The translations under genes and the position numbers were made by a program. Positions 1-51,999 of a stretch of 51,999 nucleotides of DNA are shown here, in pieces. Source of the stretch: an uncultured Clostridia bacterium. GTDB taxonomy: Bacteria > Bacillota > Clostridia > TANB77 > CAG-465. Each line of letters opens with the position of its first letter. Position 1 is the stretch's first letter. The stretch spans positions 1-51,999 of the forward strand of contig CANQLD010000004.1 of assembly GCA_947624625.1 (NCBI GenBank), read 5' to 3'. Below the pieces are notes generated by a model, which saw nothing but the letters and a program-made list of their open reading frames with translations, ran no database searches and was not told the origin of the DNA.

Positions 1-5
1 AAGAA

Positions 6-35
6 AAAATCAACCAGTTTAACTGATTGATTTTA
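6..35 (-). terminator. Rho-independent terminator downstream of the tRNA genes
   Basis: Inverted repeat aatcaaccagt/actgattgatt; on the minus strand it is followed by a T-tract (ttttttc). Confidence 0.6.
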
Positions 36-72
36 TATCTTCTGTTCTATAAAGTTCGAACAGAAACTTCGC

Positions 73-148
73 TGGCTGGGCTAGCTGGATTCGAACCAGC
101 GAAATGCCAGAGTCAAAGTCTGGTGCCTTACCGCTTGGCTATAGCCCA
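73..148 (-). tRNA. tRNA-Gln (anticodon TTG)
   Basis: Reverse complement TGGGCTATAGCCAAGCGGTAAGGCACCAGACTTTGACTCTGGCATTTCGCTGGTTCGAATCCAGCTAGCCCAGCCA folds as a cloverleaf, encodes CCA, anticodon TTG. Confidence 0.93.
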
Positions 149-165
149 ATATATAATATATTTAA

Positions 166-243
166 TGGGGTGGAAGATGGGACTCGAACCCACGGTCTCC
201 AGTGCCACAAACTGGCGCGTTAACCAACTACGCTACATCCACC
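166..243 (-). tRNA. tRNA-His (anticodon GTG)
   Basis: Reverse complement GGTGGATGTAGCGTAGTTGGTTAACGCGCCAGTTTGTGGCACTGGAGACCGTGGGTTCGAGTCCCATCTTCCACCCCA; G-1, GTG anticodon, encoded CCA. Confidence 0.92.
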
Positions 244-347
244 ATGTCTACAGTACTTTATTATTATAACTTATTAATGGTGGTTTTGTCAACAATTTTT
301 TTAGTATCTTTAAAAATTTTCAAAAAATTAATATACTGATATTTAAA

Positions 348-806
348 TCAAAAACGAATTTTAGGTAAAATTTTTAAATTATTAATAAAATCTTGTTCAT
401 ACATTAAAAATCTTTCAGATAAATTCATAATACTTTTACTTTTTATTTTTGCCTCTTTACTACTTTTCTGTATCTCATCAATATTAATTTTGCTTTCTTG
501 AATCAAAATATTTAAAAACTCTTGTAAATCACTTTCATTAGTTAAATTTATTTTTACACTCATATGTTTCATAATTTTACTAAATATACTGATTTCTTTT
601 ACTTCCTTATCTCTTCTTTCAAGCATTGTTTTAGCTGATGCCGCTATTTTTCTATAATTATATAATTTATTTTTTATTAAACTAATTATACCTTCTAATA
701 CATCATTATTTAATTCAATTATCATATTTAATGTTTTTCCAAAAAGTTCTTGTTCAACTTTAGCTTTCTCGTATATATACTCTAAAAACGAAACATCATC
801 ATACAT
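348..806 (-). CDS. hypothetical protein (152 aa, helical/coiled-coil-like)
   Basis: Intact ORF; composition rich in E/K/I/L; no family recognised. Confidence 0.6.
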   Translation of the reverse strand: MYDDVSFLEYIYEKAKVEQELFGKTLNMIIELNNDVLEGIISLIKNKLYNYRKIAASAKTMLERRDKEVKEISIFSKIMKHMSVKINLTNESDLQEFLNILIQESKINIDEIQKSSKEAKIKSKSIMNLSERFLMYEQDFINNLKILPKIRF

Positions 807-866
807 TTATTATCACCACTAATATTATTTCTAAAAACTGTTCCTATTATTCAAATAATTAAAGAT

Positions 867-897
867 AAAAGAGGATTAAAAAAACTAATCCTCTTTT
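867..897. terminator. Bidirectional-looking terminator hairpin
   Basis: aaaagaggatta...taatcctctttt. Confidence 0.6.
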
Positions 898-908
898 AAT
901 TCAAATTT

Positions 909-1409
909 TTATTCTATAAAATCATCAAAATAATACTTAAGATTTGTACGTCTAAGTTGTCTAATGATATAAAAAACATCCGGAATATCTATAAAATGTT
1001 CTAACTCTTTAGTTTCCATTGTATAGATTAAAACAAGAAAGAATTTATACACATCATACCTATCAAAAAGGCAAACATTATCTTCTCTATTAGTCTTGTA
1101 TATGTAAAATCTATTTTTTTGAAATACACTTTCCATCATACATTTAGTAAAATTACCTTTTTTTATATCAGCAATTCTTCTAGCATACTTTTTACTATTT
1201 AGAACGTAATAGTAATTTATTAACTTCCTTCTGCATATTCTCTTAAAGTACTCTTTCCTTTCCTCTATGTCACGTAGCCATTCCTTACAATTTATTATTT
1301 CTCTTGCAATTTCGTGATTATAGTCTCTATATCTAGATACTTTCCGTATTCTCCTTTCTTCCTCTATATCACAATCACAATCAAAAGTAGTACTACAATA
1401 GGCATTCAT
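909..1409 (-). CDS. hypothetical protein (166 aa)
   Basis: Intact ORF with upstream ggaggaa RBS; no family recognised. Confidence 0.6.
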   Translation of the reverse strand: MNAYCSTTFDCDCDIEEERRIRKVSRYRDYNHEIAREIINCKEWLRDIEERKEYFKRICRRKLINYYYVLNSKKYARRIADIKKGNFTKCMMESVFQKNRFYIYKTNREDNVCLFDRYDVYKFFLVLIYTMETKELEHFIDIPDVFYIIRQLRRTNLKYYFDDFIE

Positions 1410-1537
1410 AGTAATTCCTCCAATTCTTACAAGTAGTATTAACTATTGTACATACTTTTTTTCTTTAGCTTGATTATATATTAATATAATTTATATGTCA
1501 ATACATTTTACTTTTTTATAAAAATTCAACTTTAAAA

Positions 1538-2686
1538 TTGAATATGTTGCAATTTTTTCTATTTTATAATATATTTAATATAATAAAAATATACTGGAGG
1601 CAGATTAAATTGAATGATTTTATTTTAAATATTAAAAATATATGTACTAATATAGATTTTCTTGAAAAATTATTAATATCTACAATTATTTTTGCTTTTT
1701 TCTATATATGTAGTTCTATTTTTTCTAAAATAATTGTTAAAATATTTTGTAAAAAAGAAAGTATAAAAACTAAGAAAAAACTATCTGAACTTCCTTTGTA
1801 TGCACCAATCAGATATTTCTTTATATCTCTTGGTATTTATCTTGCAATAGCTAATCTAAACATATCTAAAGATATATTTGATATAGTTTCAAAACTTTTT
1901 AGAATATCTGTTATTTGGTTTGTAGCTATGGCAATAGCAAATATGATTACTCCAAGCTCGCAAATATTTGCAAAAATAAATAAAAATGTAAAATTTACAA
2001 AAAAAGATAAGGCCACTACCTTGCTATATAAAATAATAAGAGGACTTATTTACCTAATAGCTATAGTGATAATTATATCCGAACTTGGATATGATATAAA
2101 TGGCCTTATAGCAGGACTTGGTGTAGGCGGACTTGCAATATCTCTTGCAGCTCAAGATACACTAAAAAATCTAATTGCAGGACTAGTAATGATTTTTGAT
2201 AAACCATTTATTGTTGGGGATTGGATACAAACACCTGATATAGAAGGAATAGTTGAAGATATAACTTTTAGAAGTACAAGAATTAGAACATTTAAAGATT
2301 CTATAACCACAGTACCAAATTCTGTTATTTCAAATGCAATGTTAACTAACTGGAGCAAAATGGAAAAAAGAAGAATTAATTTTGAACTTGTTGCAACATT
2401 TAATACTCCACTTAAAAATATTTGTAACGCAATTGAAAAAATAAAAGAAATATTAATTAATACACCTAATGTGCATAACGAACCTATATATGTTAATTTT
2501 TCTGATATTTCAGATAATGGTCAAACAATTTACGTATGTTTTTATATAGATAGAACAGATTATAATTCATATCTTTCTATTAAAGAAAATGTAAATTACA
2601 AAATTATGCAGATTTTAAAGCAAGAGAAAGTAGAACTTGCATACAACACACAAACTATTTATTTAGAAAACGAGCTAAAAAAATAA
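1538..2686 (+). CDS. MscS-family mechanosensitive ion channel
   Basis: Multiple TM helices, then GLGVGGLAISLAAQDTLKNLIAGLVMIFDKPFIVGDWI (MscS signature); the start may be internal, near the aggcag RBS at ~1600. Confidence 0.9.
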   Translation: MNMLQFFLFYNIFNIIKIYWRQIKLNDFILNIKNICTNIDFLEKLLISTIIFAFFYICSSIFSKIIVKIFCKKESIKTKKKLSELPLYAPIRYFFISLGIYLAIANLNISKDIFDIVSKLFRISVIWFVAMAIANMITPSSQIFAKINKNVKFTKKDKATTLLYKIIRGLIYLIAIVIIISELGYDINGLIAGLGVGGLAISLAAQDTLKNLIAGLVMIFDKPFIVGDWIQTPDIEGIVEDITFRSTRIRTFKDSITTVPNSVISNAMLTNWSKMEKRRINFELVATFNTPLKNICNAIEKIKEILINTPNVHNEPIYVNFSDISDNGQTIYVCFYIDRTDYNSYLSIKENVNYKIMQILKQEKVELAYNTQTIYLENELKK

Positions 2687-2692
2687 TAAATT

Positions 2693-2722
2693 AGGTTTGT
2701 ACCAAATATACGGTACAAACCT
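2693..2722. terminator. Terminator shared by mscS (+) and the BspA-like gene (-)
   Basis: aggtttgtacc/ggtacaaacct stem followed by a T-tract. Confidence 0.75.
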
Positions 2723-2729
2723 GATTTTT

Positions 2730-4034
2730 TTATATAATTACTTCATTTCCTAATATTACATTAGATTTTTCTGACTTTGTATTTATCATATCATTTACCA
2801 AGTCTAGTGTTTCAGAGGTATAATTTACCTTTATTTCTGCACCATTTTCTGTAGCTGCATTAATGAACATATTTGAATATGACGTTGTTTCAGGATTTTT
2901 TATAGTTATACTAGTTTTTATTTTTCTACAACTATTAAACATGTTTCCCATATATATTACACCACTTGTATCAAAGTTACTTACATCCAAACTTGCTAAA
3001 CTACTACATCCTGAAAACATATTCTCCATATTTGTTACTTTATTTGTTTTAAATCCACTTACATCTATACTTGTTAAACTTCTACAACCACTAAACATCC
3101 TCCACATACTTTTTACACTACTTGTATCAAAATGACTTACATCTGTATTTATTAAATTGGAACAATCAATAAACATACCACCCATATCAATTACACTACT
3201 TGTATCAAATTTACTTATATCTACACTTTTTAAACTAGTACAACTACAAAACATATAATACACAGTTGTTACATTACTTGTATCAACTTTATCTCCAAAA
3301 TTTATAGTCGTTAGATTATGACATTGGTCAAACATTCTATTCATATCTGTTACCATACTTGTATCTAATGCTTTCATATCTATCTCTTTTAAACTTGTAA
3401 ACCATCTAAACATACAACCCGAATTTTTATTTGCTACTACTTTTCCATTTCCTCCTATTGTTAATTCATAGCCTTCATTTCCATCATCTACTATCCATGC
3501 CATTACTGCACCATTATTTTTTTCTGATACATCCCAAGAATCTATTACTCCTTTTGGCACTTTATTATTTTTTATAAAATTTATCTTAGTTATATTTGTT
3601 CTATATTCTTCTTTATGAAAATCTTCTTGTGGAATATTGTAATCCCATTTTCTTAATATAGATTCATTTGGATTACCTATTATATAGTCCATACTTTCAG
3701 CTATTTCTTGTTTCTTTTTATCTTGTCCTAAATATGCAAGTCCTTCTTCAAACGCAAGTATTTCGCCTTCATAATTTCTATGTACTACACCTTCATAATC
3801 TTCTTCTGTTATTTTGTTTTTATCTCCTTTGTATTTTGCCATTAAGTCTCCTTGTCTTATTCCATATGCCGATTTCATTTCTTGAAGGTCACTTCTAAAT
3901 GTTGCCTCTTTAGCATTATCCATTGGATTATTATATATTACTGTATTTATTATTGAGGCTGCAAGTATTATTATTACTACTATTGTTATTAACATCACTA
4001 TTAAACTTATTCCTGTTTTCATTGTTTTTTTCAT
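2730..4034 (-). CDS. BspA-family (DUF285-like) repeat surface protein with type IV pilin-like N-terminus
   Basis: MKKTMKTGISLIVMLITIVVIIILAASI N-terminus; six ~25-aa repeats of the form FDTSxVxxMxxMFxxCxxLxxxDxSx. Confidence 0.85.
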   Translation of the reverse strand: MKKTMKTGISLIVMLITIVVIIILAASIINTVIYNNPMDNAKEATFRSDLQEMKSAYGIRQGDLMAKYKGDKNKITEEDYEGVVHRNYEGEILAFEEGLAYLGQDKKKQEIAESMDYIIGNPNESILRKWDYNIPQEDFHKEEYRTNITKINFIKNNKVPKGVIDSWDVSEKNNGAVMAWIVDDGNEGYELTIGGNGKVVANKNSGCMFRWFTSLKEIDMKALDTSMVTDMNRMFDQCHNLTTINFGDKVDTSNVTTVYYMFCSCTSLKSVDISKFDTSSVIDMGGMFIDCSNLINTDVSHFDTSSVKSMWRMFSGCRSLTSIDVSGFKTNKVTNMENMFSGCSSLASLDVSNFDTSGVIYMGNMFNSCRKIKTSITIKNPETTSYSNMFINAATENGAEIKVNYTSETLDLVNDMINTKSEKSNVILGNEVII

Positions 4035-4070
4035 ATACCTTTCCTCCCTTACTTATTTTAGACGCACAAA

Positions 4071-4109
4071 GCCAGTGCTAGAATATTTCTCCCATATTCT
4101 AACACTGGC
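4071..4109. repeat. Long leader hairpin upstream of the BspA-like gene (terminator-like on + strand)
   Basis: gccagtgctagaatat ttctccc atattctaacactggc then tttttt; same structure at 21553-21591. Confidence 0.7.
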
Positions 4110-4150
4110 TTTTTTAACCTATTTATTTTTTTAATATTATCTAGTATGTT

Positions 4151-4186
4151 TATGTATGTATGTATGTATGTATGTATGTATGTATG
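4151..4186. repeat. Tetranucleotide microsatellite (TATG)9
   Basis: Nine perfect tatg units, directly visible, upstream of the minus-strand BspA-like gene. Confidence 0.97.
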
Positions 4187-4517
4187 TATAGTGTATTCAT
4201 ATTTCTAGCTCCTTTAGTTTACATATTTTTGTTTGTTTTATCTTAACCTCTGTTTTTATTCTACTACATTTTTTTCTTTTTTACAATATTTTTTCTATCT
4301 TCTATGTAAAAATACTATATTATTTGATATCCTTTCTAATGTTAAAGCAATTCTTTTTCTTCTTAAATAATTTGTACCATTAAAAATAGTAACCTTTTTG
4401 CAATTTTTTAGATTTGTATTCACCTAAATTCTCCTCCTCTACTTCTATATGATAGTAATATATGAGAAAAAATTAAATATGTGAGTACTAAACTTACAAG
4501 CATTTTTCAAATAATGT

Positions 4518-4546
4518 TTGTAAAATAAAATAAAATATGTTATACT
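4518..4546 (+). promoter_or_regulatory. Sigma-A-type promoter for the clpE-like gene
   Basis: TTGTAA, 17-nt spacer, TATACT, ~45 nt before the start codon. Confidence 0.6.
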
Positions 4547-4592
4547 GTATATGTTTATATATGTAAATAACAATTGGAGATGATTAAATTTT

Positions 4593-6914
4593 ATGCTATG
4601 TTCGGTATGCAAAAAAAATATGGCAGTCATATTTATAAATAAACTAGATAAAGATGGAAAGCAAACAAACGAAACAACTGGGCTTTGCATACAATGTGCA
4701 AAGAAACAAGGAATTGACCCACTTGCAAATATTATGAAGGAAATGACAAATATGTCTGAAGAAGATATTGAAAATATGTCAGCTCAATTTGATTCTATGT
4801 TTAATGGCTTATCTGATGATGAAGATAACGAATTAAATGAAAATTCAGAGTTTTCTTTACCTAATATATTTGGCAATTTTATGCCTAATAAAGAAAAAAA
4901 GCAAGAAAAAGAAACCGATTCAAAAGAAGGCAAAAAGGATAAAAAGAAGAAAAAGAAAACAAAATACCTTGATACTTTTGGAGAAAACTTAACTGAAAAA
5001 GCTAGAAATAACCAACTAGACGAAGTAATTGGAAGAAAAATAGAGCTTGAAAGAATGATACAAATCCTTAATCGTAGAAGCAAAAATAATCCTGCTTTAA
5101 TTGGTGAGCCTGGTGTTGGTAAAACAGCTATTGTAAATGCTCTTGCTATTGCAATTGCTAAAGGTGAAGTTCCAAGTAAATTAGTAAATAAAGAGGTTTA
5201 CTTAATAGATATGACTTCACTTGTTGCAGGCACACAATTTAGAGGACAATTTGAAGCTAGAGTAAAAGGCCTTATAGACGAGTGTAAATCACTTGGTAAT
5301 ATCATACTTGCTATTGACGAAGTTCATAATATTGTTGGTGGACTTGAACACGATAATTCAATGAATGCTGCAAATATGTTAAAACCTGCTCTTGCTAATG
5401 GTACTGTACAAATAATTGGAGCAACAACTCTAAAAGAATACAGGAAATATATTGAAAAAGATAGTGCACTTGAAAGACGTTTTCAACCAGTAATTGTTGA
5501 TGAGCCAAATGCAGAAGATTGTGCAAAAATACTTAAAGGTATAAAAAAATACTATGAAGATTATCATAAAGTAAAAATATCTGATGAAATTATTATGGAT
5601 GCAGTAAATCTTGCAGATAAATATATTCACGATAGATTTCTTCCTGATAAAGCGATTGATTTAATAGACGAGGCTTGTGCAAGAGTTAATCTTGAAGATA
5701 TAAACCTTGCAAAACTTGAAAAATTACAGATAGAGTTAAATTCAATTTTAGAAGAAAAAGAAGATTTAGAGCAAATGCTTGAAGAAAACTCTAATGAAAC
5801 AAAGGAAGAATATACTGAAACAGAAGACATTTCTACATTTGAAAAAACTGCTAAGCTAAAAGAAAGAGAATGTAAAGTAAAAGCAGAAATCGAGAAACTA
5901 GAACAAACTATTAAACCAAAAGCAGTAACATTTGACGATTTAGCACAAGTAGTTGAACTTTGGACTAAAATACCAGTTATGAGAATAAAAACTGCTGAAA
6001 CTACAAAACTTTTAAATTTAAAAGAAAATTTAGAAAAAAAGATAATTGGACAAAACCACGCAATAGCTTCACTTTCAAATGCAATACTTAGAAAACGTGC
6101 AAATATTAGAAATATTAACCGTCCACCTTCATTTATATTTGTTGGCCCTACTGGTGTTGGTAAAACTGCACTTGTTAAAGCACTAGCTTATGAAATGTTT
6201 GATAATGAAGATGCTGTAATAAAACTAGATATGTCTGAATATATGGAAGCACATAGTACATCAAAATTAATAGGTGCACCTCCAGGATATGTTGGTTATG
6301 ATGAGGCAGGACAACTTACTGAAAAAGTTAGACGTAATCCATATAGCATTATATTATTTGACGAAATTGAGAAAGCTCATCAAAGTGTTTACAATATACT
6401 ACTTCAAATTCTAGATGACGGAAAACTTACAGATTCACAAGGTAAAACAGTTTCATTCAAACACACAGTAATAATACTTACATCAAATCTTGGCACTAAT
6501 TTTAAAAGTGATGGTTATGGTTTTGCAAATGCTAAAATTGAGGAAGATTTACTTGAAAACAAAGTTTCAGAGGCTTTAAAAGAATTCTTCTCACCTGAAT
6601 TTTTAAATAGAATTGACGATATTATAACATTTAAAAAATTATCACATAATGATATATTAAAAATTGCTAAATTAATGATTAATGAATTACAAAGCGAAAC
6701 TAAAGAAAAGAAAGTTCTATTTGATTATACAGATAAAGTAGTAGAATTTATTGTTGAAAAAGGCTATAATGAAAAATTTGGTGCAAGACCACTAAGACGT
6801 GCTATTCAAAAGTATATTGAAGACCCACTTGCTCTTAAATTTATAAAAGGAGAAGTAAAAGAAAAGAAAAAATACCTAATAGATGTACAAGATGGTAAAA
6901 TTACAATAAACTAA
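4593..6914 (+). CDS. clpE: ATP-dependent Clp protease ATP-binding subunit, ClpE-like
   Basis: N-terminal zinc finger (CSVCKKN...CIQCAKK), two AAA+ Walker A motifs (GEPGVGKTA, GPTGVGKTA), Clp C-terminal domain. Confidence 0.85.
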   Translation: MLCSVCKKNMAVIFINKLDKDGKQTNETTGLCIQCAKKQGIDPLANIMKEMTNMSEEDIENMSAQFDSMFNGLSDDEDNELNENSEFSLPNIFGNFMPNKEKKQEKETDSKEGKKDKKKKKKTKYLDTFGENLTEKARNNQLDEVIGRKIELERMIQILNRRSKNNPALIGEPGVGKTAIVNALAIAIAKGEVPSKLVNKEVYLIDMTSLVAGTQFRGQFEARVKGLIDECKSLGNIILAIDEVHNIVGGLEHDNSMNAANMLKPALANGTVQIIGATTLKEYRKYIEKDSALERRFQPVIVDEPNAEDCAKILKGIKKYYEDYHKVKISDEIIMDAVNLADKYIHDRFLPDKAIDLIDEACARVNLEDINLAKLEKLQIELNSILEEKEDLEQMLEENSNETKEEYTETEDISTFEKTAKLKERECKVKAEIEKLEQTIKPKAVTFDDLAQVVELWTKIPVMRIKTAETTKLLNLKENLEKKIIGQNHAIASLSNAILRKRANIRNINRPPSFIFVGPTGVGKTALVKALAYEMFDNEDAVIKLDMSEYMEAHSTSKLIGAPPGYVGYDEAGQLTEKVRRNPYSIILFDEIEKAHQSVYNILLQILDDGKLTDSQGKTVSFKHTVIILTSNLGTNFKSDGYGFANAKIEEDLLENKVSEALKEFFSPEFLNRIDDIITFKKLSHNDILKIAKLMINELQSETKEKKVLFDYTDKVVEFIVEKGYNEKFGARPLRRAIQKYIEDPLALKFIKGEVKEKKKYLIDVQDGKITIN

Positions 6915-6928
6915 AATTAGAATATTAA

Positions 6929-6958
6929 AAGCTGGAAGTACTTTCACTTCCAGCTTTT
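6929..6958. terminator. Terminator downstream of clpE-like
   Basis: aaagctggaagt actttc acttccagcttttt. Confidence 0.8.
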
Positions 6959-6975
6959 TGTATATTTATTATATT

Positions 6976-7644
6976 TTATGAATCTTCAAGTGATACCTTA
7001 ACTAATACACCGTTAAAATCAGTAAATAAATCAGCATTAGAATATGCATAATCACCAAAATCTGTTGCAAATTTAGAAACTTCTTTTTTATAACTTTCTG
7101 CTATAATTGGTATTTCATTCCACTTTATACGTTCATAAACCTTGTCTATATTTATTCCGTCTTCTGTAAAGCTTAAGTATAAAGTAGAATACTCTGTATA
7201 TTTTACAAAAATTTCTATTAATACTTGGCATACTTTATCAAATTCACTACAAAGCATATTTTTTCTTTTTTCATTTAACATTTTAGTACGTTCTTTTAGA
7301 CTTCTTCTAGTAATAAGTGAAGCACAATATTTATAAACACGGCCTTTTGGTTTAAGTATTTCAAAATAAGGATTAAAAGAAATGAACTCACTAAAGTCTT
7401 TAATAAAGGTGTCTAAATCATCCGCATATTTAAAGCATATCATTGGAATTTCACTTTTATCAATATGTTCATCTTCATCTCCCATTACTAACTTATCAGA
7501 TATTATATTCCATATAGGTACATAATTTCTTCTTGGATCCCTACTAAATATACTCATCAGCTCTTCACATACTATTTCAAATTCCAGCTCCAATCTTCTA
7601 CTCCGAACATCAACTAAATTTTTAAATCCTTCTTCTAAGTACAT
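6976..7644 (-). CDS. hypothetical protein (222 aa)
   Basis: Intact ORF with upstream ggaggaaa RBS. Confidence 0.6.
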   Translation of the reverse strand: MYLEEGFKNLVDVRSRRLELEFEIVCEELMSIFSRDPRRNYVPIWNIISDKLVMGDEDEHIDKSEIPMICFKYADDLDTFIKDFSEFISFNPYFEILKPKGRVYKYCASLITRRSLKERTKMLNEKRKNMLCSEFDKVCQVLIEIFVKYTEYSTLYLSFTEDGINIDKVYERIKWNEIPIIAESYKKEVSKFATDFGDYAYSNADLFTDFNGVLVKVSLEDS

Positions 7645-7734
7645 AGAAATTTCCTCCTTTTAGAATAATAAATTGCATAGTAATTATATCAAAATCTTTA
7701 CAAGTAGTCAAGAAAAAAGAAGGATATGCTCCTT

Positions 7735-8337
7735 CTAGCTTTCCAAATCTTCTATTATAAGATTTAAATCTTCCTTTGAATCAACTTTTATTCCAACATT
7801 TAATTCTTCTATCATTTCAGGACTAATAAGATCTTGTGGAATATCTATTTTTTGATATACTGTACTAACTGTATCATTAACTCTACTATACACAACTACT
7901 ATTCCATTTTCTAATTTAACATTAAAATGATTTGGACAATTTTGATCTACTTTTTTGTAAAATACAAGTCTTTCATTAGATTCTTCTAGTATTTCATACT
8001 CATTTTCACTTTCTTTTTGTTTTGCAATTTCTTTTTCCTTCAATTCTTCAAGAGTAGTATTTGATATAATTTCACTATTATCTATTTTATGCCCACAAAG
8101 TGTATATTCTTCTTCATACACAAGTTCAATATCATACTTTTCTTCTGCCTTGCTTTCTGTGTAAATACTAACTTCATCCTCTGTATTTTTATTCATAACA
8201 CTTTCTGCAAGTTCATTTGCAGAGTTTCCTTTTCCAACATTAAAACCAATATATACTCCAAACATTAAAAGTACAACAAACATTGATATAACTAAAATCC
8301 TATACTTTGTTTCTATTCTCATTTTTATCACCTTCAT
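7735..8337 (-). CDS. membrane-anchored protein, possibly BofC-like C-terminal domain
   Basis: Single N-terminal TM; C-terminal segment (NHFNVKLENGIVVVYSRVNDTVSTVYQKIDIP) resembles BofC; weak recognition. Confidence 0.4.
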   Translation of the reverse strand: MKVIKMRIETKYRILVISMFVVLLMFGVYIGFNVGKGNSANELAESVMNKNTEDEVSIYTESKAEEKYDIELVYEEEYTLCGHKIDNSEIISNTTLEELKEKEIAKQKESENEYEILEESNERLVFYKKVDQNCPNHFNVKLENGIVVVYSRVNDTVSTVYQKIDIPQDLISPEMIEELNVGIKVDSKEDLNLIIEDLES

Positions 8338-8384
8338 TTATATAGTTTCCAAACTTTAGGATTTTATACAATATATGGAAAAAA

Positions 8385-10649
8385 TTATATATCAAATTTA
8401 ATTGCACCATCATTTTCAGTTATATATATTTTAATTCCTTTACTCTTTAATCTATCTACTATTTCTTTTGAAGGATGACCATATACTTTTTTCTTCGAAG
8501 ATATTATAGCATTTTCTACTTTCAAACTATCTATAAATTCTTGTGATGTTGAAGTTATAGAGCCGTGATGTCCAACTTGCATTATTTTTATATTTTCAAG
8601 CTTAATATTTCTTTTTAGTAAATATTCTTCTGTTTTGCAAGTTGCATCTCCCATAAATAGCAAGTATATACCATTTACTTTAACTAAAATTACTTGACTA
8701 TTTGCATTTTCAATATCTTTATCAACTATTACCTCGTTTATATCTGGTGCAAGTATTTCTAAAGTTATATCTTTATACTTAAAGCTATCACCTATATTAC
8801 TATTTACAAAAGCTATATTTTTTTCTTTTGCAAAATTTTTTATTTTTTCATAATTTTCATTTGCTACTTTAGGCTCCTCATATACTATCTTTTCTATTGG
8901 TATATCAAAACCATTACTTAACAAAAGGTTTATATGGTCATTATGGAAATGTGTTAAAAAGCACACATCTATTTTACTTATTCCCTTTTGTTTTAGAAAA
9001 GCTTCAAGCACATTTCTAGCAAGATTTTTTGTAGTCGAGCCACAATCTATTAATATATTCTTTCTTTGATAGCGAATAAATGCCATATTGCCTTGCCCTA
9101 CGTTAAAATAATATACATAGTTTTCTAGATATAATATGTTTATATAGTATAAAGCTACAAAAAAGATATATAAACTTAAAAAGATACTAAGTAATAGTTT
9201 TGCTTTTTTCACATTCTCTCTTTTAAAATATAGTATTGCTTTTTTTCTATACCTATATGCTATAAAAAAAATATAGTAAAGAATAACTATATAAAAAGCA
9301 GGTTTTGGAATATTTACAATACAAGCAAACTTAGTACAAAAAGTAGATAACTTGATTAATAAAAAAATCATAAGATTTAAAGCACTAAATAGTATAGTTG
9401 AAACAAATGGAATAAACATTAAAAACAAAACTAAAAATCCTAGAAAAAATACAATAGACGCAAGTGGATATATAACTATATTTGCTAAAAAAGATGTAAC
9501 TGAAATTTCATTAAAATAATATATTTGAACTGGAAGTACCAAAATCTGAACAGAAATATACATTGATAAAATTTTATTTATACATTTAAAAAAGTTATAT
9601 AATATTACCTTAAGCTTATTTGTTTCTATATAATCATATTTTAGAAAGTTCTTTAATTTAACATCAAAAAAGCTATTTATTTCACTAAAAAAAGTTATAA
9701 TTGAAAGAACTGCAAGATAAGATAAAATAAAACTAATATTAAATATGATATATGGATTATATGTAACAAGTAATAGTGCTGAAAAAATCAAAGCAAAATA
9801 CTTATTTATTCTTACATTATAGTATTTAAATACAAGTATTACAATATTCATTATTCCAGCTCTAAGTACAGACGCAGAAAACGAAGCAATGGCACAAAAA
9901 ATGGTTATAATTACTATGCTAAACATTAATTTTAATTTCTTTTCTTTTTTGTTTTCTTCATTAAATAAACTAGATACAACAAGTAGCATATACGAGATAT
10001 TAGCACCTGATACCGCTGTTATATGTGACATACCATTAATATTTAAGTCATTTTTTATATCTTCTTCTAAAAGTGTAGTATCTCCATAAATCATACTTGT
10101 TAAAAGCCCTGCTCTTTCTTTAGGCAAACTGGTTACTATTTTTTCATTAACCAAATTTTTGTAGTTATAAATAAGTTTCAAAAAAATATTACCATACTTT
10201 TCTCCAACCTTCTCAGCCCTGTACGTATTTATTACTCCTACTATTTTATTTGAATTTAAATATCTTTTGTAATTAAATTCATTAGGATTATGCAAAAGTT
10301 CTGGTATAGTTATTTTTCCATTTATTTTAAGTTTATCTGCATACTTAAAATTTGCATAATCATTTGTTTTAAACTCTTTTCCTACACTTCCATAAATATT
10401 TAACAAAAAATTATTTTTATCATATCTAACTAGATAAGTTATTCTTTCTTCTGCAACTTTTTTTAATTCAACTACCATCACCTCTCTTACTACTTCATCC
10501 TCGCTATATTTAAAATTAAATGTATAAATATAATATCCTATTCTTGCAAAAAGAAGTAAAACTACAATTACTAAGAAAACAATTTTTTTGTTTTTCATAT
10601 ATCTTAATATATCATAATTTTGTATAAACATAAAGGAAAATGAGGGCAA
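8385..10649 (-). CDS. comEC: ComEC/Rec2-family competence DNA channel protein
   Basis: HITAVSGANISYM motif in a polytopic membrane core plus C-terminal metallo-beta-lactamase domain (LTHFHNDH; MQVGHHGS). Confidence 0.92.
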   Translation of the reverse strand: MPSFSFMFIQNYDILRYMKNKKIVFLVIVVLLLFARIGYYIYTFNFKYSEDEVVREVMVVELKKVAEERITYLVRYDKNNFLLNIYGSVGKEFKTNDYANFKYADKLKINGKITIPELLHNPNEFNYKRYLNSNKIVGVINTYRAEKVGEKYGNIFLKLIYNYKNLVNEKIVTSLPKERAGLLTSMIYGDTTLLEEDIKNDLNINGMSHITAVSGANISYMLLVVSSLFNEENKKEKKLKLMFSIVIITIFCAIASFSASVLRAGIMNIVILVFKYYNVRINKYFALIFSALLLVTYNPYIIFNISFILSYLAVLSIITFFSEINSFFDVKLKNFLKYDYIETNKLKVILYNFFKCINKILSMYISVQILVLPVQIYYFNEISVTSFLANIVIYPLASIVFFLGFLVLFLMFIPFVSTILFSALNLMIFLLIKLSTFCTKFACIVNIPKPAFYIVILYYIFFIAYRYRKKAILYFKRENVKKAKLLLSIFLSLYIFFVALYYINILYLENYVYYFNVGQGNMAFIRYQRKNILIDCGSTTKNLARNVLEAFLKQKGISKIDVCFLTHFHNDHINLLLSNGFDIPIEKIVYEEPKVANENYEKIKNFAKEKNIAFVNSNIGDSFKYKDITLEILAPDINEVIVDKDIENANSQVILVKVNGIYLLFMGDATCKTEEYLLKRNIKLENIKIMQVGHHGSITSTSQEFIDSLKVENAIISSKKKVYGHPSKEIVDRLKSKGIKIYITENDGAIKFDI

Positions 10650-10738
10650 ATTTACTGTCTAATTTTGTCTAAATTAACCATTAATTAAAAAATTTCATAT
10701 ACTACACTAGTATTTTATACTTTTTTTAGGAGGAAAAA

Positions 10739-11815
10739 ATGATAACACTTAGTTTATGTATGATAGTAAAAGATGAAGAAGATGTTATATCTCGTTGTCT
10801 TGACTCAGTAAAAGATATAGTAGACGAGATTGTTATAGTAGATACTGGCTCAAAAGACAAAACAAAGGAAATTTGCAAGAAATATACTGATTTAGTTTAT
10901 GATTTTAAATGGGTAGACGACTTTGCCAAAGCAAGAAACTATTCTTTTTCAAAAGCTACTAAAGACTATATTATATGGCTTGACGCAGATGATGTAATTT
11001 ATGAAAAAGATAAAATTAAGCTAATTAATCTAAAAAATACATTAGATAAAAATGTTGATATTTTAATGCTAAAATACAACACTGGATTTGACAAAGATGG
11101 AAATGTTACATTTTCATACTATAGAGAAAGAATACTAAAAAGACAAAGTAATTTTAAATGGGTAAGTCCAATACATGAAGCCATAGTTCCAAGTGGAAAT
11201 GTTGTATATAGTGATATTGCTATTACTCATAAAAAGGAAAAAGCAACAAATCCCAAAAGAAATATAAAAATATTTAAGAAAATGTTAAAAGAAGGATACA
11301 AACTAGACTTAAGGCAACAGTTCTATTATTCTCGTGAGTTATACTATAACCAAGAATATAAAGAGGCGATTAAAAACTTTAATAAATTTCTTGAACATAA
11401 AGAAGGTTTCTTAGAAAATAAAATAAATGCGTGCATTGATTTATCAAACTGTTATATAGCACTAAATGATAGCAAAAAAGCTTTTTTAGCTCTTACGAAA
11501 AGCTTTTTGTATGACAGTCCAAGAGCAGAAATATGTTGTAGGCTTGGAGCTATACTTCTTGAAATGGAAAAATATAAAGAGGCAATTTTTTGGTACAATT
11601 TAGCAACTAAATGTAAACTTGACGAAACAAAAGGTGGCTTTTATGAAATGGAGTGCTATGACTTTCTTCCATATATACAAATCTGTGTATGTTATTTTAA
11701 ATTAGGAGATATAGAAAATGCCATTAAATACAATGAACTTGCTGGCAAAATCAAACCAACAAGTACTGCCTATTTATATAACAAAGATTTTTTTAATAAA
11801 TTAAATAAACATTAA
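10739..11815 (+). CDS. GT2-family glycosyltransferase with TPR-like C-terminal half
   Basis: ITLSLCMIVKDEEDVISRCLDSVKDIVDEIVIVDTGSKDKT; DADD motif; C-terminal helical repeats. Confidence 0.88.
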   Translation: MITLSLCMIVKDEEDVISRCLDSVKDIVDEIVIVDTGSKDKTKEICKKYTDLVYDFKWVDDFAKARNYSFSKATKDYIIWLDADDVIYEKDKIKLINLKNTLDKNVDILMLKYNTGFDKDGNVTFSYYRERILKRQSNFKWVSPIHEAIVPSGNVVYSDIAITHKKEKATNPKRNIKIFKKMLKEGYKLDLRQQFYYSRELYYNQEYKEAIKNFNKFLEHKEGFLENKINACIDLSNCYIALNDSKKAFLALTKSFLYDSPRAEICCRLGAILLEMEKYKEAIFWYNLATKCKLDETKGGFYEMECYDFLPYIQICVCYFKLGDIENAIKYNELAGKIKPTSTAYLYNKDFFNKLNKH

Positions 11816-12219
11816 CAAGTCTTGTCCAAATATCATAATATATATTGAGCATAGCTCAAATAAAGGGAGGATTTTTTATGAATAATTATTGTGGAAATTA
11901 TAACTCTAATTCTTGCTGCTGTAATCCTTGTTGTCCACCAATATACTATCCAACTGGTGTATCTGGTATAACTGGTCCTACTGGACCTATTGGACCTACT
12001 GGTCCTCAAGGTGTTCAAGGAATACAAGGTATTCCAGGTGTAACTGGACCTACTGGTGTAACAGGTGCTACAGGAGCAACTGGACCTACAGGAGCAGCTC
12101 CAGTTCTTCAAATTGGAACAGTAACAACTGGAACAACACCTAGTGTAACAATTTTACCTGTAACAGACGGAGTTTATACTATAAACTTTGTACTTCCAGA
12201 AGGTCCTACAGGAGCTACT

Positions 12220-12254
12220 GGTGCTACAGGAGCTACTGGACCAACTGGACCTAC
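12220..12254 (+). repeat. 35-bp direct repeat, left copy (collagen-coding)
   Basis: ggtgctacaggagctactggaccaactggacctac; identical copy at 15178-15212. Confidence 0.95.
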
Positions 12255-12259
12255 CCAAC

Positions 12260-12276
12260 GATTGTTTAAATCTTCT
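12260..12276 (+). repeat. Left 17-bp subterminal inverted repeat
   Basis: gattgtttaaatcttct, perfect inverse of 15153-15169. Confidence 0.95.
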
Positions 12277-12295
12277 AAAAATATTTTATTATAAA

Positions 12296-12772
12296 TTAAT
12301 TTTTTAGCTCCATAATTACAAATTCAGTATCATTTCCAAAAGAATCTTTTTTTACTTTTGTTTCAGTAATAACAAAACCTACTTTTTCGTATGCTTTTAT
12401 TGCTCTTTGATTAAAACTTCTTACTTCTAAATAAATTAAATAGTTAGGAAATCTATTTTTTATCTCATTAATACCATCATTTAAAAAATACTTTCCTTTA
12501 CCTTTACCACAATAATCTGGTCTTAATCCTATTCCAAAAAAGATTTTTTTATCAGGCATTTTTTTCATATTTATATACGCAATAACTTCTTCATTATATA
12601 TATAACAAATATAATTATCTCTATTTTCTTTTTTAGTTATCCCATATCCCTTATCTACTGCTTCAAAATAAGAAGGTAAATTGTACACAGAATACTCATT
12701 TTCATAATTCCAACTACAAATATCTTTAGCATATATATCATTCATATTATCTTTTATATATTTTGTTTCCAT
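12296..12772 (-). CDS. GNAT-family N-acetyltransferase (element cargo)
   Basis: IGLRPDYCGKGKGKYFL and LEVRSFNQRAIKAYEKVGF are GNAT motifs. Confidence 0.85.
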   Translation of the reverse strand: METKYIKDNMNDIYAKDICSWNYENEYSVYNLPSYFEAVDKGYGITKKENRDNYICYIYNEEVIAYINMKKMPDKKIFFGIGLRPDYCGKGKGKYFLNDGINEIKNRFPNYLIYLEVRSFNQRAIKAYEKVGFVITETKVKKDSFGNDTEFVIMELKN

Positions 12773-12945
12773 ATTGTTTACCTTTCTCTAATTAATATTA
12801 CCATTATTATAACTAAAAATTTACTAATATTCAACAGTATATTAGCATATTAGAACATCACAACTTTAATTAACTTGAAAATTACGTATCTCTTTTTCAT
12901 TTACTGAATATATATTAGTAAACAAGTATTTTTGGAGTAAAAAAA

Positions 12946-13113
12946 ATGAACAAAGAAGGAAAAACACAAAAAACTATATTTATTTATACAGAAGAATTTA
13001 AAACGGAATCTTTTACTAATAAAGAAAATTTAAAAGAAATTTTTAATGTTAAACTATATAATTATATTAAAAAAAAAGAAAATAAAATTTTTGGGAGTTG
13101 TAATGAAAATTAA
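12946..13113 (+). CDS. small 55-aa protein overlapping the recombinase start
   Basis: MNKEGKTQKTIFIYTEEFKTESFTNKENLKEIFNVKLYNYIKKKENKIFGSCNEN*, ggag RBS upstream; stop overlaps recombinase ATG at 13103; absent from the supplied ORF track. Confidence 0.5.
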   Translation: MNKEGKTQKTIFIYTEEFKTESFTNKENLKEIFNVKLYNYIKKKENKIFGSCNEN

Positions 13114-15145
13114 AAAAGCTATAAGAGCAGTACTATATCTAAGATTATCTGACGAAGATAAAGATAAATTAACAAAAGAAGAATTATCAGAAAGTATAAA
13201 AAATCAAGAAACTATGTTAAAAGATTATGCTAAAGAGCATAATTGGGAAATAGTTTCAGTTTTTAAAGATGAAGATTGGTCTGGCTCTGATGCAACAAGA
13301 CCTGAATTTAATGATATGATTAAGTATTGCAAAGATGGAAATACTGATATCGTCTTATGCAAAAGTCAAAGTAGATTTGCTAGAGATATGGAATTAGTTG
13401 AAAAGTATGTTCATAACTTATTTCACGAGTGGAATATTAGGTTTGTTACAGTTGTTGATAGAATAGATAATACAAAACAAGAAACTAAAAAAACTAGTCA
13501 AATTTTAGGACTTACTGATCAATGGTATTTAGAAGATACTTCTGAAAATGTTAGAAAAACTTTGAAAATAAAAAGAGAAAATGGACAATTTACTGGTTCT
13601 TTTGCACCTTATGGCTATATGAAAGATTCTGAAAATAAAAATCATTTAATAGTTGACCCTATTGCATCTAACATTGTTAAAAGAATATATGAAGAATTTC
13701 TATCAGGTAAAGGAATAAGTACCATAGCCAAAGACTTAAATAAAGATAATATTTTAAGTCCTTATGAGTACAAAAAAATAAATGGTATTAAACTATCTGT
13801 TCCACTATTAAAAAGTACTTCAAATTACGAATTTATAGAAAGAGCTGGTACATATAAAATTGATGTTTATTATACTAATAATGAGAATCAAATAATAAAT
13901 AATCTTGTTACTTACAATTTTTTATCATCCAATAAAAATAAGTTTGACAATAAATGTGAAATTATTTTAAAGCAATTTTCTAGTAAAAAAATGAAAGTAT
14001 ATTACACGACAAATAATGATATTGATATAAACAACTTTAATCTAAAACAATGGACTGTTTTAAATGAAAATGAAACAATACCAAATAATACAACTTGTAT
14101 AGCAACTTACACACCAAAACTAGATAATATGCATACTATTGAATACCACTTTGAAATTACTTTAAAAGAAAATATCAAACACGAAAAATTTTATTTTTAT
14201 ATAGAAAGAAAATCTAAAAATAAAAATGTAGTATTAAATTTTAAATACAATATTAGAAATAAATATAAGTGGTCTGAACAATATATAAAAAAAATATTAA
14301 CTAATGAGTATTATATTGGTAATTTAGTACAATTTAAAAGTACCACTGTTAGTTATAAAAATCATACAATTATACACAATGATAAAGAAGACTGGATAAA
14401 AGTATACAATACACATACTAAAATAATTAATTCTACTGACTGGTATAAAGTACAAGAAAGATTAAAACTAAAATCTCGTAGTACAAAAAAAGGTACCCTA
14501 CATCCATTTACTAATAAAGTATTTTGTATGAAATGTAATCAACCATTTTGTAAATGTGGAAAAAATAACAAATGTGGATATGGATACTTGGCTTGCAGAG
14601 ATAAACGTAATAAATGGTTAAACTGTGATAATAAAAAATATTTAAATGAAAAAGATTTCTATAATTTTATAATTAATAAAATTAATATACTTCTCAATAA
14701 GTTCTATAGTGAAAAAGATTTAAAAAACTTAGAGAAAAAAGATACTGTTAATAATCTATATGAAAATAAAATTAATGGACTAGAAAAAGAATTAAAAAAA
14801 CTAGAAAAAGAATTAGAATACAAAATTTCTTGTTTTTCTAAATTATATGAAGATTATACTAAAGAAATACTTACCGAAAAAGAGTTTCTTATCCTAAAAT
14901 TAAAATATAATGATGAAGTACAAAAACTAGAAAGTCGAATATCTAATATAAAGCAAGATATTAATACTACCTTAAAACAAAAAAATTCTATCAAAGACAA
15001 AACTGAAATTATAAAAAAATATAAGCATATAGAAAAAATAGATAATGAAATTATAAATGAATTTATTTATAAAATATTAATTGGTAAATACAATATTGAA
15101 AATCAAACAAGAGAAATTAAAATAATATGGAATTTTATTATTTAA
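13103..15145 (+). CDS. large serine recombinase
   Basis: Resolvase domain (RAVLYLRLSDED...SRFARDMELVE), recombinase domain (KGISTIAKDLN...ILTNEYYIGNL), zinc ribbon (CMKCNQPFCKC...C), C-terminal coiled coil; start chosen at 13103 after gggag RBS. Confidence 0.93.
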   Translation: MKIKKAIRAVLYLRLSDEDKDKLTKEELSESIKNQETMLKDYAKEHNWEIVSVFKDEDWSGSDATRPEFNDMIKYCKDGNTDIVLCKSQSRFARDMELVEKYVHNLFHEWNIRFVTVVDRIDNTKQETKKTSQILGLTDQWYLEDTSENVRKTLKIKRENGQFTGSFAPYGYMKDSENKNHLIVDPIASNIVKRIYEEFLSGKGISTIAKDLNKDNILSPYEYKKINGIKLSVPLLKSTSNYEFIERAGTYKIDVYYTNNENQIINNLVTYNFLSSNKNKFDNKCEIILKQFSSKKMKVYYTTNNDIDINNFNLKQWTVLNENETIPNNTTCIATYTPKLDNMHTIEYHFEITLKENIKHEKFYFYIERKSKNKNVVLNFKYNIRNKYKWSEQYIKKILTNEYYIGNLVQFKSTTVSYKNHTIIHNDKEDWIKVYNTHTKIINSTDWYKVQERLKLKSRSTKKGTLHPFTNKVFCMKCNQPFCKCGKNNKCGYGYLACRDKRNKWLNCDNKKYLNEKDFYNFIINKINILLNKFYSEKDLKNLEKKDTVNNLYENKINGLEKELKKLEKELEYKISCFSKLYEDYTKEILTEKEFLILKLKYNDEVQKLESRISNIKQDINTTLKQKNSIKDKTEIIKKYKHIEKIDNEIINEFIYKILIGKYNIENQTREIKIIWNFII

Positions 15146-15152
15146 ATACAAT

Positions 15153-15169
15153 AGAAGATTTAAACAATC
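15153..15169 (+). repeat. Right 17-bp subterminal inverted repeat
   Basis: agaagatttaaacaatc, perfect inverse of 12260-12276. Confidence 0.95.
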
Positions 15170-15174
15170 AATCA

Positions 15175-15231
15175 ACCGGTGCTACAGGAGCTACTGGACC
15201 AACTGGACCTACTGGCGAAGCAGCAGGTTAA
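15175..15231 (+). pseudogene. 3' portion of the interrupted collagen-like gene
   Basis: ACC GGT GCT ACA GGA ... GGC GAA GCA GCA GGT TAA = [18 protein letters not shown]. Confidence 0.88.
15178..15212 (+). repeat. 35-bp direct repeat, right copy
   Basis: Identical to 12220-12254. Confidence 0.95.
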
Positions 15232-15261
15232 TAATTAGCTTTGTAATATACCAATTATTCA

Positions 15262-15294
15262 AACAAGTCAATGTAAATATTGACTTGTTTTTTT
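15262..15294 (+). terminator. Terminator of the collagen-like gene
   Basis: aacaagtcaatgtaaatattgacttgttttttt. Confidence 0.8.
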
Positions 15295-15336
15295 GTATAT
15301 TATATAATTTATATATGTTAAGGGGGTATAAATTAT

Positions 15337-15993
15337 ATGGAAATAATAGTACAAGGTACTGGAAGTGAACTTTTTGTACCAAATGAGGTTACACTTAGTA
15401 TAACTTTTTATGTTCGTGAAGCAAAATATGAAAATGCACTACTTTCTGGAACAGAAATGGTAGAAAGTTTTGTAAATGGAATACTTCTAAAAAATGATTT
15501 CAAAAAAGAAGATTTAAAAACAAGAAATTTTACAATTAGAAAAGAAACAAAATATAACGAAACTACTAAAAACTATGATTTTAACGGATACTCATACAAT
15601 CAATATGCTTCATTAAAATTTGATTATGACAAAGATAAACTTGCAAAATTAATGTATGAAATATCTACATTAGTACATCCACCTATGTACAGAATAGATT
15701 TTGGAGTAAAAGATAAAAAAGAATGTAAAAGAAGTGTTCTAGCTAAAGCATACAAAGATGCTGAGGAACAAGCACAAGCAATAGCAAGTGCTGCTGGTAA
15801 AACTTTAAAACAATGTGCAAAGATAGACTTTAAACCTTTTTCTACAGATTATATTTCTAGTGCACATATGAATTCTGATATTATGTATAAAGAAACTGCA
15901 TCATATTCTAAAGCTAAAGCTATATCAGATACATTTACACCTGAAGATATTGAAGTTACTGAAACATTATACTGCTTATGGATTGCAGAATAA
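15337..15993 (+). CDS. SIMPL-domain (DUF541-like) protein
   Basis: MEIIVQGTGSELFVPNEVTLSI...KAYKDAEEQAQAIASAAGKTL. Confidence 0.75.
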   Translation: MEIIVQGTGSELFVPNEVTLSITFYVREAKYENALLSGTEMVESFVNGILLKNDFKKEDLKTRNFTIRKETKYNETTKNYDFNGYSYNQYASLKFDYDKDKLAKLMYEISTLVHPPMYRIDFGVKDKKECKRSVLAKAYKDAEEQAQAIASAAGKTLKQCAKIDFKPFSTDYISSAHMNSDIMYKETASYSKAKAISDTFTPEDIEVTETLYCLWIAE

Positions 15994-16009
15994 TATAACA
16001 AAATAGGTA

Positions 16010-16050
16010 TAAGAAGATTAATACAAATTACTCTGTTTAATCTTCTTTTT
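16010..16050 (+). terminator. Terminator hairpin
   Basis: agaagatta...taatcttcttttttt. Confidence 0.6.
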
Positions 16051-16145
16051 TTATATACTTTTCCCTTGTTTTTTTGTTTCCATTGATGTATACTATAATT
16101 GTTAATATTCATATATATTAATAGGAAAAGAAGGAGGAATATATT

Positions 16146-16715
16146 ATGATAGAAATTAGATGGCATGGTAGAGGCGGACAAGGTGCTAAAACAGCTTCTT
16201 TACTACTTGCAGATGCAGCATTTAATACAGGTAAATATATTCAAGGTTTTCCTGAATATGGTCCTGAAAGGATGGGAGCTCCTATTACTGCATACAACAG
16301 AATAAGCGAAACACCTATTAGAGTACACTCAAATATATATGAGCCAAATTATGTTGTAATAGTTGATGACTCATTAATTGGATCTGTTAATGTACTAGAT
16401 GGCCTTAAAGATGATGGAGCAATCCTTATCAATACTAACCAAGATATTAGTACATTAAGAGAAAAACTTGGAAACTATACTGGCAGACTATATACAATAG
16501 ATGCTACTAAAATAAGTAGAGAACTACTTAAAGCAAATTATCCAAATACTGCAATGCTTGCAGCAATAGTTCATATTGCAGATATAATGTCTAAAGATGA
16601 ACTATTAAGAGAAATGGAAGGATCTTTCAAGCACAAATTTGTTAGAAAACCAGAAGTTATTGCTCCAAATATGGAAGCAGTAAGAAGAGGCTTTGATGAG
16701 ATAGTGGGAGGATAA
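16146..16715 (+). CDS. porG: 2-oxoacid (pyruvate):ferredoxin oxidoreductase gamma subunit
   Basis: IRWHGRGGQGAKTASLLLADAAF...GPERMGAPI. Confidence 0.88.
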   Translation: MIEIRWHGRGGQGAKTASLLLADAAFNTGKYIQGFPEYGPERMGAPITAYNRISETPIRVHSNIYEPNYVVIVDDSLIGSVNVLDGLKDDGAILINTNQDISTLREKLGNYTGRLYTIDATKISRELLKANYPNTAMLAAIVHIADIMSKDELLREMEGSFKHKFVRKPEVIAPNMEAVRRGFDEIVGG

Positions 16716-16719
16716 TTTT

Positions 16720-16974
16720 ATGAAAAATAGTAATATATTAAAAGATGGAAATTCAATAGAATTTAAAACAGGTGCATGGAGAGCAAGAACACCAAGTCAT
16801 AGCAAAGAAAAATGTAAAAATTGTATGATGTGTGTTCCTTTTTGCCCTGAAGCTTGTATAAAACAAGAAGATAATATTTTAGTAGGCATTGACCTTGATT
16901 ATTGTAAAGGATGTGGCGTATGTTCAAAAGTATGTCCATTTGGTGCCATTGAAATGAAAGATAATAATGATTAG
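16720..16974 (+). CDS. porD: 2-oxoacid:ferredoxin oxidoreductase delta (ferredoxin) subunit
   Basis: Two 4Fe-4S motifs CKNCMMCVPFCPEAC and CKGCGVCSKVCPFGA. Confidence 0.9.
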   Translation: MKNSNILKDGNSIEFKTGAWRARTPSHSKEKCKNCMMCVPFCPEACIKQEDNILVGIDLDYCKGCGVCSKVCPFGAIEMKDNND

Positions 16975-16990
16975 AAAGGAGAATTATACT

Positions 16991-18178
16991 ATGTCAATTA
17001 GAGAGAGATTAAGTGGAAATGAAGCAGTAGCAACTGCAATGAAACAAATTAATCCAGATGTCGTAGCAGCTTACCCTATAACTCCTTCAACTGAAATACC
17101 ACAATACTTTTCTAACTTTGTAGCAAATGGAAGTGTAACAACTGAATTTGTACCTGTTGAAAGTGAGCATAGTGCTATATCTGCTTGTATCGGTGCATCT
17201 GCAGCTGGAAGTCGTGTTATGAGTGCAACATCATCTCAAGGCTTAGCTCTTATGTTTGAAATGCTATATATTGCCTCAGGATTAAGACTTCCTATTGTAC
17301 TTATAGTTGCAAATAGAGCTTTATCTGCACCAATAAATATTCATAATGACCATTCAGACTCAATGGGAGTTAGAGATGCAGGATTTATACAATTATATTG
17401 TGAGAGCAATCAAGAAGCATATGATAATACTGTAATGGCAGTAAAAATCGCTGAAAAAGCAAAACTTCCTGTTATGGTTTGTTATGATGGCTTTATAACT
17501 TCACACTCTGTAGAAAATATAACTTTAATGGAAAATGAAGAAATTCAAAAATTTGTAGGAACATACAAACCTGAAGAATATTTACTTGATGAAACAAGAA
17601 ATATTTCTATGGGACCTTTAGATATGCAAAAATACTACTACGAACATAGAAAAGATATTGCTGATGGAATGAGAGAAGCAAAAGTTATTATTGAAGAAGT
17701 ATCAGAAGAATTTGCAAAAGTTACAGGTAGAAAATATGATTTATATGAAAAATATAAATTAGATGACGCAGAAATTGGTATTGTAGTATTAAACTCTACT
17801 GCTGGAACTGCAAAAGATGTTGTTGATAGTCTTAGAGAAAAAAATATAAAAGCTGGACTTTTAAAACCAAGAGCATTTAGACCTTTACCATATAATGAGT
17901 TACCTAATGAATTAAAACATTTAAAAGCACTAGCTATTCTTGATAAAAGTGATAGTGTGAATGGATATTGTGGTCCTCTATTTTCAGAAATTACATCAGC
18001 TATGTATTCTAGTGGCATAAATGTAAAAACTGTAAATTACATATACGGACTTGGTGGATTTGATGTAAAAGCTGACGATATATTAGAAGTATATAATAAT
18101 CTACAAGAAATTGCAAAAACAGGAAAAGTAGATAAAACTACATATTATTTAGGACTAGAAGATGGAGGTGAAAAATAA
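16991..18178 (+). CDS. porA: 2-oxoacid (pyruvate):ferredoxin oxidoreductase alpha subunit
   Basis: MSIRERLSGNEAVATAMKQINPDVVAAYPITPSTEIPQ; start at ATG 16991. Confidence 0.9.
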   Translation: MSIRERLSGNEAVATAMKQINPDVVAAYPITPSTEIPQYFSNFVANGSVTTEFVPVESEHSAISACIGASAAGSRVMSATSSQGLALMFEMLYIASGLRLPIVLIVANRALSAPINIHNDHSDSMGVRDAGFIQLYCESNQEAYDNTVMAVKIAEKAKLPVMVCYDGFITSHSVENITLMENEEIQKFVGTYKPEEYLLDETRNISMGPLDMQKYYYEHRKDIADGMREAKVIIEEVSEEFAKVTGRKYDLYEKYKLDDAEIGIVVLNSTAGTAKDVVDSLREKNIKAGLLKPRAFRPLPYNELPNELKHLKALAILDKSDSVNGYCGPLFSEITSAMYSSGINVKTVNYIYGLGGFDVKADDILEVYNNLQEIAKTGKVDKTTYYLGLEDGGEK

Positions 18179-19140
18179 TGCCATATAGTTTAAAAGAAGT
18201 TGTAAAAAAACAAAATCGTTTAGTAAGTGGTCATAGAATGTGTGCTGGTTGTGGAGCTCCAGTTACTATAAACGCAGTACTTAGAGCTTTAAAAGAAGAA
18301 GATAATGCAGTTGTAGCATCAGCAACAGGTTGTTTAGAAGTTTCAACTTGTATTTATCCATATACTTCTTGGAAAAATGTATCTTTTATACACTCTGCTT
18401 TTGAGTGTGCTTCTGCTACACTTTCAGGTGTTGAAACAGCATATAATTCACTTAAAAAACAAGGAAAACTTTCTAAAGATAAAGAAACAAAATTTATAGC
18501 ATTTGGTGGTGACGGCGGTACTCTTGATATTGGACTTCAATCTTTATCAGGTGCTATGGAAAGAAGACACAATATAACTTATGTATGTTATGATAATGGA
18601 GCATATATGAATACAGGTACTCAAAGATCATCTTCTACTCCACACTACGCAGATACTACAACATCACCTGCTGGTAAAGTTACTCAAGGTAAAGTTCAAC
18701 CAAGAAAAGATTTAACTGAAATAATGGTAAAACATAACTTGCCATATGTTGCACAAACTGCTCTATTTGGTAATTTAAAAGATATATATGAAAAAGCTGA
18801 AAAAGCAATCTATACTGATGGACCAACATATATTTCTGCACTTTCACCTTGTCCAAGAGGTTGGGGGTATCCTTCTGAAGATTTAGCTGCAGTATCAAAA
18901 CTTGCAGTTGACACTTGTTTCTGGCCTCTTTACGAGATAGAAAATGGTGTTTACAGAGTTACTTACAAACCAGCTAAAAAATTACCAGTAGAAGAATTCT
19001 TAAAAACACAAAAAAGATTTAGACATTTATTTAAAGAAGAAAATAAAGGTTTAATTGAAGAAATACAACAAGAAGTTGATAAAAAATGGGAATATCTTCT
19101 TATGATGGAAGAAGTAACAAATAAACAAAAAGAAGAATAA
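18178..19140 (+). CDS. porB: 2-oxoacid (pyruvate):ferredoxin oxidoreductase beta subunit (ThDP-binding)
   Basis: GHRMCAGCGAPV; FGGDGGTLDIGLQSLSGAMERRHN; YDNGAYMNTGTQRSSSTP. Confidence 0.92.
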   Translation: MPYSLKEVVKKQNRLVSGHRMCAGCGAPVTINAVLRALKEEDNAVVASATGCLEVSTCIYPYTSWKNVSFIHSAFECASATLSGVETAYNSLKKQGKLSKDKETKFIAFGGDGGTLDIGLQSLSGAMERRHNITYVCYDNGAYMNTGTQRSSSTPHYADTTTSPAGKVTQGKVQPRKDLTEIMVKHNLPYVAQTALFGNLKDIYEKAEKAIYTDGPTYISALSPCPRGWGYPSEDLAAVSKLAVDTCFWPLYEIENGVYRVTYKPAKKLPVEEFLKTQKRFRHLFKEENKGLIEEIQQEVDKKWEYLLMMEEVTNKQKEE

Positions 19141-19170
19141 TTTTTAATATTCTTATGATTCAAAAAAATT

Positions 19171-19198
19171 AGGTTTGTATCAATTACGGTACAAATCT
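19171..19198. terminator. Terminator between porB and BspA-like copy 2
   Basis: aggtttgtatcaattacggtacaaatct, T-tract; paralogous to 2693-2722. Confidence 0.7.
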
Positions 19199-19260
19199 AA
19201 TTTTTTTGATATATACATTTATTTTTAAAACTTATAATATTGTATATTTAACTACTTTCA

Positions 19261-21517
19261 TCAACTTATTAAATCTCCTAATATAACCTTTGATTTAGCT
19301 GATTTTGTTTTTAGCATTTCATTTACTAAATTTAATGTTGCAGTTGTATAATTTACTTTAATTTCTGCACTATTTTCTGTAGCTGCATTATTGAACATAT
19401 TTGAATATGATGTTGTTTCAGGATTTTTTATAGTTATATTAGTTTTTATTTTAATACAATCGCAAAACATATTATCCATACTTGTTACATTGCTTGTATT
19501 AAAATTACTTCCTAGATTTAAATTTGTTAAATTCCAACATCTATAAAACATATAATCCATTTTTGTTACTTTACTTGTATCAAAGTTGCTTATATCTAAA
19601 CTTGTTAAATTTCCACATCCTCTAAACATACTCTCCATATTTGTTACACTACTTGTATCAAAATTACTTACATCTAAACTTGTTAAATTTCCACAATCTT
19701 GAAACATAGCACCCATATTTGTTACATTTCTTGTGTCAAATTTATTTACATCTAAATTTGTTAAATTTCCACAATATTGAAACATACATCTCATACTTGT
19801 TACACTACTTGTATCAAAATTACTTATACCTACAGTTCCTAATTTATTACAATTTCTAAACATACATGACATATTCTCTACACTACTTGTATCAAATTTA
19901 CTTAAATCTATACTTATTAAATTCCTACAATCATTAAACATACTATCCATATTTTTTACTTTACTTGTATCAAATTTATCTTTTAAATTTATACTTGTCA
20001 AATTCCCACATCCATTAAACATATAATCCATTCTTGTTACACTACTTGTATCAAATTTATTTTTTAAGTCTATATTTGTTAGACTATCACATCTATAAAA
20101 CATATAATCCATTCTTGTTACACTACTTGTATCAAAGTTACTTCCTAGATTTAAACTTATTAAATTAGTACATGCATTAAACATACCACACATACTTGTT
20201 ACACTACTCGTATCAAAATTACTTACATCTAAACTTGTTAACTTGCTACAAACTTGAAACATACCATCCATTAATGTTACACTTCTTGTGTCAAACTTAC
20301 TTAAATTTAAATTTGTTAAATTTCCACAATATTGAAACATACAGCTCATACTTGTTACACTACTTGTATCAAAGTTACTTACATCTATATTTGTTAAATT
20401 AGTACAACTTCTAAACATACCAGCCATACTTGTTACACTACTTGTATTAAAGTTACTTCCTAGGTTTAAACTTGTTAAATTTTTACAATCATTAAACATA
20501 TAATCCATATTTTTCACATTACTTGTATCAAATTTTTTTCCCAAATTTAAGCTTGTTAAACTATTACATCCCCAAAACATACTACTCATATTTGTTACAC
20601 TACTTGTATCAAATTTATCTCCTAAATTTAAGCTTGTTAAACTATTACATCCATAAAACATATAATCCATATTTTTTACATTACTTGTATCAAATTTATT
20701 TCCTAGATTTATACTTGTTAAATTAGTACAACTATTAAACATACTCCCCATAGCTATTACATTACTTGTATCAAAGTTACTTAAATCTAAACTTTGTAAA
20801 TTTCTACATCCTCTAAACATACCATTCATATTTGTTGTCATACTTGTATCTAATACTTTCATATCTACCTCTTTTAATTCTGACAAATTTACGCACAAAC
20901 CATCCAATCCGTTTATTTGCTATTACTTTCCCATTTCCGCCTATTGTTAACTCATATTCTCCATTTCCATTATCTAATATCCATGCCATTACTGAGCCAT
21001 TCCTTTTTGCTGAAACATCCCAAGATTCTATTACATCTTTTGGCACTTTATTATTAGTTATAAACTTCATTTTAGTTATTTTTGTTCTATATTCTTCAGC
21101 ATGAAAATCATCTTTTGACCAATCAGAAAAAGCTTTTAATATAGAATCATTTGGATTTCCTATTATATAGTCCATACTTTCTGCTATTTCTTGTTTTTTC
21201 TTATCTTCTCCTAAATATGCAAGTCCTTCTCCAAGAGCTATCACTTCGTCCTTATATTGCTCAAAAACTACACCATCATAATCTTCTGGTTTTATTTTAT
21301 ATTTATCTCCTTTATATTTTGCCATTAACTCACCTTGTCTTATTCCATATGCATATTTCATTTCTTGAAGGTCGCTTCTAAATGCCGCCTCTTTAGCATT
21401 ATCCATTGGATTATTATATATTACCGTGTTTATTATTGACGCAGCAAGTATTATTATTACTACTATTGTTATTAACATTACTATTAAACTTATTCCTGTT
21501 TTTCTTGATTTTTTCAT
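19261..21517 (-). pseudogene. BspA-family repeat surface protein, copy 2, with a frameshift between N-terminal pilin-like domain and 18-repeat region
   Basis: ORFs 20813-21547 and 19261-20907 together match the full 2730-4034 product; frame changes at ~20885-20925. Confidence 0.85.
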
Positions 21518-21552
21518 ATACCTTTCCTCCTTACCTAATTTAGACACACAAA

Positions 21553-21591
21553 GCCAGTGCTAGAATATTTTAACCATATTCTAACACTGGC
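21553..21591. repeat. Leader hairpin, copy 2
   Basis: gccagtgctagaatat tttaacc atattctaacactggc then tttttt. Confidence 0.7.
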
Positions 21592-21632
21592 TTTTTTAAG
21601 CTATTTATTTTTTTTATATTATCTAGTATGTT

Positions 21633-21668
21633 TATGTATGTATGTATGTATGTATGTATGTATGTATG
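21633..21668. repeat. Tetranucleotide microsatellite (TATG)9, copy 2
   Basis: Nine perfect tatg units. Confidence 0.97.
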
Positions 21669-21798
21669 TATAGTGTATTCATATTTCTAACTCCTTTAGT
21701 TTACATATGTTATATTTACCTTAACCTCTATTTCTATTCTACTACATTTTTTTCTTTTTTACAACAATTCTTAATATACTTATTTTTATCTTTTATTT

Positions 21799-22572
21799 CT
21801 ATGCCACTTTATGATTTACATCTAGTACATTTTCACTCACTTCTTCTTTTTCATCTAATTTGTTTATAATATATGCTGGCAAATACGAAATTAAAAATGC
21901 AAGTATTCCAACAAAATATAGTGGGATAAGTGGTGGTATATGTTTTAAAAATGGATAAATTTCTAGTATAGTATCAGGAAGTGAAGTTGACATTATATAA
22001 TTTGTATGAAATATACTATTTCCATAAGTAACTATACTTACATATGTTACACCAATTAAAAATGCAGGAATCATTTTCTTTGCCTCTATTTTATATTTTA
22101 GCACTACAAGTAGATATATACTAGTAAGTATCATAAAATGGTGACAAATTACAAATTGCCAAAATTCACAAGTATCAAAAGCATATTTTAAATCTGTCCA
22201 TATAACTGCTGGAAGAGGTCCAATAAATGTGAAAAAGTAAACTATTTTATATAATTTTTTATCTCCTTTAAATAAAACATATATCATAAAAAAGTTAGTA
22301 ACAAAACATAAATGAAGAGGTAAATCTTCGTACACATTAAAAGTATTTGTAGCAAATAATCCAGCATAATATATAACCATATTTAGTAACAAAATTGCAC
22401 CCATTACATATCTTAATTTTTCTTTATGTTTATATTCTCTTAATCTATCACGATAAAAATATATCAAAAATATACCAAGTAACAATAAAGCTATTAAAGC
22501 TATATGTACTGGTCCAAAAATTTCAAATTTTATATTTCCAACATTAGAAAAAAATCTATACATTATTATCAC
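21799..22572 (-). CDS. YwaF/TIGR02206-like integral membrane protein
   Basis: Multi-TM protein with DLPLHLCFVTNFFMIYVLF and HHFMILTSIYL segments typical of YwaF-type proteins. Confidence 0.65.
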   Translation of the reverse strand: MIIMYRFFSNVGNIKFEIFGPVHIALIALLLLGIFLIYFYRDRLREYKHKEKLRYVMGAILLLNMVIYYAGLFATNTFNVYEDLPLHLCFVTNFFMIYVLFKGDKKLYKIVYFFTFIGPLPAVIWTDLKYAFDTCEFWQFVICHHFMILTSIYLLVVLKYKIEAKKMIPAFLIGVTYVSIVTYGNSIFHTNYIMSTSLPDTILEIYPFLKHIPPLIPLYFVGILAFLISYLPAYIINKLDEKEEVSENVLDVNHKVA

Positions 22573-22680
22573 CTTATCATATAGTATTATACTTCTTTTT
22601 ATTACATATTTCTACATTTTTTACAAAAAAATATAAAAAAGCAAGTAAAACTATACCTATTTTACTTACTTTTCTCTTTT

Positions 22681-25600
22681 CTATTTTAACTTCATAGATA
22701 AAATCTTTGATATACCATATTCTTCCATAGTTACTCCATAAACAGAAGATGCAACTTCCATAGTACCTTTTCTATGTGTAATAACTATAAACTGAGTTTT
22801 CTTTGAGTATTTTTTTATATAATCTGCAAATCTACTTACATTTACATCATCAAGTGCTGCCTCGATTTCATCTAGTATACAAAATGGTGGAGATTTTAAT
22901 TTTAGTATTGCAAATAGCAAAGCTGTTGCAGTAAGTGCTCTTTCACCACCTGAAAGAAGTGACATACTTTGAAGCTTTTTACCAGGAGGTTGAACTTCTA
23001 TTTCTATTCCACTTTCAAGTATATTTGACTCGTCTGATAATTTTAGTTCTGCCTTACCACCACCAAATAGCTCTTTAAAAGTATCATTAAAATTAGTTTT
23101 AATGCTTTCAAACTGCTTAGAAAACTGCGATTTCATTATGCTTGTCATATTGTTAATTAAGTTTTGTAATTTAGCCTTTGTTTCTTCTAAATCTTGTTTT
23201 TGAGTAGTTATAAAATCATAACGTTCTTTAGTTTTGTTATACTCTTCTATACTACTTACATCAACATCTCCAAGTTCTTTTATTTGTTTTCTAATCTTTT
23301 CTGCCTCTTTATTTATATTTACATTTTTAGTATCAATTACTGCGGTAGATTCTACAAATTGCTTTGCTGCAGCTATAGATATCTCATAGTCTTCCCACAT
23401 TTTATTACGCAAATTCTCAGTTTCTAAATCAAACTTTATTTTCTTACTTTCTGTTTTAGACTTTTCTTCTTTTATTTTTTCAATTCGTTTTACACTTTCT
23501 AAAACCTTTACTTCTAGTTCATCTTGCTTTTTAGTAATGTTTTCTTTATCAAGTTTTAACTTACTTGTAATTTCTTGGTATTCAGTCTTAAATTTATTTT
23601 TTTCTTCTATTTCATTTTTACTTTTCTCAATACTTAACTTAAATTCTTCAATATCTTGTTTTAATTTCTCAGATTGCTCATTTCTTCTTGTAATACTTAC
23701 CTTGAAATTTTGTATATCTTGCTCCATTTTTTCCTTCATTTCGTCAATTGAAGCAACACTTTCGTCAAATGATGAAAGTGATATTTTAAGATTTAAAATA
23801 TCTTCATTTAAGTATTCTAATTCCTTGCCACTTTCTTTGTTATCTAAAACATATATATCAATTTCGTGTTGTTTTTCACTCACGTTATTATCTATCTCTT
23901 CTATTTTAGCATTTGAAATATTTATTTCCTCTGTTAATGAGTTAATTTGCTCATTTAACTTATTAATATCTTCATTACTTGTTTCTTTACTTTTTTCTAT
24001 TCTTTCTAGTTCTCTTGTAATATTTCCATTTTTTTCTTTATATGTTGCAACTTCAATATTTAAATTGTCAATTTCCTCTTTTAAGACTTGCATTTTTCCC
24101 CTTATGTCATTAATAGTTGTTTCATATTCCTTCCTTTTTTCTACGAAACTTTGCAAATCTTTTTCTTTTGTCTCAATTTCTTCTTTTATCTTCTCAATTT
24201 TATTATGCCTTCCTACAAGTCCAATTGTATTTGTTTTTTGCTTACCTCCTGTAATACTTCCAGTTGGGGCGATAAGTTCTCCATCAAGAGTAACAATTCT
24301 TGCATAATTCTTCATACTGCTTGAAATCTTTAATGCGTTATCAACATTATCCACAATAATTGTATTACCAAGTGCAAGAAATACTGCTTTTTCATACTTT
24401 TTATCATATTTTATTAAATCTACAGCAAGTCCAACAAAACCTTCAAATTTTTGGTATTTAGATTTTGAGTCAATACTAACTGATTTTATATTATCAAGAG
24501 GTAAAAATGTTGCTCTACCAAGTAGATTTTCTTTAAGGAAATTTACTATCCTAGTTGCACTTTTTTTAGTATCAACTACTATATTTTGAAGATATCCTCC
24601 AAGTGCAATTTCTATTGCATATTCATACTTTTCCTCAGTACTTACTATACTTGCAAGAGTTCCATAGACTTGATTTGCCATTGAATTTTCATTTGCAAAA
24701 TCAAGAGATGCTTTAACACTTTTTAAATAACCTTCATTTTCTTTTTCTATATTTACCAAATAATTATGTTTTGATTTTAATGTCATTACTTCTTGGTTAA
24801 ACTCGTTATATTTAGCAATTATACTTTCTAATTCTTTTTGAATACTAGTTAATTTTTCGTCATTACTATTAAAAATCTCAAGTTTTTTATTTAATTCTTG
24901 CTCTTTATTATTTAAAACAGATACTATTTCTTGCTTTTCAATAGTAATTTTATCTTTTAAAGAAATATTTTTATCAAAGCCCTTTTGTTTTTCTTCAATT
25001 TGTAATTTATTTGCCTCTATTGTTGCTTCCATACTAGAAATATTTGCTTTTAATTCGTATTTTTCCTCTTGCATACTATCTATTTGTACTTTCAAAGTTT
25101 CTACACTACTTGCCTTATCATCTAGTTTTTTCATTAAGCTATCTAATTCTTCTTGTTTTTGCTTTAATTCTTCTTCAAATTTTGCTTTGTTTTGAGTCAT
25201 ATTTTCTCTTTTTTGAATTCTTGATTTTATTTCTTCTTCAAGTGCAGTAATTTTTTCATTATCTTCAGCTATTTCAACTTTTAGTCTTTCTATATTTTCA
25301 TTTGCAGAAGCAATTTTTGAATTAGATAACTCAATTGTAGAATTAAGCCTTTGAATCTCATTTTCAAGCTCATAATATGAAGTATTTGCATTTTCTTGCT
25401 TTTCAGTTATTTCAGCAATTCTATTTTTTATTTCTAATTTATTTTTTTCATATTCAGTAGTTACTTTTTCTTCATTTTCAATGTCCTTGCTTAATGTTAA
25501 GATAACATCATCAAGTTTTTGTATTTCAATTTTGTTTTTCTCAATACTGTTTATAAATATATAGATATCAAAAGTTTTTAAGCTATCTCTTAAGTTTAAA

Positions 25601-26244
25601 TATTCTTTTGCTTTGTTGCACTTTTCACTTAAAGGTCCAATTGTATTTTCAATTTCTGCTAATATATCTGACACCCTTGCTAAATTAATCTCAGTATTTG
25701 ATAATTTCCTTGTTGCCTCTTCTTTTCTTACCCTATACTTAACTATACCTGATGCTTCCTCAAAAATATGTCTTCTTTCCTCAGATTTAGATGAAAGTAT
25801 TTCATCAATTTTTCCTTGAGATATAATACTATAACCGTCTTTTCCAACACCTGTATCCATAAATAATTCTTGTATATCTTTGAGTCTACACTCACTTCCA
25901 TTAATTAAATAGTTACTTTCACCATTTCTATATACTCTTCTTGTTACTACAACTTCGTTATACTCAATTGGAAGTTCACCGTCTGCATTATCAAGGTACA
26001 TTGATACTTCTGCAAAGCCTACTTTTTTTCTTACTTGTGTACCTGCAAAAATTACATCTTCCATTTTGTTACCACGAAGTGTTTTTACACTTTGTTCACC
26101 TAATACCCATCTTAAAGCATCAGAAATATTACTTTTTCCACTACCATTTGGTCCAACAATTGTTGTTACTCCATCTAAAAATACTATTTCTGTTTTATCT
26201 GCAAAGGACTTAAATCCTTGTAACTCAATCTTTTTTAATTTCAT
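22681..26244 (-). CDS. smc: chromosome segregation protein SMC
   Basis: MKLKKIELQGFKSFADKTEI...GPNGSGKSNISDALRWVLGEQS; hinge SITGGKQ; LLSGGERALTATALLFAIL...LDEIEAALDDVNV. Confidence 0.97.
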   Translation of the reverse strand: MKLKKIELQGFKSFADKTEIVFLDGVTTIVGPNGSGKSNISDALRWVLGEQSVKTLRGNKMEDVIFAGTQVRKKVGFAEVSMYLDNADGELPIEYNEVVVTRRVYRNGESNYLINGSECRLKDIQELFMDTGVGKDGYSIISQGKIDEILSSKSEERRHIFEEASGIVKYRVRKEEATRKLSNTEINLARVSDILAEIENTIGPLSEKCNKAKEYLNLRDSLKTFDIYIFINSIEKNKIEIQKLDDVILTLSKDIENEEKVTTEYEKNKLEIKNRIAEITEKQENANTSYYELENEIQRLNSTIELSNSKIASANENIERLKVEIAEDNEKITALEEEIKSRIQKRENMTQNKAKFEEELKQKQEELDSLMKKLDDKASSVETLKVQIDSMQEEKYELKANISSMEATIEANKLQIEEKQKGFDKNISLKDKITIEKQEIVSVLNNKEQELNKKLEIFNSNDEKLTSIQKELESIIAKYNEFNQEVMTLKSKHNYLVNIEKENEGYLKSVKASLDFANENSMANQVYGTLASIVSTEEKYEYAIEIALGGYLQNIVVDTKKSATRIVNFLKENLLGRATFLPLDNIKSVSIDSKSKYQKFEGFVGLAVDLIKYDKKYEKAVFLALGNTIIVDNVDNALKISSSMKNYARIVTLDGELIAPTGSITGGKQKTNTIGLVGRHNKIEKIKEEIETKEKDLQSFVEKRKEYETTINDIRGKMQVLKEEIDNLNIEVATYKEKNGNITRELERIEKSKETSNEDINKLNEQINSLTEEINISNAKIEEIDNNVSEKQHEIDIYVLDNKESGKELEYLNEDILNLKISLSSFDESVASIDEMKEKMEQDIQNFKVSITRRNEQSEKLKQDIEEFKLSIEKSKNEIEEKNKFKTEYQEITSKLKLDKENITKKQDELEVKVLESVKRIEKIKEEKSKTESKKIKFDLETENLRNKMWEDYEISIAAAKQFVESTAVIDTKNVNINKEAEKIRKQIKELGDVDVSSIEEYNKTKERYDFITTQKQDLEETKAKLQNLINNMTSIMKSQFSKQFESIKTNFNDTFKELFGGGKAELKLSDESNILESGIEIEVQPPGKKLQSMSLLSGGERALTATALLFAILKLKSPPFCILDEIEAALDDVNVSRFADYIKKYSKKTQFIVITHRKGTMEVASSVYGVTMEEYGISKILSMKLK

Positions 26245-26356
26245 AGCTATCTCCTCGTAAAATTTATACAAAAAAATTATATTACAAAAAAATACATTTT
26301 TCAAGGCTTTTTATGGTATTTAGCAAATGTATAACACACCAAAAAAGCTAGCTCCA

Positions 26357-26722
26357 TTATTTAGAGCTAACTTTTTTTGTTAATTCATAACTTAAATCAA
26401 TTAAGGCAAATATTTCTTCTTTTTCTACTGTACCATCTAGCAAAACTGTAATCCAATGTTCCTTATTCATATGATATGCTGGTAATATTCCTTCTTTTTT
26501 CCTTAAAGCTCCTATCATATCTGGAATATTTTTTAAGTTTATTACAAAAACTTCGCCTTCTTTTTTTATTTTCAATTTATTATATGGAACATCCATTACA
26601 AGTGCAAACCATTTATTATTTTCTTTATGTTTAAAAGTAGTGTAATTTGGATATTTCTCCCAAGGACGTTCTTGCAGTATATCATAGTTTTCTACTATAT
26701 ATGACTCTATGATTTCCTTCAT
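26357..26722 (-). CDS. MmcQ/YjbR family protein
   Basis: KYPNYTTFKHKENNKWFALVMDV...MNKEHWITVLLDG. Confidence 0.8.
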   Translation of the reverse strand: MKEIIESYIVENYDILQERPWEKYPNYTTFKHKENNKWFALVMDVPYNKLKIKKEGEVFVINLKNIPDMIGALRKKEGILPAYHMNKEHWITVLLDGTVEKEEIFALIDLSYELTKKVSSK

Positions 26723-26737
26723 AATATATTTTCTCCG

Positions 26738-27240
26738 CTATTTATTCTTTAACCATTCTAAAAGATTTTCAAATTCTCCAAAATCATTTTCAAAAAATAG
26801 TCCCTTATTATTTAATTCTATAATTTCTTCAGTAGTAAGCCATCTGACAGATTCTACTTCTTCTTTTTGTAAATTTAATTTATTTAAATCTTCTATTTCC
26901 ATTTTTACATAATAACTATCCCAAAAAGCTCTTTTTTCATCTGTTCTACCTGAGAAAAATAGTTGCAAATCCTCTCTATTTATATCCAGTCCTAACTCTT
27001 CCTTAACCTCAGTTACTATACCTTGCAGACTAGTTTCCCCACTTTTTGGATGTCCTCCTGTTGAAGCATACTTTCCATTTTTTCTCTTACTTCTTTTTTG
27101 TATTAAAAATTTTCCTTCATTATTTTGAATAAATATTACAACACAAAGTATGTACCTTCCTTCAGGCACTTCTTCGCCTTTTAATATTGTTTCATTTGTA
27201 AGGCACCTTTGTGCGTCATATAAATCTCTTCTTTCCATAT
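26738..27240 (-). CDS. NUDIX hydrolase
   Basis: GGHPKSGETSLQGIVTEVKEELGL Nudix box; start at 27240 after ggagag RBS. Confidence 0.88.
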
Positions 27241-27325
27241 TACTCTCTCCTTTTATATAAATATAGCATAAAAGATTACAAAAAGCAAATAATTTTTTTA
27301 AGTATATAATTTTTAATTTAAACAA

Positions 27326-27362
27326 AAAAAGATAGAGATGTTTTCAAATTCACCTCTATCTT
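27326..27362 (-). terminator. Terminator of the ATPase/surface-protein operon
   Basis: minus strand: agatagaggtgaatttgaaaacatctctatcttttttt, just after the 27373 stop. Confidence 0.75.
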
Positions 27363-27372
27363 CTAGATTTTA

Positions 27373-30300
27373 CTATCTATTCTTTCTTACAAGAACAACC
27401 AATATAACAAGTGCTCCTGCTATACTTGCAAAAGTTAGTGCATATCCACTAGTATTATTATTTGCTTTTTGTTTATTTGCACTTTCATAGTAATTTGAAA
27501 GTTCCTCATTATTGTCTATCTTCCAATCTTCTGTCTTTAGCTCTTCTTGTGGAGCTTCAAATAAATCATTTTCGTTATAAATAACATATTTTTTATTTAC
27601 ATTATCATAAACTGTTAAGTACTTGTTACTTAAAGAACTTTGCTTACTATCTGTATTTTGTAAGTAAACTTCATCTAGCACACCTAAATCTAAAGCAGCA
27701 TCATTTATTGGAGTTTCTTCTAATTTGTCAACTAACTTTTTAGTATTATCATATTTTTCATTTAAGTCTTTATCTATTGTAGCATAATTATTGCCAATAC
27801 TCTTTAGTAGATAATTAACAAAAGATATATTTTCCTTTACTTTATTATCATAAACAACTTCTCCAGTGATATAGTTAAATACATATATTCTACCACTTTC
27901 GTAATAAACAATAATATTTTGACTGTTACTTTCTAAATTGCTTGTTATATTTTTTATATCACTATTTTTGAAATCATTTGGATAATTAAGTTTTGTTTTT
28001 AAATCGTATAACCTTCCATCACTTGATAATATTGTTTGATATTCATTATTGTTATAACTATCAACTATAACCTTACCTGGTAATATATCAAGAGTATTGT
28101 CAAATAAGTATAACCTATCATTTTTTAGGAAAGTTACAAAATCTCTTTCAATTACCTCATCATTTATAATCATATTTGTAAATAACATATATGTATCTAC
28201 TTTATTTCCTTGATAATTAAATGATTGAAGTGAGTACTTTTCACCAATATAATCAAATGTGTTTTTCTCTACTTTTTCCATACTTTCTAATGTATCTAAA
28301 CTATATATATTACCATTTTCTTCTAGTACTTTTCCATTAAATAAATTAACGTAATCTCCAGCTATATTATTAATATTAGAGCATAACTTTTTACCCATTA
28401 AGTAATAATATTCTTCTTTATAATTTAATACATCATTTTTTACATCTTCTGGAACTATTTTTACTGTCTTTTTATTTATACCATCAGATATTGTAATTTC
28501 AACATCAGATACAAAGTCATATTTAAATGTAAATATTTTATTATCTATAGCAATATTGTTAGATAGTTTATCTCCTACTTTGTAATTGAAATATGTATTT
28601 GCACTTGCCTCACTAAACTCTAGGTTTATTTTATCTACATCTACTGCATATGCTTTTACTTCAGGAAGTCTAGATATAGGGATTTTCAAACCTTTATATG
28701 TTGTAAATAATTCTTTATTAGAGTTTGCATTGTTAAGGCTTGTAGTTGCAACATCTGTTGGTAAGTTTATTCCAGTTTGATTATTTGTACTCTTTGCAAA
28801 TGGATATTTTCCATCTTCAAGTGAACTAAAATCATAATAAGTTTCAGACCATTGCATATTATTGATATATGTATCTTTATTTTCAAGTTGTGTTCTATCT
28901 AAAGCATGAGACATGTCAAAGTCAGTATTGTTACTATTTACATATTCATTATTGATTTTTGAATATTTTGAAAAATATGTATTTGTTAATTTAGAATCTT
29001 GATCTTTTTTTGCACCTACACCAAATGTTATATTTTCATTACTTAAATCATTATTTAATTGTACATCAAAGTAGTTACCACCATATCTATTTTCATATAA
29101 TTCTATAGCCGTATCACCTATTGTTGCACCAACATTTGTAGGAGCAGTAATTGTTGCACCTGCAATATAGTTTTTGTATATTCCTGAAATCCAGTCTATT
29201 GCAGTATTATTTGTATTATCAAGATATCCAAGAATTCCCGCTGCATTTTCTGTTGTTGCAGTAACATTTGAATCACTATATGAATGTGCGATTGCTCCTC
29301 TAACCATTCTACCTGCAATTCCTGCAACATTTTTATCTCCTACAACAGGTGTATTTTTTGCAAAGCTTGATTTTATAGCAGGGTTAGATTCAGTATATCT
29401 TCCACTATTATCTATACTTCCAGTTATTCCACCAATATTTGAACCTGTACCTGTAACTGATGAATCTATTACTCCACAATTCCATGCAGATGCACTCAAA
29501 TAACCACTTATACCGCCAAGATAAGATTCGCCGCTTATTTTACATCTAGTAACGAAACAATTACTCATATTACGGTCACCATTACCAGATATTCCTCCTG
29601 CATAGTTTTTAGCAGTAATTACACAATCTGTTGCACTTACATTTTGATCTCCATGAAGACCTGCAATTCCTCCTGCATAGTTATTGGTTGCAGTTACATC
29701 AGAATCAGTTACTGTAGAAGCGGTTACTGTTCCATCTCCAGATATTCCACCAACATAATTAACTCCAGTTACGTGTACGTCATCTATAGTGGCAACTGTT
29801 ATTGTTCCTCCACCACCATTTACAGCTCCTGCATCATTTCCTGTTGCATTAATTATTATATCTTTTCCTGTTACATTTTTTATTGTTGCTACGTTATTTG
29901 CAGTAAATCCTCCTACATAGGATTTACCTGTACATCTTATATGATTTAATGTAACATTTTCTGTATTATAACTTATATATCTTATTGGGCCTACACTATC
30001 GCAATTTGGCATATCAAATTCTATATCTTCTAATGATATATCTTTTAGTGATGTATTTATTATATCAAAGAATGATTTATATGAGCCTGTTTCAGCAGTA
30101 TATTTTACTCTTTTAAATGATATATCACTAATACCTACATCATTACCTCCAAGTTCCCTTATAAATCCTACTAAAGCATTCTGTGAAGAGCCTGAGGTAA
30201 TTTCAATATCTTCAAAATTAATAGATTTCATACTATACAAGGCACTCTTTATGAAGCAATCATATTGATTTGGTAAATCAATTTTCAAATTACGCATTGT

Positions 30301-33300
30301 ATATTTTTGCCCTGACTCTGATTCAAGTCGTCCTATTCTTAGATTATAATTTGGCGTTACACCTTCAAAATCTATATCATCCATCAATCTATAATTTTCA
30401 GAACTTAATGGATCAATATTTTGCCATTCATCTACATTACGTATCTCTTTAAAGAATTGTAATTGCAAAAGATAACAAACATCATATTGCTTTTGTTCTC
30501 CATTTTCATCAGTATAATTTATTTTTGTAATCATATATGTATCATAAAACTTTTTAGGCTTTATACTTAAGTTTATTGCAGTTTGGTGATTTCTTGTTAC
30601 TGCTTTTTGTTCAAGTATTTCTAATGAGTCTATTTCAATACCACTAATTTCAAGATTATTTGGATTGTCTATTACTAGCTGAACTGTAGCATTATACGGT
30701 GTTTTGTTTACTTGAGTATTATAATCTATTGGTTGTATTACAAACTCTCTTTGTTTTTTAGCTATTAATATATTATCTTTTTGATTTGGTAATAATGTTT
30801 TGTTATCAGTGTAATATAATTTTGGTAAAATACCTTCTGCAATTTGCTCATAACTATATGAATTATCAAATTTAATAGTATTAAGATATGTACTTTTATT
30901 TGTTAATTCCTCATATGTTAAAAGACCAGCTGTTCCACTTTTATCTTCTCTTGATACTCCATTAAAATATTGATCAACAAATCCATAACAATTAGTAGAA
31001 TCTGATGTTCCATTTATTCTTCTTGTTACAGTTTTAATGTTATCTAAATATATATCCCCAAGGAATAAACAGTTATTTGTATTTGAACCATTTCCTTTAA
31101 TGCCACCTATATTTACTGTACTTACTCCAAAAATATCAACTGTACTATAACACCTATTTAATACATTAGAGCCAGTTCCTACAATACCACCTATTTGATA
31201 TCCATCATTTGTATATAACCTTCCTGTTGTATAACAATTATTTACTGCAGAAAGTCCATTTTGCTCATAACCTATAAGTCCACCTATTCCTGTAAACTTA
31301 CCTATGTTTATAGACTCCATGTCTACATCTTGTACAAAGCAATTTGACATATTTGTATAATTTCCATATCCAACAAGTCCTCCAAATATCAATGTTAAGT
31401 CCTTATTATCTATATGGAATTTAAAATCACTTACTCCACAATTTCTAATGATTGTATTATATGTTCTTCCAACTAAGCCTCCTATATATAGCTCACCTGA
31501 ATTTCTCATACCATTCATTTCAATATTTTTTATGTGGACATTTTCAATAATTGAAGGAGAATTTGCGATACCTATAAAGCCATTTTCCAAATTATCCTTT
31601 ACATCAGTATGAGTATAATTTTCAATGTTCAAATTTTGTATAGTTCCAGTAAGTGCTGCAAAGAATCCTCTATAATTTCCTGGTACTCTTATATTTTTTA
31701 TTGTTTTATTATTTCCATTTAACTTTCCTGTATAAGTTGTATTTATCAAAACATCTGTACCTTCATTTATAAAATCAAGGTCAGTCATAAGTAGATAGTT
31801 TTCTGTAGGAGATTTTGGTATTTTCTTCCAATCCTCTAAACTATTTATTTCTCTAAAAAAGTCTACATAGAAAACCTTTTCATTTTCTGTATATTTTCTT
31901 GTTGAATGTATTCCTAAAACTCCTTTTGATGTTATTGACATTATTGAATATTTTGAAAGTGAACGAATTGGATTCTTTATTTCAACTAAAACATCTGACT
32001 TTCCTTCTTTAAATTCTTGTGAAAGTATTTTAACATCTGAATCATTGATGTCTTTTATAGTAAATCCAGTTATCTCTTCTCCAGCAGGGTTATATACACT
32101 TATTTCAATTTTAGCACTTGTATATGATGTTTGTTCAATTAATCTACTACTTGTAACATCAACATAATCTTCCTCTGTTAATTTAGGTAATTCTAAGTAT
32201 TCTTGATTTGGCATAGATTCGTCTAATATTAACTGAGGGAAATATCCTCTATTTACTAAATCATCAACTATAAATTGATTATATGAATTTAGCATTTCAT
32301 TTTGATATTTTACGTCATACAAAGTTGTATATGATGCTTTTTTATTACAACCATTATTAAAGTTTCTATCATCAAAGTAGTGAGAATTAGTTACAGTTGT
32401 ATAGCCATCAAGATAACCTATAGTAGGTCCTCTACCAAGTGTTATTGTATTACTACTTCCAACCGAGTAAATATTCTTTGCCGTTCCATAACTTATTCTT
32501 CCAACTACATTTGCAGTATAGTCATTTCCTGGATTATCGCCATCAACTCCAGCTAGACTAAATACATTTTCTATAGTACCATATCTATTAACACTAAGTG
32601 CAACAGGTGCAGAATTGTTATTTGGGTATTTTACTCTCATATTTGTACCGTAAACATAACCATTTCTAATTGTTCCACTTACTTCACTAAATCCTGCTGT
32701 AATTGATTGCTGAGCATAGAAAGTATCTTGTAAATGAATTATGAAATTCTCAAGCACACCAGGGCACGAATAACCAAGTAATCTATAGCTTATATTTGGC
32801 AATTCATTTGACTCAACTAAATTTATTATAATTCCTCTTATTGTTCCATAATTGTATACTACAAATCCATTGAAATCTGATGTTTCAACAGGGTTATTTA
32901 TGCTTATATCGTATACCAAATTTTCAATAATACCCTCTGTACCTATATACTGGAAGATTGCATAATTAGAAGATCTATCTCTTGAAAGTGTATTACCTTG
33001 GAAATTTACATCTCCATTAAATTGAATATTATTACTATAATGCAAAGTAGTATCTGTAAGTCCTGTTAAATCAATGTCTCTTAATACAAAATAATGTCCT
33101 TCTGGTTGAATTTCTAAAAATTCTTCTCTTGTTTTTATTCCTACTATTTCATCATCAGTTCTAAATGATACTGTATCAAGAACATTAAATCTTTCATTTG
33201 ACTTTATAGCAAGTTCTGCTTTATAGTCTGCATTTTCATCTAATATGAAATCTTTTATACTATCTACAACCATATTTGAACTGCCAATTTCTTCATAACG

Positions 33301-35964
33301 ATTAGTAGATATTAATTCACCATCTTTGTATAAAAGAAGATAGTAATCATTAGTATCTATTTCGTTATTTCCATCAATTAAATTAATTTCAAATGTTGCA
33401 TCTAAATCATAAATAAACTCTTCATAATCAGTTCTATCATCACCAATTTCTACTTGAAGTTCTTTAATTTGAACTGGATTATTATTATTTGATGCAATAT
33501 AAAAACCTAGATATCCTGAATCATTAACTGTTACTGTATATCCAAACCTTTGCCAATTAGTAGAGTTAACAGGTATCTTTGTTCCAGATGTTGTAGGTAT
33601 CTTTTTATTTTCAAAGTACATAGATGTTCCTGCAGTAGTAGTCATTTTAGCTAAAAATGAAATTGTTACAGTTTTTCCAATATAATCTCTTAAATCATAA
33701 GTATATACTTGAGAATAATTTCCTATTGTACTATTGTGCAGTCTTAATATTCCTTCTTCTTCACTATATTGTTTATAGCATAAAGTTGTAGTATTAAATG
33801 TTGTACTGTACCATTTTACCTTAGATTTTGCATCAATAAGGTTTTTACCCAGTGGCTTTCTAAGTAAGTTAGCTAAATCAATCTTTCCTTCAAGTCCAGA
33901 AATAGTTACAATATTTTTTTCAAATAATAAATAATTATTATAATATGTATTATAGTCGTGTCCTTCATTATATTCATCTGCATAAACATATAATCTATAT
34001 GTTTGATTTTCATTTAATTTATCATATGAAAGTCTTATAAAATCTTCATTTGTATTTACAGTTACTAAATCAACTAACTTATCATCTTTATCTTTTAATT
34101 CTAATCTTACATTATTTTGTAATACTGCTATATCTGGGTCTTCAATATTTATATCAAAGTCAATTATATTTCCTGTAACAAATAGATTTTTAATATTAAC
34201 CTTAGCAGGTTTTTTCATAGTTTTAAAAGGTTCTATTGAGTGTCTTCCACCTACGACCTCAGTATATGTTCCTTGAACAACAGTTGTATTAACATTAAAC
34301 TGATACTTTGTTGAAGAGTCTAATCCTTCAAAATTAACTTCTATTTCTTCTCCTTTTTTAAAATTAGAAAGTTGCTCGTCATTTAAATATATTGAGAAAG
34401 TTTTTCCACCTTCTAATACATTTCCATTAACATCCTGTTCCCTAAGTAGTAAAGTCGCTTGACTTATGATTTTAACCAATCTATTATCTGTAATATCAGT
34501 ATTTATTTTTAATTTAATTTTTGCATTTTGATACGTTAACTCAACCATTTCTGTATTAAGGTATAATTTACCAAGTGTTCCTATTGTTGCAGTTATAAAA
34601 TCACCTTGTCCTATAATTTGATCTTTGTATATACCATTACCGTCTCCTAAATCATAATTTGCATATATTGTTATTATATAGTTTTGTAACGGACTTAATG
34701 ATTCGAAAATCAAATCTACTCTATCTTTTATTTCAAGATTTCCAGACTCAACAACTTCTCCAGTTAAAGTTGTTAATTCATATCTATACCCAGACATTGT
34801 TACATTATCAGTATTAATCAAAGACAATGTTACTCCAACTTGTGTAAGGTCTTTTTTAGATGTCTGAATATTAACTCTAGGGTCAGCCTTAGCAGTCACA
34901 GTATTTCCTTTACTATTATTTAATTTAAACTTATTACCAACTAAATCATAAAGAAAAATCTCATATGAATATTTAGAATTTGAAAGTAATGTTTCTGATG
35001 TTTGGAAAGTAACTTTTTCACCTTTTAGCATTGCATTTAAATAAGCAATAGGTATTCTATATGAAACATTATTAATTACAAGTTCTCCACTCTTTAGCCC
35101 TTTAAATACTTCATCTTTTAAATCATTTTCAAAACATAAATCAGCAATTTCTATTTTATCTTTATAAATATTACCATTTTTAAAATCAAGAGTTATCGAA
35201 TTTAAAGATTCAAAAGATTTTGTTTTTATAGTCTGAGTATAGAATTGTCTAACTCTCTTTTTTCCTTCTATATCTAAATAAGTATATTTTGCAGTAATTT
35301 CATATTCATCATCAGGTGCTAACCCTCTTATTTCAATATTCCCAGAACTTCTATATGATTTAAGTAAATATTTTTGTCCATTTTTTGTTATTGTAATTTC
35401 AACAGGAGAAGTTATAGCTCCACTTGGATCATATATATTAAGTACTGATGATGTATAATATACATTTTCAGTAAATGTATCAAGTGTTACTTTAGGGTCT
35501 ATATATTCAATTTCTTTCTCTTCTGTTTTTTCTTCCTCTACATCTTCTTCTATAACTATAGTTTCTTCTTTTTTTGGTTCTTCTTGTTCTTCACTTTCAA
35601 AATTTACATTTTCAATAGGTCTCTTTTTTAAACCAAGATTTATTAATAAATCATTATAATTTAGTGTTACGTCTGATATTGAAATTTCTGAGTTATCATC
35701 AACATCAGATATTCTTTGATATGAAAATTCATCATTTTTTATTTTATATAATGCAATATAGTCGTTATTAAAATAAATGATACTATTCATTGGTATTATA
35801 TATTCATTAAATGCTGTCTTTAATTTTATCTCTTTTGTATTTACACATATTTTATTAGTACTCTTTAAAAAGATATATTCATTAATATCTGCTCTCATTA
35901 AATCATCCATGTTATATTTTATTCCTGATGAAAGTGTAAATGAGAGTTGTCCGCCCTGATATTG
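27373..35964 (-). CDS. giant surface protein (2845 aa as called): Fn3-like domains, CBM-like domain, GLUG/beta-helix-like repeats, C-terminal TM; probably the 3' part of a split gene
   Basis: Continuous ORF; GGLVGYGNYTNMSNCFV, GGIVGTGSNVLNRCYS, GGISGNGDRNMSNCFV repeats; C-terminal YALTFASIAGALVILVVLVRKNR; frame is open back to ~35964. Confidence 0.85.
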   Translation of the reverse strand, partial: QYQGGQLSFTLSSGIKYNMDDLMRADINEYIFLKSTNKICVNTKEIKLKTAFNEYIIPMNSIIYFNNDYIALYKIKNDEFSYQRISDVDDNSEISISDVTLNYNDLLINLGLKKRPIENVNFESEEQEEPKKEETIVIEEDVEEEKTEEKEIEYIDPKVTLDTFTENVYYTSSVLNIYDPSGAITSPVEITITKNGQKYLLKSYRSSGNIEIRGLAPDDEYEITAKYTYLDIEGKKRVRQFYTQTIKTKSFESLNSITLDFKNGNIYKDKIEIADLCFENDLKDEVFKGLKSGELVINNVSYRIPIAYLNAMLKGEKVTFQTSETLLSNSKYSYEIFLYDLVGNKFKLNNSKGNTVTAKADPRVNIQTSKKDLTQVGVTLSLINTDNVTMSGYRYELTTLTGEVVESGNLEIKDRVDLIFESLSPLQNYIITIYANYDLGDGNGIYKDQIIGQGDFITATIGTLGKLYLNTEMVELTYQNAKIKLKINTDITDNRLVKIISQATLLLREQDVNGNVLEGGKTFSIYLNDEQLSNFKKGEEIEVNFEGLDSSTKYQFNVNTTVVQGTYTEVVGGRHSIEPFKTMKKPAKVNIKNLFVTGNIIDFDINIEDPDIAVLQNNVRLELKDKDDKLVDLVTVNTNEDFIRLSYDKLNENQTYRLYVYADEYNEGHDYNTYYNNYLLFEKNIVTISGLEGKIDLANLLRKPLGKNLIDAKSKVKWYSTTFNTTTLCYKQYSEEEGILRLHNSTIGNYSQVYTYDLRDYIGKTVTISFLAKMTTTAGTSMYFENKKIPTTSGTKIPVNSTNWQRFGYTVTVNDSGYLGFYIASNNNNPVQIKELQVEIGDDRTDYEEFIYDLDATFEINLIDGNNEIDTNDYYLLLYKDGELISTNRYEEIGSSNMVVDSIKDFILDENADYKAELAIKSNERFNVLDTVSFRTDDEIVGIKTREEFLEIQPEGHYFVLRDIDLTGLTDTTLHYSNNIQFNGDVNFQGNTLSRDRSSNYAIFQYIGTEGIIENLVYDISINNPVETSDFNGFVVYNYGTIRGIIINLVESNELPNISYRLLGYSCPGVLENFIIHLQDTFYAQQSITAGFSEVSGTIRNGYVYGTNMRVKYPNNNSAPVALSVNRYGTIENVFSLAGVDGDNPGNDYTANVVGRISYGTAKNIYSVGSSNTITLGRGPTIGYLDGYTTVTNSHYFDDRNFNNGCNKKASYTTLYDVKYQNEMLNSYNQFIVDDLVNRGYFPQLILDESMPNQEYLELPKLTEEDYVDVTSSRLIEQTSYTSAKIEISVYNPAGEEITGFTIKDINDSDVKILSQEFKEGKSDVLVEIKNPIRSLSKYSIMSITSKGVLGIHSTRKYTENEKVFYVDFFREINSLEDWKKIPKSPTENYLLMTDLDFINEGTDVLINTTYTGKLNGNNKTIKNIRVPGNYRGFFAALTGTIQNLNIENYTHTDVKDNLENGFIGIANSPSIIENVHIKNIEMNGMRNSGELYIGGLVGRTYNTIIRNCGVSDFKFHIDNKDLTLIFGGLVGYGNYTNMSNCFVQDVDMESINIGKFTGIGGLIGYEQNGLSAVNNCYTTGRLYTNDGYQIGGIVGTGSNVLNRCYSTVDIFGVSTVNIGGIKGNGSNTNNCLFLGDIYLDNIKTVTRRINGTSDSTNCYGFVDQYFNGVSREDKSGTAGLLTYEELTNKSTYLNTIKFDNSYSYEQIAEGILPKLYYTDNKTLLPNQKDNILIAKKQREFVIQPIDYNTQVNKTPYNATVQLVIDNPNNLEISGIEIDSLEILEQKAVTRNHQTAINLSIKPKKFYDTYMITKINYTDENGEQKQYDVCYLLQLQFFKEIRNVDEWQNIDPLSSENYRLMDDIDFEGVTPNYNLRIGRLESESGQKYTMRNLKIDLPNQYDCFIKSALYSMKSINFEDIEITSGSSQNALVGFIRELGGNDVGISDISFKRVKYTAETGSYKSFFDIINTSLKDISLEDIEFDMPNCDSVGPIRYISYNTENVTLNHIRCTGKSYVGGFTANNVATIKNVTGKDIIINATGNDAGAVNGGGGTITVATIDDVHVTGVNYVGGISGDGTVTASTVTDSDVTATNNYAGGIAGLHGDQNVSATDCVITAKNYAGGISGNGDRNMSNCFVTRCKISGESYLGGISGYLSASAWNCGVIDSSVTGTGSNIGGITGSIDNSGRYTESNPAIKSSFAKNTPVVGDKNVAGIAGRMVRGAIAHSYSDSNVTATTENAAGILGYLDNTNNTAIDWISGIYKNYIAGATITAPTNVGATIGDTAIELYENRYGGNYFDVQLNNDLSNENITFGVGAKKDQDSKLTNTYFSKYSKINNEYVNSNNTDFDMSHALDRTQLENKDTYINNMQWSETYYDFSSLEDGKYPFAKSTNNQTGINLPTDVATTSLNNANSNKELFTTYKGLKIPISRLPEVKAYAVDVDKINLEFSEASANTYFNYKVGDKLSNNIAIDNKIFTFKYDFVSDVEITISDGINKKTVKIVPEDVKNDVLNYKEEYYYLMGKKLCSNINNIAGDYVNLFNGKVLEENGNIYSLDTLESMEKVEKNTFDYIGEKYSLQSFNYQGNKVDTYMLFTNMIINDEVIERDFVTFLKNDRLYLFDNTLDILPGKVIVDSYNNNEYQTILSSDGRLYDLKTKLNYPNDFKNSDIKNITSNLESNSQNIIVYYESGRIYVFNYITGEVVYDNKVKENISFVNYLLKSIGNNYATIDKDLNEKYDNTKKLVDKLEETPINDAALDLGVLDEVYLQNTDSKQSSLSNKYLTVYDNVNKKYVIYNENDLFEAPQEELKTEDWKIDNNEELSNYYESANKQKANNNTSGYALTFASIAGALVILVVLVRKNR

Positions 35965-36403
35965 TTAAGAAATCTTTTGTAATTAAAGATACATCTTCTG
36001 ATAAATTATACAAAACTATATTATCATTTATATATATAGGATAATCCAAATTTATATTGTTAACTGTACTCTTTCCTACATAAAATGAATTTAATCTTTT
36101 GTATATCATATCTTGTTCTTCAACTTTAATTGCTTTAATCTTATCATTTTCATCATTAAATTTTTTATTTAATAAATTTTCTGTAATTTTATTTCCAGAT
36201 ACAGCATAACCAGAATATTCAGCTATTTGATATGGCTTAAATCTAAAAACTAAAAAATAAAATAGTGCAAGTACAATGATTAAAAAAAGCAAAAGTAACA
36301 TAATAATAGAAGAGTTAGAAAGCACAGAATCTAATTTTTCTTCATTTTTTACTTTTTTTACATTAGACTCAATATTCAAACTAATCTCCTCCTTCATAAT
36401 CAA
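35912..36403 (-). CDS. membrane-anchored N-terminal fragment (163 aa) probably belonging to the downstream giant ORF
   Basis: Cytosolic N-terminus, one TM (IIMLLLLFLIIVLALFYFLVF), start of ectodomain; frame breaks near 35965. Confidence 0.7.
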   Translation of the reverse strand: MIMKEEISLNIESNVKKVKNEEKLDSVLSNSSIIMLLLLFLIIVLALFYFLVFRFKPYQIAEYSGYAVSGNKITENLLNKKFNDENDKIKAIKVEEQDMIYKRLNSFYVGKSTVNNINLDYPIYINDNIVLYNLSEDVSLITKDFLTISGRTTLIYTFIRNKI

Positions 36404-37091
36404 AATTATTTAAACTTTCAATTTTTTTAATTAATAGTTGATTACCTCTATCGCTTACAACAGAATCAATACTTAAAGAAATTGTATAATTATCTGTTTT
36501 AGCAATAACTTCCTGATTAGGTGTTTCAATAATTTGACAATTATCTTCCTCATAATTGTATAATTCAATATTTTTGTTATATTCAACTATCGCGTATGAA
36601 AGTGCAGGTACTTTATATTCTTGTGAATCTATTACAATAGTTGTATCTTCTAAAAAGAAATACAAATCATTTCCATCATATAAAAATGCATTCTGTACAC
36701 TCTTTTGCTTTTTTTCACGTTCTATATATGTATCATAACCATCACTGTAAACATTAGTAAAATATGATAATTTATATAGTTTTACAGTTTGAAGTGGATA
36801 AACTATCGCCATATCCTTTGGTAGCAATACTCTCGACTTAACATCTTTATAATAAAGAGGTGTAGAATCAAGAGTTACCTTTAAATCTTTAAACCTTAGC
36901 TCAGTTATCTCGTTTCTATTTGTCAATCTAAAACTTCCTTCATATTCTACCTTCTTACCTGAGAAATATTGATAAAAACTATGGTCTTCAAAAAATTCTA
37001 TCTTATAATAACTAAGTAAAATAGCAACAATAATTAGAACTACAAGAAAAGCAACTAGCATTATAATTTTTATAATATTATCTTTGTTCAT
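36381..37091 (-). CDS. single-pass membrane protein (236 aa) with shared ectodomain
   Basis: N-terminal TM; ectodomain resembles N-terminal regions of 1747-aa, 484-aa and split giant proteins. Confidence 0.75.
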   Translation of the reverse strand: MNKDNIIKIIMLVAFLVVLIIVAILLSYYKIEFFEDHSFYQYFSGKKVEYEGSFRLTNRNEITELRFKDLKVTLDSTPLYYKDVKSRVLLPKDMAIVYPLQTVKLYKLSYFTNVYSDGYDTYIEREKKQKSVQNAFLYDGNDLYFFLEDTTIVIDSQEYKVPALSYAIVEYNKNIELYNYEEDNCQIIETPNQEVIAKTDNYTISLSIDSVVSDRGNQLLIKKIESLNNFDYEGGD

Positions 37092-37620
37092 AAGTTTTTC
37101 TCCTTTTTAGTTTTTTCCTTACACTCACATCTTCTATATTCCTTAGAGAAAAATATGTAGCATAAATTGATATAAATACACTTAGTAATGCTCTTATAAT
37201 AACAATAAATATATCACCATTGACATCTAATATATATCCATATAGACTATTTACTAATACTAATGAAAAAATTAATATGCATGAATTAATAACCTCAAAT
37301 ATTCCTTTTTTAAAATCAAATAACATAACTATATATATTAGCGATACTATCCCTACCATAATAACATTAGCTATAACTTGTTTGGAATATGTAAAAGCAG
37401 TATAATATATTAAAAATAACCTTATAAATATTAAAGAAATTAATATTATATCTACATTTTTTAGTCTAAGAAATATTCCATACATAAAAGAGTCAAATTT
37501 ATTTAATTTCAATTTAGAAGTAAATAATATTATGACTAGAAAAATAGATAAAATTGAAATAAGGAAAATTATCATCATATCGGAATATTCATTTAATTCA
37601 TACATTATTAATTCAATCAT
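37078..37620 (-). CDS. five-TM integral membrane protein (180 aa), unknown
   Basis: Five hydrophobic segments; overlaps the neighbouring gene. Confidence 0.75.
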   Translation of the reverse strand: MIELIMYELNEYSDMMIIFLISILSIFLVIILFTSKLKLNKFDSFMYGIFLRLKNVDIILISLIFIRLFLIYYTAFTYSKQVIANVIMVGIVSLIYIVMLFDFKKGIFEVINSCILIFSLVLVNSLYGYILDVNGDIFIVIIRALLSVFISIYATYFSLRNIEDVSVRKKLKRRKTYEQR

Positions 37621-37626
37621 ATTAGC

Positions 37627-40054
<2,428 letters not shown>

Positions 40055-40058
<4 letters not shown>

Positions 40059-41404
40059 AGATTTTTATCCTCACTAATTGCTTTAAATCTAAGTAAAATT
40101 TCGTCTTGGGACATAGGAGAAAACTTTGGTTGGTTTAATGTTTCTTCTATTTTTTTACCTAAATTTATTTTTTCTTTTAGTTCATTACTCATTTCATCAG
40201 TATTTGCTAGCTCATAAACTTCTTTTGTTTCAAGATATGATAACAATTTTCTTCTTATTGTTGCACCTAAAGATTTCATTTCTTTACTCTGAACGGCACC
40301 GCCAAGTCTTGAAACAGAGACTGTATAATCTATCGCAGGTTTTTGACCTTTTGTAAATTGCTTTTGAGATAACACTATTTGTCCATCTGTTATAGAAATA
40401 ATATTTGTAGAAATATAGTCTGTGATATCTCCACCTTTTGTTTCTACAATAGGTAGTATTGTTATTGAGCCTCCATTTTTATGTTGACATCCTTTTTCAA
40501 GCAATCTTGAATGGAAATAGAATATATCTGATGGATAAGCCTCTCTTCCTGGAGCTTTATTAGATATAAGGCTAATTTCTCTATATACTTCAGCATGCTT
40601 TTTCAAATCATCAATTATAACTAGTACATCTTTCTTTTGATGTAACATATATTCTTCTGCTATTGATACTCCTACAAAAGGTATTAGACTCTGAACGGGA
40701 GGTTTATCGTCATTTGTAGCAACAACAAGTAAAGTGTATGAAAGTGCACCTCTTTTAAGTAATTCATTATATATAGTTTTTATTTCTTTTTTGGTTTTTC
40801 CAACTGCAATATATACACAAATCATTTCTTCTTTGTTTTGAAGTGCAATACTCCTTTGATTAACAATTGCATCAAGGGCTATTTGAGTTTTTCCAGTTTT
40901 TTTGTCACCAATTATTAATTGTCTTTGCCCTTTTCCGATAGGATAAATCAAATCAATTCCCGCAATACCTGTAAGCATTGGTCTATTTACTGCAGTTCTA
41001 TCCATTAGTGGTACATTAGGTCTTTCAATATCTATATATTTAAAATTCTTGAAATACTTACTTGTTAATTTATCTTCTCCGAATAAATCAATTATTCTTC
41101 CTAGTGCATCTTCTGAAAAAATAGCTTTAAACTGTTCTCCAGACGCACTAACTTCATCTCCTACTTTTATTGGCTCATTTTCTCTAACAATAGCGACACT
41201 TACAACATTTTCCCCTATTGAATTTACATACCCAATACCTTTACCTAGAATTGTTACTTTTTCAAAGAAAGATACATTCTCAAGTCCTGAAACTTCTATA
41301 ATATAATCTTTTATTTTTACAACAACTCCAGTGTCAAATACATTATCCTCTTCCTTAATTTTCTTAATTTTATCATTAAGTAAATTATCAATATATGTAC
41401 CCAC
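40055..41404 (-). CDS. F1-type ATPase alpha-like subunit
   Basis: GDKKTGKTQIALD Walker A, ISITDGQIVL, SVSRLGGAVQ (Arg finger region). Confidence 0.93.
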
Positions 41405-41426
41405 AATAACCTCCTATAAAAAACAA

Positions 41427-42584
41427 TTATATACTATAATCGTAAATCCTATTTTTGTACTTAATTATGATTCCCTCTGACATATTGGAATAATACATGG
41501 TTTTTACATTTTTTCCAACATAATCATAGCTTTTATCACTTCTACTAACATATACATAAACAATAGGATCATATTTTTTTATCAATTCTTTTAAATAATT
41601 TAAAAAATCTATAGTACTAAATTTTTTACTATTTTTAAACTTTTCATTAAATTTAATTAATTCTTTTTCTTCATCAGATAATACCTCAGATATTATCTTT
41701 TTCTGATTTTCACTCGATAAAGTAATAAGTTGATATACTGCATTATTATCAAAATTTCTTTTTATCTTCATTAAATCATTATATATTTTGTTATCATTAC
41801 TATTAACTTGTTTTTTTATAAATGCTCTTAACAAATTTTCATTATCAAAATAAAACTCTTTTTTTAGTCTTTTGTAGTTATAGAAGAAACTATCTTCTTT
41901 GTACTCTGGTAGTCTAATGTAATTTAATAATTCAGTACTTTTACCTTCTTGGTTATCATCAGATGAATTTTTATCAGATAGCATATTAAGTTGCATATTT
42001 CTATAGTCATTTTCATCAATATATTTAGGTTTCTTATTTTTTCTTATATCATTCATATCGTAATCAGAGTCAACAGCATCCTCATTTTCTAAGTCTTCTT
42101 CATTACCACTATTGTTACTATCTTCACTATTATCGCTTACATTATTCTTTTTACTTGCACCACCATTTGTATAATCATTGTCTTCGTCATCATCATTTTC
42201 AATATCTTCTACATATCCTTCTTTACCTTTATAGAAAGGTCTATCAAATAATATACGTTCATCATTTCTATCATGTAATTTGTTATGGTCAAAAGGCACA
42301 TAATTTGCAAGCATATTATTATCATAGCTTTGATGTTTTTTATTTTTTAATACTTTAAGAGTATCTTCAATAGAAGATATATCATTTTCATATTTATTAA
42401 CTTGATTTTTTAAGTTTTCAAGTTCAGTTTGCTTTTCTTTTAACAAATATTCATACTCTTGCATTTTCTCAACAAAATACTTTTTTGTATTTACATCAAG
42501 TCTTTTTACAATGTTTTTAAATATCAGAAAAGCCATAATAAACATTAATAAAATTATAACTACAGACGGAATAACTAAATTCAC
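41427..42584 (-). CDS. b-delta-like peripheral stalk fusion protein
   Basis: N-terminal TM and coiled coil (b-like), acidic linker, C-terminal MSEGIIIKYKNRIYDYSI resembling the delta/OSCP C-terminus. Confidence 0.65.
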   Translation of the reverse strand: MNLVIPSVVIILLMFIMAFLIFKNIVKRLDVNTKKYFVEKMQEYEYLLKEKQTELENLKNQVNKYENDISSIEDTLKVLKNKKHQSYDNNMLANYVPFDHNKLHDRNDERILFDRPFYKGKEGYVEDIENDDDEDNDYTNGGASKKNNVSDNSEDSNNSGNEEDLENEDAVDSDYDMNDIRKNKKPKYIDENDYRNMQLNMLSDKNSSDDNQEGKSTELLNYIRLPEYKEDSFFYNYKRLKKEFYFDNENLLRAFIKKQVNSNDNKIYNDLMKIKRNFDNNAVYQLITLSSENQKKIISEVLSDEEKELIKFNEKFKNSKKFSTIDFLNYLKELIKKYDPIVYVYVSRSDKSYDYVGKNVKTMYYSNMSEGIIIKYKNRIYDYSI

Positions 42585-42594
42585 AATAAATCAC

Positions 42595-42840
<246 letters not shown>

Positions 42841-42898
42841 TTATTTCATCTCCTTATATATTCTTTTAAATTTTTTACAACTTTATTTTAATACTATC

Positions 42899-44353
42899 TT
42901 AATATTTTTTAAATTTACTTTCTATTACATAGTCAATACTTTTATCATTATATTTTAGGTTTTCTAATCGTAAAATATATTCTGTTCCAGATTCATATTT
43001 AACACTTGAAGACCAACCTTTACTTTTTTTAGCCTCTTCTATATCTATATTTACCTCTTCTGTTTTTCTTTTATCTACATAAACAGCTAATTTACCAGAA
43101 GAGAACACATAATCAGTATCTAACTTCAAAGTAAAATATATTTTTGAAAATGTAAGTCTTGTTATTTGTAAATCAGCATTAACTTTCTTTGTTTTTACAG
43201 TTTGAACACTATGTACTACACTTGATACAGAATTACCTGCAAGTATTTCATTATATCCAAAAGTAAGTTGATATTGTGTATCTGGGTTAAGATCAGCAAT
43301 TCTATAACTTGTTACATTTTTATCTAGCGAAATAGTTCTTTGGAAATTATTTGTTGATTCAACTGTAACTGATACAACTTGGTATTTATTTTCTGGGTCA
43401 TTAATAATATAGTTTATATCAATATATGAAGCTCCTACTGTAACATTTCTTACTTCAATATACTTTGACAATGTTGATTTTTTTATTACATCTTTACTAG
43501 AAAGTCCACCACTTGAATTATTATTTGTAACATTTAAATCAGCATTTATTGTATTTTCAGTACTATTAATTGTTGCGTTTTGACCATTTGCAGCTATATT
43601 ATCTCCGCCTTCATTACCTCCACTGCCTTCTTTGTCATTTTCTTCTGCTACAATTTCCTCTTGTCCTATAGGTTCTTCTTTTTCAACATAATTATTAGTA
43701 CTTCCTATTATCTTTTTCAAATCAATATCCTGATTTTCATATACCAACTTTTCATTTGCTACATCAAAGCCAAATGATGCTGTATATATTGTCATAGGAT
43801 TTATTGTTTTTGCATTTAAAACATTATTAGTTAAAAGTGTATTTCCACTTTTATCAAGCACTGCAATTAAGAAATCTTCTGTATTAAGTGAATTATTTTG
43901 ATTAATAATTCTTCCACCTGTTATTACATACTTCCTATCAGCGAGTTTATATATAAAATCATCATTTAAATTTGAGATTTTATTGTTTCCAGTATACTTC
44001 TCTACCTGTCCATCTGAAAGAACTTTGTATATGTTTCCAAATACATTGAGAGTAGACTTATTGACATCATATACTATCGCCTGACTTCCTAAATTGTACT
44101 TATTATCTTCATTATCATATAAATAGTAATTACCATCCCATTTTTTTTCAATTCTGCCTTCGCTATCAATTTTTATTTGGTCATATTCCATATCATAAGC
44201 AATAGCTCCACTACTTACATAATATTCCTCTTTCGTATTAAAGAAGGAAAAAACTATGAATAACACTAGTATTGCTATTATGCCTATTATAATAATTGAA
44301 AAAATTGAAATTACTCTTTTATTGCCATCAATAAGTCTTCTCACTCTAAACAC
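42899..44353 (-). CDS. membrane-anchored surface protein (484 aa) with shared ectodomain and Fn3-like domain
   Basis: N-terminal TM, FIYKLADRKYVITGGRI, Gly/Glu/Asn-rich linker, LNPDTQYQLTFGY Fn3-like motif. Confidence 0.8.
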   Translation of the reverse strand: MFRVRRLIDGNKRVISIFSIIIIGIIAILVLFIVFSFFNTKEEYYVSSGAIAYDMEYDQIKIDSEGRIEKKWDGNYYLYDNEDNKYNLGSQAIVYDVNKSTLNVFGNIYKVLSDGQVEKYTGNNKISNLNDDFIYKLADRKYVITGGRIINQNNSLNTEDFLIAVLDKSGNTLLTNNVLNAKTINPMTIYTASFGFDVANEKLVYENQDIDLKKIIGSTNNYVEKEEPIGQEEIVAEENDKEGSGGNEGGDNIAANGQNATINSTENTINADLNVTNNNSSGGLSSKDVIKKSTLSKYIEVRNVTVGASYIDINYIINDPENKYQVVSVTVESTNNFQRTISLDKNVTSYRIADLNPDTQYQLTFGYNEILAGNSVSSVVHSVQTVKTKKVNADLQITRLTFSKIYFTLKLDTDYVFSSGKLAVYVDKRKTEEVNIDIEEAKKSKGWSSSVKYESGTEYILRLENLKYNDKSIDYVIESKFKKY

Positions 44354-44356
44354 CTC

Positions 44357-47300
44357 TTACCTTACTTTGTTATATATATACTCTAATGTTGACTCTGCAA
44401 CTATTGTACCTTCTGTTAAATATTGTATTTGTACCATATAGATACCTTCAGCTTCTAAATAATCATTTAATGTAAATACATAGTAACTATCTTCACCTGT
44501 TTGTGTTCTCTTTGGATTAAATGGAACTTCAGCATTTTTTGCGAATCCACTTGTATTATATATTGTATATCTTATTGTATCTATTTTTATTAAGTTATAA
44601 CTATCACTAAATATAATATCAATTTTATCCTGATTTGGTGATGTACTAACTTTTCCAAGAGAGATACCATATTGATTTATTGGATCTAACACATATTCTT
44701 TTGTAACTCTAGTTATATTTTGTCCATCATTATTTAAGTCTAATTCTAAGAATACTTTAAGTGTTAGTTTTCTCATTTGGTCAATACCATTAATTGTTAC
44801 AGTATTATTAATCAAGTTTGTTATATATTCTTGTTTCAAATCATCAGGAGTTATATCTTCTCCGTTTTCGTCTAATATAGCTATTGTATATTTATCGTCT
44901 TTTACGACTCTTTCATTTTGGTCATATACTGAAATCTTAAAGTCTACTATATCATTATCTCTTCTTACACCTTTCATTGCAACAATTGGTTCAGAAAGTT
45001 TAGTTAAATTAAAAGTATGCTCAACTGAAGTTATTGGAACTTCTCTATCTCCATCATATATTGCAATTGTTGTAATTCTAACTTTATACTTTTTACCAAA
45101 TTCAAACATTCCACCTGGTCTTGCATCAATTTGTTTTACCATTCTTGCAGTAAATGGCTCTTCATCTTCAGTTTCATATATTTGTTTAAAAGTTCCACCT
45201 TCATCTTTAAATAAAGTATATTTTATTTTTTGATATCCAAGTACTATATCAAGATTAAATGAAATATCTACTGTTTTCTCTCCATACAATACTGGATTAT
45301 ATTTTACACTAACATCAGTTATTTTTATATCAGCAAGTGTATTAAAATAATATTTTCTTCCAACTACTGCTTGGTCTACATCATACAAATATCTTTCTAC
45401 TTCACCAGATTCAGTAAGTAATTTTGCCTTAAATCTTATGAAATAATAACATTTAGCCTCTAATTCATCAATTAATATTTTATCTTCAAACTCATCTACT
45501 GTTGCTTCAACAGTTTTTACATAGCTTTCATTTTTCCATGCACTATCTGTTTTATATACCTCAATATATATTTTATTTTCTTTTATTTTTATTTTGTCAT
45601 TAATTGTTAAATCTGGATTAATTCTAACTAAATCTAATTGTCTATCAACTTTTAAATCTCCATTTGGTTTTTCCATGCTTATTCCTGGTAATATAAACTC
45701 AAATTTAATTGTTTTGCTACCTGTGCACCTTAATGAGCCGCTTTTAAGTGGTTTTAAAGATATAGCATCATTATTATATAAATATCCTTTATCTGATATT
45801 TCAATAGGTACATCTCCCTTATTATCATTTAAAGCACTGTCAATACTTAATATTTCGCCTTCTTCATTTTCACCTTTAGTTATTTTATAAATATTACCAT
45901 TTGCTTCAGGATAATATGTTAAATTACCTTCTTCGTTATAATAATAGTAATATATAGACTCATTTTTTAGATAATTCTTTTGTAATGTATAGTACTCAGC
46001 TCTCATATCAAAACCATTACTTCCATTATCATAATATGCATAAAGATTTACATCCACATTTTTATTAATAAAGTCTGATATTTCGTTTAAATCTGTAATA
46101 AGTACTCTATTTTTTGGTACCATTAAATCAGTTGTTTGTGTTTCTCCATCTGATTCAAATTCAATGTAATATGCAGCAATTCTATCTAAAGCTGGAGAAT
46201 CTGATAAAGAGATTTTAACATTATTTCCTTCTACACTAACATTATATGTTAAATCGTCTATAGTTTTTGTACCTTCAAAATAATTTGCAATTAAATTTTT
46301 TCTTTCAACTGCTTCATTATTCATTAGTCTTTGATCTACGTATAATATAAGATTACCTTGAAGTAAATCATCAAATGTTATTGATTTATATTCTTCATAG
46401 AAATCAACTTCTATATCCTCACTATTTGTAGCTCCTTCATTTGAAATATTAAGTTTATTTTCTTCAAGAGCTTGGTCTATATCTGAACATCTATATTTAA
46501 ATGTAGCATATGCTTCACCAGATGAAGATTGATAAATTTCAATTTTTGGCTCTTGTTTATATGCTTTTATAGTTTTTGATCTAAGATGTATATCATCATA
46601 AACATATGGGTACGTTGTATCAACTTCTCCATCACCATTTGTATCAAGTTCTAGCTTATACTCAAAATAATATGAATTACCTCTTCTCGGAGTACCATCT
46701 TTTCCTTTAATACCATCAAATATCTCAAATACTGCTCCTTTAGTTTCTCCATCTTCTCCAACAGGAACTCTTATTTCTTTTATTACTTCTTTTGTTTCCG
46801 CATCATACATATAATAAACTGCGTTTACAATTTGCTCATCACTAATACCTGCATCAATACTATATCCAACAACTGTTTCTGGGTCTAAATCTTCTCTATA
46901 GCCAGCAGTAATATCTTTATACTGTCTTGCCATTTTATTTTTTATAGGTATTACAAGCATTGCATCTTCTGGGTCAGTTGGATATTCAATCTTCTTTACT
47001 GATTCAAATGTAAAAGTATCCTCATATATTGGTATGTTATTTGGATATTCAGTATAATCATATGCCTGAGTTACTTTCAGTGTATAGTACTTCTCTTTAA
47101 AATCACCAGGTTGTGCTCCAAAAAATTTTGGATCAATGATAAGTTTATCATTATATAATTTATCTTTTAATTCACTAATATATGGTTCATTATTTCTATC
47201 AACTAATTTTATTGTCTTTACAGGAGAACTCATTATACTCTGACCTGCGTAAAGGTTAAATACAATAGATGTTAATGTTTGTGCTTCTAAAGTATTATCT

Positions 47301-49600
47301 TCTCCCTCTCTTGCAGTAAGTTGAAACTCTAATTGGAATGGATCTTTAGATTCTCCAACTTCATTTTCATGGAATACTGCTACAAAAGGTTTTGGGTCAG
47401 CAGTTTTTACAATAACACTTCCTATATAGCAATTTTTTATAGGAGCATTACCATCACTTAAATCTACAGTTGCATAAACGGCAAATCTATATGTTTCATT
47501 AGCTCTTAAATAGTTTACATTTACAGGTATTACTAAGTTACCTGCTGAATTAAATTGCTTTACTGTACCAACTGAATCTGTATATGTTATAGTGAATGGG
47601 TCAGAATTTAAATTAATTGTATTAAATTCATCTTCTATTATTATTTTTCCTCTTATAGCTTCAAAAGTTACTTCACTTTCTTCAAATCTAAGTATTGGGA
47701 AAGGAACTCCATCAAGTTTCATAACCTCTTCACATAAAGGACTTTCATATTCAACGTATTTTTCATTATCATAAAACTCAACTATAACTTTAAATACATA
47801 ACCTGTTTCCCTATATAATTTTACATTATCTACTAATATTGATGTAGACTTACCTGAAGTAGATTCATATACTGCGACAGGAGCTGCTTCTTCTCCTTCA
47901 GTATTACCTGCTTCATATATTTCATACCTATATTTAGATATACCATTATCTTCGTCTTCAATACCACTTATTGATAATTCAAAAGTTCCATTTCTTTTAT
48001 TAATTTCAAAATATGGTGTTCCTATTTCTGGAATTCTTTTTAATGTTTTATATGGTATAGGTTCATCAGTACACCTTTCTATTACTTGATTTCCATATAA
48101 CACATTTTCAATTGAAAGTTTATATTCTGTATTTGGTATAAGGCCAGTAAACTCAAATGTAGTATCTTCAACATCATCTTCGTTATCTATCTTGTAACTT
48201 TGAACTACTTCTCCTTTAGTATTATATAATATAATATCTGCACTCTTAAATTTTGAAAGTTCGTCTATGTTAATTTTAAACTTAAGTGAAGTATCTGTAA
48301 AACAATCTTTTTCAAATCCTATACCTATTGAATCAGTAACAAAAACTTTATTGATAAATCTCTTATTATATTGGAATTCTCCTAGTTTATATGAAGAATC
48401 AACTGCTAAAGTATATTCGGTATCTGGATTTAAAGATAATACAGATATTTCTTCTTCAAATCTAGACATATCAATTTGATTTACATATACAACTTTTCCA
48501 CTTGAATTTTCTATAACTGATACTTCATGGTCTGATGTTAAAACGTTATTAGTATCTTCAATTGTAATTTTACAGTTAAATCCTAAAGAGTTTGTTTCAA
48601 ATTCTTCAAGAGTAAATATAGGTTCAACTGATACTACTTCTTCTTGATATTCGTCATTACTTTGTTCATCTAAAACTGAATTTCCTGTTGCATTATTTTC
48701 TGTTATTTCTGGAGCTGCATCCTCTGCACCTATAATGCCATTTCCACCCTCACCATTGTCAGAGCCATCTCCATTTCCATTTCCTTCTCCATCTTTGCCT
48801 TCTTCTTGATTTTCATCTAGTAAATCTTCATCATCAAAATCTTTTATTTCAATATTATCATCTGAATCAATAACCATGTTTTCCAAACTTAATTTAGTTT
48901 CATCTTTTTTTCTAATTAATTTTCTCTCAAGATTAATAGTTATTTCATTTGGCATTTCTATATTAACAGAAGATGATATTGTTTGATATTTTACTTCTTG
49001 ATTGTACAAACTAACTATTTCATTATCTAAGTATTCAAGTTCTATATAGCCATCAATTTCTTTTATTTCGCCATTGCTAAAGTGAATTTTCATATCATCA
49101 CTTGCAATTAAATACTTATTTTCAGATATTTTATATATAAAATTTACAAATTCAAGGTTAGTATTAATATGTGAAATAACATATTGTCCACCTTGATATT
49201 TTAAAACTTTGTTCGCACCTATATTATAATAAATGATTGGATCGTTATCTATGTCTTCAAGATTTAAAATAACTCCTTTGCTAAGTGAACTTATAGAGTC
49301 ATTATTGTAGTGAATAAAGTTATTCTTCCCCGCTAAAACATCATTTCCATCAATGTCTTCGAATTTTATTTTATCGTCATATTTATTCACATAAGTACTA
49401 TTTTCACCAAAATAATACCTCTCTATATTTTTTCCTTCTGAAGTTGTTGCATTTTCCACGTCAAATGGAGCACTTTGCAATATATACCCTGCACCATCAA
49501 AACTTTTTGTTCTTTCATTAACAACATTATAACTTCCTATAACAAGGAAAGTACCTAAAACTACACCAATCAATATTATAACAAATACATATTTTTTCAT
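44357..49600 (-). CDS. giant membrane-anchored Fn3-like repeat surface protein (1747 aa)
   Basis: N-terminal TM, YQGGQ...FIYKISENKYLIASDD ectodomain, acidic/Gly linker, repeated LxPxTEYxLxV Fn3-like motifs. Confidence 0.85.
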   Translation of the reverse strand: MKKYVFVIILIGVVLGTFLVIGSYNVVNERTKSFDGAGYILQSAPFDVENATTSEGKNIERYYFGENSTYVNKYDDKIKFEDIDGNDVLAGKNNFIHYNNDSISSLSKGVILNLEDIDNDPIIYYNIGANKVLKYQGGQYVISHINTNLEFVNFIYKISENKYLIASDDMKIHFSNGEIKEIDGYIELEYLDNEIVSLYNQEVKYQTISSSVNIEMPNEITINLERKLIRKKDETKLSLENMVIDSDDNIEIKDFDDEDLLDENQEEGKDGEGNGNGDGSDNGEGGNGIIGAEDAAPEITENNATGNSVLDEQSNDEYQEEVVSVEPIFTLEEFETNSLGFNCKITIEDTNNVLTSDHEVSVIENSSGKVVYVNQIDMSRFEEEISVLSLNPDTEYTLAVDSSYKLGEFQYNKRFINKVFVTDSIGIGFEKDCFTDTSLKFKINIDELSKFKSADIILYNTKGEVVQSYKIDNEDDVEDTTFEFTGLIPNTEYKLSIENVLYGNQVIERCTDEPIPYKTLKRIPEIGTPYFEINKRNGTFELSISGIEDEDNGISKYRYEIYEAGNTEGEEAAPVAVYESTSGKSTSILVDNVKLYRETGYVFKVIVEFYDNEKYVEYESPLCEEVMKLDGVPFPILRFEESEVTFEAIRGKIIIEDEFNTINLNSDPFTITYTDSVGTVKQFNSAGNLVIPVNVNYLRANETYRFAVYATVDLSDGNAPIKNCYIGSVIVKTADPKPFVAVFHENEVGESKDPFQLEFQLTAREGEDNTLEAQTLTSIVFNLYAGQSIMSSPVKTIKLVDRNNEPYISELKDKLYNDKLIIDPKFFGAQPGDFKEKYYTLKVTQAYDYTEYPNNIPIYEDTFTFESVKKIEYPTDPEDAMLVIPIKNKMARQYKDITAGYREDLDPETVVGYSIDAGISDEQIVNAVYYMYDAETKEVIKEIRVPVGEDGETKGAVFEIFDGIKGKDGTPRRGNSYYFEYKLELDTNGDGEVDTTYPYVYDDIHLRSKTIKAYKQEPKIEIYQSSSGEAYATFKYRCSDIDQALEENKLNISNEGATNSEDIEVDFYEEYKSITFDDLLQGNLILYVDQRLMNNEAVERKNLIANYFEGTKTIDDLTYNVSVEGNNVKISLSDSPALDRIAAYYIEFESDGETQTTDLMVPKNRVLITDLNEISDFINKNVDVNLYAYYDNGSNGFDMRAEYYTLQKNYLKNESIYYYYYNEEGNLTYYPEANGNIYKITKGENEEGEILSIDSALNDNKGDVPIEISDKGYLYNNDAISLKPLKSGSLRCTGSKTIKFEFILPGISMEKPNGDLKVDRQLDLVRINPDLTINDKIKIKENKIYIEVYKTDSAWKNESYVKTVEATVDEFEDKILIDELEAKCYYFIRFKAKLLTESGEVERYLYDVDQAVVGRKYYFNTLADIKITDVSVKYNPVLYGEKTVDISFNLDIVLGYQKIKYTLFKDEGGTFKQIYETEDEEPFTARMVKQIDARPGGMFEFGKKYKVRITTIAIYDGDREVPITSVEHTFNLTKLSEPIVAMKGVRRDNDIVDFKISVYDQNERVVKDDKYTIAILDENGEDITPDDLKQEYITNLINNTVTINGIDQMRKLTLKVFLELDLNNDGQNITRVTKEYVLDPINQYGISLGKVSTSPNQDKIDIIFSDSYNLIKIDTIRYTIYNTSGFAKNAEVPFNPKRTQTGEDSYYVFTLNDYLEAEGIYMVQIQYLTEGTIVAESTLEYIYNKVR

Positions 49601-49814
49601 AAACTAAACTCCTCTTATGTCTTTTTCTAAAGATTATCATAATTATATATTTTTATCAACACATTATGGACTTTTTTTACGAATCTTAATCTAAAAATAA
49701 TATATATGAAATATAATTGAGATATAATTGTAACAGAAACAAAAGTATAGACAAAATATTACAACAATTTTACATAATAAAAAACATATAAATTTATTAT
49801 AAAAAAATATAAAA

Positions 49815-49843
49815 AAAGAATAGCTATTTCTAACTATTCTTCC
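49815..49843 (-). terminator. Terminator of rplU-rpmA
   Basis: minus strand gaatagttagaaatagctattcttttttt. Confidence 0.7.
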
Positions 49844-50094
49844 ACAGGATATACACTGACTTTTTTATCAGTTTTTCCTTTTCTTTCAAATTTAACAACA
49901 CCATCTATTAAAGAATATAGTGTATAATCTTTTCCACATCCAACATTTGTTCCTGGATGTATTTTTGTTCCTCTTTGTCTATATAATATGTTTCCAGCTA
50001 AAACAAATTGACCATCTGCTCTTTTAGCTCCAAGTCTTTTTGATTCACTATCTCTACCATTTTTAGTAGAACCCATACCCTTTTTATGTGCCAT
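49834..50094 (-). CDS. rpmA: 50S ribosomal protein L27
   Basis: [48 protein letters not shown]. Confidence 0.98.
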
Positions 50095-50140
50095 CTATAT
50101 CACTCCTTTTTAATTTCATTTTATAATTTTATTTTTTTTA

Positions 50141-50524
50141 CTAAGCCTTTTTTTCTTCTTTTGATTCTTTTACTTCTTCTTTTGCAGGCTCAGCTTTTTT
50201 TGCTTTTGTTGCAGTAGATATTTTTTCAATTTGTATCTTTGTATATGGTTGTCTATGACCTTGTGTTCTTCTATAATTTTTCTTAGCTTTATACTTAAAC
50301 ACAACTATCTTTTTAGACTTACCGTGTCCTACAACAGAAGCAGTAACTGTTGCTCCTTTTACAGTATCTGTTCCAACAGTAACTTTTTTACCGTCTGAAA
50401 CAAGAAGTACTTTATCGAAAGTTAATTCTTGTCCTTCTTCAGCACTTTCAATTCTGTCTACAAAAACTATATCTCCTTCTTGTACTTTGTACTGTTTTCC
50501 ACTAATTTCAACTATTGCGTACAT
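50141..50524 (-). CDS. rplU: 50S ribosomal protein L21
   Basis: [18 protein letters not shown]...[28 protein letters not shown]. Confidence 0.97.
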
Positions 50525-50529
50525 TTAAA

Positions 50530-50622
50530 ATTCCTCCTTTTTCTTACTTGCTCTCGCCATTGAGGTAGTATTTCTACTTTAGAAACCTTTTCTGTGCGGA
50601 ATATAGCATTAATTATACCATT
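50530..50622 (-). promoter_or_regulatory. Probable L21 leader region
   Basis: Untranslated segment directly upstream of rplU in the position of the Firmicute L21 leader; structure not verified. Confidence 0.35.
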
Positions 50623-50629
50623 ATTTGCA

Positions 50630-51160
50630 TTACTTGTCAAGAAAATCGGTTAATTTTTCTTCAACTAATTTAAATATATCCTCTAATTTATCTAATTCAT
50701 TTTGTCTAAATTTTTCAAGTACAAAGTCCTTTAAATCTTGTTTTTCATATTTTAAGCCACCAATTCCAATTCTTATTCGTGGGATTTGCGTAGTTCCTAG
50801 CATTTGTACAATATTTTTCATACCATTATGTGAGCCACCACTACCTTTTTCTCTATATCTAATAGTTTCAAAATCTATATCAATATCGTCATAGATTATG
50901 ATTATATCGTTACTATCTACTTTGTACCAATTTTTTAATTTTACAACTGCATTGCCACTTAAATTCATAAAAGTTAAAGGCTTAGCAAGTATAATTTTCT
51001 CATCTTTATATTTTATCTCACATATTTTACTGTCTAATTTTTCTTTAGATATTTCTATATTATTATTTTTTGCAAAATAATCTAAAAACATCCAACCAAC
51101 ATTATGCCTTGTTTTTTCATATTCTTTTCCTGGATTTCCTAAACCTACTATTATTTTCAT
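50630..51160 (-). CDS. pth: peptidyl-tRNA hydrolase
   Basis: MKIIVGLGNPGKEYEKTRHNVGWMFLDYFA...KPLTFMNLSGNAV...GSGGSHNGMKNI. Confidence 0.97.
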   Translation of the reverse strand: MKIIVGLGNPGKEYEKTRHNVGWMFLDYFAKNNNIEISKEKLDSKICEIKYKDEKIILAKPLTFMNLSGNAVVKLKNWYKVDSNDIIIIYDDIDIDFETIRYREKGSGGSHNGMKNIVQMLGTTQIPRIRIGIGGLKYEKQDLKDFVLEKFRQNELDKLEDIFKLVEEKLTDFLDK

Positions 51161-51328
51161 ATTTTTTATCTCCTAAAACCTATATATCATTATTTTAAAT
51201 ACTTCCTTTAAAATGCTTGAATTTTTCTTTTGTTTATAGTATCATTATATATGAATAGTATTAATATGTCAATTATATATTTTTATATATTAATAATACT
51301 ACTAAATCAAAAAAGGCGGTGATAATAA

Positions 51329-51999
51329 TTGGATAAGTTTTTTAAAGCTTTACATATAAAAAATCCTGATAGAGCTTTAACGTATATTTTATATGGTATT
51401 TCATTTTTCTTAGTTTTGCTATCTCTTGGAAAACTTCTTGCTTTTCTCGTTGGAGATGCTATTGTAAATGAAAATATATCACCATATGTATACTCTATAT
51501 TTTTTATGATACCTCCACTTGCATATTGCTTTTATGCAAATTCAGGTTTAGCAAAAAATGATAATGCCAAAATTAATTTTTATATACTAACTTGTGTATT
51601 GCTTGCAATAATTATGGGCTCTATGGCTTGTACATATATAAATAATGCTGCTTGGTGGTTACTTAAGAAAATTCCAAACTACGAACTTGTAAAAAGCACT
51701 TATCCTGAATTTTTTCCACCTGCAATAAAAACGCTATGTTTTGCAGTACCTTTTGTAACAATATTTAAAATACTAGATTATTTCTTAATAATATTTAGAG
51801 ATGAAGACTTACCAAAAGCTATTGTTGGTTTTTCCGGTTTGTCTGTTGCAAAAAAATCAAAAGATACTGGAGTATTTACTTGTGAAACTATTATTTGTAA
51901 AGCAGAAGGTTCATCTGTTCCTGTAGTTGTACCGGAAAAGAAACGTTATGAGGCAACACTTGTACAAGGTGCTACTGGTACAGGTAAAACGGCAACAGT
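51329..51999 (+). CDS. partial VirD4/TraG-like coupling-type ATPase, truncated by the window end
   Basis: TTG start after ggcggtg RBS; N-terminal TM helices; VQGATGTGKTAT Walker A at the end; not in ORF track because it runs off the window. Confidence 0.55.
   Translation, partial: MDKFFKALHIKNPDRALTYILYGISFFLVLLSLGKLLAFLVGDAIVNENISPYVYSIFFMIPPLAYCFYANSGLAKNDNAKINFYILTCVLLAIIMGSMACTYINNAAWWLLKKIPNYELVKSTYPEFFPPAIKTLCFAVPFVTIFKILDYFLIIFRDEDLPKAIVGFSGLSVAKKSKDTGVFTCETIICKAEGSSVPVVVPEKKRYEATLVQGATGTGKTAT

Follow-up and report, generated by a model that had tools for sequence, protein, structure and literature searches.

The 51,999-nucleotide stretch of DNA from an uncultured Clostridia bacterium analysed here (the window) encodes a giant surface protein next to the genes of an F1-like ATPase. 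The two very probably belong to one system, in which the ATPase may move the protein.

The giant protein is encoded by one gene split by a single base

The giant protein is spread over two open reading frames:

27373..35910, minus strand: main ORF of the giant surface protein, 2845 aa; the N-terminal ~160 aa are missing through a one-base shift
35912..36403, minus strand: N-terminal part of the giant (NFRAG, a 163-aa ORF), with a TM helix and the start of a juxtamembrane beta-domain

The main ORF reported in a preliminary description of the locus is real, starts with ATG and lies on the minus strand. The frame just upstream of this ATG carries on the protein, and the 163-aa ORF holds the missing start. 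In G008, a sister species from the same genus, NFRAG and the giant form a single intact 3002-aa ORF (ortholog L027:5987-14995), to which NFRAG is 67.5% identical (residues 1-157) and the main ORF 57%. DNA alignment of the junction with G008 revealed one extra base near 35955 in the window. Together, the intact ORF and the extra base show that the giant is one gene, not two. The preliminary description, which had joined the upstream fragment to the giant and allowed that it might be unrelated, was thus right to join them. The split itself appears to be a local base difference in a draft genome, either a sequencing or assembly error or a real mutation. Programmed frameshifting was rejected, because the gene is unbroken in the sister species and the sites of the split vary from one species to another.

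The giant is linked to an operon encoding an F1-like ATPase

The giant is the last gene of an operon with a largely constant order: P1, P2, c, b-delta, alpha, gamma, beta, epsilon, T5, Z, giant. In the window, these genes overlap or sit within 60 bases of each other:

44357..49600, minus strand: P1, surface protein with TM, beta and Fn3 array, 1747 aa
42899..44353, minus strand: P2, surface protein with TM, beta and Fn3, 484 aa
42595..42840, minus strand: c-like subunit without the TM2 carboxylate (PF00137, 6e-8)
41427..42584, minus strand: b-delta fusion, N-terminal TM and coil with a delta-like C-terminal motif, EGIIIKYKNRIYDYSI, compared by eye with the canonical delta of G028
40055..41404, minus strand: alpha-like subunit (PF00006, 9e-72)
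39267..40058, minus strand: gamma-like subunit (PF00231, 2e-24)
37907..39274, minus strand: beta-like ATPase subunit, 455 aa (PF00006, 8e-69)
37627..37917, minus strand: epsilon-like subunit, 96 aa, assigned by gene position (65 loci), with no Pfam or NCBIfam match of its own
37078..37620, minus strand: T5, small polytopic membrane protein, 180 aa (64 loci), without a conserved Arg or a significant Pfam match
36381..37091, minus strand: Z, TM and beta protein, 236 aa (55 loci), with a juxtamembrane domain homologous to the giant's

Scanning the contigs of one genome per species from 84,980 species with the beta subunit yielded 68 loci, of which about 64 showed 57-86% identity, and placed the operon in about 60 species. 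Its hosts include the cultured Kineothrix alysoides and Bifidobacterium colobi, and many host records bear gut-type titles. The system is rare, turning up in 2 of the 398 other genomes sampled from the phylum. Conservation of T5 is poor, and the surface proteins of the system are unusually long, at 1.7-4.7 k aa. A PADLOC scan returned no defence family. The genes thus form a conserved set in gut bacteria that is apparently undescribed: no description of F1-like surface motors outside mycoplasmas was found in the literature searched, which was mostly open-access, without preprints and most subscription journals, so that this absence is provisional.

In most loci with enough sequence the giant directly follows Z, and it belongs to the same operon in most of about 37 giant-bearing loci; in G001 it lies upstream of P1 instead. 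Some Bacilli-type and related clusters (L092, L093, L095, L097, L079, L082 and L090) have other genes in place of an adjacent giant, and the ATPase can therefore do without it. In a set of 40 related genomes, the giant N-terminus was present in 3/3 motor-bearing and 0/37 motor-less genomes, and homologs of its C-terminus were found in 18 of 19 motor-bearing genomes. Distances between giants track distances between beta subunits (Mantel r 0.76 over 23 loci, 0/2000 permutations), although shared ancestry alone yields some correlation, so that this value shows joint inheritance and not contact. A related juxtamembrane domain is common to the giant, Z, P1 and P2, with probabilities of 47% to 97% depending on the pair (hhalign of Z against the giant N-terminus: probability 91%, E 1e-6), which suggests that these proteins may share a common base around the rotor. 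The giant is thus very probably part of the motor system. The preliminary description had seen in it an adhesin-like protein whose topology would suit strain by a motor: the association with a motor is strongly supported by the operon, the co-occurrence and the joint inheritance, and the giant may be an adhesin that the motor strains.

In three clusters without an adjacent giant, the motor genes are followed directly downstream by genes whose N-termini look TasA/camelysin-like on visual inspection (L093:13842-14495, L097:13835-16923 and L079:14844-15500). At L071 and L075 the c-like gene lies downstream, parted from the other motor genes by large genes.

The ATPase retains an F1 core and lacks features of ion pumping

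The F1 core of alpha, beta and gamma is present in the operon, and the catalytic signatures are retained (GGAGVGKT and GERSREG in beta, SVSRLGGAVQ in alpha). The b-delta fusion retains its delta-like C-terminal motif, and the epsilon-like subunit, at ~90 aa, is too short for the usual C-terminal helical domain. The acidic residue of TM2 is present in 0/58 c-like sequences of the family, in which the RNPE loop is invariant. The window's c-like protein and its counterpart in the sister species agree at every residue (100% identity), although the DNA of the gene is only 89% identical (220/246 bases), revealing very strong constraint. No Pfam match to subunit a was found among the operon proteins scanned, and T5 has neither the conserved Arg nor other features of subunit a. 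With no carboxylate in the c-like ring and no subunit a found, an F1-type ATPase should turn without pumping ions; we consider this probable, and a role of the complex in ion pumping or ATP synthesis unlikely on the same sequence features. In the host genome of the window, the alpha and beta genes of the motor are the only F1-type alpha/beta genes found. Kineothrix and Bifidobacterium carry a second, more canonical beta besides the motor beta, and the motor is thus not their only F1 ATPase.

Within the genus of the window (G002-G023), most sampled species have no F1- or V-type alpha/beta gene, their best matches, at around E 1e-9 to 1e-13, being probably Rho-like. In the three species of this genus that have the cluster, only this presumably non-pumping version is present.

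The giant is predicted to be anchored in the membrane at both ends

The joined gene encodes two hydrophobic segments:

36245..36307, minus strand: N-terminal TM helix (NFRAG residues ~33-53) with a lysine-rich N-side; hydropathy in 21/21 relatives, AF2 helix in the ortholog
27388..27444, minus strand: C-terminal TM helix (residues 2823-2841) with the basic tail RKNR; hydropathy, kept in 21/21 relatives

The C-terminal segment has a hydropathy of 2.5. Exactly two such segments are found in all 21 full-length giants from other loci, which range from Clostridia to Bifidobacterium, include those of Kineothrix alysoides and Bifidobacterium colobi, and comprise four paralogs from one genome; the first segment starts within residues 1-65, and the second lies at the extreme C-terminus and is followed by a net positive tail. 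The segments were called by hydropathy, and the N-terminal one alone also appears in a structure model (AlphaFold2, ortholog). An LPXTG-like motif is present in 0/22 giant C-termini (the window and its 21 relatives), and PF00746 was not found in the host genome. Sortase anchoring was rejected for want of this motif, despite the three sortases in that genome. These results bear out the preliminary description, which had proposed an N-terminal TM gained through the upstream fragment, a C-terminal TM with a basic tail and no LPXTG, and hence anchoring at both ends; the other possibility it raised, that the C-terminal segment is a cleaved sorting signal, finds no recognizable signal in these sequences. 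The pattern predicts that both termini lie in the cytoplasm (N-in, C-in) and that a loop of about 2,900 residues or more is extracellular.

The predicted extracellular part combines Fn3/Ig-like domains, a jelly-roll and three beta-helix blocks

Between the two TM segments, the following domains were assigned:

33871..35523, minus strand: tandem Fn3/Ig-like domains (residues ~130-680); AF2 strands in the ortholog, Pfam fn3 in relatives, Foldseek
33391..33843, minus strand: CBM4-like jelly-roll (residues ~690-840); 1gui, E 7e-4, and CBM_4_9 in one relative
32326..33138, minus strand: GLUG/beta-helix block 1 (residues ~925-1195); maps to variable block 1, by motif the weakest of the three
30931..31743, minus strand: GLUG/beta-helix block 2 (residues ~1390-1660); Pfam Glug at 1474-1494, GG[ILV] at 1477-1602, variable block 2
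28744..30426, minus strand: GLUG/beta-helix block 3 (residues ~1829-2389); AF2, Foldseek match to IgA1 protease, 75-78 nt repeat D1, variable block 3

The window protein belongs to no NCBIfam family and to no Pfam family at 0.001, and the assignments draw on its relatives and on AlphaFold2 models of separate segments, as the preliminary description had suggested. The model of ortholog residues 30-1170 (pLDDT 84) contains the TM helix, the beta-domain, a disordered acidic linker, tandem Fn3/Ig-like domains with strands at pLDDT ~85-92, and the jelly-roll. The Fn3-like domains described earlier are supported by this model, by Pfam fn3 matches in 10/23 relatives (the window's own match has an E of only 0.22) and by Foldseek, which matched the N-terminal half to generic tandem Ig/Fn3 ectodomains. 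Likewise, the CBM-like segment is supported as a jelly-roll whose profile matches CBM4, with the Pfam CBM_4_9 match confined to a single relative.

The earlier count of two GLUG/beta-helix stretches became three blocks, while the repeats themselves were confirmed. Pfam Glug matches the window protein at E 0.005, below the gathering score, and 6/16 relatives, at best with E 5e-9; the GLUG profile also matches the beta-helix of solved IgA1 proteases (E 5e-8). GG[ILV] motifs number 10 in the window giant vs 3.3 in shuffles, with a maximum among 1000 shuffles of also 10. AlphaFold2 folded residues ~1829-2389 into a beta-rich block, mostly at pLDDT >90, whose best Foldseek match was the same IgA1 protease; this C-terminal model does not resolve the last 300 residues, since the majority of the homologous rows stop before them. 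The giant has a stalk of Fn3 type, a beta-helix and CBM-like modules in common with fibrillar adhesins and with GLUG proteins such as the IgA1 proteases (M26). In contrast to these, the giant appears to be TM-anchored at both ends, has neither LPXTG nor HExxH (none in 22 giants), and is tied to an ATPase operon.

The GLUG blocks diverge on a more constant scaffold

About 13 giant N-termini were found in G053 and 7 in G048, with one motor in each. Over most of the scaffold, four intact copies from G053 share 60-96% identity, whereas identity in the three GLUG blocks drops to about 35-50% at lowest. Accordingly, dN is 0.32-0.58 in the GLUG blocks vs 0.07-0.23 outside, while dS is similar throughout, at about 0.5-1.2. 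This pattern fits GLUG blocks that act as heads diversifying on a constant frame. However, dN/dS remains below 1 in the GLUG blocks, so relaxed constraint is also possible, and the orthologs of the window and G008 show far less of a contrast (0.51-0.61 in the GLUG blocks vs 0.53-0.72 elsewhere).

Giants also occur in tandem arrays with ~10-12 kb spacing (L141-L143 on G053:C2, L139-L140 on G053:C4 and L158-L160 on G048:C3). Many of these copies are broken by frameshifts, which could stem from errors in assembly, mark a store of silent copies or be a sign of decay.

The system resembles F1-like ATPases of mycoplasmas

The Type 3 F1-like X0 ATPase of mycoplasma is needed for MIB-MIP function (PMC12994834) and is encoded by a seven-gene cluster with a 12-TM protein and without a c or b subunit (PMC3369863, PMC12994834). 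The window system shares with it the F1-like alpha/beta/gamma/epsilon cluster, a membrane part that is not a normal Fo, the link to surface proteins and a patchy distribution, but it has a c-like ring subunit and a membrane-anchored b-delta and lacks the 12-TM protein. Its beta scores 415.5 bits against NF045934 (MSC_0618_beta, Type 3), below the cut-off of 570. The beta family forms one clade (32 rows, 100/100) apart from mycoplasma Type 3 (19 rows, 100/100) and canonical F1, in a tree that was midpoint-rooted for drawing only, has one suspect long branch and does not settle which of the two, the beta family or Type 3, stands nearer to canonical F1. When the phylum of the window was searched for Type 3 beta, nothing reached the threshold, probably because this sample includes no mycoplasmas, and the search was repeated in another class.

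The Type 2 G1-ATPase of Mycoplasma mobile is F1-derived and a proposed driver of giant surface proteins, with crank and leg proteins, and its GliD has been proposed to derive from a b-delta fusion (PMC11864180). The window system would parallel it in both respects. However, the window beta has only 455 aa, without the MMOB1670-type N-terminal extension (377 bits against NF045858 (MMOB1670, Type 2), below the cut-off of 850), the stator keeps its TM, the c-like subunit is kept and the surface proteins differ. By these sequence criteria, the system resembles the mycoplasma Type 2 and Type 3 ATPases and appears to be a member of neither. Canonical F1Fo ATP synthase has counterparts of alpha, beta, gamma, epsilon, c and b-delta, whereas the operon proteins include no recognizable subunit a, the c-like subunit lacks the ion-carrying carboxylate and surface proteins are part of the operon. 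NCBIfam would nevertheless name beta atpD (475 > 463 bits), and automated annotation of the motor beta as an ATP synthase subunit is thus a trap.

A non-pumping motor may work a doubly anchored arch

The reading we prefer, with a probability of roughly 0.55, is that a non-pumping F1-derived motor works the giant, which forms an arch anchored at both ends whose variable heads bind ligands. The giant would be the output part dedicated to an ATPase that has lost ion pumping. With both ends in the membrane, its ~2,900 residues would form an extracellular arch made of the juxtamembrane beta-domain, a flexible acidic linker, the Fn3/Ig array, the CBM4-like module and three GLUG beta-helix heads, which would bind variable ligands. 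ATP hydrolysis in alpha3beta3 would rotate gamma-epsilon together with the c-ring attached to it, with b-delta as the stator. With a ring that lacks the carboxylate and no partner subunit a found, the torque would be passed on to the arch through its feet in the membrane, as well as to its partners Z, P1 and P2, which bear the related juxtamembrane domain, and would move or cycle the arch for active adhesion, catch and release, or surface motion. We lean towards the motor moving the giant; physical contact, the direction of force and the ligand are part of the inferred scheme. More tentatively, the system might represent a separate rotary class, in which an F1 ring without ion translocation transmits torque across the membrane to doubly anchored arches with diversified heads, and which spread horizontally among gut Firmicutes and Actinobacteria. 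Such a system, outside mycoplasmas and in other gut bacteria, retains the rotor ring and membrane stator and has cultured hosts; it would make testable how rotation is turned into mechanical work on the cell exterior, and may illuminate the F1Fo origin of the mycoplasma motors for gliding and antibody handling.

Among other explanations, the ATPase could be an export or assembly engine: it would supply the power to secrete, fold or insert P1, P2 and the giant, and these would then serve as passive adhesins. Rotary-type ATPases also serve export systems (FliI/SctN), models of FliI/SctN give the beta a score, albeit one far under the cut-off, and the length of the surface proteins would suit such a role. 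However, the subunits are F1-type with a rotor ring and stator, not a FliI-type homohexamer with an export gate, no export-gate homologs were seen in the operon, and the surface proteins bear ordinary N-terminal TM signals. We regard this explanation as unlikely.

Somewhat less probable still is an antibody-handling machine like mycoplasma MIB-MIP, in which secretory IgA would be captured by the arch and then released or stripped off by the motor. The requirement of MIB-MIP for the Type 3 ATPase (PMC12994834), the match of the GLUG blocks to the IgA1-protease beta-helix in both sequence and fold, and the gut-type host records are consistent with it. On the other hand, none of the 22 giants carries the HExxH metalloprotease motif, the beta-helix fold also occurs in epimerases, tailspikes and adhesins, and the beta lies outside the Type 3 family.

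Gliding motility, with the arches as legs for moving over mucus or fibre as in Mycoplasma mobile, is about equally improbable. It would follow the same logic as the Type 2 G1-ATPase with its crank and leg proteins (PMC11864180), and predicted ligand-binding heads on long stalks, with several surface parts per motor, would fit it. Nevertheless, the beta lacks the chain-forming N-terminal extension of MMOB1670. Moreover, the operon is present in Bifidobacterium colobi, and bifidobacteria are known to be non-motile, which counts against gliding.

Finally, an ordinary F1Fo ATP synthase operon beside an unrelated adhesin is hardly credible, the atpD-level score of its beta notwithstanding, given the carboxylate missing from 58/58 c-like subunits, no subunit a among the operon proteins scanned, the separate canonical-type beta of Kineothrix and Bifidobacterium, the distinct beta clade and the conserved linkage to the giant.

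Elsewhere in the window, an ORF with a pilin-like N-terminus (20813-21547) overlaps, in another frame, a BspA-type leucine-rich-repeat-like ORF (19261-20907), and the two (19261-21547) are possibly one gene split by a frameshift.
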